Below, one piece after another: positions 1 to 64,000 of a DNA stretch of 64,000 nt (positions are counted from its first letter, which is position 1; the number at the start of each line of letters is the position of its first letter). The notes beneath the pieces are model-generated. The model searched no databases, was not told the DNA's origin, and worked only from the letters and a program-made list of their open reading frames with translations. The stretch is taken from positions 1 to 64,000 of the forward strand of contig JAFEDK010000014.1 in assembly GCA_018241665.1 (NCBI GenBank). The letters are read 5' to 3'. A program made the translations under genes and the position numbers. Source of the DNA: Pseudomonadota bacterium. Lineage in GTDB: Bacteria; Pseudomonadota; Gammaproteobacteria; Burkholderiales; Rhodocyclaceae.

Positions 1-104
1 CACAGGAGTAGCCCCCCACAGGAGCAGGCCACGGGGCCCCGCCCCAAAAGGCCTCCACAGGGCTCCCCAACGGGATCCGCCCGCGGGATCGACCTTCTGT
101 CGGC

Positions 105-1136
105 TCAGAGCACGTGGCTCGCGGCCTCGTCATTCATCAGCCGCACGAAAAGCTGCCGGAAGGCCAGGTCCTGGTCGCTGCCGACGCGGCAGTCGCCGTT
201 CTGGCGGAAGGCGCTCTCGATCATGCGCCAGTCCTCCTCGCCGAGGAGACGGCGCGCAGCCGGCAGGACCAGCTTCTCTTCGCTGCTGATGTGCTGCCAC
301 TGGGCATCGGCAAAGTGCTCGATCGCCGCGGCCAGCTCGCCGCCCCCTGCTGCATCCTCGCGGACCTCCGCGAGCAGCGTCTCGATCGCCGTCAGCTGGG
401 CGTTGCCATCCCGGTGCTGCTGCTCCAGCGTAGCGATCAGCCCACCGATCTCGCCGTCACGGCCGGCCAGCCGGCTGAACAGGTGAAGCTCCTCCTTGGG
501 GTGATGCAGCACGTCCGGAAAGCTGCGGAGGTAATGCAGCAGCGCCCCGACGAAGTCCAGGTCCGGCGCCTCGGCCGCTTCACCCTTCAGGCGCCCGGCC
601 TGGCGGCGCAGGCCATTGACGACGGCTGCAATGGCGCGGTGCTCGTCCTTGATGATGTCGATGGCCGCCGTCGCCGCGTCGCTGGCGACGTTGCTTTCGA
701 CGCTGGCCACCAGCACCGGCAGGCTGCTGTGCGCCAGCACCTTCTGGGTCTGCGAGCCGAGCATCAGGCCACGCAGGCCGCGATGGCCATGGGAAGCCAT
801 GAAAATCAGGTCGCAACCGCGCTCCACGGCGACGGACAGGATCAGTTCGTAGGGCCGCGCGCCGGTGCGGGCCAGCGCCTCACAGTCCAGTCCGACGGCC
901 CGCGCCGCCACCAGCGCCTTGGCGAGGATCGCGTTGGCCTCGCCGGCCGCCGCCTCGGCAAAGTCCTCCGGCGCCAGGGTGCGCAGCAGCGCCCCGTCAC
1001 CGCTGCCGCCCACGTCCTCGCGGGCGGTGAAAAAGCTGATCCGCGCTTCCAGCTTGCGGGCGAATTCAACGGCCTGGGTCACCAGGCCGATGGACAGCGC
1101 GGAGCCGTCCAGGGGTACGAGCAAATGGCGATACAT
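105..1136 (-). CDS. Universal stress protein fused to a hemerythrin-like domain
   Basis: 343 aa. Residues about 1-147 are a UspA fold: the N-terminal strand reads MYRHLLVPLDGS and the ATP-type loop is HGHRGLRGLMLGSQT. Residues about 160-320 carry hemerythrin-type ligands: DEH, a HH-PKEE stretch, QQH and a final H-x3-E (HISSEE), fitting a four-helix di-iron domain of the HHE family. Family knowledge: USP domains bind nucleotides or signal stress, and hemerythrin-like domains bind oxygen or iron or sense redox state. A cytosolic oxygen- or redox-responsive stress protein is inferred. The start is supported by an AAGGAGG site 8 nt upstream on the minus strand. No operon partner lies upstream; a REPIN-like repeat separates it from the next leftward gene. 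Confidence 0.85.
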   Translation of the reverse strand: MYRHLLVPLDGSALSIGLVTQAVEFARKLEARISFFTAREDVGGSGDGALLRTLAPEDFAEAAAGEANAILAKALVAARAVGLDCEALARTGARPYELILSVAVERGCDLIFMASHGHRGLRGLMLGSQTQKVLAHSSLPVLVASVESNVASDAATAAIDIIKDEHRAIAAVVNGLRRQAGRLKGEAAEAPDLDFVGALLHYLRSFPDVLHHPKEELHLFSRLAGRDGEIGGLIATLEQQHRDGNAQLTAIETLLAEVREDAAGGGELAAAIEHFADAQWQHISSEEKLVLPAARRLLGEEDWRMIESAFRQNGDCRVGSDQDLAFRQLFVRLMNDEAASHVL

Positions 1137-1176
1137 GGGTTCTTGCCTCCTTACTCTTCTTGTCTTCTTGCACCAG

Positions 1177-1253
1177 CCCCCGTGGGGGCGAATTCATTCG
1201 CCCACGGAGCTTGATCGACGCACGTAGGGTGAATGAATTCGCCCCCACCGGGG
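1177..1253. repeat. REPIN-like inverted repeat (two REP-like hairpin units)
   Basis: Arms at 1182-1199 (GTGGGGGCGAATTCATTC) and 1231-1248 are an exact 18-bp inverted repeat with a 31-nt spacer. After one mismatch, four more C:G pairs extend it to 1177 and 1253. Each arm is also half of its own small hairpin (GGGCGAA / TTCGCCC around TTCA), so the whole looks like two REP units in inverted orientation. It sits between the USP/hemerythrin gene and the RND gene, both on the minus strand. No second copy was seen in this window. Confidence 0.6.
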
Positions 1254-1274
1254 AAATCCGCCCTCACAGGGTTG

Positions 1275-3668
1275 TCACGCGGCCTTCTTCTGGCGCAGCA
1301 GGAAGTGCCCCAGCGCCGGCAGCAGGATCAGCGCCCCGAGCATGTTCCAGATGAACATGAAGGCCAGCAGGATGCCCATGTCGGCCTGGAACTTGATCGG
1401 CGACCAGGCCCAGGTGGCCACGGCGATGCCCAGCGTGATGCCGGTCAGCACCACCACCTTGCCGGTGAAGGTGAGCGCCTTGTAATAGGCTTCCGACAGG
1501 CTCATGCCCCCCTTCAGGCGGGCCAGCGTGACGGTCATGATGTACAGCGCGTAATCCACGCCGATACCCACGCCCAGCGCGATCACCGGCAAGGTGGCGA
1601 CCTTCACGCCGATGTTGAGCCACACCATCAGCGCCTCGCACAGCACCGAGGTGAGCATCAGCGGCAGCACCGCGCAGATCACCGCCCGCCAGGAACGGAA
1701 GGTGATGAAGGCCAGCACCACCACCGCCAGATAAACGAGGCCGAGCATCTCCACGTTGGCCTTCTTGACGACGATGTTGGTGGCCGCCTCGATGCCGGCG
1801 TTACCGGCCGCGTTGAGGATGCGCAGGTCGTCGGTGGCATGCCGCCCGGCGAAGTCCTCGACCACCTTCACAACGCTGGCGAGGGTGTCGGCCTTGTGAT
1901 CCTTGAGGTAGGCGTACACCGTCAGCAGGTCGCAGTTCTGGTTGAACATCTCCCGCGGGGCGCGGGTGATGATGGCGTTGAGATTGTCCTGGGAGCGGGG
2001 AATCTCGAACCACTTCAGGCTGCCCTCGTTCATGCCGGCGTTGGCGACCTTGGCCAGGCCGGCCAGCGAGCTGGTGGCCTCGACGCCGGGCAGCTGCTGC
2101 AGCTCGCGCTCCAGCGCATCGACGGCGGTCAGCGTGTCGTAGTGGGCGCAGGCGTACTGGGGCGTCTTCACCATCACGATGTACACATCGCTGCTGGCCG
2201 CGTAGTTGGCCACCATGTAGGCGTTGTCCCGGTTGTAGCGGGAGTCCGCGCGCAGCTCCGGCGCGCCGGGGTCGGTGTCGCCGATCTTCAGCTGGAAGCT
2301 CACCACCAGGCCGGCAAGGCCCATCGCGGTGCCGGCCAGCACGGCGATAGTGGCCCACTTGCGCTGGGTAAACAGGTCGAGGAAGGCCCAGAACGGATGC
2401 TTGCGGTGCGCCGTGTCGCCGGCTTCGGCAATCTCCGCCTGCAGGCTGCGGCGGGCCGCTTCGGGGCTGACCCCGGTGTAGGACAGCAGGATCGGCAGCA
2501 GCACCAGGTTGGTGAAGATCAGCACCGCCACGCCGATGCTGGCAGTGATGGCCAGATCCTGGATGACCTGGATGTCGATCACCATCAGCACCGCGAAGCC
2601 CACCGCGTCGGCCAGCAGCGCGGTCATGCCGGCCAGGAACAGGCGGCGGAAGGTGTAGCGGGCAGCCACCAGCTTGTGGGTGCCGCGGCCCACGTCCTGC
2701 ATGATGCCGTTCATCTTCTGGGCGCCGTGGCTCATGCCGATGGCGAAGACCAGGAAGGGCACCAGCACCGAGTACGGGTCCAGCTCGTAGCCGAGGGTCG
2801 GCAGCAGGCCGAGCAGCCACACCACCGCGATCATCGAGCACAGCACCACCAGCAGCGTGCTGCGCAGGCAGCGGGTGTACCAGTACAGCACGGCGGTGCA
2901 GATGGCGATGGCGGCGGCGAAGAACAGCAGCACCTGCTGCAGGCCCTCGATCAGGTCGCCGACGACCTTGGCGAAGCCGGTCACGTGGATGGCGATCTTG
3001 TCCGACTCGTACTTGGCGCGCAGCGCCTCGATGCGCTGGGACAGCTCGTGGTAGTCGATGCGCGCGCCGGTCTCGGCGACCTTGTCTTGCAGTGGCACCA
3101 GCACGATGCTCGACTTGTAGTTGGCCGATACCAGCTGGCCGACCTCGCCGGAGCGCTCGACGTTGAGGCGCACCTGGGCCAGGCTCTCGGCGGAGCCGTC
3201 GTAGTCGTCGGGCACCACCGGACCGCCGTCGAGGCCGTCCTCGGTGACGCCGGTCCACCGCACCGACGGCGCCCACAGGGACTTCATGTAGGGGCGGTCG
3301 ACGCCGGGCAGCAGGAACAGCTCGTCGGAGATCTTCTTGACCGTGTCGAGGTAGTCGGCGTCGAAGATCGTGCCGTCCTTGGCCTCCACCGCGATGCGCA
3401 GGCTGTTGCCCATGCCGGCCAGCTGGCTGCGGTTTTCCAGGAAGTTGACGATGTAGGGATGCTTCGTCGGGATCATCTTCTCGAAGGCGGCGTTCAGCGA
3501 CAGGCCGAAGGCCTTGTAGCCGAGGAAGACGCTGACCAGCGCACAGAGGACGACGATGACGAGGCGGTTGTTGAACAGCAGGCGTTCGGGCAGGGAGCCG
3601 GAGCGGGGATCGAAGGCCGTCAGGTCGCGGATCACCACGCCGTCCGGGATATCGTGGGCGTGACTCAT
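1275..3668 (-). CDS. RND superfamily (MMPL/SSD-type) exporter
   Basis: 797 aa from the ATG at 3668, giving the N-terminus MSHAHDIPDGVVIRDL. This start overlaps the TGA of the upstream YCF48-like gene by 4 nt, and I chose it over an ORF running further upstream. There is one membrane helix at about residues 36-52, a long periplasmic loop, then a helix bundle; the pattern repeats after about residue 415 (two halves of six helices). This is the MMPL/hydrophobe-exporter layout, not the AcrB size class. It is the last gene of a four-gene operon (DUF1302, DUF1329, YCF48-like, RND) that recurs in Pseudomonas and betaproteobacteria. Inferred role: proton-driven movement of a hydrophobic compound or lipid across the envelope. 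The substrate cannot be read from sequence. Confidence 0.85.
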   Translation of the reverse strand: MSHAHDIPDGVVIRDLTAFDPRSGSLPERLLFNNRLVIVVLCALVSVFLGYKAFGLSLNAAFEKMIPTKHPYIVNFLENRSQLAGMGNSLRIAVEAKDGTIFDADYLDTVKKISDELFLLPGVDRPYMKSLWAPSVRWTGVTEDGLDGGPVVPDDYDGSAESLAQVRLNVERSGEVGQLVSANYKSSIVLVPLQDKVAETGARIDYHELSQRIEALRAKYESDKIAIHVTGFAKVVGDLIEGLQQVLLFFAAAIAICTAVLYWYTRCLRSTLLVVLCSMIAVVWLLGLLPTLGYELDPYSVLVPFLVFAIGMSHGAQKMNGIMQDVGRGTHKLVAARYTFRRLFLAGMTALLADAVGFAVLMVIDIQVIQDLAITASIGVAVLIFTNLVLLPILLSYTGVSPEAARRSLQAEIAEAGDTAHRKHPFWAFLDLFTQRKWATIAVLAGTAMGLAGLVVSFQLKIGDTDPGAPELRADSRYNRDNAYMVANYAASSDVYIVMVKTPQYACAHYDTLTAVDALERELQQLPGVEATSSLAGLAKVANAGMNEGSLKWFEIPRSQDNLNAIITRAPREMFNQNCDLLTVYAYLKDHKADTLASVVKVVEDFAGRHATDDLRILNAAGNAGIEAATNIVVKKANVEMLGLVYLAVVVLAFITFRSWRAVICAVLPLMLTSVLCEALMVWLNIGVKVATLPVIALGVGIGVDYALYIMTVTLARLKGGMSLSEAYYKALTFTGKVVVLTGITLGIAVATWAWSPIKFQADMGILLAFMFIWNMLGALILLPALGHFLLRQKKAA

Positions 3669-4777
3669 TTCTTTGCTTCCGCAGTGAGGGTGGCGGGCTC
3701 CACGCGGCTCAAACCGCGGGTGCCGGAAACGACCAGGGCGCCGTCGGCGGCCTGGACCATGCCGGTGAGGCCGGTAGGCAGGGATGCGGCCAGCGGCGTG
3801 AAGCGGTTGGCCGCCGCATCGCCGCGCAGCAGGCGGCCGCTTTCGTCGGCCAGCAGCACGGCGCCGTCGGCCAGTTTCAGGCCGGCGGTCAGCGTGACGG
3901 GCTGGGCCAGTTCGACCTGCATCCAGCTGGCGCCGTCGCCGCGCCACACGTTGCCGCGCAGGCCGTAGGCCAGCAGGCCCTGGCCGCCGAGGCCCAAGGC
4001 GCCGAAAAAGGTGCCGGCGTAGGGCGTCTGCAGGCGCTGGAAGCTGGCACCACCGTCGGTGGAGCGGAACAGCACGCCCTGCTCGCCGGCGATCAACAGG
4101 CCGCCAGAGTCCTGGCCAACCGCGTAGAGGTGCTTGCCGCCCGGGTTGGGGATGCGCGTCATCAGGGACTGCCAGCTCTTGCCGCCGTCGGCGGTGGCCA
4201 GCGCCAGGCCGTAGGCGCCGACGATCCAGCCGTGCTGGGCATCGGCGAAAAACACGCCGAGGAAGGGCTTGTCCGGCCCGTCCTGCAGCAGGCCTTCGGC
4301 TTCGCGCAGATGGCGGGCCGCCGCGTCGCCGCCGGTGGCCACTTGCGTGCGGGCGTTCTCGGCGACGATCTGCGCGGCCTGACGGCCGTCGAGCTGGCGC
4401 TGCCAGGTCTCGCCGCCGTCCGTGCTGCCCAGCACTACACCGCAGTGGCCGACCGCCCAGCCGAGCTTATCAGAGACGAAATGCACCGCCGTCAGCGCCA
4501 CGCTGACCGGCACGCTCTTGGCCTGCCGCCAGCTACGGCCATCGTCGTCGGACAGCAGCACCAGGCCGCGTTCGCCGACCGACACCAGGCGCTTGCCGGC
4601 CCGGCCGACGGAGAGTTGCAGGGAATGGGCGGCACGCGCGTTGAGCTGGGCCGGTTGCACCAGCAGGTCCGGCACCGCACGGCTGTCCGCCGCATCAGCG
4701 GCCGGCATCAGCAGCGCGAGCATGGAGAAGGTCGCGGCGAGGCGCAACGACCGACGACCGGAGAGAGAGGATCGCAT
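3665..4777 (-). CDS. YCF48/BNR-repeat periplasmic beta-propeller protein
   Basis: 370 aa from the ATG at 4777. The start is followed by a signal peptide (MRSSLSGRRSLRLAATFSML, then a hydrophobic core ending ADAAD). The upstream extension of the open frame is Arg/Pro-rich and lacks coding character. The mature part has repeats of the type LLSDDDGRSWRQ, LGSTDGGETWQR, LATADGGKSWQS and LFRSTDGGASFQR, i.e. Asp-box/BNR blades as in the YCF48/Hcf136 family. Such proteins are assembly or scaffold factors; here it is presumably a periplasmic partner of the RND pump, because the two genes overlap by 4 nt. There is no enzyme signature. Confidence 0.8.
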   Translation of the reverse strand: MRSSLSGRRSLRLAATFSMLALLMPAADAADSRAVPDLLVQPAQLNARAAHSLQLSVGRAGKRLVSVGERGLVLLSDDDGRSWRQAKSVPVSVALTAVHFVSDKLGWAVGHCGVVLGSTDGGETWQRQLDGRQAAQIVAENARTQVATGGDAAARHLREAEGLLQDGPDKPFLGVFFADAQHGWIVGAYGLALATADGGKSWQSLMTRIPNPGGKHLYAVGQDSGGLLIAGEQGVLFRSTDGGASFQRLQTPYAGTFFGALGLGGQGLLAYGLRGNVWRGDGASWMQVELAQPVTLTAGLKLADGAVLLADESGRLLRGDAAANRFTPLAASLPTGLTGMVQAADGALVVSGTRGLSRVEPATLTAEAKK

Positions 4778-4925
4778 CTTGAACACCTGTTCCGCTGCAC
4801 TACCACGCAACACCGGTGTTCGCGACACCGGCCACGGCAGGCCGCAGAAAAACAAGGGAAGAACCGGGGTCGGCCGGACCCGGCGCGGGCTGCGCGCCGG
4901 GCCGGCCTTCCTGGGGAGGGAGAAC

Positions 4926-6278
4926 TCAGCGGGCCGCTTCGGCCGCCACCGCATCGCCGGTGAAGTAGGTTTCCTTCTTGCGCGGCACGATCTTGAAGTC
5001 TTCATCGTTGAGCGCCTGGATCACGCTCATCGTGTTGGCTTGCAGGTTGAAGACGGTGGCGGTCTTCATCATCGTGCCCGGCAGCGCCGGCACCACGAAG
5101 GGGGTGACCTGGGTGGTGCGCCACAACTTGCCCTCGGCGTCGAAGCCGTCAGCCAGCGCGATCAGCCAGGTGTCCTCGTCCAGGTAGTAGCGACGCTTGG
5201 GCACTGCGTGGCGCTTGCCCGCCGCCACGGTGGCCTCGACGACCCACACGCGGTGCTTTTCCCAACGCACGTGGTCCGGATTGAGGTGGTGCTTGCCGAT
5301 CGCGTCGTCCAGCTTGGCACCGATGAAGCCGTTGTTGTTGTACGGAATCAGCAGCTCCTTCTTGCCGATCAGCTTCCACTGGAAGCGGTCGAGGGCGCCG
5401 AAGAAGCCCTGCACCTCGTCGAAGTAGTTGGCACCGGAGGCCACGAAGTCCGGGGTGTCGTAGGACACCGTCGGTGCGCGGCGCACGCGGCGCTGGCCGA
5501 CAAGGTACTGCCAGGCCTGGCGGGACTGCTTCATGTCGATGCTGTCGCGGATGACCAGCGACTCACCGGCCTTGAACGGCGGCTCCAGGGTGTTGAAGCG
5601 GAACATCGCGTACTCGCCGGACCAGCTCTCCGGCGTGGCGTCCTTGTAGTACTGCGGGTACTGGAAGGCGATCTCGTTGCGGGTCGCCAGGGTTTTGCTG
5701 CCGTCCGCGTTACCTACGATGTTCTTGAAGCGGTACTCGATGGACTCGGCTTCGAGGCGCATCAGGTAGTTCCACATCACCTCCACGCCTTCCTTCGGGA
5801 TCGGGAAGGGCGTGCCGCCGATGCAGCCCTCGAGGGAGTAGCCGCCGTCCTTGGTCTTGCAACGGGTGGCGTTCTTGAAGACGTTGTCGTACACCTCCTG
5901 CGGCGCCGCGGCGGTGCGATGGGACGGATAGACGTCGACGCGGAAGCTGTCCGGATACTTGGCGAGCAGCGCCTTGGTGCCGTCGGAGAGCAGGTCGGCG
6001 TACTGGGCGGCGTTCTTGGCGGTGACCTGGAAGACCGGCTTTTCGTCGGCGAAGATCTGGGTCGGGATCACGCCCACCTTCTTGCCCGGCAGCGGCTTGG
6101 TGATGCCGCCGTTCCAGGCCGGGATGCTGCCGTCCTTGTTGGCGGCCTTCTCGCCGCCCAGCGGGGTCAGCGTGGTCTTAAGCTTGGCGGCTTCGTCGGC
6201 AGTCACCGCAGCGTGGGCGGCCTGGCCGCCGGCCAGCAGGGCCACCAGCGCGGTGGCGAGAATCTGGGTTTGGCTCAT
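4926..6278 (-). CDS. DUF1329 outer-membrane-lipoprotein-sorting-like protein
   Basis: 450 aa with a signal peptide ending around AAHAA (residues 20-24) and no lipobox. The body matches the DUF1329 pattern: an early IPAWNGGI segment, then FKNATRCK and a C-terminal half rich in beta strands and conserved Tyr/Trp. DUF1329 proteins have a LolB/LolA-like fold, so binding of a lipid-like ligand in the periplasm is plausible. It lies between the DUF1302 gene (27 nt upstream) and the YCF48-like gene (148 nt downstream), in the conserved order of this cluster. The precise ligand is unknown. Confidence 0.85.
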   Translation of the reverse strand: MSQTQILATALVALLAGGQAAHAAVTADEAAKLKTTLTPLGGEKAANKDGSIPAWNGGITKPLPGKKVGVIPTQIFADEKPVFQVTAKNAAQYADLLSDGTKALLAKYPDSFRVDVYPSHRTAAAPQEVYDNVFKNATRCKTKDGGYSLEGCIGGTPFPIPKEGVEVMWNYLMRLEAESIEYRFKNIVGNADGSKTLATRNEIAFQYPQYYKDATPESWSGEYAMFRFNTLEPPFKAGESLVIRDSIDMKQSRQAWQYLVGQRRVRRAPTVSYDTPDFVASGANYFDEVQGFFGALDRFQWKLIGKKELLIPYNNNGFIGAKLDDAIGKHHLNPDHVRWEKHRVWVVEATVAAGKRHAVPKRRYYLDEDTWLIALADGFDAEGKLWRTTQVTPFVVPALPGTMMKTATVFNLQANTMSVIQALNDEDFKIVPRKKETYFTGDAVAAEAAR

Positions 6279-6305
6279 GTGTGTCTCCTCGTTGCTTGAT
6301 GCGAA

Positions 6306-7994
6306 TCAGAAGCTGCGCTGGATCGACAGGGACACGAAGTCGCGGTCGCCGTGGAAGTTCTGGTAGGACAGCTCGGGCACGGCGGTGCCGTAGCGCACCA
6401 CCGAGCCGGCCGATCCGATGTAGTGGGTGTAGTTGAGGCTGCCCTGCCAGGTCTTCTGGTAGTCCGCCTTCACACCGATGCTGACGTTGCCGCCGTGCTC
6501 GGACGGGAACAGCGCGCCATTCACCGAGGAGCGGCCGCTGATGCCGTAGCTCATGCCGATCGGCACCTGCAGGTCGACGCCCGGCACGACCTGGAAGTAC
6601 TCCGGCTGGAAGATGAACTGCAGTGCGCTGGCATCCTTGGTGGCCAGCGGGTCCAGCTGACCAGCGTTGTCGCTGATCGACAGGCGGCGGTTGTAGGCCA
6701 GCTCGCCGATGAAGGACGCGCCTTCCCACAGGGCGCTGGCGCCGAACACGCTGATCGCCGACATGTTGAGATGCATCGTCTTGCCGACCGGATAGGCCGC
6801 ACGGCTCTTGCCGTTGGAATCCGCACTGGTGATGACGGCATTGCCGGAGGCCACCAGCGGCATGTTGTCGCGGAAGGACAGCTCGGCCGCCACGTTGGTC
6901 TCGCCGACCAGGGTGCTGACGCTGGCGCCGACGGTGCGGATGTTCTCGCCGAAGACCATCACGTAGTCGCCGATGCTGCCAGCGCGCACATTGACGCCGG
7001 GGCGCGCGTAGAACTGGGGCAGCTTGTCGTGGAACTGGGCGGCGTAGAAGCCGTACTCCGCGTCACCCGACTTGAACTTGACCTGGAAACCACCCTGCCC
7101 GGAGTTGCGCGGTTCGATGTCCTGGCTGCGGTAGAGCACTGCGCCGGGGCCGAGGATCAGGGATTCGCCGCCGACATCGACGAAGTCGGCGAAGCTGAAA
7201 TAGCTGCCCGCCGCCGGCAGGCGCGTCTTGCGCCATTCCAGCTGGTAGTAGGCGCCGATCGACACGGTCGGGCTGAGCTGGACCTGAGTGGACAGCTGGC
7301 CAACCGGACGGGCGATCTCCTTGAACTGGGAGTTCGGAACCGACAGGGCCTTGATCAGGTCGAGGGGCGTCTGCGCACCGGCAATGCCGTTGTTGCCGAA
7401 GAACAGGCTCTCGCCGTAGAGCTGCGTGAAGCGCCCGCCCTTCACGTTGACGTTCATGTCGCCGGGCGCGAAGTTGATGTAGCCGAAGGCGTCCATCAGC
7501 TCGGCCTTGCGGCCGTGCAGTTGCTCGGTGCCGCGGGTGAACTCGTCATAGCGGACGGAGCGGGAATTGACCAGCGCCCCGCCGAGCGCGCCGGGGTTGT
7601 CGTTGCCGCGGTTATAGACGTCGTCGTACCAGGCGGCGCCGCTGAGGCGGAAACCGAAGTCCTTCTTGTAGCGCAGCTCCAGCTCGGACAGCAGGTCGAG
7701 GCGATTGGAGATCAGGCCCTTGCCGAAATTGAGGTCACCGTCGTTGGTGTTGGCCTGGGGGCCGAGGGAGTTGTCGGCCACCGACGGGTTGGCGTTGCGC
7801 ACGCGGAAGGCTGCGCTGTACTTGACGGTGTTGTCCCAGCTCAGAGCCACATCCGGGTTGCCGGTGTCGATGGCGACGGCGCCCGCAGCGCCGCTGCCCA
7901 GCAGGGTGACCGCCAACACGGTGGCGAGATGCAGCCTGGGTTGGCGCAGGCGAAACGGGGCCGCGTCGGCGGTCCGGAAAGGACGCTTGTTCAT
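6306..7994 (-). CDS. DUF1302 family outer-membrane porin-like protein
   Basis: 562 aa. The N-terminal signal sequence ends near GAAGAVA (residues 33-39). The mature protein starts DTGNPDVALSWDNTVKYSAA, and alternating hydrophobic strands end with a C-terminal aromatic (QRSF), typical of an outer-membrane beta barrel. DUF1302 proteins are predicted outer-membrane channels and head clusters with DUF1329 and RND genes. It is the first gene of the leftward operon, divergent from the LysR regulator across a 202-bp intergenic region. Inferred role: outer-membrane component of the export or uptake system. The substrate is unknown. Confidence 0.85.
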   Translation of the reverse strand: MNKRPFRTADAAPFRLRQPRLHLATVLAVTLLGSGAAGAVAIDTGNPDVALSWDNTVKYSAAFRVRNANPSVADNSLGPQANTNDGDLNFGKGLISNRLDLLSELELRYKKDFGFRLSGAAWYDDVYNRGNDNPGALGGALVNSRSVRYDEFTRGTEQLHGRKAELMDAFGYINFAPGDMNVNVKGGRFTQLYGESLFFGNNGIAGAQTPLDLIKALSVPNSQFKEIARPVGQLSTQVQLSPTVSIGAYYQLEWRKTRLPAAGSYFSFADFVDVGGESLILGPGAVLYRSQDIEPRNSGQGGFQVKFKSGDAEYGFYAAQFHDKLPQFYARPGVNVRAGSIGDYVMVFGENIRTVGASVSTLVGETNVAAELSFRDNMPLVASGNAVITSADSNGKSRAAYPVGKTMHLNMSAISVFGASALWEGASFIGELAYNRRLSISDNAGQLDPLATKDASALQFIFQPEYFQVVPGVDLQVPIGMSYGISGRSSVNGALFPSEHGGNVSIGVKADYQKTWQGSLNYTHYIGSAGSVVRYGTAVPELSYQNFHGDRDFVSLSIQRSF

Positions 7995-8110
7995 GTCTTC
8001 CTCCTCATGCGTGATGTGTCTTGCGTCTGGTTGCCCGTCTGGTGGCGAAGGGCACGGGCCTGAATCGCAGCGGGTTGGTGCGCAAGTTATCGACCGGGAG
8101 GATTACCGTC

Positions 8111-8149
8111 CAATACCATTATTTCCCCTCCTCAATACCCTACAGGTAT
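8111..8149. promoter_or_regulatory. LysR-type operator candidate in the DUF1302/lysR divergent region
   Basis: ATACC-CTACA-GGTAT at 8135-8149 is a perfect 5-bp inverted repeat of the T-N11-A form bound by LysR regulators. CAATACC at 8111-8117 repeats CAATACC at 8133-8139, exactly 22 bp (two helical turns) away, as expected for paired recognition and activation sites. It lies 48 bp before the regulator GTG and about 140 bp before the DUF1302 start. The rest of this 202-bp gap shows nothing else clear. Confidence 0.55.
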
Positions 8150-8196
8150 CATCGAGAAGACAGGCTGGCCGCTACATGACAAGGGGGAATCGAAAC

Positions 8197-9093
8197 GTGG
8201 ATCTACGTCACCTGCGTTACTTCGTCGCTGTTGCCGAGGAAGAAAACATCGGGCGCGCCGCGGCGCGGTTGCACATCTCGCAACCACCGCTGACGCGCCA
8301 GATCCAGCAGCTGGAGGAGGAGCTGGGCGTCACGCTGTTCACCCGCACGCCGCGGGGCATGGAGCTGACCCAGGCGGGAGAGTTGTTTCTGGAGGAGGCG
8401 CGCAACATCCGCGCACTGGTGGAGCAGGCCACCGAGCGTGCGCAACGGGCCGGCCAGGGCAAGCTCGGGCGGCTGGACGTGGGGATCTTCGGATCGGCGA
8501 TCCTCGATGCGATCCCGAAGCTGCTGCTGGCTTTCCGCAACCGCTATCCGGACGTGAAGGTGGTGCTGCACACGATGACCAAGGCCGAGCAGATCGAGGC
8601 TTTGCGCCAGCGCCGTATCTCGGTGGGCTTCAACCGCATGCTGGCCCCGCTGGCCGACCTGGCGATCAAGCAGGTCACCACGGAAGGGCTGCTTCTGGCG
8701 GTGCGCGTGGACCACCCACTGGCGGCGCAGCCGACGATCCGCTTCGCCGAGCTGCAGCACCACCCGATGGTGCTGTTTCCCACCGGCGCGCGGCCGAGCT
8801 TCATCGACAAGGTGATCGGCCTGTGCGCCGACAGCGGCTTCCAGCCGCAGATCTCCCAGGAGGTTGGCGATGCAGCCACCGGCGTCGCCCTGGTGGCTGG
8901 CGGCTTCGGCGTCTGCTTGGTACCCGACTCGGCCACCACGCTGCAGTTTCCCGGCGTGGCCTACCGCCCCCTGAGCGACACCCCGCCGAACTTCCACGTG
9001 GATCTCAGCTGCATCTACCGCAAGGACGACCAGTCACCGATCCTCGCCGCCTTCCTCGATACGGTCGGCCGCTACCGGGACGACCAGGCCTGA
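8197..9093 (+). CDS. LysR-type transcriptional regulator
   Basis: 298 aa from the GTG at 8197, giving an N-terminus of (M)DLRHLRYFVAVAEEENIG, the usual LysR beginning, with AAGGGGG 9 nt upstream. The in-frame ATG at 8176 would add seven residues and is less well placed. Residues about 2-60 form the winged helix-turn-helix (AAARLHISQPPLTRQIQQLE); residues about 90-290 form the periplasmic-binding-protein-like effector domain. It belongs to the BenM/CatM-like part of the family by its N-terminal sequence. It probably controls the divergent DUF1302-DUF1329-YCF48-RND operon through the T-N11-A box upstream. The effector is unknown. Confidence 0.9.
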   Translation: MDLRHLRYFVAVAEEENIGRAAARLHISQPPLTRQIQQLEEELGVTLFTRTPRGMELTQAGELFLEEARNIRALVEQATERAQRAGQGKLGRLDVGIFGSAILDAIPKLLLAFRNRYPDVKVVLHTMTKAEQIEALRQRRISVGFNRMLAPLADLAIKQVTTEGLLLAVRVDHPLAAQPTIRFAELQHHPMVLFPTGARPSFIDKVIGLCADSGFQPQISQEVGDAATGVALVAGGFGVCLVPDSATTLQFPGVAYRPLSDTPPNFHVDLSCIYRKDDQSPILAAFLDTVGRYRDDQA

Positions 9094-9099
9094 GAACGC

Positions 9100-9555
9100 C
9101 TACTGGATGATGAAAGACGTGAACAGCGCGTGCTTGACCGGACCCACAGCAGGCTGGCGCCGGCCCTTCTTGTCCTCGCGCGCGGGCGTGCCGACGGTGG
9201 CGTTCGCCACATCCTTGATCTCCTCGACCAGCTCTTCGCGGGCCTGGGTCGATTGCAGCGACGAGCCCGAATGAGAGCCCAGCAGCAACAGGATCTTGTG
9301 GCGGATGATCGGCATGTAGGCGGTGATGACCGAAGCCGCCGCCGGATCGCTGAGGCGGAAGGTGATCGCGATCTGGATGAAGTGGCCTTCGCCGCCCGGC
9401 TCAGACGCCAGGTTGGTGGTGATCACTTCCAGCGGCACGAACTCACCGCCCCCGCCTCCTCCGCCGCCATGGTCATTGGCAAGAGCCGGTACGGCCACCC
9501 CCAGCATGGACACACACAGGACAGCGGCTCGCAGCATTGCGCGGACAGTCAGCAT
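9100..9555 (-). CDS. FliL-family secreted protein, orphan
   Basis: 151 aa from the ATG at 9555 (MLTVRAMLRAAVLCVS), which has AAGGGG 11 nt upstream; an ATG at 9582 lies next to the terminator and is less likely. A signal peptide ends at ALAN and is followed by a Gly-rich linker of eight Gly. The rest (EFVPLEVITTNLAS, then FIQIAITFRLSDPAAASVI and RHKILLLLGSHSGS) matches the FliL pattern (stomatin-like periplasmic domain). No other flagellar gene is nearby, and the linker replaces the usual single N-terminal anchor. It could be secreted or periplasmic; a flagellar role is only by family. It is convergent with the LysR gene, with 6 nt between. Confidence 0.75.
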   Translation of the reverse strand: MLTVRAMLRAAVLCVSMLGVAVPALANDHGGGGGGGGEFVPLEVITTNLASEPGGEGHFIQIAITFRLSDPAAASVITAYMPIIRHKILLLLGSHSGSSLQSTQAREELVEEIKDVANATVGTPAREDKKGRRQPAVGPVKHALFTSFIIQ

Positions 9556-9585
9556 GGAGGGCAGCCCCTTCGGTCGGCACATAGC

Positions 9586-9610
9586 AAAAACGCCCCTTAC
9601 GGGGCGTTTT
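9586..9610 (-). terminator. Rho-independent terminator after tRNA-Ser
   Basis: The hairpin AAAACGCCCC-TTAC-GGGCGTTTT has A/T tracts on both sides, so it can stop transcription in either direction. It lies directly downstream of tRNA-Ser on the minus strand and just upstream of the FliL-like gene. Confidence 0.85.
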
Positions 9611-9617
9611 CTGAATT

Positions 9618-9708
9618 TGGCGGAGAGGGCGGGATTCGAACCCGCGTCAGGGTATTACCCTGAACACGCTTTCCAGGCGTGCGACTTAAACCGCTCATCC
9701 ACCTCTCC
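9618..9708 (-). tRNA. tRNA-Ser(GGA)
   Basis: The minus-strand sequence folds as a class II tRNA: acceptor GGAGAGG/CCTCTCC, T-arm GGGTTCGAATCCC and a long variable arm (TCAGGGTAATACCCTGA). The anticodon loop CTGGAAA sits on stem CACGC/GCGTG, so the anticodon is GGA (plus-strand 9672-9674). The discriminator is G and CCA is encoded (plus-strand TGG at 9618-9620). Confidence 0.96.
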
Positions 9709-9764
9709 TAAGTGGAGGCGGCACTATATACTAGAATCCAAAGAAGTCAAAGCCTTTTTTGAAA

Positions 9765-11801
9765 TCACCTGTATCCCCCCTCGCCATCGGGCAGCCGCAC
9801 GAAGTCCACCAGGGCCTGCACCTCAGCCGACGGCGGCGGTGTCAGCAGGCTGACGACGGCAATGACGATGAAGCCCACCGGCACGCCGAAGACCCCGCAG
9901 GAGATCGGGTTGATGTCGAACCAGGCCGCCTCCATGCTGCCCCCGAAAAAGGTATGGGTACGCGCGATGTAGAACAGCGTCACCCCCAGCCCGGCCACCA
10001 TGCCGGCCACCGCGCCCCACTTGTTGGCGCGCTTCCAGAAGATGCCCAGCACCAGTGCCGGAAAGAAGGCCGACGCGGCGATCGAGAAGGCCAGGCCGAC
10101 CATGAACAGGATGCTGTCCGGCCGCATCGACGCCACCCATGCGGCCACTACCGCCACCACCAGGAGCTGGGACTTGGTGATCACCAGGCGGCGCTGGGTG
10201 GATGCATTGGGATTGACCATCTGGTAATACAGGTCGTGGGATAGGGCGTGGGAAATCGTCAGCAGCAGGCCGTCCGCGGTGGACAGGGCGGCCGCCAGAC
10301 CGCCGGCCGCCACCAGACCCGACACGACGTAGGGCAGCCCGGCGATCTCGGGCACCAGCAGCAGGATTGCGTCGCTGTTGATGGACAGTTCGGCCAGCTG
10401 GAGGATGCCGTCGCCGTTGATGTCCTCCACCCGCACCAGGCCCGTGCGTGCCCACGAAGCCACCCAGTGGGGCAAGGTCGCGATGCTGGAGCCGACCAGG
10501 TTGCTATAGACCTCCCATTTGGCAAAGACCGCGTAAGCCGGCGCCGTGAGGTACAGCAAGGAGATGAAGAACAGCGACCAGAACACCGAGTGGCGCGCCT
10601 CGCGGACGGTCGGCGTGGTGTAGTAACGGGTCAGGATATGCGGTAACGCCGCCGTGCCGACCATCAGCACGAAGCTCAGCGCGATGAAGTTGTTGCGCTC
10701 GCTGGCCTTGCTTTGCGCATCGGCCCCGGGGAAAGCCTCCGCATGGGCAGCCGGGTTGACTGAGCGCGCCAGGCTCTCCTGACGCACCCGCTCCCATTTC
10801 AGGCGCGCCTCGTCCGGCGTGCGCGGCAGGTCACGCAGGGCCCGCTCGGCGGCGGCGATCTCCCGCGCCGACGCGCCGGAGGTCCGCAATTCATTGACGC
10901 GCTGGATCTGCACGACGCGCTCCGCCGCCAGCGACTCCGGCAGGTCGACGATCTTCCGCGCATACTCTTCGGCCCGTGCCCGGTACTGGGCATGTACGGC
11001 ATTCTCCCGCGGCTCGGAGAACAGCTCGAGCTCCTTGACCCCCAGATCCTGCAACACCCGCCCGTACACCGCCTGGGGCACCGGCACGCCGGTGACCTTG
11101 TAGGACAGGATGGTCACCGGCACCAGGTAGGCGACGATCAGGATCACGTACTGGGCGACCTGGGTCCAGGTCACCGCCTTCATGCCTCCCAGGAAGGAGC
11201 ACACCAGCACGCCAGCCAGGCCGACGAACACGCCGATCTCGAACTCGATACCTATGAAGCGGCTGGTGATCAGGCCGACACCATAGATCTGCGCGACGAC
11301 ATACACGAAGCTGGCCAGCACCCCCGCAAACACCCCGACAACCCGCGCGAAATGCCCTTCGTAGCGCGCGCCGAGAAAGTCCGGAATGGTGAACTGGCCG
11401 AACTTGCGCAGGTAGGGCGCCAGCAGGATGGCCACCAGCACGTAGCCGCCGGTCCACCCGACCACGAAGGCCAGGCCTTCGAAGCCGGAGTAATACAGGG
11501 TGCCAGCCAGGCCGATGAAGGAGGCGGCGCTCATCCAGTCCGCCGCGGTAGCCATGCCGTTGAACATCGCCGGCACGCGGCGGCCGGCCACGTAGTACTC
11601 GGACACGTCGGAGGTGCGGCTCATCACGCCGATCGACGCATAGATGGCGATCGTCGCGAACAGGAAGATCTGCCCGATCCAGTGCGGCGTCAGCCCAAAA
11701 CGCTCGGCCACCGCCAGCAGGCTGACGAAGGCCACGAAACCAAGGGAATAGAGCAGGTAATAACGTCGAAGACGGCGGGAAAACGCGGCAAGGGAACTCA
11801 T
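9765..11801 (-). CDS. Large Na+/solute symporter of the VC_2705/ActP-like SSS subfamily
   Basis: 678 aa, longer than usual ActP (about 550). SSS core helices include the family signature near residues 75-100 (GRRVPAMFNGMATAADWMSA). Between helices 6 and 7 there is a charged, helical cytoplasm-like insert at residues about 245-365. Residues 460-471 (DINGDGILQLAE) form a perfect EF-hand/dockerin-type calcium loop in an extramembrane segment. Family and context suggest Na+-coupled uptake of acetate or another short carboxylate: the DUF4212 small subunit gene ends 12 nt upstream, and a CBS-DUF294 gene, a CrbS-like kinase and acs follow further upstream. It is the last gene of the leftward operon. 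The substrate is inferred from context. Confidence 0.88.
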   Translation of the reverse strand: MSSLAAFSRRLRRYYLLYSLGFVAFVSLLAVAERFGLTPHWIGQIFLFATIAIYASIGVMSRTSDVSEYYVAGRRVPAMFNGMATAADWMSAASFIGLAGTLYYSGFEGLAFVVGWTGGYVLVAILLAPYLRKFGQFTIPDFLGARYEGHFARVVGVFAGVLASFVYVVAQIYGVGLITSRFIGIEFEIGVFVGLAGVLVCSFLGGMKAVTWTQVAQYVILIVAYLVPVTILSYKVTGVPVPQAVYGRVLQDLGVKELELFSEPRENAVHAQYRARAEEYARKIVDLPESLAAERVVQIQRVNELRTSGASAREIAAAERALRDLPRTPDEARLKWERVRQESLARSVNPAAHAEAFPGADAQSKASERNNFIALSFVLMVGTAALPHILTRYYTTPTVREARHSVFWSLFFISLLYLTAPAYAVFAKWEVYSNLVGSSIATLPHWVASWARTGLVRVEDINGDGILQLAELSINSDAILLLVPEIAGLPYVVSGLVAAGGLAAALSTADGLLLTISHALSHDLYYQMVNPNASTQRRLVITKSQLLVVAVVAAWVASMRPDSILFMVGLAFSIAASAFFPALVLGIFWKRANKWGAVAGMVAGLGVTLFYIARTHTFFGGSMEAAWFDINPISCGVFGVPVGFIVIAVVSLLTPPPSAEVQALVDFVRLPDGEGGYR

Positions 11802-11813
11802 CCGGTGGTGGCC

Positions 11814-12077
11814 TCAGTGATTGTCACGGACGCCGAAGCGGCGGTCCAGCCTGTCCATGCAGTGCGCGTAAATCCAGACGATCGCCAGGAACACCAGCAG
11901 CGCCCCCTGGGCCGCCATGTAGAAACCCAGCGGCCAGCCCAGGAACTCGACGGTGTTCAGCTCGCCGGCAAACCAGCCGGGCAGGAAGCTCACCGCCGCC
12001 CACAGCAGCAGCAAGGCAGACGTGAGACGCAGCGTAGCCCTCCAGTAGGCCTGCCTTCTCGTGTCGATATCGCTCAT
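11814..12077 (-). CDS. DUF4212 small membrane subunit of the solute symporter
   Basis: 87 aa with two predicted membrane helices at about residues 15-35 and 48-70, and the family-typical N-terminus (M..RRQAYWRATLRLTSALL). DUF4212 proteins are encoded directly before VC_2705-type symporters, as here (12-nt gap), and are taken to be accessory subunits comparable to YjcH beside ActP. An AGGAGAATG-type site precedes the ATG at 12077. Confidence 0.9.
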   Translation of the reverse strand: MSDIDTRRQAYWRATLRLTSALLLLWAAVSFLPGWFAGELNTVEFLGWPLGFYMAAQGALLVFLAIVWIYAHCMDRLDRRFGVRDNH

Positions 12078-12153
12078 GCATCATTCTCCTGTCCTGCCAT
12101 GGTGCCTGGCCGGCTGCCCGCCAGGGCCCGAGTATAGCGTTCATGCATGGGCC

Positions 12154-13575
12154 CTAAAGCTGGTAGCGCAGCGCGAGCAGCTGCTGCAGGTGGCGCCCCC
12201 GGCGGAAGGATTCCTTCAGGCGGGCCCGCTCCATCTCGTTGAGTTCCGCGGGCGCCACCAGGTTCGGCGGATGGGTGGCCGCCTTTTGCCGGCGCAGACG
12301 CAGCAGCTGGATGAAATCGAAAGCCTCCACCAGCGCCGCCACATCCCTCGGCGCCCAGCCGAGCGCGGCCCCCGCGGCCCTCAGGCGTCCGACCGTCGAG
12401 GTGTCGGCAATCCTGCAGGCCAGCGCCAGGATGCGCGCCGCATCGACAAAGGGCCGGCTGCCATCCCGCTTCAGATCAAGCAGACCGCTACGGCGATCGA
12501 CGACGAAATCGCGGATCCGGCCCAGCGGCGGCTCGCTGCTCAGCGCGTTGCCGGCCATGAAGCGCAGGAACAGGCCATTGTCGGCCGCACAGTCCAGCAG
12601 CCAGCGCATCAGGCCGGCGGCAAGCGTGGCGTCGCCGGCCAGCGCGCGCAGGTCGAAGAAGATGGTGCCGTTGAGCAGGCTTTCCGGATCGGCGGTGCAC
12701 ATCCATTCGGTAAACTGCCCCCGCCACTCGTCGACGGACAGGCACCACTGGGGATTGCCGGCCATGATTCCACCGCGGCACAGGGAATAGCCGCAGGCAT
12801 CGAGCAAGGCATTGACCCGCTGCGCAAAGGGCAGGAAGCGGGCGCGCAGCCGCCCGGCGTCTTCCTGCCCTTCCGGCAGGAAGATCAGGCCATTGTCCTG
12901 ATCGGTGGAGAGGGTCTGTTCCAGCCGCCCCTCGGAGCCGAAACCCAGCCAGCACCAGCGTACCAGTGGTAGCTCGAACTCGGCCTCGGCCAGTTCGATG
13001 GCCTTCTGCACGATCAGGTCGTTGAGGATCGAAATCCACTCCCCGAGTTGCTCGGCCCCCTCCCCCATCTCGACGCGCTCGCCCCCCTCCGCACGCAGGC
13101 GGCGCGCCGCCGCAGCCAGGGCATCCGCCCCATCCACGGCCTGGATCGTCTCGATCAGATCGTCGGTTGCCAGCCGTCCCGGGGCATACAGATCGCCACG
13201 GCACAGCACGCCAGCGAAACGGCCCAGCTCATCCACCACCACCAGATGGCGCAGATCGTGACGGGCCAGGGCCAGGCGGCCCTGGTGAACGCTGGCATCC
13301 AGCGGCAAGGCCACCACGCCGCCGGTCATGACGCCGGCGACCGCCGCGTCGAGGTCGCCAGCGGGCAGCGCGACGCGCTGCAGCGCATCCCGCTGGGTCA
13401 GGATGCCAAGCGGCAGGTCCGTAAGCGGATCAGTCACCACCACGCTACCGACCCGCTCGGCGCACATGCGCCCAAGGGCCGCGCGGACACTGGTCTCCGG
13501 CGACACCGCCACCGGCGCCCGGCGCAGCAGGGCCGCCAGGCTGGCGGCACGCACTCCCGTCACAGCCGTGCCCAT
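12154..13575 (-). CDS. CBS-pair / DUF294 nucleotidyltransferase-like signalling protein
   Basis: 473 aa. Two CBS motifs lie at about residues 15-130 (one contains ERVGSVVVTD and GILTQRDAL). A DUF294 nucleotidyltransferase-like domain follows at about 150-330, with GSEGRLEQTLSTDQDN carrying the GS...D-x-D type signature, and then the DUF294 C-terminal helical domain. CBS pairs usually bind adenosine nucleotides; the transferase-like domain resembles GlnD/PII uridylyltransferases. It has no cyclic-nucleotide domain at the N-terminus, unlike some relatives. The gene recurs next to this symporter type and a DnaQ-like exonuclease in proteobacteria. Role in regulating acetate transport or metabolism is inferred; the target is unknown. 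Confidence 0.85.
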   Translation of the reverse strand: MGTAVTGVRAASLAALLRRAPVAVSPETSVRAALGRMCAERVGSVVVTDPLTDLPLGILTQRDALQRVALPAGDLDAAVAGVMTGGVVALPLDASVHQGRLALARHDLRHLVVVDELGRFAGVLCRGDLYAPGRLATDDLIETIQAVDGADALAAAARRLRAEGGERVEMGEGAEQLGEWISILNDLIVQKAIELAEAEFELPLVRWCWLGFGSEGRLEQTLSTDQDNGLIFLPEGQEDAGRLRARFLPFAQRVNALLDACGYSLCRGGIMAGNPQWCLSVDEWRGQFTEWMCTADPESLLNGTIFFDLRALAGDATLAAGLMRWLLDCAADNGLFLRFMAGNALSSEPPLGRIRDFVVDRRSGLLDLKRDGSRPFVDAARILALACRIADTSTVGRLRAAGAALGWAPRDVAALVEAFDFIQLLRLRRQKAATHPPNLVAPAELNEMERARLKESFRRGRHLQQLLALRYQL

Positions 13576-13587
13576 GGGTCGCCGGCC

Positions 13588-15753
13588 TCAGTACTTGACC
13601 CGCGCGTAATAGGTTTTCTCGGACGCACGGCGGGCTTCGCCAAGCGTCCGGATACCCATTTCGGCCAGCAACGGGATCATGCGCAGGAACACCTCGCCGG
13701 TGACGATCGCGTCACCCAACGCGGTGTGCCGCCCCATCACGCTGACCCCCATGCGCTCGCTGATCGCCTCCAGGCGGTGGGATTCCTGGGATGGATGCAG
13801 CACCGCCGACAGCAGCAGGGTATCGAGCACCGGTTGCGCGAAGCGGATGCCGGTACTGGCCTCCTTGAGCTGCAGGAAGCGCATGTCGAAGGCCGCGTTG
13901 TGGGCCACCAGCACGGTGTCCTCGGCGAAGGCGTGGAAAGCCGGCAGCACCTTGCCCATCGCCGGCTGGCCAGCCAGCATGTCGGGCGTGATGCCGTGGA
14001 TCTTGATCGACTCTTCCGGCAGGCCGCGCTGCGGATCAACCAGCTGGTCGAAGGACTCGGACTTGCGCAGCTTGCCATTGACGATGCGGGTCGCGCCGAT
14101 CTGGATGATCTCATCCCCTTCCGACGGGTTGAGCCCGGTGGTCTCGGTGTCGAAGACCGTGAAGGTCAGTTCCGACAACAGGCAGTCGTCCAGTTCGTGG
14201 CTTGCCGGAGTCTGCTTGAACAGGTCGAAGTCGTAGTACTCCGGCCGGCTGTCGCCCTTCAGGTAGGCCGCCGCCTCGATCTGCTCCTGGGGGATCGCCG
14301 ACGGCAGCAGCAGGCGGAAGAAGGCGCGATGCTGAGTCTTTTCCCGCTGCAGCCAGATCTCGCCGTCGTGGCGCTCGACGACATCGCGCACCGTCAGCGG
14401 CGAGTTCTCGCCGGCGAAAGTCATCGGTTCCAGCTCCCAGGCCATCACCGTCTCGGTGCTCATCGCCTGCCCCGACCAGATCAGGTCCAGGTGGGCCAGG
14501 CGCCCGGCCGCACTGAGGCGGAAGCGCACCTCGCGCACCTCGAACTCTTCGGACAGGCGGCTGGCCAGGTAGCCGATGGCCTGCAGCAGCGAAAAGCTGT
14601 CCACCTTCACCCACACCTGCGGGTCCACATCCTCCAGCTTGGTGGGCAGACCGAGCTTCTTCTCGATGCGCCGCTGGGCCGCGGCGATCAGATCGGCCCC
14701 CAGCATCTCGTCGAGGGGCCAGCGGGTCTTGAGGGAGTCGGCGAAGGCATTGGCGGTCTCGTCAAGGCGCGTGCTCATGCCCTGCACTTCGTCGCGGATG
14801 ACCTTCAGGAAACGGTCCTTCAATTCGGCATCGAGATCCGGATACTCCAGCATCTCCGCGGCCGCCCGCAGGTTGGCCAGGGACGAGCGGCTGCCCTCGG
14901 TGAGGGTGTGCAGCATCTGGTCGCGGCGGGTCTCGACCTCGAAGTTGCGAGTGATGTTGTCGAGCATCAGCACGAAACCCGACATGGCCGGCTCGCCCTC
15001 CGCTTCGCCGCTGCCCAGCACCGGCGCCATCTGCACGCGCAACAGCTGGCCGGCGCGGGTGGTGGTGACGAAATTCGCCACCGGCTGCGCGCTGCGCCGG
15101 CGGATGCGCTCCTGGATGCTCTCCAGCGCATGGGTGATGAGGCTGCGTTCGAAGACCAAGTAGATCGAGCGGCCGAGGCCGATGATCTCCCCACCTCCCG
15201 CCGCCGTCGGGGTGTCCGACATGGCCTTGAACTGCAGGCGGGCGCGGTTGTTGTAGAGCAGGATGCGGCCGTCGAGATTGCACACGACGACGCTCTGGCT
15301 GAGCTCGGACATCAGCGCCGCCAGCCGGTTGCGCTCTTCCTCCACTGAGCGACGCGCCTCGCCGATGCGGGCCTCCACGTCCTCCTGCAGGCTGCGCCGC
15401 TGGTCGGCCAGCTGATTGACCGACTCGGCAATGCGCTGCAGCTCCGGCGAGCCCAGCGGCTTGAGACGGCGGGCCGGATCGGTGCCGACGATCAGCCCGA
15501 CCTCGTCGGCCAGTTGCGCCGGCGCCGCGAAGGCCGCCTCCGCAAAGGACTTCATCAGCACCGCAGCCGCCCCCGCTCCGACCAGTCCGATCATGATCAG
15601 CAGGCCGATGCGGGGGTTTAGGATGGGCTCCAGCACCTCGCGCTCGGCGGGTGCGAGATCGCGCCAGAGGGCGACGCCAGCCACCGCCAGGACGCCCACG
15701 ACCAATGCGCAGGCGGCCAGGATCGCCAGCCCCTGCCTGGATTTGACACTCAC
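13588..15753 (-). CDS. Degenerate histidine-kinase-like protein fused to a DnaQ-type 3'-5' exonuclease
   Basis: 721 aa. Two membrane helices at about residues 8-30 and 48-70 come first, then a coiled coil at about 110-150 and a PAS-like domain at about 145-270. Residues about 275-345 look like a DHp helix pair, but the H-box position reads LTEGSRSSLANLRAAAE, with no phosphorylatable His. Residues about 385-490 resemble an HATPase fold without clear N, G1 and G2 boxes. The C-terminus (about 525-700) is a DEDDh exonuclease with D535, E537 (FDTETTG), D623 (HNAAFDM), H676 and D681 (HTALGD). The nuclease active site looks intact, while the kinase looks catalytically dead. It sits between the receiver and CBS-DUF294 genes of the acetate locus. 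Substrate unknown; it is probably not the replicative epsilon subunit. Confidence 0.85.
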   Translation of the reverse strand: MSVKSRQGLAILAACALVVGVLAVAGVALWRDLAPAEREVLEPILNPRIGLLIMIGLVGAGAAAVLMKSFAEAAFAAPAQLADEVGLIVGTDPARRLKPLGSPELQRIAESVNQLADQRRSLQEDVEARIGEARRSVEEERNRLAALMSELSQSVVVCNLDGRILLYNNRARLQFKAMSDTPTAAGGGEIIGLGRSIYLVFERSLITHALESIQERIRRRSAQPVANFVTTTRAGQLLRVQMAPVLGSGEAEGEPAMSGFVLMLDNITRNFEVETRRDQMLHTLTEGSRSSLANLRAAAEMLEYPDLDAELKDRFLKVIRDEVQGMSTRLDETANAFADSLKTRWPLDEMLGADLIAAAQRRIEKKLGLPTKLEDVDPQVWVKVDSFSLLQAIGYLASRLSEEFEVREVRFRLSAAGRLAHLDLIWSGQAMSTETVMAWELEPMTFAGENSPLTVRDVVERHDGEIWLQREKTQHRAFFRLLLPSAIPQEQIEAAAYLKGDSRPEYYDFDLFKQTPASHELDDCLLSELTFTVFDTETTGLNPSEGDEIIQIGATRIVNGKLRKSESFDQLVDPQRGLPEESIKIHGITPDMLAGQPAMGKVLPAFHAFAEDTVLVAHNAAFDMRFLQLKEASTGIRFAQPVLDTLLLSAVLHPSQESHRLEAISERMGVSVMGRHTALGDAIVTGEVFLRMIPLLAEMGIRTLGEARRASEKTYYARVKY

Positions 15754-15796
15754 AGGAAAACCTCCCGAACGTTGCGCCGCGCCGCCAGCGGCGGGC

Positions 15797-16171
15797 TCAA
15801 GCGGGAAGCTCCAGCAGGGCCTTGACCTTGGCTACCAGCTCCCGTGTGGAGAAAGGCTTGGTCATGTAGGCATCGGCCCCCATCGCCAGCCCCTTGGCCA
15901 CCTCCGTCTCCCGCCCCTTGGCGGTCAGCATCAGGATGCGCGTGCCCTGCAGCGCGGGCTCGGCGCGGATTTCCTGGCACACCTCGTAGCCGTTCTTGCG
16001 CGGCATCATCACGTCGAGCAGCACCAGGTCGGGCGACTCGCGGCGCGCCAGATCGAGGGCTTCCTGCCCGTCGCTGGCGATGCACACCTCGAAGCCCTCG
16101 CGCTTCATCAGGAATTCCAAGGAAATGACGATGTTCTGCTCGTCATCGGCTATCAGTATTTTTTTAGTCAT
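15797..16171 (-). CDS. Single-domain response regulator (receiver only)
   Basis: 124 aa and only a CheY-like receiver: acidic pocket D9/D10, phosphoacceptor D53 (LVLLDVMMP), T83 and K105 (TKPFS). There is no DNA-binding or enzymatic output domain. It follows the SLC5-type histidine kinase on the same strand (74-nt gap) and precedes the kinase-like/exonuclease fusion (43 nt). The kinase is its likely phosphodonor. In Vibrio and Pseudomonas the CrbS kinase partners with CrbR, a LuxR-type DNA-binding regulator, so this partner differs and must signal by protein contact or pass phosphate on. Confidence 0.93.
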   Translation of the reverse strand: MTKKILIADDEQNIVISLEFLMKREGFEVCIASDGQEALDLARRESPDLVLLDVMMPRKNGYEVCQEIRAEPALQGTRILMLTAKGRETEVAKGLAMGADAYMTKPFSTRELVAKVKALLELPA

Positions 16172-16245
16172 GTATCCCCTCCCTCTTCGTCATCCCGGAT
16201 CGTGGCACCGATACGCGGCACCAGCCGGGCGCGAGAATTTATAGT

Positions 16246-18999
16246 TTATCCTGCCTCATCTTTCGTTTCTGTTGATTTGCCGCAAGGCAACAAAAACGAG
16301 AAACACGCGCCCTCCCCCGGCGTGCTGTCGACCCACAGCCGACCGCCATAATGCTCGACGATCTGCCGGCTGATCGGCAGGCCGAGGCCGGTTCCCTGGG
16401 GCTTGTCGGTCATCGCATCGCCGCCCTGTCGGAACTTCTCGAAAACGATGGCCTGCTCCTCGGCGCTCAAGCCCGGACCATTGTCGCGCACATCGACCCG
16501 CAGCCCCCCGGATGTTTCGCGCAGGGCGATCGTCACCCGCCCCTTGCCCTGGGCGACGAACTTGACCGCATTGGACAGCAGGTTCAGCACCACCTGCACG
16601 AGGCGGTCCCGATCCGCCAGCAGCAGCGGGATGTGCCCGGGGAGCTGAACCGCCAGGTCGACCTTGCGGTCCTTGAAGAGCTGGCTGGTGGCCGCCACGG
16701 CCTGCTCTACCACCTCGATCAGGCTGACCTCCCCGTTGTGCCACTCGGCGTGGCCGGCTTCCAGCTTGGCCATGTCGAGGACCTGATTCACCAGGCGGGT
16801 CAGGCGTTCGGCCTCGCTGACGATGATGCCCAGGAAGCGCGTCCGGTCGGCCACGTCGATCTCCGGATCCTCCAGCAACATTTCGGAAAAGGCGCGGATC
16901 GAGGTCAGCGGCGTGCGCAACTCATGGGTCACCGACGACATGAAGTCATCCTTCAAGCGATCCACCTCCTTGAGACGTTCGTTGGCGGCGCTCAGTTCTC
17001 GGGTGGCCGCCTCGAGTTCCTGGGACTTCTGTTCCAGGCGGTGGGAATAGGCCAGGATCTGGGAGGCCTCGTCGAGGATGTTCATCACCTCGTCGATGCC
17101 CAGCGGCTCCTCTTGCACGACGGAGGCCACCATGACCCGCGCCGAAGCACTGCCGATGGCCCCCGCCAGGGTCGTTTCGGCAAAGTGCACGAGGGCCGCA
17201 TCGGCCTGCAAGGCCTCCACTCCAGTAACCCCGCGGCTCTCCGCATAGTCGGCGAACACCTTGTAGGCCCGCTCCCGGCCGATGAAGCGCCCGATCAGCG
17301 GCAGCAGATCCTTGACGTGAGCACTACCGCGCCAGAAGGCCTCACCGTCGGGGCGCGTCTGCTTGAAGACGTCCACGAACAATGTCGCCTGCCCGGCTTC
17401 CACCGCATTCGGACGCCGCCGCAGGGAAACCCAGACATAGGCAGCGATGTTCGCCAGCAGACTCCAGTACAGGCTGTGGGCAATCGGATCGATGCCCTGC
17501 AGACCGAACAGCTCCTGCGGGCGCAGGCTCTCGATGCCGAACAGGCCGCTGCGCAGGAAATCCGCCGGCAGCCAGCCCGACTTGGCGAAGGACGGCAGCA
17601 GCAGCGTATACAACCAGACGGCAAAGCCGCAGGACAGCCCCGCCAGCGCCCCGCTCCGGGTCGCCCCGTGCCAATACATGCCGCCGAACATGGCCGGCGC
17701 AAACTGGGCCACCGCGGCAAAGCTGATCAGCCCGATGCTGACCAGCGCGTGGGCCTCGCCGGCGAAACGGAAGTACAGATAGCCGAGCAGCAGGATCAGC
17801 ACGATCGCCCAGCGCCGGATGCCCAGCAGGACGCCGGACAAGTCGGCCTCACCCTGCAGCGGCAGCCACCGGTAGCGCAGCAGGAAAGGCATCACCAGGT
17901 CGTTGCAGACCATTGTCGATAGCGCGATGGTCTCGACGATCACCATCCCTGTGGCTGCCGACAGCCCGCCGATGAACACCAGCAGGGCCAGCCAGCCATC
18001 GCCAAAGGCCATCGGCAGCGTCAGCACGAAGGTATCGGCATCCACGTCGCGCCCGGCGAAATGCATCAACCCACCCAAGGCGATCGGCAGCACGAAGATG
18101 TTGATCAGCAGCAGGTACAGCGGGAACAGCCAGATGGCCCGGCGCAGGTGATTCTCGTTGACGTTCTCCACGACCCCCACCTGGAACTGGCGCGGCAGGA
18201 ACATCAACGCCAGCATGGACAGCAGGGTCATCGCAAACCAGCTGCCATAGCTGTTGCCGCTGGCGCCCATGGTCATCAGGCGCGCCAGCCCGGGGGTTGC
18301 GGCCGCACGGGAGAACAGATCCGCAAAGCCGTCGAAGATCCCGAAGGTGACGTAGGCACCGACGGCCAGGAAGATCAGCAACTTGACCAGGGACTCGAAA
18401 GCCACCGCCGCGACCATCCCTTCGTGGCGCTCGGTGGCGTCCAGGTGACGGGTACCGAAGAGGATCGTGAAGGCCGCCATGATCAGCGCGATGTACAGCG
18501 TCGTATCCGTCAGCCAGGGCATGTTCGCGGTCTTCGGCGGCATGATGATCGCCGGATACTGGATGAGGATCGCAAAGCTGGTGGACAGCGCCTTCAGTTG
18601 CAGCGCGATGTACGGAATCACGCCGAGCACCGCGATCACTGTCACGAGGCCACCGAGCAGATGGCTCTTGCCGTAGCGGGACGCGATGAAGTCGGCGATG
18701 GAGGTGATCCGCAAGGTCTTGCTGATCCTCACCATCTTCAGCATCACGAACCACCACAGCCCGACCATCAGGGTCGGGCCGAGGAAGATCGGCACGAAGC
18801 CGAAGCCCGACGAGGCGGCTCGCCCGACACTGCCGTAGTAGGTCCAGGTCGTGCAGTACACCGCCAGGGACAGGGCGTAGATGGAAGGATGGGCGATGAG
18901 CGAACGGCCCGCATCCGCCCGCTTGTCGCCCACATATGCCACTGCAAACAGCAGCAGCAGATACAGGAGGGACACGACGACGACCATGCTGCCGGTCAT
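16246..18999 (-). CDS. SLC5-symporter-like sensor histidine kinase (CrbS/CbrA type)
   Basis: 917 aa. Residues about 1-500 form a sodium/solute symporter-like bundle of about 12-13 helices with YCTTWTYYGSVGRAA near residue 50. A cytoplasmic linker and coiled coil (QELEAATRELSAANERL) lead to the kinase core. The core has an H-box with SVTHELRTPLTS, N-box NLLSNAVKF, G1 DNGPGL, F-box KFRQG and G2 GTGLGLP, so it looks fully active. In Vibrio and Pseudomonas, CrbS senses acetate-related signals and controls acs, and CbrA controls carbon use. The adjacent acs gene and acetate-type symporter support a CrbS-like role here. It is encoded after a 63-aa membrane protein on the same strand. Confidence 0.92.
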   Translation of the reverse strand: MTGSMVVVVSLLYLLLLFAVAYVGDKRADAGRSLIAHPSIYALSLAVYCTTWTYYGSVGRAASSGFGFVPIFLGPTLMVGLWWFVMLKMVRISKTLRITSIADFIASRYGKSHLLGGLVTVIAVLGVIPYIALQLKALSTSFAILIQYPAIIMPPKTANMPWLTDTTLYIALIMAAFTILFGTRHLDATERHEGMVAAVAFESLVKLLIFLAVGAYVTFGIFDGFADLFSRAAATPGLARLMTMGASGNSYGSWFAMTLLSMLALMFLPRQFQVGVVENVNENHLRRAIWLFPLYLLLINIFVLPIALGGLMHFAGRDVDADTFVLTLPMAFGDGWLALLVFIGGLSAATGMVIVETIALSTMVCNDLVMPFLLRYRWLPLQGEADLSGVLLGIRRWAIVLILLLGYLYFRFAGEAHALVSIGLISFAAVAQFAPAMFGGMYWHGATRSGALAGLSCGFAVWLYTLLLPSFAKSGWLPADFLRSGLFGIESLRPQELFGLQGIDPIAHSLYWSLLANIAAYVWVSLRRRPNAVEAGQATLFVDVFKQTRPDGEAFWRGSAHVKDLLPLIGRFIGRERAYKVFADYAESRGVTGVEALQADAALVHFAETTLAGAIGSASARVMVASVVQEEPLGIDEVMNILDEASQILAYSHRLEQKSQELEAATRELSAANERLKEVDRLKDDFMSSVTHELRTPLTSIRAFSEMLLEDPEIDVADRTRFLGIIVSEAERLTRLVNQVLDMAKLEAGHAEWHNGEVSLIEVVEQAVAATSQLFKDRKVDLAVQLPGHIPLLLADRDRLVQVVLNLLSNAVKFVAQGKGRVTIALRETSGGLRVDVRDNGPGLSAEEQAIVFEKFRQGGDAMTDKPQGTGLGLPISRQIVEHYGGRLWVDSTPGEGACFSFLLPCGKSTETKDEAG

Positions 19000-19051
19000 G
19001 ATGCACGTCCCGTGACAGGCAGGCCTGGCATGTTCATCGAGGCGTGACCGG

Positions 19052-19243
19052 CTAGCGCTCGATGATCCAGGCCATCAGCGCAATCAGCGCCGCCCAGACC
19101 CCGAACACGTAGAGGTAAAGCATGGGAATGCCCGCCACGCTGGCCTGCACATCGAAAATGGCCAGCACCGGGTAATTCACCGCCACGCAGCCGAAAAGGA
19201 ATAGCGCCACCAGGCGCTGCCCGGTCAATGTCGCCTTGATCAT
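19052..19243 (-). CDS. Small two-helix membrane protein upstream of the sensor kinase
   Basis: 63 aa: MIKATLTGQRLVALFLFG, then two hydrophobic helices (about residues 11-30 and 38-60) and a short charged tail (WIIER). The ATG follows a GGGGAGATG stretch at suitable distance. It lies 52 nt upstream of the SLC5-type kinase on the same strand, so an accessory subunit of that symporter-like sensor is plausible. The family function is not known to me, and no catalytic motif is visible. Confidence 0.75.
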   Translation of the reverse strand: MIKATLTGQRLVALFLFGCVAVNYPVLAIFDVQASVAGIPMLYLYVFGVWAALIALMAWIIER

Positions 19244-19569
19244 CTCCCCTCCCCCGATGCCAGCGTTTTGGTTGTGGTCGTTTTATAAACCGAAAAACTA
19301 GGCTTGGCGAGCGTTTCGGGCAGTCCCGCCGGACACAACCCGGGCCGTTGGGCACGGAAACGCCGGACGAAAAAAAGGCGCGATGAACGCGCCTTTTTCT
19401 CCCCCTCAACCCCCGGTCGAACTGCACCGGGTTCCTCCCCTGTTTTTTCTTTTCGACCAGTCCGCGGTCTCAATTTATTTAGTTTTGCGGCAGCCCGTGA
19501 GCCACCTGTTGCGGACTGCCCGGCCTCACGGCCGGGGATGTCGCGCCCGGCAGATTGCCGGGCCTGGCA
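19244..19569. other. Intergenic region between acs and the sensor operon
   Basis: About 326 bp without a convincing gene. Reading leftward from the acs stop it contains two GC-rich hairpins: GCCCGGCA-GAT-TGCCGGGC (19545-19563) and CCCGGCC-TCAC-GGCCGGG (19519-19536). A T-flanked terminator follows at 19372-19399. The promoter of the 63-aa gene and the kinase operon should lie in 19244-19370, where an AT-rich stretch (TTTATAAAAC on the minus strand) sits near 19280-19292. No clear -35/-10 pair could be fixed. Confidence 0.5.
19372..19399 (-). terminator. Terminator downstream of acs
   Basis: Stem GGCGCG-ATGAA-CGCGCC is flanked by runs of A on the left and T on the right, so on the minus strand it ends in a U-run of at least six. 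It separates acs from the downstream sensor operon and could work both ways. Confidence 0.8.
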
Positions 19570-21528
19570 TTACTTGAGTTGCTCGAGGATCGCCGGGTTC
19601 TCCAGCGTCGAGGTGTCCTGGGTGATTTCCTCGCCCTTGGCCAGCTGACGGAGCAGACGGCGCATGATCTTGCCGGAGCGGGTCTTCGGCAGGTTCTCAC
19701 CGAAGCGGATGTCCTTCGGCTTGGCGATCGGGCCGATTTCCTGGCCAACCCAGTTCTGCAGTTCCTTGACCACCTTGGCGGCTTCGTCGCCGGTCGGACG
19801 CGCACCCTTGAGCACCACGAAGGCCACGATGGCTTCACCGGTCAGATCGTCCGGACGGCCGACCACGGCAGCTTCGGCCACCTTCTCGTGGGCCACCAGG
19901 GCGGATTCGATTTCCATCGTGCCCATGCGGTGACCGGAGACGTTCAGCACGTCGTCGATACGGCCGGTGATGGTGAAGTAGCCGGTGTCCTTGTCGCGGA
20001 TCGCGCCGTCGCCCGCCAGGTACAGCTTGCCCTGGAAGTCGGCCGGGTAGTAGGACTTCACGAAACGGTCCGGATCGCCCCAGATGGTGCGGATCATGGA
20101 CGGCCACGGACGCTTGACGACCAGGATGCCGCCCTGGCCCCAGGGCACTTCGGTACCGGTCTCGTCGACCACCGCGGCCTGGATGCCCGGGAAGGGCAGC
20201 GTGCAGGAACCGGGGATCAGCGGGGTGGCGCCGGGCAGCGGAGTGATCATGTGGCCGCCGGTTTCGGTCTGCCAGAAGGTATCGACGATCGGGCAGCGGC
20301 TACCGCCGACGTTCTCGTAGTACCACTCCCAGGCAGCGGGGTTGATCGGCTCGCCGACGGAACCCAGGAGGCGCAGGCTGGACAGGTCGTAGTTCTTGGG
20401 ATGCACGGCCGGGGTGTTGTCCGCAGCCTTGATCAGGGAACGGATGGCGGTCGGCGCGGTGTAGAAGATGTTGACCTTGTGGTCCTGGATCATCTTCCAG
20501 AAGCGGCCGGCGTCCGGGTAGGTGGGCACGCCTTCGAAGACGACTTCGGTCGCGCCGCAGGCCAGCGGGCCGTAGGTGATGTAGGTGTGACCGGTGACCC
20601 AGCCGATATCCGCCGTGCACCAGAAGACATCGTCCGGCTTGATGTCGAAGGTGTACTTCATGGTCAGGATGGCGTGCAGCAGGTAGCCGCCGGTGGAGTG
20701 CTGGACACCCTTCGGCTTGCCGGTGGAGCCGGAGGTGTAGAGCAGGAACAGCGGGTGTTCAGCTTCGACCCATTCCGGTTCGCAGACGTCGGACTGCTGG
20801 GCGAGCAGGTCATCAGCCCAGATGTCGCGACCGGCGACCATGGCGGTTTCGCCGCCGGTGCGCTTCACGACCAGCACGCTCTTGATGGTCGGGCAGCCGC
20901 TGGCCAGCGCTTCGTCGGCGATGGACTTGAGCGGGAGGGCCTTGCCACCGCGGTTCTGGCCGTCGGAGGTGATCAGCAGCACGGCGCCGGCATCATTGAT
21001 GCGGTCGGCCAGCGACTGCGCGGAGAAGCCGCCGAAGACGATGGAGTGGGTGGCGCCGATACGGGCACAAGCCTGCATCGCGACGACGCCCTCGATGGAC
21101 ATCGGCAGGTAGATGACGACGCGGTCACCCTTCTTGACGCCCTGGCTCTTCAGCGCATTGGCGAACTTGCTGACGCGGCCCAGCAGGTCGGAGTAAGTGA
21201 CCTTGGTGATGTCGCCCTTGTCGCCTTCGAAGATCAGCGCGACCTTGTCGCCGAGACCGTTCTTGACCTGGCGGTCGAGGCAGTTGTAGGAGACGTTCAG
21301 CTTGCCGTCGGCAAACCACTTGAAGAACGGAGCATTGCTCTCGTCAAGCACCTGGGTGAAGGGAGTCTGCCAGTCGATCAGCTCCTTGGCGCGCTTGCCC
21401 CAAAAGCCTTCGTAGTCCTGATCGGCCTCGGCGCACAGCGCCTTGTACGCTTCCATGCCCGACACGGCAGCGTTCTTGACCACCTCTTCGGACGGATAGT
21501 AGAACTTCTGGGTGGTTTCGCTCGTCAT
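19570..21528 (-). CDS. acs: Acetyl-CoA synthetase (AMP-forming)
   Basis: 652 aa, the standard Acs length, from the ATG at 21528 ([20 protein letters not shown]) with GGAGAGGTG 6 nt upstream; the open frame extends further but without coding character. The enzyme converts acetate, ATP and CoA to acetyl-CoA, AMP and PPi in the cytosol. Visible motifs are the P-loop-like [15 protein letters not shown], the WWQT-equivalent [10 protein letters not shown], and the C-terminal [11 protein letters not shown] with the lysine that is regulated by acetylation in well-studied Acs enzymes. It is monocistronic, with a terminator downstream, and lies upstream of a CrbS-like kinase operon with an acetate-type symporter, so control by that two-component system is likely. 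Confidence 0.97.
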
Positions 21529-21839
21529 TTTTTCACCTCTCCTCGTGTTATTGAGTGTGCAACTTAGCTTGCGATAAAACCTTGGCTGGGTGGGGAGCAA
21601 GACCTTTGGGGCGCGCCTGCTTCTAGTGGCTTTTTCTGGCGGGCCGATCCTGTCTCCGGGCGCCATTAGAAGTTATCAATCTTACACATGACTTACACCT
21701 GCTCCAGCCAGGCCCGGCAGGACATGCCGGGTGCGTCGATCCCTCACTGTCGCAAGCCGCCTCATCCATCACCATGCCATTTTCAATCAAACACTTTTGT
21801 CATAAACTCAAATGACATAACCCAACCATTGCCGACGTC
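21529..21839. other. Divergent promoter region between acs and the secretin operon
   Basis: 311 bp without a gene. The acs side (about 21529-21660) holds the ribosome site and an AT-rich leader. The secretin side is AT-rich from 21775 to 21830, against the high-GC background. It holds the inverted repeat TGTCAT-N8-ATGACA at 21798-21817, 22 bp before the start codon. I could not fix a promoter with confidence on either strand. Confidence 0.45.
21798..21817. promoter_or_regulatory. Inverted repeat upstream of the secretin gene, operator candidate
   Basis: TGTCAT-AAACTCAA-ATGACA is a perfect 6-bp inverted repeat with an 8-nt spacer, centred about 32 bp before the ATG. It fits a dimeric regulator or a hairpin over the leader. 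It does not match the CRP or FNR consensus. Confidence 0.35.
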
Positions 21840-23708
21840 ATGCCGCTTCGCTCCAGCCTGCTCCTGGTGTCTGTCGTGCTGCTCGCAGCCTGCACCTCCC
21901 TGCCACCGCGGCAGGACACGGGCGCGCACCTGGGCCGGCCGGTCATCGGCCCGCTCGCCGGCGCGATGACGGCATCGCCACCACCCCCGGCCCAACCTCA
22001 AAGGGCGACAGGCGCCAAGCCGGAGACCTATTCCGTCGTCGTCACCAGCGTACGCGTCCAGGATCTGCTGTTCGCCCTCGCCAGGGATGCCCACGTCAAC
22101 ATCGACATTCACCCGGGTCTCAGCGGCACGGTCACCCTCAACGCGATCAAGCAAACCCTGCCACAGCTCCTGACCCGCATCGCCCGCCAGGTGGACATGC
22201 GCTTCGAACTCGACGGAGAGACCCTGCTGGTCATGCCGGACACGCCTTACCTGCACCACTATCGCCTCGACTACCTCAACCTCAGCCGCTCGATGTCCGG
22301 CACCGTCTCCACCAACACCCAGATCGCCACCAGCGCCACCGGGATCTCCCAGGCCGGCGCCAATGTCACACCCGCGCCCGCCCTCGCCGGCGGTGGCAAC
22401 GTCTCCACCACACGGATCGAGAACACCTCCCGCAACCAGTTCTGGGAATCGGTCGAGAAGAACATCCGCGACCTGCTCCACGAAACCGACAAGGTCCTGC
22501 CGCAGGGGTCGAGCGACACCCTCATCGAGAGCTCGGAGACAAGCACGACCAGCGGCGCGCCCGTCCTGGCCACGCCGACGCCGGCCGGTGCGCGCAACCG
22601 GGGCGCAGCACTGGCGCCATCCCGCGCCGGCGTCCGTCCTGCCTCCGGAGGCACGCCGACGGCAAGCCAGAACAGCAGCACGACCCTGGTGCACAAATCC
22701 ACCTTCCGCGAGGCCGCCTCGGTGGTTGCCCACCGGGAAAGCGGCGTCCTCAGCGTGCGTGCCACCGGGCGCCAGCATGAAAAAATCCGCGAGTTCATCG
22801 ACCAGGTCATGAGCGCCGCACGCCGGCAGGTCCTGATCGAGGCCACCATCCTCGAGGTCAGCCTGTCCGATACCTTCCGGCAGGGCATCGAATGGAGCCG
22901 GGTACTGGCCAGCGGCACCCGCTTCGGAATCACCGGCCCCAGCCTGGGCAGCAGCGCCGGCAATACGGTGACGCCCTTCAGCGCGACCTTCTCGAGTGCC
23001 GGAGGCATCGATGCGACGGTGAAGCTCCTCGAAGGCTTCGGAACCGTCAAGGTGCTGTCGAGCCCCAAGCTGTCGGTGCTGAACAACCAGACCGCAGCGC
23101 TGAAGGTCGTCGAAGAGTACGTCTATTTCAACGTCAAGGCCGACACCACCCAGACCACCAATGCCGGCGCCCTGACCACCGTCAGCACAACGCCCCAGGC
23201 GGTGTCCGTGGGCCTGGTGATGAGCGTCACCGCCCAGGTCGGCGAATCCGACGAAGTCATCCTCAACGTCCGGCCGACCATCTCCAGCATCTCCGACTTC
23301 CGACGCGATCCCAACCCCAACATCCCGGCCGGCATCGCCAACCTGGTGCCACAGATCCGTACCCGCGAGATCGAATCCATCCTGCGCATCGCCAATGGCG
23401 AGACGGCGATTCTCGGTGGCCTGATGGAAGACCGCATCGACTACAAGACCGGCAGGGTCCCGCTAGCCGGCACGATCCCACTGCTTGGCGAGCTGTTCAC
23501 CAACCGGGACAACGGCATCCAGAAAACCGAGCTGGTGATCTTCCTGCGGCCCATCGTGATGCACGGGCCCGACATGCTGGCCGAGGCTGGCCACCTGCAG
23601 CGCCTGCTGCCCGGCGCGGACTTCCTCAGGACATCGCCCCGCCCGGGCGAGCGCAACTTTCCCGAGTTCCCCGTTCTCACGCCCGCCAACCAGCCGGCGA
23701 AACCCTGA
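21840..23708 (+). CDS. mshL: Outer-membrane secretin, MSHA/T4P type
   Basis: 622 aa lipoprotein: the lipobox LLAAC ends at Cys18. An STN/N0-type domain lies at about residues 60-125, with NIDIHPGLSGTVTLNAI. A low-complexity Ala/Pro/Thr linker lies near 225-285, and the secretin domain extends from about 290 to the end, with VPLAGTIPLLGELFTNR near the C-terminus, the secretin signature. Secretins form the outer-membrane gate for type IV pili, MSHA pili or type II secretion. The next gene starts 10 nt later and encodes the assembly ATPase. By gene order and length it resembles MshL most closely, but GspD-like use cannot be excluded. Confidence 0.88.
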   Translation: MPLRSSLLLVSVVLLAACTSLPPRQDTGAHLGRPVIGPLAGAMTASPPPPAQPQRATGAKPETYSVVVTSVRVQDLLFALARDAHVNIDIHPGLSGTVTLNAIKQTLPQLLTRIARQVDMRFELDGETLLVMPDTPYLHHYRLDYLNLSRSMSGTVSTNTQIATSATGISQAGANVTPAPALAGGGNVSTTRIENTSRNQFWESVEKNIRDLLHETDKVLPQGSSDTLIESSETSTTSGAPVLATPTPAGARNRGAALAPSRAGVRPASGGTPTASQNSSTTLVHKSTFREAASVVAHRESGVLSVRATGRQHEKIREFIDQVMSAARRQVLIEATILEVSLSDTFRQGIEWSRVLASGTRFGITGPSLGSSAGNTVTPFSATFSSAGGIDATVKLLEGFGTVKVLSSPKLSVLNNQTAALKVVEEYVYFNVKADTTQTTNAGALTTVSTTPQAVSVGLVMSVTAQVGESDEVILNVRPTISSISDFRRDPNPNIPAGIANLVPQIRTREIESILRIANGETAILGGLMEDRIDYKTGRVPLAGTIPLLGELFTNRDNGIQKTELVIFLRPIVMHGPDMLAEAGHLQRLLPGADFLRTSPRPGERNFPEFPVLTPANQPAKP

Positions 23709-23718
23709 GCAAAGCCCC

Positions 23719-25428
23719 ATGAAGATGGACGCCATCCCGCGCCCGCTAGGCGCAACTTTCCTGCATCTGGGGCTGATCAGCCAGGACCAGCTCGACATCG
23801 CGTTGCACGAGCAGCGCCGCGGCGGCGGCCTGCTCGGCCAGCAACTGGTGCAGCTCGGCTTCCTGTCCGAGGCCGTGCTGCGCGACGCACTGGCCGACGC
23901 CCTCGCACAGACCAGCGTCGACCTGGCCACCCAGCTGCCCGACCCCGAAGCCCTGGCCCTGATCCCCCGCGAGGTGGCCAGCCGCCTCAAGCTGCTTCCC
24001 CTCAGCTACGACCCTGCACGCCGGCATCTGCTCGTCGCCACCGGCAACAGCCACGACAGTGGGATCCGCGACCAGTTGCTCAACCTCCTCCCGGTCGGCA
24101 CCGGCATCGAGACACACCTCGCCGGCGAATCGGAAATTGCCCGCGCCATCGACCAGTTCTACGGCCACACCCTGTCCATCGACGGGATCCTGCACGAGAT
24201 CGAAACCGGTACACGGGACGGGCACCGCCCCGGCGCCACGCGTGGCGAATACGCACAGCCGGTCGTGCGCCTGATCGACGCGCTGCTGGCCGACGCCGTC
24301 AAACGAGGGGCTTCGGACATCCATTTCGAACCCGAAGCCGGCTTCCTGCGCATCCGCTACCGCCTGGACGGCCTGCTGCGGCAGATCCGCGTGCTGCACA
24401 AATCCCACTGGCCGGCCATGACCGTCCGCCTGAAAGTGATGGCCGGCCTCAACATCGCAGAGACCCGCGCCCCGCAGGACGGGCGCATCTCCCTGCAGGT
24501 CAGCGGGCGGCCGGTCGATTTCCGCGTCGCCACCCAGCCGACCATCCACGGCGAGAACATCGTGCTGCGCGTGCTCGACCGCCACCGGGGCATCGTTCCC
24601 CTCGACGAACTGGGGCTGGCCCCCGCCGCCTTCGAGCAGCTGAACCGGATGATCACCCGCCCCGAAGGGCTGATCCTCGTCACCGGACCGACCGGCAGCG
24701 GCAAGACGACCACCCTCTATTCCATCCTCAACCACCTCAACACCGAGCACGTCAACATCATGACCCTGGAGGATCCCGTCGAGTACCCACTCGCCATGAT
24801 CCGCCAGACCGCCGTCGCTGACGCCGCCCGGTTGGACTTCGCCAACGGCGTGCGGGCCATGCTGCGCCAGGATCCGGACGTGATCCTGGTTGGTGAGATC
24901 CGCGACGCGGACACTGCGCGCATGGCCCTCCAGGCGGCGATGACCGGGCACCAGGTGTATTCGACCCTGCACACCAACTCCGCCGTTGGCACGATCCCGC
25001 GCCTGCTGGACATCGGCATCCAGCCGGACATCCTGGCCGGCAACCTGATCGGCGTCATCGCCCAACGGCTCGTGCGGCGCCTGTGCCCGGCATGCCGGGA
25101 AGCCCATCCGGCCAGCGGGCCCGAGATGGAACTGCTCGGTCTGCCCCCGGACCAGCCCCGTCCCCTGCTCCACCACGCCACCGGCTGCGCCCGCTGCGAC
25201 TTCCAGGGGTATCGCGGACGGCTGGCCATCATCGAGCTGCTGCGCCTGAACCCCGACCTCGACGAACTGATCGCCCGCCGCGCCTCGCCCCGCGAGATCC
25301 TCGACTGCGCGCGCCAGCACGGCTTTTCCAGCCTTGCCGAAGACGGCATCCGACGGGTCCTCGAAGGCAGCACCACCGTCGAGGAACTGGCCCGGGTGGT
25401 CGACCTGAGCGGTCACAGCCGGACATGA
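23719..25428 (+). CDS. GspE/PilB/MshE-type assembly ATPase
   Basis: 569 aa. An N-terminal GspE_N (MshEN-like) domain spans about residues 10-140 (LGLISQDQLDIALHEQ). The ATPase core follows with Walker A GPTGSGKTTTLYS near residue 323, an Asp box (EDPVEYPL), Walker B ILVGEIRDADTARMA and a His box (YSTLHTNSA). A C4 zinc motif comes after it (CPAC and CARC near 455-490). All catalytic elements are present. The enzyme powers pilus or pseudopilus assembly at the inner membrane. Its stop overlaps the start of the platform-protein gene (ATGA), so the two are translationally coupled. Confidence 0.93.
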   Translation: MKMDAIPRPLGATFLHLGLISQDQLDIALHEQRRGGGLLGQQLVQLGFLSEAVLRDALADALAQTSVDLATQLPDPEALALIPREVASRLKLLPLSYDPARRHLLVATGNSHDSGIRDQLLNLLPVGTGIETHLAGESEIARAIDQFYGHTLSIDGILHEIETGTRDGHRPGATRGEYAQPVVRLIDALLADAVKRGASDIHFEPEAGFLRIRYRLDGLLRQIRVLHKSHWPAMTVRLKVMAGLNIAETRAPQDGRISLQVSGRPVDFRVATQPTIHGENIVLRVLDRHRGIVPLDELGLAPAAFEQLNRMITRPEGLILVTGPTGSGKTTTLYSILNHLNTEHVNIMTLEDPVEYPLAMIRQTAVADAARLDFANGVRAMLRQDPDVILVGEIRDADTARMALQAAMTGHQVYSTLHTNSAVGTIPRLLDIGIQPDILAGNLIGVIAQRLVRRLCPACREAHPASGPEMELLGLPPDQPRPLLHHATGCARCDFQGYRGRLAIIELLRLNPDLDELIARRASPREILDCARQHGFSSLAEDGIRRVLEGSTTVEELARVVDLSGHSRT

Positions 25429-26630
25429 CCGATTTTGCCTACCGAGCCCTGGATCCCAGCGGCCGCAGGGTGCGCGGACGCCTGCAGGCCACTGATCTCG
25501 CCGACCTCGAACTGCGCCTGCGCGATCTCGATCTCGACCTCCTCCACGGCAAGCCCGTCGGCACCTCGCCCTGGGCGCGCCGGCAAGGTCCGGTATCCCG
25601 GCGGGAGCTGATCAAGCTGTGCTTTCACCTGGAGCAGTTCCTGCGCGCCGGCGTACCCATCCTCGAAAGCCTGAACGACCTGCGGGACTCTATCCACCAT
25701 CCCCCCTTCCGGCAGGTCATCACCGATACGCTCCACTCCATCGAAGGCGGCCTCACGCTGTCCGAAGCCCTGGCCTGCCACCCGCGGGTCTTCGATCCCG
25801 TGTTCTGCAACCTGATCCGGGCGGGCGAGCTGTCCGGCTGCCTGCCGGAAATCCTCGACACTCTCTCGACGGCCCTCAAGCGCGAGGATGAACTCACCTC
25901 CCATTCACGCCGCCTCGCCATCTATCCCGCCATCGTCATCACCGTCATCCTGGCCGCCCTCGGCGTCGCGCTGCTCTTCGTCGTTCCGGAACTCGCCCGC
26001 CTGTTCCACAGCACCGGACGCCCCCTGCCGTGGCAGACCCGTCAACTGATCGCCGTGGCCGGCCTGCTCGCCGACTACGGCTGGCTGCTGGCAATCACCC
26101 TCCCCGCCTGCGCCCTTGCCGCCCGCACGGCGCTGCACCGCCACGCCGCGCTGCGCCTGCGTTTCGATGCCGCACTACTGCGCCTGCCCATCGTCGGCCC
26201 GATCCTGAACAAGATCATCCTGGCCCGCTTCACCGGCCTGTTCGCGATGATGTACGCCGCCGGCATCACCATCATCGACGCCCTGAAAGCCGCCGAGGGC
26301 GTGGTCGGCAACTCCGCCTTACGGCAAGGGCTGCAGCAGGTCGGACAGGCCATCCAGGACGGGCGGCAGGTTTCCGAAGCCTTCCTCGCGGTGGACCTCT
26401 TTCCCCCTCTGGTCACCCGCATGCTGCGGGTCGGCGAGAGCACCGGCGCCATCGACACGGCCCTCTCCAACGTCAGCTACTTCTACGACCGGGACGTCCG
26501 CGAAGCGGTCGAGCGCCTGCAGGCCAGCATTGAGCCGATCCTCACCCTCGTCCTCGGGGCGCTACTGCTGGTCGTGATGAGCGCCATCCTGACGCCGGTG
26601 TACGACATCATCACCCACATGCCACTCTGA
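25425..26630 (+). CDS. GspF/PilC/MshG-type inner-membrane platform protein
   Basis: 401 aa from the ATG at 25425 (MTDFAYRALDPSGRRVRGRL), which overlaps the ATPase stop by 4 nt; the open frame continues upstream only as a shadow of the ATPase gene. The N-terminal GspF_N motif and two T2SSF repeats are visible (about 65-185 and 265-390), with membrane helices near 165-190, 210-235 and 370-395. It ends with the typical PVYDIITHMPL-like tail. The protein is the cytoplasmic-membrane platform that the ATPase acts on. Confidence 0.92.
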   Translation: MTDFAYRALDPSGRRVRGRLQATDLADLELRLRDLDLDLLHGKPVGTSPWARRQGPVSRRELIKLCFHLEQFLRAGVPILESLNDLRDSIHHPPFRQVITDTLHSIEGGLTLSEALACHPRVFDPVFCNLIRAGELSGCLPEILDTLSTALKREDELTSHSRRLAIYPAIVITVILAALGVALLFVVPELARLFHSTGRPLPWQTRQLIAVAGLLADYGWLLAITLPACALAARTALHRHAALRLRFDAALLRLPIVGPILNKIILARFTGLFAMMYAAGITIIDALKAAEGVVGNSALRQGLQQVGQAIQDGRQVSEAFLAVDLFPPLVTRMLRVGESTGAIDTALSNVSYFYDRDVREAVERLQASIEPILTLVLGALLLVVMSAILTPVYDIITHMPL

Positions 26631-26632
26631 CC

Positions 26633-28135
26633 ATGGGCCGCCCCCCGCTCCTTTACCTCGCACCGGATGGCCTGCACTGCTATCGCCGGCATCGGCACGC
26701 GACCGAGCATTGCGGGCATTTCCCCACCGACGCGACTGGCCTCGAGGCCTTCTCGGGGTGGCTGCACGGATTGTCCACGGCCACCCCGTTCACGCTCCTC
26801 GTAGACCTGCCCGACGAGCGCTTCAGGATCGAGACCCTGCCCCATGTCCGGGGGCCGGATCGCCGACGCCTGCGGGAGCGGCGCCAGGCGCAGCTCTTTC
26901 CCGACACCCCGTTCGTTGCCCATCAATACCTCGACCGCGAGCCGTCGGGGCGGCAGGATGAGCGCATCCTCTTCGCCACGCCGGGCCGGCCTTCCACCAT
27001 CACGCCATGGCTGGAAGCCATCGAGGGGCACGGCCACCGGCTGCAGCGCCTCGTGCCTGCCGCCTTTCTGGCCGCGGCTCTCGCCGCACACCTTCCTGCA
27101 ACACAGGGACCATTGCTGTTGGCCCTGCTGACCCCCGCCGGCCTGCGTATCTCGTGCTGCGAGGGCCGCAAGCTCCTGTTCAGTCGCCTGAGTCCGGCGT
27201 CACAGACCGAGCCGCCCCCCCTCTCCCAGTGGCAGGACGAGGCCCGCGAGGTTCATCGCCATCTGCTCAACCAACGCATCCTGCGCCATGACATGGCATG
27301 CACCTGCCATCTGCTCACGCCGGCAAACAGCAACACCAGCACCACGTCAGATGCTGTCATTACCCCCGGCGAGCTGCGCTTCGCCCACTCGGCCCCCCCG
27401 TCGTCCCTGGCCAGCCCCCACCACGCCAGGCCCACCGATGGAGACGACAGGCTCCTGCTGTTGCGGCAGCCCTGCCACCATGCAAGGCTGCCGCATGCCA
27501 CGCCTGCCGCGGCCCTGCACGCCGGACGCCTTCACCTGGCTGGCCAGCTGATGGTTGCGGGAACAGCCATGGTGCTGGTCCTGTGCATGCTTCTCACCGT
27601 CTCCAACATGATGGAAACCCAGACTCTCGAACAACGCGGCGCGGCGGCCACCGCCCGCGGCGACGCCATCGAACGGGCCCTTGTTGCACTGCAGGCTGCC
27701 AGCCCATCGCCAGCCCATCCACTACCGCGCCTGCAGGCGACCCTCGACATGCTTCAGCGCCTGGAGGCCGAGACGGCAAGCCCAGAGCCAGCCCTGCACC
27801 AGTTGGCCGACGCACTGGCACCGCTGCCAGACGCCGCGCTCAAGCGGATCGAGTGGACTGCGAACGGCACAACCGGCCCCGAAAACGCGGCACCATCTCG
27901 CACCCAAGGCCTGGACCTGCACTTCGCACTTCCCGATGGGCTCGCGCGGGAGCGGGTCAACCACGCGCAACGCCTTCTCGCCGCACTGAGTTCCATCCCC
28001 GGCATCAAACTCCACACGGAGCGCCTTCCTGTCGAGATGACGGGCAGCCGCTCCCTCAGCCCGGCGATTTTGGACGCGGAGGGCAGCACCAGTGCTCTCC
28101 GCGTCCATCTCGAAATCCCTGCAGTCCAACCATGA
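26633..28135 (+). CDS. PilM/PilN (MshI-like) fusion protein of the secretin operon
   Basis: 500 aa, start ATG 2 nt after the platform gene. Residues about 1-250 resemble the actin-like cytoplasmic half of PilM/GspL/MshI at low similarity (LLVDLPDERFRIETLP, later LLALLTPAGLRISCCEGRKL). One membrane helix at about 305-325 (LMVAGTAMVLVLCMLLTV) and a periplasmic coiled coil plus ferredoxin-like tail resemble PilN. Family role: it links the ATPase to the periplasmic ring. The nucleotide-binding motif of PilM is not obvious, so it may be GspL-like and non-binding. Assignment rests on topology and gene order. Confidence 0.65.
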   Translation: MGRPPLLYLAPDGLHCYRRHRHATEHCGHFPTDATGLEAFSGWLHGLSTATPFTLLVDLPDERFRIETLPHVRGPDRRRLRERRQAQLFPDTPFVAHQYLDREPSGRQDERILFATPGRPSTITPWLEAIEGHGHRLQRLVPAAFLAAALAAHLPATQGPLLLALLTPAGLRISCCEGRKLLFSRLSPASQTEPPPLSQWQDEAREVHRHLLNQRILRHDMACTCHLLTPANSNTSTTSDAVITPGELRFAHSAPPSSLASPHHARPTDGDDRLLLLRQPCHHARLPHATPAAALHAGRLHLAGQLMVAGTAMVLVLCMLLTVSNMMETQTLEQRGAAATARGDAIERALVALQAASPSPAHPLPRLQATLDMLQRLEAETASPEPALHQLADALAPLPDAALKRIEWTANGTTGPENAAPSRTQGLDLHFALPDGLARERVNHAQRLLAALSSIPGIKLHTERLPVEMTGSRSLSPAILDAEGSTSALRVHLEIPAVQP

Positions 28136-28734
28136 AAGCCGGGACAAAATGGTACCGCCGGGGCCTACGCACCCCCTTGACGGTCGCCGGGCTTCTCCTT
28201 GCCACAGGCGTCGCCCTCCTGGCCAGCAGTCATTACTGGCGAAGCAACGCCCAGCAAACGAACGCTGCTGCCGACTCCCGCCTGGCACAACTCGAAGCAC
28301 GCGACCGCCAGTTCCGGGAAACCGAGCGGCTCACCGCGGACGCTCAGGCCGCCTGGGCGCGCTACCAGGACGAAGGACTCTCGGCAAAGATCGATCGCGT
28401 CAGCTGGATGGAAGCACTCCACGCCCTGCGCACCGCACCGGGCATCACAGTCACCGACTTCGAATTCAGCCCTGAGATGCCGACCGACGCGCAGCGAGGA
28501 ACCACCGCGATGCCGCTGGTCAGCCTGGTCCCCTTGCGCATTCGGGCCACGGTCGCGCACGAGGAGCGGTTCATCGAACTGCTGGCGGCTCTCCGAAAAA
28601 TCGGCCAGGTCCGCCTACGCACATGCAGCCTATCCATGCCAGACGAGAACCGCAGTTCCGACGGAGGGGACATCCAGCCGCTCAGTCTGGACGTCGAATG
28701 CCAGCTGGTGCTGCTCTTCATGCGTTCCGGCTAG
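28132..28734 (+). CDS. PilO/MshJ-like inner-membrane protein
   Basis: 200 aa; the ATG at 28132 overlaps the preceding stop (ATGA). A single membrane helix lies near residues 15-35 (TPLTVAGLLLATGVALLAS), then a coiled coil (about 38-75) and a periplasmic alpha/beta domain. This is the PilO/GspM layout. It is the last recognisable assembly gene here: no PilP-like lipoprotein, pilin, pseudopilin or prepilin peptidase follows. Sequence similarity to PilO is weak, so the call is by topology and position. Confidence 0.6.
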   Translation: MKAGTKWYRRGLRTPLTVAGLLLATGVALLASSHYWRSNAQQTNAAADSRLAQLEARDRQFRETERLTADAQAAWARYQDEGLSAKIDRVSWMEALHALRTAPGITVTDFEFSPEMPTDAQRGTTAMPLVSLVPLRIRATVAHEERFIELLAALRKIGQVRLRTCSLSMPDENRSSDGGDIQPLSLDVECQLVLLFMRSG

Positions 28735-28844
28735 CATCCCGCTGCCCCCCATGCCCCAACATGCCCGCGGTGGACAGGCGGAACGGCCGCCTGCAGAATT
28801 TTGCAATCGTGGGCACGCGGTCCCACTCGTCAAGAACAACGGTG

Positions 28845-30062
28845 ATGCGCAAGACGATTCTACTCATGGCCCATGACGTCACACTGGCGCACCTGGGCCG
28901 CCCGCTCCGGATCGCCACCTACCTGCAGGCCGCCGGTCATGACGTGATCCTCGCCGCATCACCCGACGCGAAGCGCTTTCTCGGCAACTTCAGCGGACGC
29001 TTTCACGCCCTGCGACCGATCGACAAGGCAAGGTTCATCAACAACCTGGCCCAGGGGCGTCCTGTCTTCGACTTTTCCACCCTGCTCGCTTTCGCCGAGG
29101 AGGACGAAGAAATCCTGCAGACGTATCGGCCCGACCTGGTGATCGGAGACTTTCGCCTCTCCCTCTCCGCCTCCGCACGCCGTCAGCGGGTCCCTTACGC
29201 AACGATCACCAATGCCTACTGGAGTCCGGCACAGTCTCCCCGCTTCACCGTTCCCAACCTGCCGATGGTCGATTATCTCGGCGTCCGCATTTCCCAGGCC
29301 CTGTTCGACCTCGCCCGCCCCGTTGCCTTCGCCTACCACGCCCTCCCGATGAATGCGCTAAGGCGGCACTACGGTCTGCCCAGCCTGGGCCTCGATCTGC
29401 GCAGTGCCTATACCGATGCCGACCTTGTCCTGTTCTGCGACGTTGCCGAGCTTTATGGCGCCTCGCCAGGCGCGACTAGCAACGGTATCTTCATCGGCCC
29501 CATCCAGTGGTCACCCGACATTCCCCTGCCCACCTGGTGGGACGCACTGGATCCAGAACGGCCAATCATCTATATCACTCTTGGTAGCTCGGGCGACGGC
29601 AAACTGCTTCCCCGCCTCGTTGACCGCCTGCGCACCACCGGCATGCAGTTGATCGTTGCCAGTGCCGGAGCCCCAGGCATCGAGACCGACGGCCAGGTCT
29701 TTAGCGCGGATTACATCCCGGGGGATGCTGCAGCCGCGCGAGCCCGACTGGTTGTCTGCAACGGTGGCAGTCCCACGTCCATGCAAGCGATCGCGAGCGG
29801 AGTGCCCGTTCTGGGGGTACCGGGCAACCTCGACCAGTTCCTGAACATGCACTACCTGGAGAGCTGGCAGGCAGGCCTCACGCTGCGCAAGACTCAGTTG
29901 CTCTCCCCACAGGCGGAGACTGCCATTTCGGCACTGCTGACCAACCCAGTCTTCGGTGCTGCGGCCCAGCGCCTCGCCGCCGTATGTGCCCACTACGACA
30001 CCGCAGCCCTGCTTGGTCAGGCACTCGAACGGCTGATGCAGGATGGCGGCGTCCGCCCATGA
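28845..30062 (+). CDS. GT1-family (UGT/MGT-like) glycosyltransferase
   Basis: 405 aa from the ATG at 28845 (MRKTILLMAHDVTLAHLGRP). GT-B fold: the N-terminal domain opens with a Rossmann strand and a His followed by LGRPLRIATYLQAAGHDV. The C-terminal domain has IIYITLGSSGD and VVCNGGSPTSMQAIASGVPVL, the nucleotide-sugar site of the UDP-glucuronosyl/macrolide-type transferases (HGG replaced by NGG). Donor and acceptor are unknown. The ribosome site is weak, and an in-frame ATG at 28761 is an alternative. It follows the secretin operon by 110 nt and precedes a PEP-CTERM protein gene, so glycosylation of an exported product is possible but unproven. Confidence 0.8.
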   Translation: MRKTILLMAHDVTLAHLGRPLRIATYLQAAGHDVILAASPDAKRFLGNFSGRFHALRPIDKARFINNLAQGRPVFDFSTLLAFAEEDEEILQTYRPDLVIGDFRLSLSASARRQRVPYATITNAYWSPAQSPRFTVPNLPMVDYLGVRISQALFDLARPVAFAYHALPMNALRRHYGLPSLGLDLRSAYTDADLVLFCDVAELYGASPGATSNGIFIGPIQWSPDIPLPTWWDALDPERPIIYITLGSSGDGKLLPRLVDRLRTTGMQLIVASAGAPGIETDGQVFSADYIPGDAAAARARLVVCNGGSPTSMQAIASGVPVLGVPGNLDQFLNMHYLESWQAGLTLRKTQLLSPQAETAISALLTNPVFGAAAQRLAAVCAHYDTAALLGQALERLMQDGGVRP

Positions 30063-30180
30063 ACAATTGTTCAGACGCACGCAGATGGCGCGACCTCGAG
30101 TGTCGAAAATATTTACAGCATTCAAAACCAACGCATCCAACAACAAGGCAAGAAACTGTTTTCATTGAAGATTCTCAATC

Positions 30181-30196
30181 TGGCACAGTAGATGCA
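30181..30196 (+). promoter_or_regulatory. Sigma-54 (RpoN) type -24/-12 promoter for the PEP-CTERM gene
   Basis: TGGCACAGTAGATGCA places GG and GC exactly 12 bp apart and matches the RpoN consensus TGGCAC-N5-TTGCW at nearly every position, with the preferred C just before it. The start codon lies about 93 bp downstream, leaving a leader of about 80 nt. Upstream (30063-30180) the sequence is AT-rich and includes CGAC-N7-GTCG around 30090, which could bind an enhancer protein. In several PEP-CTERM bacteria the PrsK/PrsR system acts with RpoN on such genes. Confidence 0.7.
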
Positions 30197-30288
30197 TTAG
30201 GTTTGCCAGGGCCCTTTGGCACAATAGCTAACCGGTCAATGCGCCTGCGGGCGACATGCCCAGTCCCATAAATCCAAGGAGAATTGGA

Positions 30289-31275
30289 ATGAAACTTCGC
30301 TCTCTCGCACTTGCCATCGGCAGCTTGGTGACCGCCAACGCGTTCGCTGGTCAAGTTATCTCTATCGATCCGGATGGCAACCTGGGTGCTCAAGGCGCCA
30401 TCTCCGTCGGCGCGCTGGGCTGGAACACCGGCAACGTGATCTCCCTGCCGACCGCCGGCGGGGTCGTTCTGCCGGTCCCGACCGGCACCATCCAGACCTA
30501 TGGTCACTCTTCGCTGGCCAACTTCAACGACGCTGGCGGCAACAGCATCACCGGCACCGGCCTGAGCAGCGCCTACGAGTGGACCTACGTGTTCGGCACC
30601 CGTGAAATCGGCATCCCGGCTGGCGGCGTTTTCCCGAGCGCTGACTTCCTGACGACCGGCGGCGGCGAGAACTTCTTCCGCGTGTATTACTCGGCCGTTG
30701 ATTCCAGCATGGTCAATGGCACCGGCTTTGCCAACGGCACGCTCATCCTCGAAGGCACCATCCGTGCTTACGACGCGGCCGACGGCACCGGCGTGGGTGG
30801 TTTCAAGGTCACCTCCGGCTCCACGACTGCCCTCGACGCGAATGGCGCCAACCAGTACCCGGGCGTTACCAGCACCATCGGCTCTGGCTCCACCAAGCTG
30901 AAGGCGGACGTGACTTTCTACGACCCGAACTTCTTCCTGACTGGTCTGTCTTCCATCGTTCTGGTGCTGGACACCTTCAACAGCCAGCCCTTTGACAAGA
31001 CCGATCCGTCTTCCTGCTTCACCAACCAAGCTGGCAGCCTGATCCCGGGTGCAGGCGCGAACACTGCTGCCGGCACCGAGTGCGCCAGCGCAATCGGTTC
31101 GGTAAACGGCAAGCTGCTGGCTGGCGCTGACGCGACCAAGCAGGGTGTCATGTTCCAGACCCGTGCGACCAACGACTTCGTTGCCAACCGGATTCCGGAA
31201 CCCACTTCCCTGTCCCTGGCAGGTCTGGCCCTGTTCGGCTTCGGCATGAGCCGCCGCCGTCGCGCCGGCAAGTAA
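30289..31275 (+). CDS. PEP-CTERM sorting-domain secreted protein
   Basis: 328 aa from the ATG at 30289, with AAGGAG 7 nt upstream. A signal peptide of about 21 residues ends NAFA. The C-terminal tripartite signal is complete: PEP at RIPEPTSLS, a hydrophobic stretch (LAGLALFGFGM) and a basic end (SRRRRAGK). Exosortase (EpsH/XrtA) recognises and cleaves such tails during export. The mature part is Gly/Ser/Thr/Asn-rich, with a Cys pair (SSCF and ECAS) near residues 244 and 266. Codons ending in T are more frequent than in neighbouring genes, as in highly expressed genes. A sigma-54 promoter precedes it and a strong terminator follows. Role in biofilm or floc matrix is inferred. Confidence 0.92.
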   Translation: MKLRSLALAIGSLVTANAFAGQVISIDPDGNLGAQGAISVGALGWNTGNVISLPTAGGVVLPVPTGTIQTYGHSSLANFNDAGGNSITGTGLSSAYEWTYVFGTREIGIPAGGVFPSADFLTTGGGENFFRVYYSAVDSSMVNGTGFANGTLILEGTIRAYDAADGTGVGGFKVTSGSTTALDANGANQYPGVTSTIGSGSTKLKADVTFYDPNFFLTGLSSIVLVLDTFNSQPFDKTDPSSCFTNQAGSLIPGAGANTAAGTECASAIGSVNGKLLAGADATKQGVMFQTRATNDFVANRIPEPTSLSLAGLALFGFGMSRRRRAGK

Positions 31276-31323
31276 GACCAAGTACCAGAAAGTCAGTTTG
31301 GAGGACTGCCTCCAGACTGCTGA

Positions 31324-31356
31324 CAAACCCCCGGCCTCGCCGGGGGTTTGTTTTTT
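31324..31356 (+). terminator. Rho-independent terminator of the PEP-CTERM gene
   Basis: Stem CAAACCCCCGG-CCTCG-CCGGGGGTTTG is followed by TTTTTT. It is a strong canonical terminator 48 nt after the stop codon. Confidence 0.93.
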
Positions 31357-31398
31357 GGAGCTCGCCCTGCCCGCGGCAACAAGCTCCAGAGCTTGTGT

Positions 31399-32205
31399 TC
31401 AGTGCTCGGCCGGGGGACGGAACATCGCCGCCACCTTCCGGACAACAAAAGCCGGAGGAAACAGGCCTCCGAAAATTCGCTGCCCAAAGACGCCCTTCGC
31501 GGTCGTCACAAGCACATCACCACGTTTCAAGCCCCCGAGCGAAGCCGCCACAACCGACTCCACGCTAGCACGGGCTTCACCCAGGGCGCTGCCGTAGGCG
31601 CCAGCCCGCGCGTCGAACTCGGTCGCGGTAGGCCCCGGCACCAGCGTCTGGACCACCACCCCCAGGCTCCGCCACTCCTCACTCAGCGCCAGGCTGAAAC
31701 TGTGCACAGCCGATTTCGAGGCCGCATAAGCAGCCATGTACGGGACAGGTTGGTAGACCGCCGGCGAACTGAGGTTGATCACGGCAGCCCCCTTGAACGA
31801 GGCAAGGTCATCGGCGAACAGCCGGCACAAGACAACCGGAGCAACGGCATTGAGCGTCATCAGCTGGCGGTGGACATCGGCCGACGCGCCGGCAAAGCGC
31901 CCCCAATGTCCGGCTCCCGCATTGTTCACCAGCAAGCGGATGCGGATCCCCTCCTCGCCCACACGGCGCAGCAGTTCCGTCGGCGCATCCGGCTCACTCA
32001 GATCATGGGCGAGTACCAGACACTTCACCCCTGCATCACGTGCCAGGGAGACAGCCAACTCGTTGAGCACGTCAGCCCGCCGCGCCACCAGAACCAGATT
32101 CATGCCCTCGGCTGCAAGAGCCCGGCAAAAAGCCAGGCCGATGCCGCACGACGCGCCCGTCACCAGCGCCCAATCACCTCGCCAGCTGGAAATATCCACA
32201 TTCAT
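31399..32205 (-). CDS. Short-chain dehydrogenase/reductase (SDR)
   Basis: 268 aa from the ATG at 32205 (MNVDISSWRGDWALVTGASC), which overlaps the GMC oxidoreductase stop by 4 nt (ATGA). Classical SDR: TGASCGIG cofactor loop, NNAGAG, catalytic Ser in NLSSPAVY and Y-x3-K in YAASK, then VPGPTATEF. NADP-type preference is suggested by the basic residues after the second strand (ARR). The C-terminal extension (about 225-268) is like that of membrane-associated acyl or steroid reductases. Together with the GMC enzyme it may process an alcohol/ketone substrate; none can be named. Confidence 0.88.
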   Translation of the reverse strand: MNVDISSWRGDWALVTGASCGIGLAFCRALAAEGMNLVLVARRADVLNELAVSLARDAGVKCLVLAHDLSEPDAPTELLRRVGEEGIRIRLLVNNAGAGHWGRFAGASADVHRQLMTLNAVAPVVLCRLFADDLASFKGAAVINLSSPAVYQPVPYMAAYAASKSAVHSFSLALSEEWRSLGVVVQTLVPGPTATEFDARAGAYGSALGEARASVESVVAASLGGLKRGDVLVTTAKGVFGQRIFGGLFPPAFVVRKVAAMFRPPAEH

Positions 32206-33839
32206 GAAATCTGCTCCCTGTTGATCCCGATCATCTGATCCGCCATGCGCAAGGCACTGGCGGCGATGGTCAGCGCCGGATTTGTGCCTCCGCTCGACGG
32301 AAAGAAGGACGCATCGGCCACGTAGAGGTTGTCCACCTGATGCGCCCGATTGTTCCGATTGAGCACGCTGCTGGCAGGGTCGTCCCCAGCCCGACATGTG
32401 CCGCAGACGTGGGCGATGCGCTGGTTGTTCTCGGCTTGCTTGATCAGCAGCATCCGGTAGGGCTTCAATATTGCAGCCACCTCCGCCCTGACCGCGGCGA
32501 TACGCTTCCGCTCATAAGACCTGACCCGATAGTCGATACAGACTTCGCCCCCCTCCCCCACGAAGACCCGGTTATCGCGGTAAGGCAGATCCTCCGTGAT
32601 CGATGCCAGCATCGTCGCTCGCCCGAACAGGGTGCGCAGAAAAGGCTCCATCAGCGGCCGGGCAGCTTCGATGGCCAGGCCGGCCGCCTTGAAAAGCGCA
32701 TGCTCGACGTCATCCCGAACGCTATCCACGAGCACCGAAGGCGGCGGCAACGACCCAAAGGACTGGACCGTTCCGAACTTGCCGGCAGACGACAGGTAGA
32801 GGTCATTCAGGGCCACCTGCTTGGCTCCTTTCCCCAGGCCTGCATCCTTGGTGAAGACGGCATACAGATCGACAAAATGCCGCATCATCATCCGCCCCAC
32901 CAATCCGGAACCATTGGCCAGGCCTTCAGGCCACCAATCGCTCTTCGAACGCAGCAGGAGATGCGGAGTGGCCAGAGCCCCCGCTGCCAACACGAAGGTC
33001 TCGGCCTCGATGCTCACCGGCTCGCCGTTATGCACGGCGCGCGCGCGCTGCACCCTGCTGTGGTCGGCATCCAGGCCGACAATGTCGCAGTTGTCCCACA
33101 GGGTTGCACCGTATTCCGAGATCGCAGTCGCCAGGCAGATTCGCGCACTATCGTTCTTGCAGCTGTTGCCGCACAGATAGCCCTGACAGCCCGAGCAGCC
33201 GGAAATCTGCTCACACCCGACAGGCAGGCGGTAGGGGTTCAGCCCCTTTGCCGCGAAGAAGCTCATCAACTCGCGGTTCGGTGGTTCGAGCGCCTCCCCC
33301 TCAGCACGGTACTGTCCGGCCTCGCCCCCTGTCTTCAAGGGGTCAGGCCCTCCCTGTACACGGTACAAGGCCTCAGCCTCACCGTAGTAGGGCAGCAGTT
33401 CCTCGAAGCTCACCGGCCAGGCCTCCGGCAATTCGGCGCCGTGATCACCGGGAAAATTGCGGGCCGGCGTGAAGTCGGCAGGGAAGAAACGCTCCAGCGC
33501 CGCACCGTAGAGGGCACTGGAGCCGCCTGTGCCGGATCCAATATAGGGAATGAAACGCCGTGTCCGCCCCTGGGAAACGTCGTGAATCTCGTCCCACCAC
33601 CGGCCGGCGGCCGCCATGGCATCGCGGTCGGCCGGCGTCGGCACGCCCCGATGTCCCTTGAAAACCTCCGCATAGTTCCCGCAACGGGCACCCGGATCAT
33701 TCAGGTAGGACCGCCCCTTCTCGCAGAACAGGACCTTCCGGCCAGCCCGCGCAAGGGCATAGCCAAGGGTGGCGCCCCCCATTCCCGTGCCGACGATCAC
33801 CACATCCCAAGGACCACCGCGCGGAGCAACTGTTGTCAT
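32202..33839 (-). CDS. GMC-family FAD-dependent oxidoreductase
   Basis: 545 aa. The N-terminal FAD fold carries VIVGTGMGGATLG and an acidic FCEKG. The GMC substrate domain contains a Cys cluster around residues 200-220 (CEQISGC, CQGYLCGNSC), as seen in a GMC subgroup. The C-terminal motif ADASFFPSSGGTNPALTIAA is the usual FAD-binding end. The enzyme oxidises an alcohol with FAD and passes electrons to oxygen or an acceptor; the substrate is unknown, and cholesterol- or sugar-oxidase-like uses are possible. It is the first gene of a two-gene operon with the SDR, divergent from ABC-type permeases across 204 bp. A TATATT-type -10 sits about 50 nt upstream. Confidence 0.87.
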   Translation of the reverse strand: MTTVAPRGGPWDVVIVGTGMGGATLGYALARAGRKVLFCEKGRSYLNDPGARCGNYAEVFKGHRGVPTPADRDAMAAAGRWWDEIHDVSQGRTRRFIPYIGSGTGGSSALYGAALERFFPADFTPARNFPGDHGAELPEAWPVSFEELLPYYGEAEALYRVQGGPDPLKTGGEAGQYRAEGEALEPPNRELMSFFAAKGLNPYRLPVGCEQISGCSGCQGYLCGNSCKNDSARICLATAISEYGATLWDNCDIVGLDADHSRVQRARAVHNGEPVSIEAETFVLAAGALATPHLLLRSKSDWWPEGLANGSGLVGRMMMRHFVDLYAVFTKDAGLGKGAKQVALNDLYLSSAGKFGTVQSFGSLPPPSVLVDSVRDDVEHALFKAAGLAIEAARPLMEPFLRTLFGRATMLASITEDLPYRDNRVFVGEGGEVCIDYRVRSYERKRIAAVRAEVAAILKPYRMLLIKQAENNQRIAHVCGTCRAGDDPASSVLNRNNRAHQVDNLYVADASFFPSSGGTNPALTIAASALRMADQMIGINREQIS

Positions 33840-34043
33840 ATTCCTGCCCTTCTGAGTATCTCCTTGGGAATCTACCGGAATATATACCTTCCCGGGGCGC
33901 CCACCATGCCGGAGGAAAGATGACGCATGGAGAACACAAGCGCATCGCCGCCTCGCGCTCCATGTCGCTACGGCTCACCGTAACGCTGGTGGATAATATG
34001 CAGTATTCTTTTCCAGTTTGCCTAGCGACGCCTGCTACAACCC

Positions 34044-35279
34044 ATGCAGCCTGACACCACACGCCGCGATATCGTCCTGGCCTTCCGAAACATCGTCCGC
34101 CAACGACGACGCTCCCTGTTCGCCCTCGCGACCATCGCCGGGGGTGTCATCGCGCTCATGCTGGCCGGCGGTTTCATTCAGTGGATTTTCGACAGCATGC
34201 GGGAATCCACCATCCGGGCACAGCTGGGACATGTCCAGATCGTTCGTCCCGGCTTCTATGAAAAGGGACTGGCGGATCCTTATTCCTATCTCCTGCCCGA
34301 GAAGGATCCACTCTTCGCCAAGATAGGCCAGACGCCCGGCGTGCGTACGATCGCTCCCCGCCTGGCCTTCACCGGCCTGGCAAGCCACAACGACTCGACG
34401 ATTTCATTCTCCGGCGAGGGGGTCGATCCGGACCGGGAAAAGGAACTGAGCACCTACCTGTATATCGTTGACGGCGAACCCCTGTCAGCCGATGCGCCCA
34501 ACGGAATCATCATCGGCCAGGGCCTTGCCGCCAATCTGGGCGTCAAGACGGGAGACACGATCGTGCTTCTGGCGGCCACCGCCAAGGGCGGCCTGAATGC
34601 CGTCGAATGCAAGGTCCGGGGGCTGTTCATGACGGCGGCCAAGGCCTATGACGACGCATTCCTGCGGGCTCCGCTCTCCGTCGCCCGGCAGCTGTCCCGG
34701 GCCACCGGCGCAACCAGCTGGCTGGTCCTGCTGGATCAGACCGCCGACACCGACCGCTTCATCAGGGCAACCCAGGCTGAAGCTGATCGCAAGGATCTGC
34801 AGTTCATTCCATGGCACGAACTGGCTGACTTCTACAAGAAGACCGTCGTCCTCATGTCCCGCCAGGTCGGCGGCGTGGAGCTCCTGATTGCGCTGATCAT
34901 CATCCTGTCGATTTCCAACACCCTGTCGATGGCGGTGATCGAACGTACCGGTGAAATCGGCACGATGATGGCATTGGGCGTGCGCCGCAACGGCGTACTG
35001 CGCATGTTCATTCTCGAAGGCCTGCTCCTCGGTACCCTGGGCGGCCTGATCGGCATCGTGCTCGGCAGTCTGCTCGGCTCCCTGATCTCCTACGTCGGCA
35101 TCCCGATGCCCCCCCCGCCGGGGATGTCCACCGGAGTGACCGGGCGCATCCACCTGCACCCCTCCCTGATCATCGAAGCGCTGTCCCTGGCCATCCTGAC
35201 GACACTGGCGGCGAGCATCTTCCCCGCCATCAAGGCATCCCGGATGAACATCGTGGATGCCCTCCGCCACCAACGCTGA
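34044..35279 (+). CDS. MacB/FtsX-type ABC transporter permease (first of a tandem pair)
   Basis: 411 aa. One membrane helix near residues 25-48 is followed by a periplasmic MacB_PCD domain (about 50-270), then three helices (about 285-310, 330-355, 370-395) with the FtsX core. An unusual Pro run (GIPMPPPPG) lies in the last loop. The family moves lipoproteins, peptides or lipids using mechanical force rather than a channel. The next gene encodes a paralogue 12 nt downstream. No ATP-binding subunit is encoded in the flanks, so it must use one from elsewhere. Confidence 0.87.
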   Translation: MQPDTTRRDIVLAFRNIVRQRRRSLFALATIAGGVIALMLAGGFIQWIFDSMRESTIRAQLGHVQIVRPGFYEKGLADPYSYLLPEKDPLFAKIGQTPGVRTIAPRLAFTGLASHNDSTISFSGEGVDPDREKELSTYLYIVDGEPLSADAPNGIIIGQGLAANLGVKTGDTIVLLAATAKGGLNAVECKVRGLFMTAAKAYDDAFLRAPLSVARQLSRATGATSWLVLLDQTADTDRFIRATQAEADRKDLQFIPWHELADFYKKTVVLMSRQVGGVELLIALIIILSISNTLSMAVIERTGEIGTMMALGVRRNGVLRMFILEGLLLGTLGGLIGIVLGSLLGSLISYVGIPMPPPPGMSTGVTGRIHLHPSLIIEALSLAILTTLAASIFPAIKASRMNIVDALRHQR

Positions 35280-35291
35280 GCCTGCCCGACC

Positions 35292-36506
35292 ATGCTTTTC
35301 AAGCTCGCCCTCAGAAACGTACTCCGCCAGAAGATTCGTAGCGGGATGACCCTTGCCGCCATCATCTTCGGCGTGGTCGGCCTAATCCTCGCCGGTGGCT
35401 TCGTGCAGGATACTTTCATCCAGCTCGGCGAAGTCATCATCCATTCCCAGACCGGACATCTGCAGATCTTCAAGAACGATTTCATCGAGAAGGGGACCCG
35501 GTCGCCGGAGCGCTTCCTGATCGAAGCGCCGGGCGAACTTGCCCGCCGCATCGAGAAGCACGACGGCGTCGATCAGGTGATGGGGCGGATCTACTTTTCC
35601 GGTCTGCTCAACAACGGCAAACGCGATCTTTCCATCATTGGTGAAGGCGTCGAGCCGGACAAGGAAACCAAGCTGGGCAGCTTCATCATGATCTCGGAGG
35701 GTCGCCATTTGAAGGACAGCGACCGCGAAGGCATCCTTCTCGGCCAGGGTGTCGCCAAGACCCTCGGGTTGAAGCCGGGAGACCGGGTGACGCTGGTACT
35801 GTCGGCCGCCGAAGGCGCCATGAATACCCTCGACTTCGAAGTGATCGGCGTCTTCCAGAGCTTCTCCAAGGACTTCGACGCACGGGCGGTCCGGATTCCC
35901 CTCTCGGCGGCCCAGGAGCTGATGTTCACGAAGGGAAGCAACATGCTCGTCGTGTCCCTTCACAAGACCGAGGACACCGATCGCGTCCTTGGCGAAGTCA
36001 CTACCGAATTGCAGGGCGGCGCCTACGATGTGCGCAGCTGGAAGAGCCTTTCGGACTTCTACGAGAAGACGGTGCAGCTCTACGACCGCCAGTTCGGCGT
36101 GCTGCAGCTGATCATCCTGCTGATGGTCCTGCTGTCCGTCACCAACAGCGTCAATATGAGCGTCTTCGAACGCCAGGGCGAATTCGGCACCATGCAGGCG
36201 CTTGGCAACCGGTCGCGGGACATCGTCAAACTGATCATTGCCGAGGGAGCCATCCTCGGCCTGGCCGGGGCGGTTATCGGCGTGGCGCTCGGGGTAGCGG
36301 CCGCCCTCATCATTTCGGCGATCGGCATTCCGATGCCGCCGCCCCCCAATGCCAATGTCGGCTACACGGCCTACATCCGGATCGTGCCGCTGACCCTGGT
36401 CAGTTCCGCCTGCGTGGGATTCTTTGGTACGGTACTGGCCTCGATCCTGCCGGCTTTCAAGGTAACCCGCCAGCAGGTCGTCGACGCCCTGCGCCAGAAC
36501 GTCTGA
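35292..36506 (+). CDS. MacB/FtsX-type ABC transporter permease (second of a tandem pair)
   Basis: 404 aa with the same layout as the preceding gene: one N-terminal helix (about 20-43), a large periplasmic domain, three C-terminal helices and the shared loop GIPMPPPPN. The pair looks like an old tandem duplication, and it probably forms a heterodimer as in LolCE. The stop lies 21 nt from the convergent argJ stop, with no clear terminator between. The substrate is unknown. Confidence 0.87.
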   Translation: MLFKLALRNVLRQKIRSGMTLAAIIFGVVGLILAGGFVQDTFIQLGEVIIHSQTGHLQIFKNDFIEKGTRSPERFLIEAPGELARRIEKHDGVDQVMGRIYFSGLLNNGKRDLSIIGEGVEPDKETKLGSFIMISEGRHLKDSDREGILLGQGVAKTLGLKPGDRVTLVLSAAEGAMNTLDFEVIGVFQSFSKDFDARAVRIPLSAAQELMFTKGSNMLVVSLHKTEDTDRVLGEVTTELQGGAYDVRSWKSLSDFYEKTVQLYDRQFGVLQLIILLMVLLSVTNSVNMSVFERQGEFGTMQALGNRSRDIVKLIIAEGAILGLAGAVIGVALGVAAALIISAIGIPMPPPPNANVGYTAYIRIVPLTLVSSACVGFFGTVLASILPAFKVTRQQVVDALRQNV

Positions 36507-36527
36507 CGCAAGGCAAGGCCGCAAAGG

Positions 36528-37766
36528 TCAGGAGCGGTAGTCCGCGTTGATCTTCACGTAGTCGTAGGAGAAGTCGCAGCTCCACAGGGTGGCTGCGACA
36601 TCGCCGCGGGCCAGATCCACCCGGATCGTGATCTCGGCGGCGGCCATCACGCGGGCGCCTGCGGCCTCCTGATAGCTGGCGGCACGCCCGCCCTTCTCGG
36701 CGACCAGGACCTCCTCGCCATTGCTGGCCAGCCACACACGCAGCGCGGAAACATCCAGGTCACCAATGCCGGCATAGCCGATGGCCGCCAGAATCCGCCC
36801 CAGGTTGGGATCAGACGCAAAGAAGGCCGTCTTGACCAGCGGCGAATGACCGATCGCGTAACCGACCTTGCGGCACTCTTCGCGATCCTTGCCGCCCTCG
36901 ATCTGCAGGGTGATGAACTTGGTCGCGCCCTCACCATCCCGCACGATCGCTTGGGCCAGCCAGATCGACACTTCCAGCACCGCGGCGCGGAAGGCCACGT
37001 AGTCTGCCGACGTCGTGTCGGCAATGGTGGCATTGCCAGCCTGGCCGGTAGCGATGAGGATGTAGCTGTCGTTGGTGGAAGTATCGCCGTCCACCGTGAT
37101 GCTGTTGAAGGACAGGTCGGCCACTTCCTTCAGTAGCGTATCCAGCACCGGCTGGGCCACGTCCGCGTCGGTGGCCAGGAAGCCCAGCATGGTCGCCATG
37201 TTGGGCTTGATCATGCCGGCACCCTTGGAAATGCCGGTGAGGGTGATGGTCTTGCCGCCGATCTGGACTTTACGGGAGGTCGCCTTGGCCACCGTGTCGG
37301 TGGTCATGATGCCGTGGGCGGCGTCGTACCAGCCATCGGCTTTGAGGGCCGCCTTCGCGGCGGGCAAACCCGCCACGATGCGCTCGACGGGCAGCGGCTC
37401 GAGGATCACCCCCGTCGAGAACGGCAGCACCTGGCCAGACTCGACCGCCAGCTCCGCAGCCACGGCAGCACAGGTTTCACGGGCCGCCGCCAGGCCGGGC
37501 TCACCGGTACCGGCATTGGCTACGCCGGTATTGATGACCAGCGCTCGGATGTTGCCGGCCGGCAGATGCGCCTTGCACACCTGGACAGGCGCAGCACAGA
37601 AGCGATTCTGCGTGAACACGCCGGCGACCCGGGCACCGGGGGCCAGCTCGATGAGCGTGAGATCCTTCCGGTTGGCCTTGCGCACCCCCGCCTCGGTCAC
37701 GCCAAGACGAACGCCGGCTACGGGATACAGGGCTGAGGCATCAGGAGGGGAAAGCAGGACAGGCAT
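36528..37766 (-). CDS. argJ: Bifunctional ornithine acetyltransferase / N-acetylglutamate synthase
   Basis: 412 aa from the ATG at 37766 ([20 protein letters not shown]). ArgJ transfers the acetyl group from N-acetylornithine to glutamate in arginine synthesis. The precursor is cut autocatalytically before a Thr; the conserved site is seen as [15 protein letters not shown], with the nucleophile Thr in ATML. The C-terminal end ANGEEVL...INADYRS is typical. The length matches bacterial ArgJ (about 400-410). It stands alone on the minus strand, convergent with the ABC permeases. Confidence 0.96.
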
Positions 37767-37853
37767 GACAGGCTCCGGAAACGAGTGCGGATGAAAAAGG
37801 ACCCGCAATGATAATCCCGGAGCCCTTACCGGCGCACCCGCGAGCTGTCGCCT

Positions 37854-39293
37854 TTACCACTTGGACTGCGCATAATCGCTATCCGGGACACGCATCCCCA
37901 CCGCCAGACTGGCCTGCAAGGCGAAATGCTGCACAGCCCGCCAACTCTCGTCGTCCAGCGGCTTCCCGCCCCGGTCGGCATACAACACGCCGATCTGCCG
38001 GTTGGGCATGCCAAAGGGCACGACAAAAGCGTGGTTGCACGCGGTCACCCGGAACAGCCGCCGGATTCCCTTCGGGGCATGCTTAGGCGTGACCCAACAG
38101 GGCACACCGCTGTCGATCGCGGTATCCATCACGTCTTCAGGATCACCGTCCATCGGAAACGCGAACTGGGTGCACAGCCCCTCGCCGCCCGCCCCCAGGG
38201 CCGCCTTGCCTTGCAGCTGGCTCCGGTCCGGCGTCAACAATGCGACGACGACGCGCTCGCAACCAACCCCCCGGTACACCCCTTCCAGCACCAGCTGAAG
38301 GATGTCGGCGATGCTTGCCCGGCTCAGGGTCAATGCGGTCAGATCATGCAGGATACGTAGCTGCAAGCCAGCGTCGGGCCCGCTCGGGATCACCGCTGCC
38401 GGCACTTCCGGCTCCGCGGGCAGATCCCGGTGCGGGATGATCCTGGCAGCCTCGGGGGCGCCAAAGGTCCCCGCCACCCGCGCAGCCTCGTTGGAATTGA
38501 CAATCACCTCGGCCTGCACGGTCGACACGCTTTGCCCGAGGTAGTCCGCCACATCACGGATGGCCTGCCGGCCAACCTGGGAATCCCAGCCGCTTTCGGC
38601 GGCGCGGGCGAGACGATGGCCGAGGACAACCGCCCGCTCCGGGCCGCGGCTGCGCGGATCCCCCTCGAGGGCCGCCGCCACCAGGCTGCCGAGGCGCCAT
38701 TCACGAACCAAACCAACCGACAGGTGGCGCAACGGGAATCCCAGCACGACCTGCTGAGCCTCCTCCTCGCGCATCTGGGACTGGGAAAGACAGCGATCGA
38801 GCATCTGCGCCTGCTCGCCACCAAAACACCAGAAGGCCATCTCGCCGACACGTGCCAACAGCGCTGCGATGAACACTTCCTCGCCCGCACCGTCACCGCG
38901 CTTCGCCGCCACCCAGCGCGCCTGCACCGCCGCATGGAAGCTGCGGGCCATCTCGATCTGCACCCGGCTGCGCACGCCGCCCTTCAACAGGGAGTCGATC
39001 AGGGACACCGACAGGGCCAGCTCCGCCACCGGGTCGAAGCCCAGCACCACGATGGCCCGCGAAACCGTATTGACGCCCTGGTGCGCGTGATTGAAATAAG
39101 CACTGTTGGCCAGCCGCAGCACCTTGGACGTCATCGGCGCATCCTTCAGGATGACCTGCGCCAACGCCGACGCCGACGCCCGCTCATCGTCCATGATGGT
39201 GCGCAAGGCCTGCACCGTGTGCCCGAAGACGGGCATCTCACACCCGCGAATCCGGGCGATCCATTCCGATAAATCCTGACCGTTCTGACTCAT
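37854..39293 (-). CDS. HDOD-GAF signalling protein
   Basis: 479 aa from the ATG at 39293 (MSQNGQDLSEWIARIRGCEM), with GAGGTGAAGGG directly upstream. The HDOD domain spans about residues 15-215 (KVLRLANSAYFNHAHQGVNTVSRAI, split here only for identification), and a GAF domain about 310-460 (LVLEGVYRGVGCERVVVALL). HDOD domains resemble HD phosphohydrolases but lack the metal pair; GAF domains sense small ligands. It is probably a cytosolic signalling adaptor. It lies upstream of argJ on the same strand (87-bp gap) and downstream of secA. Confidence 0.88.
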   Translation of the reverse strand: MSQNGQDLSEWIARIRGCEMPVFGHTVQALRTIMDDERASASALAQVILKDAPMTSKVLRLANSAYFNHAHQGVNTVSRAIVVLGFDPVAELALSVSLIDSLLKGGVRSRVQIEMARSFHAAVQARWVAAKRGDGAGEEVFIAALLARVGEMAFWCFGGEQAQMLDRCLSQSQMREEEAQQVVLGFPLRHLSVGLVREWRLGSLVAAALEGDPRSRGPERAVVLGHRLARAAESGWDSQVGRQAIRDVADYLGQSVSTVQAEVIVNSNEAARVAGTFGAPEAARIIPHRDLPAEPEVPAAVIPSGPDAGLQLRILHDLTALTLSRASIADILQLVLEGVYRGVGCERVVVALLTPDRSQLQGKAALGAGGEGLCTQFAFPMDGDPEDVMDTAIDSGVPCWVTPKHAPKGIRRLFRVTACNHAFVVPFGMPNRQIGVLYADRGGKPLDDESWRAVQHFALQASLAVGMRVPDSDYAQSKW

Positions 39294-39357
39294 CCCTTCA
39301 CCTCTCGCCCCATAACGGCCGACATTCGCCCATCTTGAGGCAGACTGCAAACGAACA

Positions 39358-39378
39358 GGGCCGGCATGACGCCGGCCC
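39358..39378 (-). terminator. Hairpin terminator downstream of secA
   Basis: GGGCCGGC-ATGAC-GCCGGCCC is a perfect 8-bp stem placed 22 nt beyond the secA stop on the minus strand. The U-tract after it is weak, so efficiency is uncertain. Confidence 0.6.
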
Positions 39379-39399
39379 CGTAATCCGCAGGAAGCTGTT

Positions 39400-42126
<2,727 letters not shown>

Positions 42127-42270
42127 TTGATTTGGAAGGGAAAACGCGGCAAAACGCCGATTCTAACATGACGTCCGGACGCGACCATGACGGTCCAGCG
42201 GGCGGGCGCCCGCTTGTACGACACGAACGTTCTCCATAGCATGGGGGCGCATTCCTGAAATCCAAGTCCC

Positions 42271-42702
42271 ATGAGCACCAGTTCGATCGACAATTTCCTC
42301 GGCAGCGGTTCTGCCCTGTCCCGCCTTCAAGCCCACGCCGCACGCCTGCTGCGCCTGCAAGGGCAAATCGACCGCCTGCTGCCCGACTACATGGCGAGCG
42401 CCTGCAAGGTGGCCAACCTGAAAGGGGAAGAGCTGATCCTGCACGTCGATAGCGCCGGGCTGGCGGTCAAGCTGCGCCAGGCCGTGCCGAGCCTGCTGGT
42501 CGACCTGGCCCGGGCCGGCGTGCTGCTGCGCGACATCAAGGTGAAGGTTGCGGTACGGGAATACCGCCCGGCACCACCACCCCCGCCGTCCCGCCATATC
42601 AGCGACTCGACCCGCAGCGGACTCGATCAGCTGGCCGCCGGCCTGCCTGCCGATTCGCCGCTGGCCAAGGCTCTGAAACGCTTCGTGAAGAGTTCCGGCT
42701 AG
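42271..42702 (+). CDS. DciA-like DUF721 protein
   Basis: 143 aa. The N-terminal half (about 10-95) fits DUF721/DciA: a basic helix, then a strand pair ending ELILHVDSAGLAVKLRQ. A Pro-rich linker (RPAPPPPPS) leads to a short helical tail. DciA proteins load replicative helicase in bacteria that lack DnaC/DnaI; many betaproteobacterial members near lpxC/secA are annotated only as DUF721. The 3' end overlaps the convergent small membrane protein gene by 4 nt. Confidence 0.8.
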   Translation: MSTSSIDNFLGSGSALSRLQAHAARLLRLQGQIDRLLPDYMASACKVANLKGEELILHVDSAGLAVKLRQAVPSLLVDLARAGVLLRDIKVKVAVREYRPAPPPPPSRHISDSTRSGLDQLAAGLPADSPLAKALKRFVKSSG

Positions 42703-42887
42703 ACGAACGGGACGAGTACCCGTTCGAGGATGAGCAGCGCAAAGAACAGCAGCGCAACGATGATGGCGTAGCGGAACAGGCGCCAGCCCAGCACCAGATA
42801 GCGCCGCTCCCGCGTAAAGATGAAGGCGAACACCGATGCGCCGATCCCGATCGCCACAAGTACTGCCACGATCCGCATGATCAGCAC
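42699..42887 (-). CDS. Small two-helix membrane protein downstream of lpxC
   Basis: 62 aa from a GTG at 42887, chosen because GAGG (overlapping the lpxC stop) lies 7 nt upstream; an in-frame ATG at 42878 is the alternative. Two hydrophobic segments (about residues 5-24 and 36-60) are joined by TRERRYLVLGWR. Its start lies 9 nt after the lpxC stop, suggesting it is co-translated as the last gene of the dcw operon. I do not recognise a function. Confidence 0.7.
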   Translation of the reverse strand: MLIMRIVAVLVAIGIGASVFAFIFTRERRYLVLGWRLFRYAIIVALLFFALLILERVLVPFV

Positions 42888-42896
42888 GGCAGGGCC

Positions 42897-43814
42897 TCAG
42901 GCGCTGGCGAGGTCGAAGAGCTGGGCCACCGCCGGCGGAGTCTTGGCGTCTTCCTCGAAAGTGACGATCTCCCAGGCGCTGCGGTCTTCCAGCAGCACGC
43001 GCAGGATCTGGTTGTTGAGGGCATGGCCCGACTTGTAGGCGCTGTAGGACGCCAGCAGGGAATGCCCCGCCAGGTAGAGGTCGCCGATCGCATCGAGCAC
43101 CTTGTGCTTCACGAACTCATCCGCATAGCGCAGGCCATCGGCATTGAGCACGCGATACTCATCCATGACGATCGCGTTATCGAGACTGCCGCCGAGGCCA
43201 AGCCCGTTGGCGCGCATGAATTCCACGTCCTGCATGAAGCCGAAGGTGCGCGCACGCGCGACCTCGCGCACGTAGGAATGCTCGGCGAAATCGACGGTGA
43301 CCGAAGTCCCGGTACGGTCGATGGCCGGGTGGTTGAACAGGATGGAGAAGCTCAGCTTGAAGCCGTCATAGGGCTCCAGGCGCACCCACTTGTCCCCCTC
43401 CACGTACTCGACCGGCTTGATGACCCGCAGGAAACGCTTGGGCGCCTTCTGCTCTTCGATACCGGCGGACTGGATCAGGAATACGAAAGGCCCGGCACTG
43501 CCGTCGAGGATGGGGATCTCGGCCGCATCCACATCGATGTGCGCATTGTCGATGCCAAGCCCGGCCAGCGCCGACATGAGATGCTCGACGGTATTGACCT
43601 TGGCCCCCCCCTTCTGCAGCCCGGAACACATGCGCGTGTCGCAGACTGCGTAGGGATCGGCCGGCAGATCCACGACCGGATCGAGGTCCACCCGATGGAA
43701 CACGATGCCGGTATCCGGCGCCGCCGGACGCAGCGTCAGGGTGACCTTGTTGCCGCTGTGAAGCCCCACACCGGTAGCACTGACGACGGTTTTCAGGGTT
43801 CTCTGCTTCAACAT
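42897..43814 (-). CDS. lpxC: UDP-3-O-acyl-N-acetylglucosamine deacetylase
   Basis: 305 aa from the ATG at 43814 ([20 protein letters not shown]). LpxC removes the acetyl group in the committed step of lipid A synthesis, using zinc. Ligands are visible: H in [12 protein letters not shown] and D in [13 protein letters not shown], and the catalytic H in [20 protein letters not shown]. The length is standard. It follows ftsZ after a hairpin region, the usual place at the end of the dcw cluster. Confidence 0.97.
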
Positions 43815-43907
43815 GGTGGCCGGCCTCGCATTCAACTCGTTGAATTTTAACACACCACTCTTGCCGCACCGCAGCAAAAGCGTTCTCGGGCGGCCGCAGA
43901 AATGACA

Positions 43908-43945
43908 AACGCGCAGCGGACGGAGGCGACCTCCCGCTGCGCGTT
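43908..43945 (-). terminator. Hairpin between ftsZ and lpxC
   Basis: AACGCGCAGCGG pairs exactly with CCGCTGCGCGTT over 12 bp, and a small inner stem GGAGG/CCTCC closes the loop. On the minus strand it is followed by TTTGTCATTT, a moderate U-rich tract. It probably attenuates rather than isolates lpxC from the dcw transcript. Confidence 0.65.
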
Positions 43946-43976
43946 CGTCCGGGCCACCGGAGCGGTGCCGGCTGGC

Positions 43977-45116
43977 TTAGTCCGCCTGCTTGCGCAGGAA
44001 GGCCGGGATATCCAGCGTGGACATGCCGTTGGCGCTCATCGCCTCGACGGTCGTGCGGGACGTGCGGCGGATCACCGCCGGCAGTTCCAGGTTGCCGTAA
44101 TCCACTTCCATGCCGACGTTGTCGGTACCGGTACGGATCACCTGCATTTCCGGCTTGCGCGCCACGGCCGCACGCACCACGCCGAGGCCGGTAGCCACGA
44201 CGGTGACGCGGATGCGGTCTTCCATGTCCTCGTCGAAAACAGTGCCGTACTTGACGAAGGCTTCCTGGGCCGCAAAGGCCTGCACGGTACGCACCGCATC
44301 ACGCACCTCGGCCATCTTCAGGCTGCGGTTGGCGGTGATGTTGATCAGCACGCAACGGGCGCCGGACAGTTCGGTGCCTTCCAGCAGCGGCGATACGGCG
44401 GCCTGTTCGGCTGCGATGCGGGCACGATCGAGGCCGGAGGCTTCGGCGGAACCCATCATCGCGCGGCCCATCTCGGCCATCGCGGTACGCACGTCCTGGA
44501 AGTCCACGTTCACCAGACCGTGTACGTTGATGATTTCGGCAATGCCACCGACGGCGCAGGTCAGCACGTTGTCGGCGGAACGGAAGCACTCCTCGAAGCT
44601 GGCGTCGTCGCCATACACTTCCAGCAGCTTATCGTTGAGCACGACGATCAGGGAGTCCACCTGCTTGGAGAGTTCTTCCACGCCGCTCTCGGCGACGCGG
44701 ATGCGGTTCTCGAAGTCGAAAGGCTTGGTCACCACGGCCACGGTCAGGATGCCCATTTCCTTGGCGATCTCGGCCACCACCGGCGCGGCGCCGGTGCCCG
44801 TACCGCCGCCCATGCCGGCGGTGATGAAGCACATGTGCGCCCCTTCCAGCGCTGCCGCGATGGCGTCACGGGACTCCTGGGCGGCCGCACGGCCAGCCTC
44901 CGGCTTCGCACCGGCCCCCAGGCCACTCTTGCCGAGCTGGACCTTGGTGTGCGCCAGGCAACGGGTCAGGGCCTGGGCATCGGTGTTGGCCGCGATGAAA
45001 TCCACGCCCTGCACCCCTTCGCGGATCATGTGATCCACTGCGTTACCGCCCGCACCGCCAACACCAATTACCTTGATGTTCGTGCCACCGGCCGCCTTTT
45101 CAACAATTTCAAACAT
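43977..45116 (-). CDS. ftsZ: Cell-division GTPase FtsZ
   Basis: 379 aa. FtsZ polymerises into the Z ring at midcell. Tubulin signature GGGTGTGAAPVV lies at about residues 101-115, with the T7-loop segment (about 200-215) carrying NVDFQDVRTAM. The linker is short, and the conserved C-terminal peptide (LDIPAFLRKQ) for FtsA and ZipA binding is present. The gene is separated from ftsA by 149 bp that includes the leader, so it may have its own promoter there; no clear box could be fixed. It starts with ATG after GGAGGCGAG. Confidence 0.98.
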   Translation of the reverse strand: MFEIVEKAAGGTNIKVIGVGGAGGNAVDHMIREGVQGVDFIAANTDAQALTRCLAHTKVQLGKSGLGAGAKPEAGRAAAQESRDAIAAALEGAHMCFITAGMGGGTGTGAAPVVAEIAKEMGILTVAVVTKPFDFENRIRVAESGVEELSKQVDSLIVVLNDKLLEVYGDDASFEECFRSADNVLTCAVGGIAEIINVHGLVNVDFQDVRTAMAEMGRAMMGSAEASGLDRARIAAEQAAVSPLLEGTELSGARCVLINITANRSLKMAEVRDAVRTVQAFAAQEAFVKYGTVFDEDMEDRIRVTVVATGLGVVRAAVARKPEMQVIRTGTDNVGMEVDYGNLELPAVIRRTSRTTVEAMSANGMSTLDIPAFLRKQAD

Positions 45117-45265
45117 TTACCTCGCCTCCAAGAAAACTGCGCTGATCGTGCCAGTGCGCAATCGGCCCCGTATTTAGTGATAACCGCAAATTTTACAGCT
45201 AAATAAAGGCCGGCCGCACACAGTTATCCAAATGCAATGATTTCGCCCGCCGGGGTCACCGGCCC

Positions 45266-46495
45266 TTAGAAATTACGTTCAAACCAGGACTTCATCCGCG
45301 AAAATACCTGCCCCACGTTGCGCGTCTGCCGCGCCTGCAGGCCCCGCCGTTTCTGCGCGGCCCCTTCCATCACCAACCCCATTGCGTTGGCATAGCGCGG
45401 CTCGCACACCACGTCGGCCAGCGCACCGTCGTACTTCGGATAGCCGATCCGTACCGGCATGTGGAAGATCTCCTCGCCCAGCTCGACCATGCCCTGCATG
45501 ACCGCCGCACCGCCGGCCAGCACGATGCCGGAGGACAGCAGCTCCTCGTAGCCCGAGCGGCGCAGTTCGGCCTGGACCAGTTCGTACAGTTCGCACACGC
45601 GCGGCTCGATCACGTCGGCCAGCGCCTGACGGGACAGCTTGCGCGGCGGACGATCGCCGACGCCCGGCACCTCGATCATCTCGGACGCATCGGCCAGCGT
45701 GTGCATCGCGACACCGTGGCGGATCTTGATCTCCTCGGCTTCAGCGGTCGGCGTACGCAACGCCATCGCGATGTCGTTGGTGATCTGGTCGCCGGCAATG
45801 GGAATCACCGCGGTATGACGGATCGCACCCTGCGTGAACACCGCCAGGTCGGTGGTGCCACCACCGATGTCCACCAGGCATACGCCCAGCTCCTTCTCGT
45901 CTTCCGACAGGGTCGCGTAGCTGGAGGCCAGCGGCTGCAGGACCAGGTCGAGCACTTCCAGGCCACAGCGGCGCACGCACTTGACGATGTTCTGGGCCGC
46001 CGACACGGCGCCGGTGACGATGTGCACCTTCACCTCCAGGCGCACGCCGCTCATGCCGATCGGCTCGCGCACGCCGTCCTGGCCGTCGATGATGAATTCC
46101 TGGGTCAGGATGTGCAGGATCTGCTGGTCGGCCGGCAGCGGCATCGCGCGGGCGGTCTCGATGACCCGCTCGACGTCGATCGGCGAGACTTCCTTGTCCT
46201 TGATCGCCACCATGCCGTTGGAGTTGAAGCTGCGGATGTGGCTGCCGGCGATACCGGTATACACGTCGCGGATCTTGCATTCGGCCATCAGCTCGACTTC
46301 CTGGATGACCCGCGAGATCGCATCGACGGTGGCCTCGATGTTAACCACCACGCCCTTCTTCAGGCCCGAGGACGGCTGCGTGCCGAGGCCGATCACATCC
46401 ATGCGGCCGTCCGGCTTGAGTTCAGCCACCACGCAGGTGATCTTCGACGTGCCGATATCGAGGCCGACGATCAGTTCCTTGTATTCCTTGCTCAT
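45266..46495 (-). CDS. ftsA: Cell-division protein FtsA
   Basis: 409 aa, actin-like ATPase that tethers FtsZ to the membrane and recruits the later divisome. Actin-fold motifs: N-terminal ELIVGLDIGTSKITCVV, phosphate 2 VDIGGGTTDLAVF, and adenosine GIVLAGGAAVMQG. The C-terminal amphipathic membrane-targeting helix is seen as RMKSWFERNF. The start overlaps the ftsQ stop by 4 nt. Confidence 0.97.
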   Translation of the reverse strand: MSKEYKELIVGLDIGTSKITCVVAELKPDGRMDVIGLGTQPSSGLKKGVVVNIEATVDAISRVIQEVELMAECKIRDVYTGIAGSHIRSFNSNGMVAIKDKEVSPIDVERVIETARAMPLPADQQILHILTQEFIIDGQDGVREPIGMSGVRLEVKVHIVTGAVSAAQNIVKCVRRCGLEVLDLVLQPLASSYATLSEDEKELGVCLVDIGGGTTDLAVFTQGAIRHTAVIPIAGDQITNDIAMALRTPTAEAEEIKIRHGVAMHTLADASEMIEVPGVGDRPPRKLSRQALADVIEPRVCELYELVQAELRRSGYEELLSSGIVLAGGAAVMQGMVELGEEIFHMPVRIGYPKYDGALADVVCEPRYANAMGLVMEGAAQKRRGLQARQTRNVGQVFSRMKSWFERNF

Positions 46496-47367
46496 CGCTT
46501 ACCTTTGCTTTCTTGCTTGCCCGCCGCCGCAGCAGGCGGTATCGGCCGGAGGGCAAAACCACTGGGGTAGCGGAGATCCACTACCGCCACATTCATGTTC
46601 ACTTGCGCCTTGGCGCGGGGGTAATACTTAACAAAGCGGGCCAGGCGCTCGTCGATCGGCGCCTTCGGCTGGTCGTGTCCGAGCTCGATGGTGAGACCAT
46701 CGTCCATCTTCAGCTGCCAGGCCTCGCGGGCCGACAGGGAGACGCCGACAAGCTGCTTGCCGAGGGGACCGAGCTTGTGCGTGAAATCGTCGAACTTGCT
46801 CAGCAGCGCGCCGGATGAACCCTCCGGTCCGCTAAAGACCGGCATCCGGGCATTGCTGGCCGCCGAGAAGACCTCGCCGTAGCGATTGACCAAGCGCATG
46901 TCACCGGTCTCGCCAACCCGCCAGTAAGCCGACGCAACGTGCTCCTCGAGGCGCACCTCGATCCCGCTCGGCCAGTGCCGGCGCACATCGGCGCGCCGTA
47001 CCCAGGGCAGCTTCTCGAAAGCCCCGCGCACATCGTCCAGATCTACCGTGAAGAAATTGCCACGCAGGGATGAACGCGCCGCGTACTCGAGCTGCGCCGT
47101 GGTGACCTGGGCCAGCGGCGTCATCACCACCACTTCGCGCAGCGGGTACACCGGCAGGCGCGAGATCGCCGCCACCGCCGCGTAGCCGAGGCCCGCCGCG
47201 CCGAACACCATCAGCGCGTCGGAAATCAGGTTGAGGAGCTGCGGGCGGTCCCACAGCCCGTTCCCTCCCGCGTCCCGCGCCGGGCGCGCGGCGCGCCCAC
47301 GCTTCGCCGGGGAGGCCTTGCCTCCCGCTGGCGGCGGAACGTTGGAGGTGGTGCGCTGGTCAGCCAA
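46492..47367 (-). CDS. ftsQ: Cell-division protein FtsQ
   Basis: 291 aa from a TTG at 47367 with GGAG 6 nt upstream; another TTG at 47382 would add five residues, and no ATG lies before the membrane helix. The cytoplasmic tail is basic ([16 protein letters not shown]), then a membrane helix at about residues 50-70 and the POTRA domain ([19 protein letters not shown]), followed by the FtsQ/DivIB beta domain. FtsQ links FtsB and FtsL with the early divisome. The gene overlaps ddlB by 8 nt. The use of a rare TTG start would keep expression low. Confidence 0.93.
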
Positions 47368-48274
47368 GACGCGCTCCGTCAAGGATTTCCAGGCACAGGG
47401 CCTCGAAGGACAGACCGGACACGCGGGCCGACATCGGCACCAGCGAGTGGTTGGTCATGCCCGGGGCGGTATTGATCTCCAGCAGCGTGAAGCGGCCATC
47501 CTCGCGCAGGATCAGGTCGGCACGGCCCCAGCCGCGGCAGCCCAGCATCTGGGCGCAGCGCACGACGGCGGCCTTGATCTCGGCCTCAAGGGCCTCCGGC
47601 AGACCGCTCGGGCAGAAGTACTGGGTATCGTCGGTGAAATACTTGTGCTGATAGTCGTAGTTGCCGTCAGGCGCGACGATGCGCACCAGCGGCAATGCAC
47701 GGTCGCCAAGGAAAGGCGCGGTCAGCTCCTGGCCAGTCACGAACTCCTCCGCCAGCACCAGCGAGTCGTACTTGGCAGCCAGCTCCCAGGCGGCCTTCAG
47801 CTGGCCCGCCTCGGTGACCTTGGTGGCGCCCATGCTGGAACCTTCATGCACCGGCTTGACGAAGATAGGCAGGCCAAGCTCGGCCACCACTGCATCCCAG
47901 TCCGTATTCTCGTCAAGGATCGCGAAGCGCGGCGTCGGCAGGCCGCTGGCCAGCCAAACGAGCTTGGTCCGCCACTTGTCCATGGCGATGGCGGAGGCCA
48001 TCACGCCACTGCCGGTGTAGGGAATGCCCATCAGTTCGAGGGCGCCCTGCACCGTGCCATCTTCGCCACCGCGCCCGTGCAGCGCGATGAAGACACGGTC
48101 GAAACCCTCTTCCTTGAGGATGTGCAGGTCCCGCTCGGCCGGATCGAAGGCATGGGCATCCACGCCCGCGCCCTGCAGCGCCGCCAGCACGGCACCACCC
48201 GACATCAGGGAAATCTCCCGTTCAGCGGACGTACCGCCCAACAGGACCGCCACTTTTCCGAATCGACTGCTCAC
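47360..48274 (-). CDS. ddlB: D-alanine--D-alanine ligase
   Basis: 304 aa from the GTG at 48274, which has AAGGTGG 8 nt upstream; GTGs at 48286 and 48301 are alternatives. ATP-grasp enzyme that joins two D-Ala for the peptidoglycan stem. Motifs: [22 protein letters not shown] at the N-terminus (the signature is GGTSAERE), [12 protein letters not shown], the ATP-grasp segment [10 protein letters not shown], and [15 protein letters not shown] near the end. It partly overlaps the end of murC by a few nt and ftsQ at its own end. Confidence 0.96.
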
Positions 48275-48275
48275 C

Positions 48276-49685
48276 TCAGTTGCCACCTTTTTGGACTCCA
48301 CCGCTTACCAGTTTGCCGGGTACGGCGCCGATGCTGCCGGCGCCCATCGTGATCACCACGTCCCCGTCCTGCGCCGCGGCCAGGATGGCCGCCGGCATGT
48401 CTTCGATGTTCTCGACGAACACCGGCTCGATCTTGCCCGCCACGCGCAGCGCCCGCGCCAGCGAACGGCCGTCGGCGGCCACGATGGGCGCCTCGCCGGC
48501 GGCATACACGTCGCCGAGCAGCAGCGCATCGACGGTGGACAAGACCTTCACGAAATCCTCGAAACAGTCCCGCGTGCGCGTGTAGCGGTGCGGCTGGAAA
48601 GCCAGCATCAGGCGCTTGTGCGGGAAGGCGCCGCGGGCCGCGGCGATGGTCGCCGCCATTTCCACCGGATGGTGGCCGTAGTCGTCGATGACGGTGATCG
48701 CGCCACCATTCGGCAGCGCCACCTCGCCGTAGCGCTGGAAGCGCCGGCCGACGCCCTTGAACTCGGCCAGGGCCTTGACGATGGCTTCATCGGACACGCC
48801 GACCTCGGTCGCCACCGCAATTGCCGCCAGCGCGTTGAGCACGTTGTGGCGGCCCGGCAGGTTGAGCACCACGTGCAGGGGCTCGAATTCCCCGTGGCGA
48901 CGCAGCACGTCGAACGTCATCTTGCCGTCCACCGCGTGGATGTTTTCCGCATGCACGTGGGCCGACTCGGAGAAGCCGTAGCGGACGATCTGCTTGGACA
49001 CCAGCGGCACGATGGAGCGCACGTGCTTGTCGTCGTCACACAGCACCGCCACGCCGTAGAAGGGCAGGTGCTGCAGGAAATCCACGAAGGACTGCTTGAG
49101 CCGCGCGAAATCGTGGCCGTAGGTTTCCATGTGGTCGGCGTCGATGTTGGTGACCACAGAGATCACCGGCGTCAGCAGCAGGAAGGACGCATCCGACTCG
49201 TCCGCCTCGGCAACCAGGAAATCGCCCTTGCCGAGGCGCGCATTGGCCCCGGCGGCGTTGAGCTTGCCACCGATCACGAAGGTCGGGTCCAGCCCGCCCT
49301 CGGCGAGGATGCTCGCCACCAGCGAGGTGGTCGTCGTCTTGCCGTGGGTGCCGGCAATGGCAATGCCCTGCTTGAGGCGCATCAGCTCGGCCAGCATCTG
49401 GGCCCGCGGCACCACCGGAATACCGCGGTTGCGGGCGGCGATGACTTCCGGGTTGTCGCCCTTGACGGCGGTGGACGTCACCACCGCGTCGGCCTCGGCC
49501 ACGTTCTCGGCGGCATGCCCCTGCACAACGCGGGCGCCCAGCGCCTGCAGGCGGCGGGTCGCCACGTTGTCGCCGAGGTCGGAACCGCTGACCTCGTAGC
49601 CGAGGTTGAGCAGCACCTCGGCGATGCCGCTCATGCCAGCGCCGCCGATCCCGACGAAATGAATGCTTTTGACTTTGTGTTTCAC
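48276..49685 (-). CDS. murC: UDP-N-acetylmuramate--L-alanine ligase
   Basis: 469 aa from a GTG at 49685, with AAGGA 8 nt upstream and the N-terminus (M)[19 protein letters not shown]. MurC adds L-Ala to UDP-MurNAc using [12 protein letters not shown] is the nucleotide-sugar loop and [12 protein letters not shown] the ATP P-loop; the central [10 protein letters not shown] and DDYGHHPVE motifs are intact. The length is typical. It lies 10 nt downstream of murG. Confidence 0.97.
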
Positions 49686-49694
49686 GTTCTTCCT

Positions 49695-50753
49695 TTACCC
49701 GGCGAGACCGGCGCAGACGTCCGCCACACGGGCCGTCGCTTCCGGTTTGGCACACCCGCGGGCCTTGTCGGCCATCGTCAGCAGGCGCTCGCGATCCATT
49801 TCCTGCAGCAGCGCGGCCAGGCGCTGCGGCGTCAGTTCGGTTTGCGGCAACAGCACCGCCGCGCCAGCATCGGCGAGGAAGCGGGCGTTGCCGGTCTGGT
49901 GGTCATCCACCGCGTGGGGGAAAGGCACCAGCACGCTGGCCACGCCGACGGCCGCCAACTCGGCGACGGTCAATGCGCCGGAGCGGCAGATCACCAGATC
50001 GGCATTGGCATAGCGCACCGCCATGTCGTCGATGAAGGGCAGCAACTCGCCTTCCACACCAGCGGCCTGATAGGCCGCGCGCAGCGCATCGATCTGCCTG
50101 GCGCCGGCTTGATGAGTAACCGACGGCCGTTGCTCCGGTGCCAGCAGCGCCAGCGCCTTTGGCATCGCCTCATTGAGAGCCGCGGCGCCGAGACTGCCGC
50201 CAACCACCAGCACCCGCAGCGGACCGCTTCGGCCGGCAAAGCGCTCGGCTGGCGGCGCTACCGCGGTGATTTCGGCACGCACCGGATTGCCAGCCCACTC
50301 GCCCTTCTTCAGCACGCCCGGGAAACCGGTCACCACCCTGTCGGCGACGCCAGCCAGCACGCGGTTGGCCAGGCCGGCAACGGAATTCTGTTCATGCACC
50401 ACCACCGGCCGGCCGAGCAGCGCAGCCATCATGCCGCCGGGGAAGGTCACGTAGCCACCCATGCCGAGCACCACGTCCGGCTTGACGCGGCGGATCTGGC
50501 CGAGGGCCTGGGCGAAGCCACGCAGCAGGTTGAACGGCAGCAGCAGCTTGCGCAGCACACCCTTGCCGCGCAGGGCCGAGAAACGCACCCAGGCCATGTC
50601 GTAGCCGCTGGCCGGCACGATGCGCGCTTCCATGCCTTCCGGGTTACCCATCCACACCACCTTCCAGCCGCGCGCGCGCAGGGCATCCGCAACGGCGAGG
50701 CCGGGGTAGATGTGGCCGCCAGTACCGCCGGCCATGACCATCAGCGTCGGCAT
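49695..50753 (-). CDS. murG: Lipid II synthase GlcNAc transferase MurG
   Basis: 352 aa from the ATG at 50753, which overlaps the ftsW stop (ATGA). MurG transfers GlcNAc to lipid I at the inner face of the membrane. GT-B motifs: [15 protein letters not shown] at the N-terminus, [25 protein letters not shown] and [15 protein letters not shown] for the UDP-GlcNAc site. The open frame upstream of the start is a shadow of ftsW. Confidence 0.97.
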
Positions 50754-51988
50754 CAGGCCTTGCCTCCACGCATGATCTGGCGGTTTTCCCAGTCGATCCG
50801 CAGGAGGATCGCCACGGCCACGCAGTTGGCGAGGATGCCGGAGCCACCGAAGCTCATCATCGGCAGGGTCAGGCCCTTGGTGGGCAGCAGTCCCATGTTC
50901 ACGCCCATGTTGATGAAGGACTGCACGCCGAACCAGATGGCGATGCCCTGGGCCACCAGGGCTGCATAGTTGCGTTCGAGGATCACCGCCTGGCGGCCAA
51001 TGGCGAAGGCGCGCTGGATCAGGATCGCGAACAGCACGATGACCGTCACCACGCCGGCGAAGCCGAGCTCCTCGGCGATCACCGCCAACAGGAAGTCGGT
51101 ATGGGCTTCCGGCAGGTAGAACAGTTTCTCGATGCTGCCGCCAAGACCGACACCGAACCACTCGCCGCGACCGAAGGCGATCAGCGCGTGGGACAGCTGG
51201 TAGCCCTTGCCGTAGGCGTCCTGCCACGGGTCCATGAAGCCGAGGATGCGCTGGCGACGGTACTCGGAGAAAGTGATCAGCAGCACGAAGCCCACCGCCG
51301 CCACCACCGCCAGCAGCGCGAACAGGCGGACATTGATGCCGCCCAGGAAGAGCACGCCGAAGGCGATCGCGGTGATCACCACGAAGGCGCCAAAGTCCGG
51401 CTCTTTCAACAGCAGGAAGCCGACGAACAGGATCACCCCGGCCATCGGCAGGAAGCCCTGCTTGAAGCTGCCCATCAGTGGCAGCTTGCGAGCGGTGTAA
51501 TCAGCCGCGTACAGGGCCGCGAACAGCTTCATCAATTCGGACGGCTGCAGGTTGACCACCCCCAGCGGCAGCCAGCGGCGGGCGCCATTCACGTCCCGCC
51601 CCACATGGGGAATCAGCACGATCAGCAGCAACACCACCCCGGCGATGAACAGCCACGGCGCCATCTCCTGCCAGGCACGCATCGGAATCTGGAAGACCAC
51701 CACCCCGGCAATCACCCCGATCGCCAGAAAGACCGCGTGGCGGATCAGGAAGTAGGCCGGCTGGTGGCCGAACATGCGACTGCCCTCGGCCGTCGCGATG
51801 GACGCCGAGAACACCATCACCAACCCCATCAGCAGCAGCGCCGCCGACGACCAGATCAGGGCCGGATCGAGCTCCCGCGGCTGGCTGAGCGGCCGCATCA
51901 GGCGATGGACCGCCCGGCCAGCCACCAGCGAATCGTTGTCGCCGGCGTGGCGGGCCCAGAAATCGGACAGGCGGGCGGCGAGCTTCAT
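50753..51988 (-). CDS. ftsW: SEDS-family lipid II polymerase/flippase FtsW
   Basis: 411 aa with about ten membrane helices. FtsW is the septal glycan polymerase that works with FtsI. SEDS motifs are visible: [10 protein letters not shown], the [12 protein letters not shown] segment with its conserved Glu/Asp, and the C-terminal [20 protein letters not shown]. The cytoplasmic N-terminus starts [16 protein letters not shown]. It overlaps murD upstream and murG downstream by 4 and 1 nt. Confidence 0.96.
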
Positions 51989-53376
51989 ACGGCACGCACT
52001 CCGGGGAGACGTTTCACCGCGTCGATGAAGACCTGGGCGCGGTGGGCATAGTTGCGGAACATGTCGAGACTGGCACAGGCGGGCGACAACAGCACCACGT
52101 CGCCGGCTTCGGCCCGGGCGTTGGCCTCCAGCACCGCCACATCCATGTCAGCGGCGTGGAGCAGCGGCACGCCGCAGCCAGCCACCGCGGCCTCAATGGT
52201 TCGCGCATCACGGCCGATCAGCACCACCGCGCGGGCATAGCGAGAGAAGGCATCCTTCAGCGGCGAGAAATCCTGGCCCTTGCCGTCGCCGCCGACGATC
52301 AGCACCACCTTGCGACGCAGGCCTTCCAGTGCAGCGACTGTCGCGCCGACGTTGGTCCCCTTGGAATCGTCGTAATAGGTCACGCCGTCATCCCGCTCGG
52401 CGACCAGCTCGACCCGGTGCGGCAGTCCGCGGAAGGCTTTCAGCGCCGCAACCAGGCTGTGGCGCGGTAGACCGGCCGCCTCGCCCAGGGCCAGTGCGGC
52501 CAGCGCGTTGGCCACGTTGTGGCTGCCCGCCAGTTGCAGTTCCGAGCGCGCCAGCAGACGTTCAGCGCCACGCATCAGCCACTCGCCGTCAGCCGCCTGC
52601 ACGACGCCGAAATCATCGACGCCGGTCGGCGCATCAACGCCGAAGGTGAACACGCGCCGACCCGGCCGGGCCATCGCCGCCACCCGGGCATCTTCCCGAT
52701 TGAGGACCTGCACGCCGGCGCCCTGGAACACCGCGGCCTTGGTGGCAGCGTAGTCGTCCAGTCCGTCATAGCGATCCAGGTGATCGTCCGTGACATTGAG
52801 AACAGTGGCCGAAACCGCGCCAAGCGCCGGCGCGGTTTCGAGCTGGAAGCTCGACAGCTCGAGCACCCACACAGCAGGCAGCACCTGGCCGGCGGCTTGG
52901 CGCTCCATCAAAACGTCCAGCGCGGCCGGGCTGATGTTGCCGGCCACCACACCATCCACACCGCAGGCCCGCACCATCTCGCCGGCCAGCGTGGTGGTGG
53001 TGGTCTTGCCGTTGGTGCCGGTGATCGCGATGATCTTCGTCTGCTCACGCACACCGAGGGCCTCGAGGGCCTGGACCAGCAGATCCATCTCGCCGACGAC
53101 CGGGATGCCGCGCTGGCGCGCCGTCACCACCAGCGGCTGACGCGGATCGACCCCCGGGCTGATCGCAATGCGGCCCACGCCGTCGAGCAGGGCCAGCTCG
53201 AACGGACCGGAGACGAGCTCCGCCGCCGGCACCTCGGCACGCAGGCGATCCACGCCGGGCGGCACCGCCCGGGAATCCGCCACCCGCAGCGCCACGCCCT
53301 GCCCGGCCAGCCAGCGGGCCATCGCCAGGCCGGATTCGCCGAGGCCGAGAACGAGGGTGAGTTCAGACGTACTCAT
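51985..53376 (-). CDS. murD: UDP-MurNAc-L-alanine--D-glutamate ligase
   Basis: 463 aa. MurD adds D-Glu to UDP-MurNAc-L-Ala. Motifs: [16 protein letters not shown] at the N-terminus, P-loop [30 protein letters not shown] and [12 protein letters not shown]. The start ATG lies 6 nt after the mraY stop. The final 4 nt overlap ftsW. Full length and apparently intact. Confidence 0.97.
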
Positions 53377-53382
53377 GTCGGC

Positions 53383-54471
53383 TTACCGCAGCTTGAGGGT
53401 GGACAGGCCGAACAGCACGAGCATGATCGTGATGATCCAGAAGCGCACGACCACCTGGGTTTCCTTCCAGCCACCGAGCTCGTAGTGGTGGTGCAGCGGC
53501 GCCATGCGGAAGATGCGTTTGCCGCCCGAATACTTGAAGTACAGCACCTGCACCATCACCGACAGGGCCTCGGCGACGAACAGGCCGCCCATGATGAACA
53601 GCACGATCTCCTGGCGGACGATCACCGCGATGGTGCCCATCGCCGCACCGAGGGCCAGTGCGCCGACGTCGCCCATGAAGACTTCCGCCGGGTAGGCGTT
53701 GAACCACAGGAAGCCCAGACCGGCACCGGCGATTGCGCCGCAGATCACCGCCAGCTCACCAGCGCCCGGGATGTAGGGCACGCCGAGGTACTTGGAAAAG
53801 CCCATGTGGCCGGCCACGTAGGCGAAGATCGCCAGCGCCGAGCTGACCATCACGGTCGGCATGATCGCCAGGCCGTCGAGGCCGTCGGTGAGGTTCACCG
53901 AGTGGCTGGTGCCGTTGATGACGAAGTAGCTCAGGATGATGAAACCGATCACACCGAGTGGATAAGCCACGGTCTTGAAGAAGGGCACGATCAGTTCGAT
54001 CTGGGCCGGCAGCGTGGCGGTCAGACCGAGGAACACGGCCGCAGCCAAGGCGATGGCAGAGGTCCAGAAGTATTTCCAGCGGCTCGCCAAGCCCTTCGGA
54101 TCGCGATAGACCACCTTGCGCCAGTCATCCACCCAGCCCACGGCACCAAAGCCGAGGGTCACGAAGAGCACCACCCACACGTACTTGTTGCGCAGATCGC
54201 CCCACAGTAGCGTGGTGATGGCGATGGCGATGAGGATCAGCGCCCCCCCCATGGTGGGCGTGCCCGCCTTGGTCAAATGGGACTTGGGACCATCATCACG
54301 GACAGCCTGGCCGATTTTCTTGGCGGCCAGCCAGCGGATCACCGGCGGGCCGAAGACGAGTGACAGCACCAGCGCCGTACCGGCAGCCAGCACCGCGCGC
54401 AACGTGATGTAGCCGAACACGTTGAAGAAACGGGCGTCCTTGCCCAGCCACAGGGCAAGTTCAAGCAGCAT
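53383..54471 (-). CDS. mraY: Phospho-MurNAc-pentapeptide transferase
   Basis: 362 aa with ten predicted membrane helices. MraY makes lipid I from UDP-MurNAc-pentapeptide and undecaprenyl phosphate. Motifs: [26 protein letters not shown], the [20 protein letters not shown] segment with the catalytic Asp cluster, and the [16 protein letters not shown] His-rich loop. The gene is preceded by a 60-bp gap after murF, the largest break in the early part of this operon. Confidence 0.97.
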
Positions 54472-54531
54472 GCCGGGCCTCCCCGCGAACGAAGGAAACC
54501 GGACTGCCCACCCATGTACCGCTAAGAATCA

Positions 54532-55905
54532 TCAAACCTTCTCCGTGATGGCGTTCACGACCCGTTCCATCTTCATGAAACGGGAACCTTTCACGAGCAC
54601 CACCGTATCTGCATTGAGCTCCTGCTTCAGCGCCGCGACGAGGTCGTCGAGCTTGCTGAAATGGAACCCGCCTTCACCGAAATTGCGTGCCGCAATCTCG
54701 CTCATCTCACCCAGACCAAACAGGAAATCGACGCCTTCGCTCTTGGCGTAGCCGCCGATCTCGTCGTGGTACTGGAAACTCTGCTCGCCGATCTCCCCCA
54801 TGTCTCCGATCACCAGGATCTTGCGGCCCGGGGTGGCGGCCAGCACTGCGATGCCGGCACGCATCGAGTCGGGGTTGGCGTTGTAGCTGTCGTCGATGAC
54901 CACGGCGCGATTGACGCCCTTGCACAGGTGCAGGCGTCCAGGCGTCCCGGTGAATTCCCCCAGGCCTTCAGCCACCGCATCGAGGGATACGCCAGCCGCC
55001 AGGCACGCGGCAGCGGCGGCCAGCGCATTGCGCACGTTGTGTTCGCCAGGCACTTGCAGCCGGAAGCGGACTTCGCCCTGGGGGGCGCGGAGCACGACAT
55101 CGCTGGCAAAACCATGGCAGGTCGTGCGGGCGCTGACGTCGGCAGCCGCCTTCAGGCCGAAGCTGAGCGTCCGGCGCCCTTCATTGAGGCCTTGCCAGAA
55201 GCCCGCAAAGGCGTCGTCGGCATTGATCACCGCGACGCCGTCCGACGCCAGGCCGTTGTAGATCGCCCCCTTTTCGCGGGCGACCTCCTTGAGGTTTCCC
55301 ATGCCCTCCAGGTGCGCGCGCTGGGCATTATTCACCAGCGCCACGGTGGGGCGGGTCAGATGGGTCAGGTAGTCGATCTCGCCCGGATGGTTCATGCCCA
55401 TCTCGATGACCGCCGCCCGGTGGTTGCCCGACAGGCGCAGCAGCATCAGCGGGAGGCCGATGTCGTTGTTGAGGTTGCCCTTGGTGGCCAGCACGGCGAG
55501 ATCCGGATCGAAGCCGTCGCGACGCACCTGCGCGCGAAGGATCGCCGCGCACATTTCCTTTACCGTGGTCTTGCCGTTGCTGCCGGTGACACCGATCAGC
55601 GGGAGCTCGAAACGGCTCCGCCAGTTCGCCGCCAGGCGGCCAAGGCCGAGACGCGTGTCGTCGACGATGACCAGCGGCAGCGGCACAGGGTTGGCCGCCG
55701 CCCAGGCACGGTCCACCATCGCCGCCACGGCCCCTTGCCCAGCGACCGCAGCAACGAAGGCGTGGCCATCGAAGCGCTCGCCACGCAGGGCAACGAACAG
55801 CTGGCCGGGCTGGATCCCGCGGGAGTCGGTGCTGACCGAGGAAAAGGTGACGTTGCCACCCACCGCCGTGCCCGCCGTGGCCAGCGCGGCTGCCTGGATA
55901 TCCAT
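54532..55905 (-). CDS. murF: UDP-MurNAc-tripeptide--D-Ala-D-Ala ligase
   Basis: 457 aa from the ATG at 55905, which shares one base with the murE stop (TGATG); a GTG at 55908 directly before it is an alternative. MurF adds D-Ala-D-Ala to UDP-MurNAc-tripeptide. Motifs: P-loop GVTGSNGKTTVKEM, EMGMNHPGEI, DDSYNANPDSMRAGI and NADTVVLVKGSRFMKMERVV. AGGGAGA lies nine bases upstream. Confidence 0.96.
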   Translation of the reverse strand: MDIQAAALATAGTAVGGNVTFSSVSTDSRGIQPGQLFVALRGERFDGHAFVAAVAGQGAVAAMVDRAWAAANPVPLPLVIVDDTRLGLGRLAANWRSRFELPLIGVTGSNGKTTVKEMCAAILRAQVRRDGFDPDLAVLATKGNLNNDIGLPLMLLRLSGNHRAAVIEMGMNHPGEIDYLTHLTRPTVALVNNAQRAHLEGMGNLKEVAREKGAIYNGLASDGVAVINADDAFAGFWQGLNEGRRTLSFGLKAAADVSARTTCHGFASDVVLRAPQGEVRFRLQVPGEHNVRNALAAAAACLAAGVSLDAVAEGLGEFTGTPGRLHLCKGVNRAVVIDDSYNANPDSMRAGIAVLAATPGRKILVIGDMGEIGEQSFQYHDEIGGYAKSEGVDFLFGLGEMSEIAARNFGEGGFHFSKLDDLVAALKQELNADTVVLVKGSRFMKMERVVNAITEKV

Positions 55906-57419
55906 CACAGAAGGTCTCCCTGGACATCATTCCAGGCCTGCAGCGCGACCCGGGCCTGCTCCACGTCGGAGAAGGGATAGCGCACACCCTTTATTTCCTG
56001 GTAGGGCTCATGCCCCTTGCCGGCGACCACGATCACGTCGTCGGCGGCCGAGGACAGGATCGCCTTGCGGATCGCCTCGGCACGGTCGGGAACGATCTCG
56101 GCCTGCGGCCCGGCGGCCACCGCGATCTGCCGGAGGATCTCCAGCGGGTCCTCGCTGCGCGGGTTGTCGCTGGTCAGCACGACCCGGTCGGCCAGGCGGG
56201 CAGCCAGCTCACCCATGATCGGCCGCTTGCCGGGGTCACGATCACCACCGCAGCCAAACACGCAGGTCATGCGCCCGTTACGGGCGGTGACGGTGGCGCG
56301 CACCGCACGCAGCACCTGTTCGAGGGCGTCCGGGGAGTGGGCGTAATCCACCACCACCAGCGGGTCGCAAACGCCGCCCATGGTCTGCATGCGCCCCTGG
56401 GGCGGGGTCAGGCCTTCCGCCACCGAGGCCGCATCATCCAGCGTGAAGCCGGACGCCATCAGCGTGCCGATGACGGCCAGCAGGTTGGATACGTTGAACT
56501 GCCCGACCAGGTTGGGATAGAGGTCGGCGGATTCGTTGCCGCAGCGCGCCGTGAAGCGAATGCCGGCCGCCGTGGTGGTCAGCTTGTCGGCGATCAGCAC
56601 CCGATTGACCGGCGCCGCGTCGGCGTTGCTGGCAATCAGGGTGTAGCCGATGACTTCCAGCCCATGTCCGGCCAGCCGCCGCGCTTGCTCCATGCCGAAG
56701 CGGTCGTCCAGATTCAGGACCACCGAACGCAGACCGGGCATGTCGAACAGGCGGGCCTTGGCGGTCGCGTAGTTCTCCATGCTGCCGTGGTAGTCGAGAT
56801 GGTCGCGGGTCAGATTGGTGAGCACCGCCACGTCGAAACGCAAGCCATTGAGACGCCCCTGGTCGAGTCCGATGGAGGACACTTCCATGGCCACCGCCTG
56901 GGCATCGGCAGCGCGGAATTCCGCCAGGGTGCGATGCAGGGTCAGGCTGTCCGGCGTGGTGTTGAGGCTGGCCGACAGGGCGCCGGGAAAACCGATGCCG
57001 AGAGTGCCAACCACCCCGCACTTGCGGCCGAGAGCGGCAAATGCACGGGTCAACCACTGGCTCACCGAGGTCTTGCCGTTGGTGCCGGTCACGCCGACCA
57101 GCCAGAGGGCTTCTGACGGGCGCCCGCAGACTTCGTCCGCCAGATAGCCCGACAGCGTCGCCAAGCCATCCACCGCCAGATTGGGAACCTGCAGGCCGGC
57201 ATCCCAGGCGTGGCCCTGGCGCTCCCACAGCACGGCAGCGGCACCCGCGTGCACGGCCTCGGTAATGAAACGCCGACCGTCCACACGGTGCCCCGGACAG
57301 GCCAGGAAGACATCACCGGCACGGACCTGGCGCGAATCGGCGCACAGGCGGGTCACTTCCACGCCGGCCTTGGCCAGCTCTTCGAGAACGGCGCGCGCCT
57401 TCTGCTGAGGCTGCTGCAT
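55905..57419 (-). CDS. murE: UDP-MurNAc-L-Ala-D-Glu--meso-diaminopimelate ligase
   Basis: 504 aa. MurE adds meso-diaminopimelate to the stem peptide. P-loop GVTGTNGKTSVSQWL; the substrate motif DNPRSEDP (about residue 415) marks meso-DAP rather than L-Lys specificity, as expected for a Gram-negative. FACGGDRDPGKRPIM-type motif is present as GCGGDRDPGKRP. The start ATG lies immediately before the ftsI stop (no gap). Confidence 0.97.
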   Translation of the reverse strand: MQQPQQKARAVLEELAKAGVEVTRLCADSRQVRAGDVFLACPGHRVDGRRFITEAVHAGAAAVLWERQGHAWDAGLQVPNLAVDGLATLSGYLADEVCGRPSEALWLVGVTGTNGKTSVSQWLTRAFAALGRKCGVVGTLGIGFPGALSASLNTTPDSLTLHRTLAEFRAADAQAVAMEVSSIGLDQGRLNGLRFDVAVLTNLTRDHLDYHGSMENYATAKARLFDMPGLRSVVLNLDDRFGMEQARRLAGHGLEVIGYTLIASNADAAPVNRVLIADKLTTTAAGIRFTARCGNESADLYPNLVGQFNVSNLLAVIGTLMASGFTLDDAASVAEGLTPPQGRMQTMGGVCDPLVVVDYAHSPDALEQVLRAVRATVTARNGRMTCVFGCGGDRDPGKRPIMGELAARLADRVVLTSDNPRSEDPLEILRQIAVAAGPQAEIVPDRAEAIRKAILSSAADDVIVVAGKGHEPYQEIKGVRYPFSDVEQARVALQAWNDVQGDLL

Positions 57420-59177
57420 TTACATGGACTCCCCGGAAGCGGCGGAAGTGCTGCCCTGGCGGGCAACCTGCAAGGGTTTCAAGGGGGCATCGGCCGGCAC
57501 GCCGAGGGTCCGCAGGGCGCCGCCCATCACCTGGGCGAAGACCGGGCCTGCCACGCTGCCACCGTAGTGTTTGCCGGCCGTCGGCTCGTCGATCATCACG
57601 GCGACGATCAGACGCGGATCGGAAATGGGGGCGATGCCGACGAAGGAGGCCACGTACTTGAGGGCGTAACGGCCACCAACCAGCTTCATGGCCGTACCCG
57701 TCTTGCCGCCGACGCGATAGCCCGGCACATTGGCCTCGACCGCGGTTCCTCCCGGCTGAACGACCATTTCAAGCATCTGGCGCACCTCGCGGGCAGTCTG
57801 CGGCGAGAACACCCGCGTACCGTGCAAGGGCGGCGCATCGAGACGCAGCAGGGACAAGGGCACCATGTCGCCATCGCGGGCGAACACCTGATAGGCGTTG
57901 GCCATCTGCATCAGGCTCACCGAGATGCCGTGCCCGTAGGACATCGTGGCCTGCTCGATCGGGCGCCAGCTCTTGGCCGGCCGCAGCCTCCCGCCGACCT
58001 CGCCTGGGAAGCCGAGCTTGAGCGGCGCACCGAAGCCGAGGTTGTCGAACATCTTCCACATCACTTCCGGCTGGAAGGCCAGGGCCATCTTGGCAGCACC
58101 GATGTTCGACGACTTCTGGATCACCTGCGCCACCGACAAGGCACCATGGGGGTGAGCGTCGGAAATCGTCGCCGTACCGATGGTCATCCGGCCCGGGGCG
58201 CAGTTGATGATCGTGTTGGCCGTAAATTTGCCGTTTTCGAGCGCCAGCGCCGCCGTGAAGGGCTTCATCGTGGAGCCCGGCTCATAGGTGTCAGTCAGCG
58301 CGCGGTTGCGCAACTGCTCACCGGTGAGGTGGACCCGGTTGTTCGGGTTGAAGGTCGGGGCATTGGCCAGCGCCAGGATCTCGCCGGTCTTCGCATCAAG
58401 CACCACGACACCACCGGCCTTGGCCTTGTTGTCGGTGATGGCCTGCTTCAACGCAGCATGGGCCAGGTACTGGATCTTGTTGTCGAGTGCCAGTGGCACT
58501 TCCTTGCCATCTTGTGGCGGACGGATGGACTGCACGTCCTCGACCACATTGCCACGCCGGTCCTTGACCACCCGTCGGGAACCGGGCTTGCCCGCCAGCG
58601 CCGACTCGTAGGCCAGCTCGATGCCTTCCTGGCCTTTGTCGTCAACGCCGGTAAAACCCAGCATATGTGCAGTGACTTCGCCGCCCGGATAGAAGCGGCG
58701 GTATTCCCGCTGATCATGAATCCCCGGCAACTTGAGCGCAGCAATGCGGTCAGCGAGCTCGGGCGACACCTGGCGCTTCAGGAACACGAACTCCTTGTCC
58801 ACTGCGAGCTTCTGATTGACTTCATTGACGTCCAGTTCCAGCAGACTGGCCAACTGGCGCGTCTGCGCAGGGCTGAGACGGGCATCCTCGGGGATCGCCC
58901 AGATCGATTTGACCGGCGAGGAGACTGCCAGCACATCGCCCTGGCGATCGGTGATCTTGCCGCGCGTTGCCGGCACACCCAGCAGACGGGCATAGCGGGA
59001 CTCGCCCTTGGCCTGCAGGAACTGGTCATTGACCCCCTGCAGGTAGGCCGCCCGGCCGATCAGCGCCAGGGAGCCACCGAGCAGGCACAGCAGCACGAAA
59101 CGCGGCCGCCAGGCCGGCAGCTCGGAACGCAGGAGGGGATTGTGGTTGAAGGTGACGCCCTTCTTGGCCTTGGTCAT
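57420..59177 (-). CDS. ftsI: Septal peptidoglycan transpeptidase FtsI (PBP3)
   Basis: 585 aa from the ATG at 59177 (MTKAKKGVTFNHNPLLRSEL), which overlaps the ftsL stop (ATGA). One membrane helix near residues 27-47 is followed by the pedestal domain (RGKITDRQGDVLAVSSPV) and the transpeptidase. Active-site motifs: S-x2-K in GSTMKPF, S-x-N in SSNIG and KTGT. FtsI cross-links septal glycan with FtsW. Full length and intact. Confidence 0.97.
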   Translation of the reverse strand: MTKAKKGVTFNHNPLLRSELPAWRPRFVLLCLLGGSLALIGRAAYLQGVNDQFLQAKGESRYARLLGVPATRGKITDRQGDVLAVSSPVKSIWAIPEDARLSPAQTRQLASLLELDVNEVNQKLAVDKEFVFLKRQVSPELADRIAALKLPGIHDQREYRRFYPGGEVTAHMLGFTGVDDKGQEGIELAYESALAGKPGSRRVVKDRRGNVVEDVQSIRPPQDGKEVPLALDNKIQYLAHAALKQAITDNKAKAGGVVVLDAKTGEILALANAPTFNPNNRVHLTGEQLRNRALTDTYEPGSTMKPFTAALALENGKFTANTIINCAPGRMTIGTATISDAHPHGALSVAQVIQKSSNIGAAKMALAFQPEVMWKMFDNLGFGAPLKLGFPGEVGGRLRPAKSWRPIEQATMSYGHGISVSLMQMANAYQVFARDGDMVPLSLLRLDAPPLHGTRVFSPQTAREVRQMLEMVVQPGGTAVEANVPGYRVGGKTGTAMKLVGGRYALKYVASFVGIAPISDPRLIVAVMIDEPTAGKHYGGSVAGPVFAQVMGGALRTLGVPADAPLKPLQVARQGSTSAASGESM

Positions 59178-59440
59178 GGCCGCTCCTCGATGGCAATGAT
59201 CTGCCCAGACTGAGGCGGGCGCATCGCGAGTTTTTCGCGAGCGAGTTTTTCGATACGGGCGTGGGCGGCCCAGGTGCTCTGCTCCAGCTGGAGCTGACCC
59301 CACTCGACTTCCAGCTGGTTGGAACGTTGCTGCTCGCGCTCGACCGCGGCATACAGCTTGCGGGCCTGGTGCTGGGACGCCACCACGCCGAGGCTGCTGG
59401 CCACCACCAGCATCAGCAGGAACCCGTTGAGGCGCGCCAT
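59174..59440 (-). CDS. ftsL: Cell-division protein FtsL
   Basis: 88 aa from the ATG at 59440 (MARLNGFLLMLVVASSLGVV), one nt after the rsmH stop. A single membrane helix at about residues 5-24 is followed by a leucine-zipper-like coiled coil (LYAAVEREQQRSNQLEVEWG) and ends RPPQSGQIIAIEERP. FtsL forms the FtsQLB complex that activates FtsW/FtsI. Size and place between rsmH and ftsI are diagnostic. Confidence 0.93.
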   Translation of the reverse strand: MARLNGFLLMLVVASSLGVVASQHQARKLYAAVEREQQRSNQLEVEWGQLQLEQSTWAAHARIEKLAREKLAMRPPQSGQIIAIEERP

Positions 59441-59441
59441 G

Positions 59442-60371
59442 TCAGGACTCCAGCCTTGTGGCAATGCGCATCACGGCACTGCGGGAACGCGGATTGGCAG
59501 CCACTTCCTCGTCGGACGGCCACACGGGCTTGCCAACCAGGGCCAACTTGGGCTTCGGCAGATCGGCGGCACGCACCGGCAGACGTGCAGGAAGCTGCGG
59601 CGGACGCGACTCGTCACGCATGAAGCGCTTGACGATGCGGTCCTCGAGAGAATGAAAACTGATCACCACCAGACGGCCGCCCACGGCCAGCCGTGCGACG
59701 ACCTGCGGAAGGATCAGCGACAGTTCCTCGAGCTCTTGATTGACACAAATCCGTAGAGCTTGGAAGGTACGCGTCGCCGGGTGCTGGCCCGGCTCGCGTG
59801 TGCGGACCGCTTTTTCCACGATCGCGGCAAGCTGACCCGTGGTTGCAACAGCCCCCCCTGTCCGAGCAGTTGCAATCGCCTTTGCAATCTCATAAGCAAA
59901 CCGTTCTTCACCGTATTCCCTCAGTACGCGGGTGATGTCAGCAATCGGCGCATCCGCCAACCATTCCGCCGCGGTCACGCCGCGGGTCGTATCCATTCGC
60001 ATGTCGAGCGGCGCGTCGAAGCGGAAGCTCATGCCCCGCTCCGCCTCATCCAGCTGGGGGGACGACACACCCAGGTCCAGCAGGACTCCGTCCACTCGTT
60101 CGATTCCACGCTCGGCGAGCGCCTCGGCAAAATCCGAGAACGGCGCATGCACCAGCTCGAAACGCGGGTCTGACACTGCCTGGCCGGCGGCAATCGCCAC
60201 CGGATCCCGGTCGAAGGCAATCAGGCGTCCCTGTGGCCCGAGACGGGCCAAGATCGCGCGGCTGTGCCCGCCCCGCCCGAAAGTGCCGTCCACGTAGACG
60301 CCGTCCGGTTTGATAGCCAAGGCTGCCACTGCTTCTTCCAGTAGCACCGTGATATGCGGCGCGTTCGTCAC
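59442..60371 (-). CDS. rsmH: 16S rRNA m4C1402 N4-methyltransferase
   Basis: 309 aa from the GTG at 60371 (M)[17 protein letters not shown], which overlaps the mraZ stop (GTGA); a TTG at 60389 is a less likely alternative. RsmH methylates N4 of C1402 in 16S rRNA using SAM. SAM motifs: [15 protein letters not shown] and [14 protein letters not shown], then [14 protein letters not shown] and the C-terminal [16 protein letters not shown]. Length as usual for the family. Confidence 0.96.
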
Positions 60372-60814
60372 AGCGGCAAGGTTTCCCAACCGGCAGGCAT
60401 GAGCTGGTCACCCAGCGCGAAGATCGCCTCCTGCTGTTTCTGCCAGCCCGCATCCGACCAGAGTTCAAAGTGATCGCCCTGCCCCACCAGATGCACCTGC
60501 TTTTCAAATTGAGCGAAGGAGCGCAGCTCCGGCGCGATGAGGACACGCCCGGCCGCATCCATCTCCTCGTCGCGGGCAAAACCAACGAGCAGACGCTTGA
60601 GCAGGGCGGAATGCTGATCAAGGCTGGAACCAGCCAGCACTTTGTCGCGAATCGGCGCCCACGCCGGCGCCGGATAGATCAGCAGACAACGATGGGGGTG
60701 AGCGGTGAGGACGAGTTGATTCTCGGCGAGCTTCGTCAGCGCGTCCCGGTGCCGCGCCGGAATCGCCAGGCGACCCTTCGCATCGAGACTGAGCGCTGCG
60801 GCGCCTTGAAACAT
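60368..60814 (-). CDS. mraZ: Transcriptional regulator/cell-division protein MraZ
   Basis: 148 aa from the second of two adjacent ATGs (60814), giving [20 protein letters not shown]; the first ATG (60817) would add one Met. Two AbrB-like MraZ repeats each carry the DAKGR / DAAGR motif (about residues 11-16 and 92-97). MraZ binds TGGGN direct repeats before its own gene and represses the dcw operon; four such boxes are seen upstream. GTGGGGGA lies just before the start. It is the first gene of the operon. Confidence 0.95.
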
Positions 60815-60850
60815 CATTCCCCCACTTCTCCACTCGGATGAACCGGAAAA

Positions 60851-60885
60851 ACTCACTTTTTCCCACTTTCATCCACTTCGCCCCA
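60851..60885 (-). promoter_or_regulatory. MraZ operator: four TGGGN-type boxes at 10-bp spacing
   Basis: Read on the minus strand: TGGGG (60881-60885), TGGAT (60871-60875), TGGGA (60861-60865) and TGAGT (60851-60855), each followed by five bases that end AAG. The exact 10-bp period matches the known MraZ box array (TGGGN with 5-nt spacers). The array starts at the last base of the -10 hexamer and covers the likely transcription start, so bound MraZ would block RNA polymerase. Confidence 0.85.
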
Positions 60886-60914
60886 CTTTAGAGGAAAAGA
60901 AATACTCGGTCAAC
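60885..60914 (-). promoter_or_regulatory. Candidate sigma-70 promoter of the dcw operon
   Basis: On the minus strand TTGACC (60914 to 60909) is followed after 18 nt by TAAAGT (60890 to 60885). The pair fits a housekeeping promoter, with 5/6 and 4/6 matches. It leads into the four MraZ boxes and gives a leader of about 65 nt before mraZ. Confidence 0.6.
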
Positions 60915-61153
60915 TTGACCACCACGTAAATTTCTTTTGGACACAAGCACTTACAGTTAAGAAGGGCGCAAGGCAAATCCGCTTATAAATCAATGCCCAT
61001 AAGGAGGAATGCAAAAGTGTTGGATCAATCTCAACGCCTGCGGAACCTCAACAGACGAGAAAAAACAAGGTGAAATTGCACACCACCACACTGCGGGCAG
61101 ACCGGAAACGGCCCCGCAGGTGGGGAAAAGTGGAGGAAAAACGTAAGATGGGG
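60891..61153. other. Intergenic region between mraZ and rnpB
   Basis: Holds the mraZ promoter on the left. In the middle, AAGGAGG at 61001-61007 on the plus strand is followed at 9 nt by a GTG (61017) opening an 18-codon frame to 61073. An overlapping 45-codon frame runs from the ATG at 61009 to 61146. Neither has support beyond the ribosome site. TGGGG (61121) and TGGAG (61131) are 10 bp apart on the plus strand, resembling MraZ boxes. No promoter or stable RNA besides rnpB was recognised. Confidence 0.4.
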
Positions 61154-61536
61154 GAAGCCCGCCGATAAGCCGGGTTTTGTCGAGCAGCCGGATCTGACGA
61201 TCCAGCCGCCGGGCAATCATTCCTCTGGTCGACGCGTTACCGCGCCGCTCTAGCAGCCTACCCGGGGACTCCGCGAGCAGCGTCAACGTCCCCCTATTTG
61301 GCCTTGCCCCGGATGGGGTTTACCGTGCCGTCACTGTCGCCAGTGCCGCGGTGGGCTCTTACCCCACCGTTTCACCCTTGCCTGATCTCCGAAGAGCCAT
61401 CGGCGGTCTGCTCTCTGTTGCACTTTCCGTCGCTTTCACCCGAAGGCTATGGCGCCCGGCCGTTAGCCGGCATCCTGCTCTATGGGGCCCGGACTTTCCT
61501 CGATGCAAAAAGCACCGCGATTGCCTGGCGAACTTC
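61154..61536 (-). ncRNA. rnpB: RNase P RNA, class A
   Basis: About 383 nt. The catalytic RNA of RNase P that trims tRNA 5' ends. On the minus strand the 5' end GAAGUUCGCC pairs with the 3' GGCGGGCUUC (P1). The conserved GAGGAAAGUCCGGGC (P4 region), AACAGAGAGCAGACCGCC and GACAAAACCCGGCUUAUCGG blocks are present in the canonical order. Ends are fixed by P1 pairing and could be off by a few nt. A TATACT at 61551-61546 (minus strand) is a good -10 box placed to start at the 5' end. Confidence 0.95.
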
Positions 61537-61545
61537 CCGGCGCGG

Positions 61546-61551
61546 AGTATA
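61546..61551 (-). promoter_or_regulatory. -10 box of rnpB
   Basis: TATACT on the minus strand lies about 10 nt before the predicted 5' end of RNase P RNA. No good -35 hexamer is visible 17 nt upstream. Transcription may also read in from the 147-aa gene just upstream. Confidence 0.55.
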
Positions 61552-61580
61552 GCCGCTCAGGCCTTCCTGCGCCCGGAAAA

Positions 61581-62024
61581 TCAGTCCGGATCGCGCAAAT
61601 CGGCCGCCTGCTCAACCACCCGGCCAACCACGCAGTCGAGACGGGACATGAATGCCGGGTCATCCATGCTCCCCCAGGCTGTCAGCGCCTCGCCCACCGA
61701 AATGCCGACCTCCAGCCTGCCGCAGCCACCGCTACCACTACCGACCAACCCCGGCAGGCGTCCGGCGACCTTGCGCCCTAGACGCCCACCACCGGCAAAA
61801 ACCACCACCACGTCGTCCTTGTTACGGGGATCCACCCCCAGGCTGCGCACCCCTACTGCACGCAGGGCGGCGCCATGGCGCGCCTCGATCTGCTGGACGA
61901 CTTCCGAATCCGTCCGGGGGCGCATATCGCTGCCATCCGGCCCGCGCATCTGGAAATACAACACACCACCAACCACCAGAAGGATCAGCACACACAAGCC
62001 GATCACCACTTTTCTCACATCCAT
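61581..62024 (-). CDS. Uncharacterised membrane-anchored protein
   Basis: 147 aa: MDVRKVVIGLCVLILLVVGG gives one N-terminal membrane helix (about residues 5-25), then a soluble domain of about 120 residues with a Gly-rich middle (VVVFAGGGRLGRKV, VGSGSGGCGRLEVG). The layout suggests a periplasmic domain held in the inner membrane. I recognise no family. It lies just upstream of rnpB and is divergent from the repeat protein at 62234. Coding character is supported by the amino-acid composition and start position only. Confidence 0.55.
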   Translation of the reverse strand: MDVRKVVIGLCVLILLVVGGVLYFQMRGPDGSDMRPRTDSEVVQQIEARHGAALRAVGVRSLGVDPRNKDDVVVVFAGGGRLGRKVAGRLPGLVGSGSGGCGRLEVGISVGEALTAWGSMDDPAFMSRLDCVVGRVVEQAADLRDPD

Positions 62025-62233
62025 GACTTATACCGTACCCGACAACCCGACTTCTTCGATTCCGACAACAGAACCACCCCGCGCCCCGACGGACGGGCCA
62101 GCCTGCCCCCTTGTCAGCAAATATTGCAGAAAGCCATTTCCGTTGCATTTACTTACGTATGTGATCGCCACTCACACACCCCACCGCCCCCCCGGTGCTG
62201 CAATGAAAACGTTCCGTACCGGAGTCAGACACA

Positions 62234-62803
62234 ATGACAACACGACTCGTCCACCACGTGCTGCTGGCCTTCATTGCCACCACCACCCTGATTTCCACAC
62301 TTCCGGCGAACGCCGATGGCCCGCGCGGACACGGCCGCGGCCCAGGGGGCTTTCCCGGCCCTCGCGGACCGATAGGCAACCCCGGCTACTGGCATCACGG
62401 CCATCACGATGGACGCTGGGGCTGGTGGTGGGTCGCCGGTGCAACTTGGCTATTCTACCCGCAGCCGGTCTACCCCTACCCTCCGGTCGTGGTTCAGCAA
62501 TCACCTGAACCCGTGGTCGTACAGCCGGCACCTCAACCCGTCGCCCAGAACTGGTACTACTGCGACAGTGCCAAGGCCTATTACCCCTACGTGCAAAGCT
62601 GCGCGGAAGGCTGGCGTAGCGTACCTGCGACACCTCCAGCCAGCACACCGGCCACCCCCAGCGCCCAAAGCAACTGGTACTACTGCGACAGCGCCAAGGC
62701 CTACTATCCCTACGTCCAGAGCTGCCCCGAAGGCTGGCGCGCCACCCCGGCGTCGGCGCCCGCCGCAAACGCGGCTCCCCCAGTCCCCGGAGGTACCCAA
62801 TGA
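62234..62803 (+). CDS. Secreted repeat protein with two WYYCDSAKAYYPYVQSC motifs
   Basis: 189 aa with a signal peptide (about 1-27, ending NAD). A Gly/His/Pro-rich segment (GRGPGGFPGPRGPIGNPGYW) and a tryptophan-rich short hydrophobic stretch (WGWWWVAGATWLFYP) come next. A Pro/Val linker leads to two near-identical copies of WYYCDSAKAYYPYVQSC followed by EGWR (about residues 107-128 and 149-170), separated by a Pro/Ala/Thr linker. Two Cys per repeat suggest a small disulfide-linked module. Similar modules occur in betaproteobacterial exported proteins of unknown role. Its stop overlaps the next gene start by 4 nt (ATGA). Confidence 0.8.
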   Translation: MTTRLVHHVLLAFIATTTLISTLPANADGPRGHGRGPGGFPGPRGPIGNPGYWHHGHHDGRWGWWWVAGATWLFYPQPVYPYPPVVVQQSPEPVVVQPAPQPVAQNWYYCDSAKAYYPYVQSCAEGWRSVPATPPASTPATPSAQSNWYYCDSAKAYYPYVQSCPEGWRATPASAPAANAAPPVPGGTQ

Positions 62804-63273
62804 AAGCCGCTTTCGCCCTGCTCCCGCTTTTACTGCTGAGCGCATGCGCCAGCCTGCCAAGCGGCCCCCGCGTCGCCGTCATGCCGGCCCCCGGCAAGCC
62901 TTTCGACCTGTTCGTCGCCGAGGACCGGCAGTGCCGCACCTTCGCCGAGCAGTCCATCGGCACAGCCCCGCAGGATCTGGCCGCCCAGAACGTGATCAAC
63001 AATGCCGCCGTGGGCACCGCTGTCGGCGCGGCGGTCGGCGCCCTGGGCGGCGGCCACAACGGTGCGGCGACAGGAGCCGCGGTCGGCATGGTGGCCGGCA
63101 CCGCCAGCGGCGCGTCCCAGGCGGGCTATGCCGGTGCCGACGCCCAGCGCCGCTACGACATCGCCTACCAGCAATGCATGTACGCCAAGGGCAATCAGCT
63201 GCCGGGCTATGGCTACCGACAAGCCCCGTCGAGCGCACCCAGCTACTATTACCCGCCTCCGCCGCCGCGCTGA
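62800..63273 (+). CDS. Glycine-zipper lipoprotein
   Basis: 157 aa. The lipobox LLSAC ends at Cys17 (MKAAFALLPLLLLSACASLP). A glycine-zipper segment lies at about 70-110 (AAVGTAVGAAVGALGGG, GAATGAAVGMVAGTASGA) and the C-terminus is Tyr/Pro-rich. Glycine-zipper lipoproteins of the YMGG type sit in the outer membrane, and their role is mostly unknown. It is co-translated with the preceding repeat protein (4-nt overlap), so the two probably act together in the envelope. Confidence 0.85.
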   Translation: MKAAFALLPLLLLSACASLPSGPRVAVMPAPGKPFDLFVAEDRQCRTFAEQSIGTAPQDLAAQNVINNAAVGTAVGAAVGALGGGHNGAATGAAVGMVAGTASGASQAGYAGADAQRRYDIAYQQCMYAKGNQLPGYGYRQAPSSAPSYYYPPPPPR

Positions 63274-63339
63274 CCGGAACCCCGCTGCGGATGACTTCCC
63301 CTGCGCCGTCCGGCACAATCCGGCGCAGGAGAACCTTGC

Positions 63340-64000
63340 ATGAAATTCGATGTACTCGTCGTAGGCGCCGGACTCGCCGGCGCCGCCTTTGCCGCCGCAT
63401 TGCGCGGCAGCAGCCTGAAGATCGGGATTGTCGAAGCCCGCCCGCCCTACCGGCCTTCCGGCTGGGACCCGCGCATCTACGCGATCAGCCCCGGCAACGT
63501 GGACTTCCTGACCGCCATCGGCATCTGGCCACACCTGGACACCAGCCGCATCGCGCCGGTCTATGACATGGAGGTTCATGGCGACGCCGGCGGGCGCCTG
63601 GATCTCTCCGCCTATGATTGCGGCCTGAGGGAATTGGCCTGGATCGTCGAATCCAGCCTGATGCAGCAGGAACTGTGGGAAACCGTCAAGCGCCAGCACA
63701 ACGTCACCCTGCTGTGCCCGGCGGAGCCCTCGGCCCTGATCGTGGACGACGATGCCGCGCGATTGACACTGGCCGATGGACGACGCCTGGAGGCACGCCT
63801 GATCGTCGCCGCCGACGGCCGGGACTCCTGGGTCCGCGAGGCTGCCGGCATCGACGCGCGCAACACGCCCTACGGCGAAAAAGGCGTGGTCGCCAACTTC
63901 CGCTGCGAGAAGCCCCACCACAACACGGCCTTCCAGTGGTTCCGCAAGGACGGCATCCTCGCCTACCTGCCCCTGCCCGAGCAGCAGATGTCGATGGTGT
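63340..64000 (+). CDS. UbiH/UbiF/COQ6-family FAD monooxygenase, 5' part
   Basis: Open to the window end (about 220 residues seen). N-terminus MKFDVLVVGAGLAGAAFAAA shows the FAD-binding GxGxxG with an acidic strand end (IVEAR). The motif DPRIYAISPGN matches the UbiH-type DxR-x-x-x-L/I segment, and VAADGRDSWVREAAG the DG motif. Such enzymes hydroxylate the ubiquinone ring. AGGAGA lies 8 nt upstream of the ATG at 63340. Which position of the ring it acts on cannot be told; the 3' end is missing. Confidence 0.85.
   Translation, partial: MKFDVLVVGAGLAGAAFAAALRGSSLKIGIVEARPPYRPSGWDPRIYAISPGNVDFLTAIGIWPHLDTSRIAPVYDMEVHGDAGGRLDLSAYDCGLRELAWIVESSLMQQELWETVKRQHNVTLLCPAEPSALIVDDDAARLTLADGRRLEARLIVAADGRDSWVREAAGIDARNTPYGEKGVVANFRCEKPHHNTAFQWFRKDGILAYLPLPEQQMSMV

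Follow-up and report, generated by a model that had tools for sequence, protein, structure and literature searches.

What can a histidine kinase-like protein do when it has no histidine to phosphorylate and ends in a nuclease? The locus that raises this question lies in the window, by which we mean the whole 64,000-nucleotide stretch of DNA that was analysed. The gene concerned (13588..15753, on the reverse strand, as are all features given here) encodes 721 residues which, from the open reading frame, Pfam matches and structural models, comprise a membrane anchor, a PAS domain, a dead DHp/CA module and a DEDDh exonuclease. It starts with GTG, and the GGGAGG seven bases upstream is a plausible ribosome site. 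Ahead of it are a receiver-only protein of 124 residues (15797..16171, from Pfam and alignment) and a short CrbS-like sensor kinase of 917 residues (16246..18999) with a symporter-like region recognised by homology, HisKA and HATPase domains, and no C-terminal receiver; a CBS-DUF294 protein (12154..13575) follows. These four genes run in the same direction with gaps of 74, 43 and, between the fusion and CBS-DUF294, 12 bases, and a further 352 bases lead to a VC_2705-family sodium/solute symporter (9765..11801). The upstream neighbour is an acetyl-CoA synthetase-type gene (ACAS_N, AMP-binding; 19570..21666), which was seen in 30 of 92 loci, although many loci do not extend far enough to reveal it. 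The assembly of the genome comprises 5.4 Mb in 55 contigs.

A dead kinase module joined to an exonuclease domain

The first-pass annotation had read the protein as two membrane helices, a PAS-like domain, a DHp/HATPase-like region and a DEDDh exonuclease, and the 721-residue frame, Pfam and the models confirm this arrangement. Two hydrophobic helices with a short loop between them (residues about 8-70, 15544..15732; read by eye and present as helices in the model) are followed by a long helical or coiled segment (residues 71-149, 15307..15543) that is HAMP-like in 5 of 66 family members, a PAS-like domain (residues 150-266, 14956..15306; PAS_4 matches in the family and the model), a DHp-like two-helix hairpin (residues 268-337, 14743..14952), a CA/HATPase-like domain (residues 348-486, 14296..14712) and a DEDDh 3'-5' exonuclease-type domain (residues 525-700, 13654..14181). 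With the single sequence, Pfam reports RNase_T at residues 533-689 (E 5.2e-35), and HisKA (0.39, residues 277-331) and PAS_4 (0.08) fall below the cut-off. In the family of 66, a PAS_4 match at E<=0.1 occurs in 49 proteins (best 3.5e-05) and a HisKA match in five (best 0.00098), and the family profile matches the histidine kinase VicK (4i5s) at E 8.5e-11, best over residues 247-490.

Structure prediction is consistent with this assignment. The AF2 model of the full-length fusion has a pLDDT of 78.9 and a pTM of 0.40, and its best 50 VIA rows are exonuclease-fold entries only (residues 519-712), so the kinase fold was checked with a separate model of residues 265-492 (pLDDT 83.0, pTM 0.68). The best 50 Foldseek and the best 50 VIA matches of this second model are all proteins with a histidine-kinase-type core, counting ChpT and LvrB, which we take to be such cores; the DHp plus CA fold of HisKA-type histidine kinases, which the first reading had proposed, is present in the fusion. 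A chance or assembly fusion is ruled out, since 20 of 22 same-genus genomes have residues 1/2-721 in one open frame; of the two exceptions, one gene is cut over two contigs (G001) and the other is split over two frames (G014).

The module is a distant relative of the neighbouring CrbS core, with which it aligns over 212 columns at 20% identity (hhalign probability 98.9, E 1.2e-17). The motif LTEGSRSSLANLRAAAE starts at fusion residue 284, and the profile alignment places Glu286 (14896-14898) opposite the phosphoacceptor His692 of the CrbS-like kinase, a column that is His in all 81 CrbS rows. The N, G1 and G2 ATP-binding boxes are degenerate: both Asn of the N box are replaced, DNGPG of CrbS is IWSGQ in the fusion, and the GTGLGL region is absent. 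An active kinase is ruled out by the lost phosphoacceptor and the lost ATP boxes. The absence of a phosphorylatable His, already noted in the first reading, extends through the family, with E at this position in 114 of 147 aligned distinct genes, D in 14, Q in seven, P in five, T in two, A and M in one each and a gap in three, so that none of the 144 with a letter there has H; the 92 loci, the window's own copy included, have E (81), D (7) or Q (4). Invariant residues run through the dead module in the family, and 141 of the 144 have R at the His+3 position (Arg289).

The exonuclease part looks intact, as had been claimed. It matches the RNase_T (PF00929) profile and has all five DEDDh residues, D535, E537, D623, H676 and D681, at the positions first given for them. 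Across the 147 aligned genes these are retained in 146, 146, 145, 145 and 145 respectively, the rest being gaps, so that every uncut gene keeps all five, including those without a receiver, and the same holds for 20 distant fusion genes. The fused nuclease is therefore live-looking as far as its residues indicate, with a putative 3'-5' exonuclease activity. DEDDh domains of the PolC, DinG and DnaQ epsilon types are part of replication or helicase proteins, whereas this one would be tethered to the membrane behind a dead kinase. The genome itself carries several DEDDh exonucleases. The stand-alone exonucleases of CrbR-type loci (L158, L159) match the fusion at only 42 and 37 bits, and we reject the view that fused and stand-alone forms are one close family. 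A reading as a defence gene was likewise set aside; the PADLOC matches fall on the DEDDh and receiver domains, with a weak coiled-coil match in addition, and were taken as generic.

Co-occurrence of the receiver and the DHp hairpin

The fusion had been thought uncommon, and this is not so. Its kinase-like part is matched in 43 of 398 Pseudomonadota genomes, of which 40 were kept, the window's own genome included, after three weak rows were dropped (G097, G101 and G184; frames of 513-579 residues, E 4.4e-6 to 5.8e-7), and a pattern scan of genome contigs found at least 574 stretches encoding relatives. The 80 loci kept from that scan belong, by their titles, to Betaproteobacteria and a few Gammaproteobacteria such as Thiothrix, and many of the 40 genomes come from a different class of Pseudomonadota, probably Alphaproteobacteria. 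Among the open-access papers listed, no title or abstract opening gives the name of this fusion, which is a weak negative.

A receiver-only gene lies directly upstream of 135 of 150 distinct fusion genes, where a receiver is a match of at least 100 bits in a frame of fewer than 420 residues (three, L015, L019 and L040, were assigned by hand) and genes with the same final 600 residues count once, close but non-identical congeners being retained. The co-occurrence that the first-pass annotation had suggested surveying is thus widespread. The remaining genes comprise 11 without an upstream receiver (four assigned by hand from longer flanking sequence), one with a diverged receiver and three that are cut. 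Among the 92 loci, which include the window's own copy (L081), the receiver is found in 89 and the kinase in 85; L020 (which lies at a contig end), L074 and L078 have no receiver. Of 20 distant loci, 19 have the receiver beside the fusion (one at only 77 bits) and 14 a kinase match of at least 890 bits. The order is crbS-receiver-fusion in betaproteobacterial loci and receiver-fusion-crbS in many others, and the receiver and fusion stay adjacent where crbS is not (L130, L131, L140). The gene order thus varies around the receiver-fusion pair, which makes that pair the tighter unit; the CBS-DUF294 and symporter genes vary among loci in presence, place and orientation.

The receiver looks phosphorylatable from its residues, with D53 and K105 kept in all 133 aligned rows, D9 in 130 and D10 in 131. 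Helix 1 hardly varies either, with N13, I14, S17, L18, E19 and L21 each present in 130-132 of the 133 rows. Helix 1 of receivers is the face that meets the DHp in complexes of histidine kinases and response regulators. The model of DivL bound to DivK uses residues in this region (PMC4211667).

Genomes that lack the receiver show what happens to its presumed docking site. Each domain was scored against a profile built from receiver-bearing genes under 75% identity, and DHp scores were regressed on those of the PAS, CA and exonuclease domains, using 132 of the 135 receiver-bearing genes; L065 and L206, which are cut by contig ends, and L208, the G506 gene, were left out. The lowest DHp residual among these 132 is z -3.15. 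In receiver-less genomes the residuals are -8.2 (G307), -8.1 (G553), -6.7 (G665), -12.5 (G187) and -7.2 (the genome of L074), and in G507, G203 and G100 the DHp is deleted, yet the five catalytic residues of the exonuclease are kept in each of these eight genomes. Where the receiver is elsewhere in the genome the DHp is normal, as in G490 (z -0.5), the second copy of G443 (+1.1) and the genome of L078 (+0.4), all of which have both receiver and CrbS elsewhere. The DHp is thus decayed or deleted in eight of eight genomes without such a receiver and in one of 138 genes with it (G506), a case that speaks against strict dependence.

In G307, G553, G665, G507, G203, G100 and G187, genome searches detected neither a receiver (E<=1e-27) nor a CrbS (E<=1e-90), the G203 and G187 genomes being about 75% complete; the L074 genome has no CrbS at 1e-60, and its best receiver, at 90 bits, is at the background level set by the second-best receiver of the window's own genome (88 bits). 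In G203 and G100 the receiver is gone exactly from the slot between CBS-DUF294 and the fusion that is occupied in same-genus relatives. In a tree built from the remaining domains the DHp was lost six separate times, with five of these losses in lineages that have no receiver, the tree being a single midpoint-rooted FastTree run in which the two loss groups with several members are supported at 1.0 and 0.99. Raw DHp scores overlap, at 0.40-0.94 in receiver-less genes where not lost (G187 -1.29) against a minimum of 0.40 and a 5% point of 1.00 in receiver-bearing genes, because distant genes score low everywhere, and the contrast sits in the residual. Decay reaches other domains in some genes: the CA domain is low in G665 (z -2.8), G203 and G100 (-3.1 and -3.2) and deleted in G507, and the PAS domain is low in G187, G203, G100 and G507.

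These patterns bear on two readings that give the receiver little or no part. The membrane and PAS part alone might control the exonuclease, with the dead kinase a dimerisation spacer and the receiver link minor. The proteins of G506 and G507 consist of the membrane part, PAS and exonuclease with no DHp or CA, and G506 keeps both receiver and CrbS, as this reading would allow; it is nevertheless very unlikely in our view, given that five of the six DHp losses fall in receiver-less lineages and that DHp scores are as expected in receiver-bearing genes. We also find it scarcely credible that the protein is an ordinary fusion of a vestigial kinase with a housekeeping DnaQ-like nuclease and no signalling link. 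The kinase motifs are clearly lost and DEDDh exonucleases are common, several being present in this genome, but such a fusion is at odds with the invariant residues across the dead module, the stable receiver neighbourhood in distant genomes and the correlated decay of the DHp with receiver loss.

Most economically read, the DHp hairpin would be a docking place for the receiver, or for CrbS, kept while the partner exists, and the exonuclease would serve the cell regardless. Binding of the adjacent receiver to the dead-kinase module, as first suggested, is supported indirectly by these comparisons of genomes. All eight receiver-less genomes lack the short CrbS as well, and the data are therefore silent on which of the two the DHp contacts. 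In a covariation test (mutual information with APC, 132 receiver-fusion pairs), receiver-DHp pairs made up 0.18-0.76 of expectation among the top 25-200, and receiver pairs with the PAS and membrane part 1.1-2.0 of expectation; the test thus lends docking no support. There is little variation in the columns likely to form the interface, and phylogeny probably dominates.

The choice of partner matters for a RetS-like arrangement, in which the dead DHp would complex directly with the active DHp of CrbS and the receiver would belong to CrbS alone. NifL and RetS, which are among the structural matches listed, have histidine kinase-like cores that act through protein contact, their partners being NifA and GacS; both use the core for binding and, unlike the fusion, have no nuclease. 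The presence of RetS among these matches, the distant relationship of the dead module to the CrbS core and the joint absence of short CrbS and receiver in all eight genomes would fit such a contact. We consider it unlikely, however, as the receiver lies directly upstream of the fusion even in loci where crbS is not adjacent (L130, L131, L140), and G299, which lacks a short CrbS, keeps a diverged receiver (77 bits) together with the DHp (z -2.5).

A CrbS branch mostly without CrbR

The kinase of the window is a symporter-fused sensor kinase of the type found in the CrbS/CrbR (MxtR/ErdR) switch, and the locus shares with that system an acs-type gene, a symporter, CBS-DUF294 and a DEDDh exonuclease nearby. 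It differs in that the kinase has no C-terminal receiver, with no Response_reg match in its 917 residues and a HATPase domain that ends at 906, and a receiver-only protein and the fused exonuclease stand in its place. The window kinase aligns with long CrbS forms at about 40-49% over approximately residues 3-660, and the one long form scanned for domains, in L143, has the receiver. The receiver domain of CrbS is described as dispensable for acs activation in V. cholerae and Pseudomonas (PMC5436829), and a CrbS without it is therefore compatible with signalling.

A CrbS match at E<=1e-100 was found in 166 of the 398 Pseudomonadota genomes, and for 139 of these the form was set by frame length (long being at least 1150 residues) rather than by domain scan. 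As the CrbR query we used the regulator with Response_reg and LuxR-type domains that adjoins a long crbS. At E<=1e-50, CrbR is present in none of the 52 genomes with only the short form and in all 87 with a long one, that is in 76 of 76 with only the long form and 11 of 11 with both, this cut-off having been chosen after the spread was seen (the weakest long-form genome is at 3.1e-51). The fusion occurs in 25 of the 52, one of the 76 and seven of the 11 genomes, respectively. At E<=1e-30 a CrbR-like match appears in 12 of the 52 short-only genomes, the nearest being G336 (6.0e-48) and G361 (8.6e-47), and even there 22 of the 25 fusion-bearing short-only genomes have no CrbR match; in the window's own genome the best match is at E 2.3e-36, and a distant functional equivalent of CrbR may exist. 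A Fisher test on these counts treats related genomes as independent, and its values are not usable as probabilities. CrbR is mostly missing from genomes with only the short CrbS, and we conclude that the window kinase belongs to a branch that is mostly uncoupled from CrbR. The fusion is itself missing from 27 of the 52 short-only genomes and is therefore not the sole output of this branch.

A possible signalling route to a nuclease

What goes beyond the first-pass annotation is the receiver-less CrbS branch mostly without CrbR, the count of the receiver-fusion coupling and the decay of the DHp in receiver-less genomes. Judged from these comparisons, the fusion is conserved and not rare, and its evolution is linked to that of the receiver/CrbS pair. 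We suggest a pathway in which CrbS would sense the carbon state, of the acetate or pyruvate type, and would phosphorylate the stand-alone receiver, which would dock on the DHp hairpin of the membrane-bound fusion; docking, together with PAS or membrane input, would shift the conformation of the dimer and so gate the C-terminal exonuclease. The His of the fusion became Glu, and phosphate could therefore not pass on; the locus contains no DNA-binding regulator for this branch. We infer the signal, the phosphotransfer, the docking, the gating, the nuclease activity and its substrate (a 3' end of DNA or RNA), and our confidence that the fusion is the output of such a two-component branch is evenly balanced against doubt.

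The closest parallel is DivL, a pseudokinase with Tyr in place of His that binds DivK~P through the surface used in docking of kinase and regulator, needs Arg at His+3 and is reported to have no kinase or phosphatase activity (PMC4211667). The fusion resembles the DivL-DivK pair of Caulobacter in its histidine kinase fold with the His replaced (E286) and a poor ATP site, the PAS domain in front, the receiver-only partner and the Arg kept at His+3 (R289). It differs in having Glu rather than Tyr at the His position, in that binding is predicted, and in output, which for DivL is the kinase CckA in the cell cycle and here would be a fused exonuclease in a carbon locus.

DivL also raises the possibility that the signal flows the other way, the fusion sensing through its PAS and membrane parts while its dead DHp holds or shields the phospho-receiver and so tunes CrbS, with the exonuclease not gated by the receiver. 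DivL is described as stabilising DivK~P (PMC4211667), and the exonuclease is kept after receiver loss and so has a receiver-independent role; the catalytic residues, however, are kept in all uncut genes and would be needless in a mere titrating module, and we hold this reverse flow to be decidedly unlikely. The gated exonuclease remains our preferred reading.

An independent reason to tie RNase_T-type exonucleases to C2/C3 carbon use comes from P. putida. There pp_0353, which encodes a stand-alone enzyme of this type, shares an operon with pp_0354, a target of ErdR; a strain deleted for pp_0353 grew less well on 20 mM pyruvate, with no such defect on 20 mM acetate, and the mechanism was left open (PMC9927547). 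PP_0353 shares with the fusion the RNase_T-type exonuclease, the link to C2/C3 carbon and a paired CBS protein, a comparison made by description and not by sequence; it is transcriptionally controlled, with no PAS or kinase module in its description.

The DHp helices persist almost only with the receiver, which suggests that a nuclease and not a gene switch stands at the end of this signalling route. With slightly less than even confidence, we propose further that docking of the phospho-receiver on a His-to-Glu pseudokinase would switch 3'-end trimming and would replace the CrbR switch in many Pseudomonadota. The genomes with and without the receiver form a natural genetic test set for how a dead kinase reads a receiver. 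The system also gives a handle on the targets of the CrbR-less CrbS branch, and on the recurrence of exonucleases in acetate and pyruvate loci, a question that the P. putida work left open (PMC9927547). More broadly, if the pathway holds, a nuclease would add a new kind of output to two-component systems, which act mostly through DNA binding, enzymes of second-messenger metabolism or protein contacts.

Variant, broken and diverged fusions

Natural proteins in which the membrane helices, PAS domain and exonuclease are present and the kinase-like module is absent occur at loci L208/L215 (genome G506) and L209/L214 (G507). A second copy of the fusion, at G006:C8:38380-39850, is broken by several stop codons. 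At L119/L132 the fusion is adjoined by a diverged receiver (77 bits), with changes in both the DHp and receiver helix 1, and the only CrbS form in this genome (G299) is the long one (a frame of at least 1150 residues).

Neighboring features

At several loci (L047, L054, L059, L067, L072, and others) the fusion is separated from the full-length CBS-DUF294 gene by an additional DUF294 part, which is without the CBS half and spans query residues from about 140–181 to 473. In the window, a tRNA-Ser (GGA) gene at 9618–9708 is directly downstream of the symporter gene.

Loci with separated components

A receiver gene adjoins short CrbS (the form that in the window has no C-terminal receiver domain) at L160, L161, and L162, with no fusion within the stretch retrieved. 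The identity of the L160 receiver gene is borne out by Pfam, and its genome (G314) has a fusion on a different contig from L160. Stand-alone RNase_T-type exonucleases lie near CBS-DUF294 at two long-CrbS loci (L158:15029-15784 and L159:659-1909), and the respective genomes, G418 and G125, also have the fusion elsewhere, such that one cell has two separate CrbS-tied exonucleases, one stand-alone and one fused.
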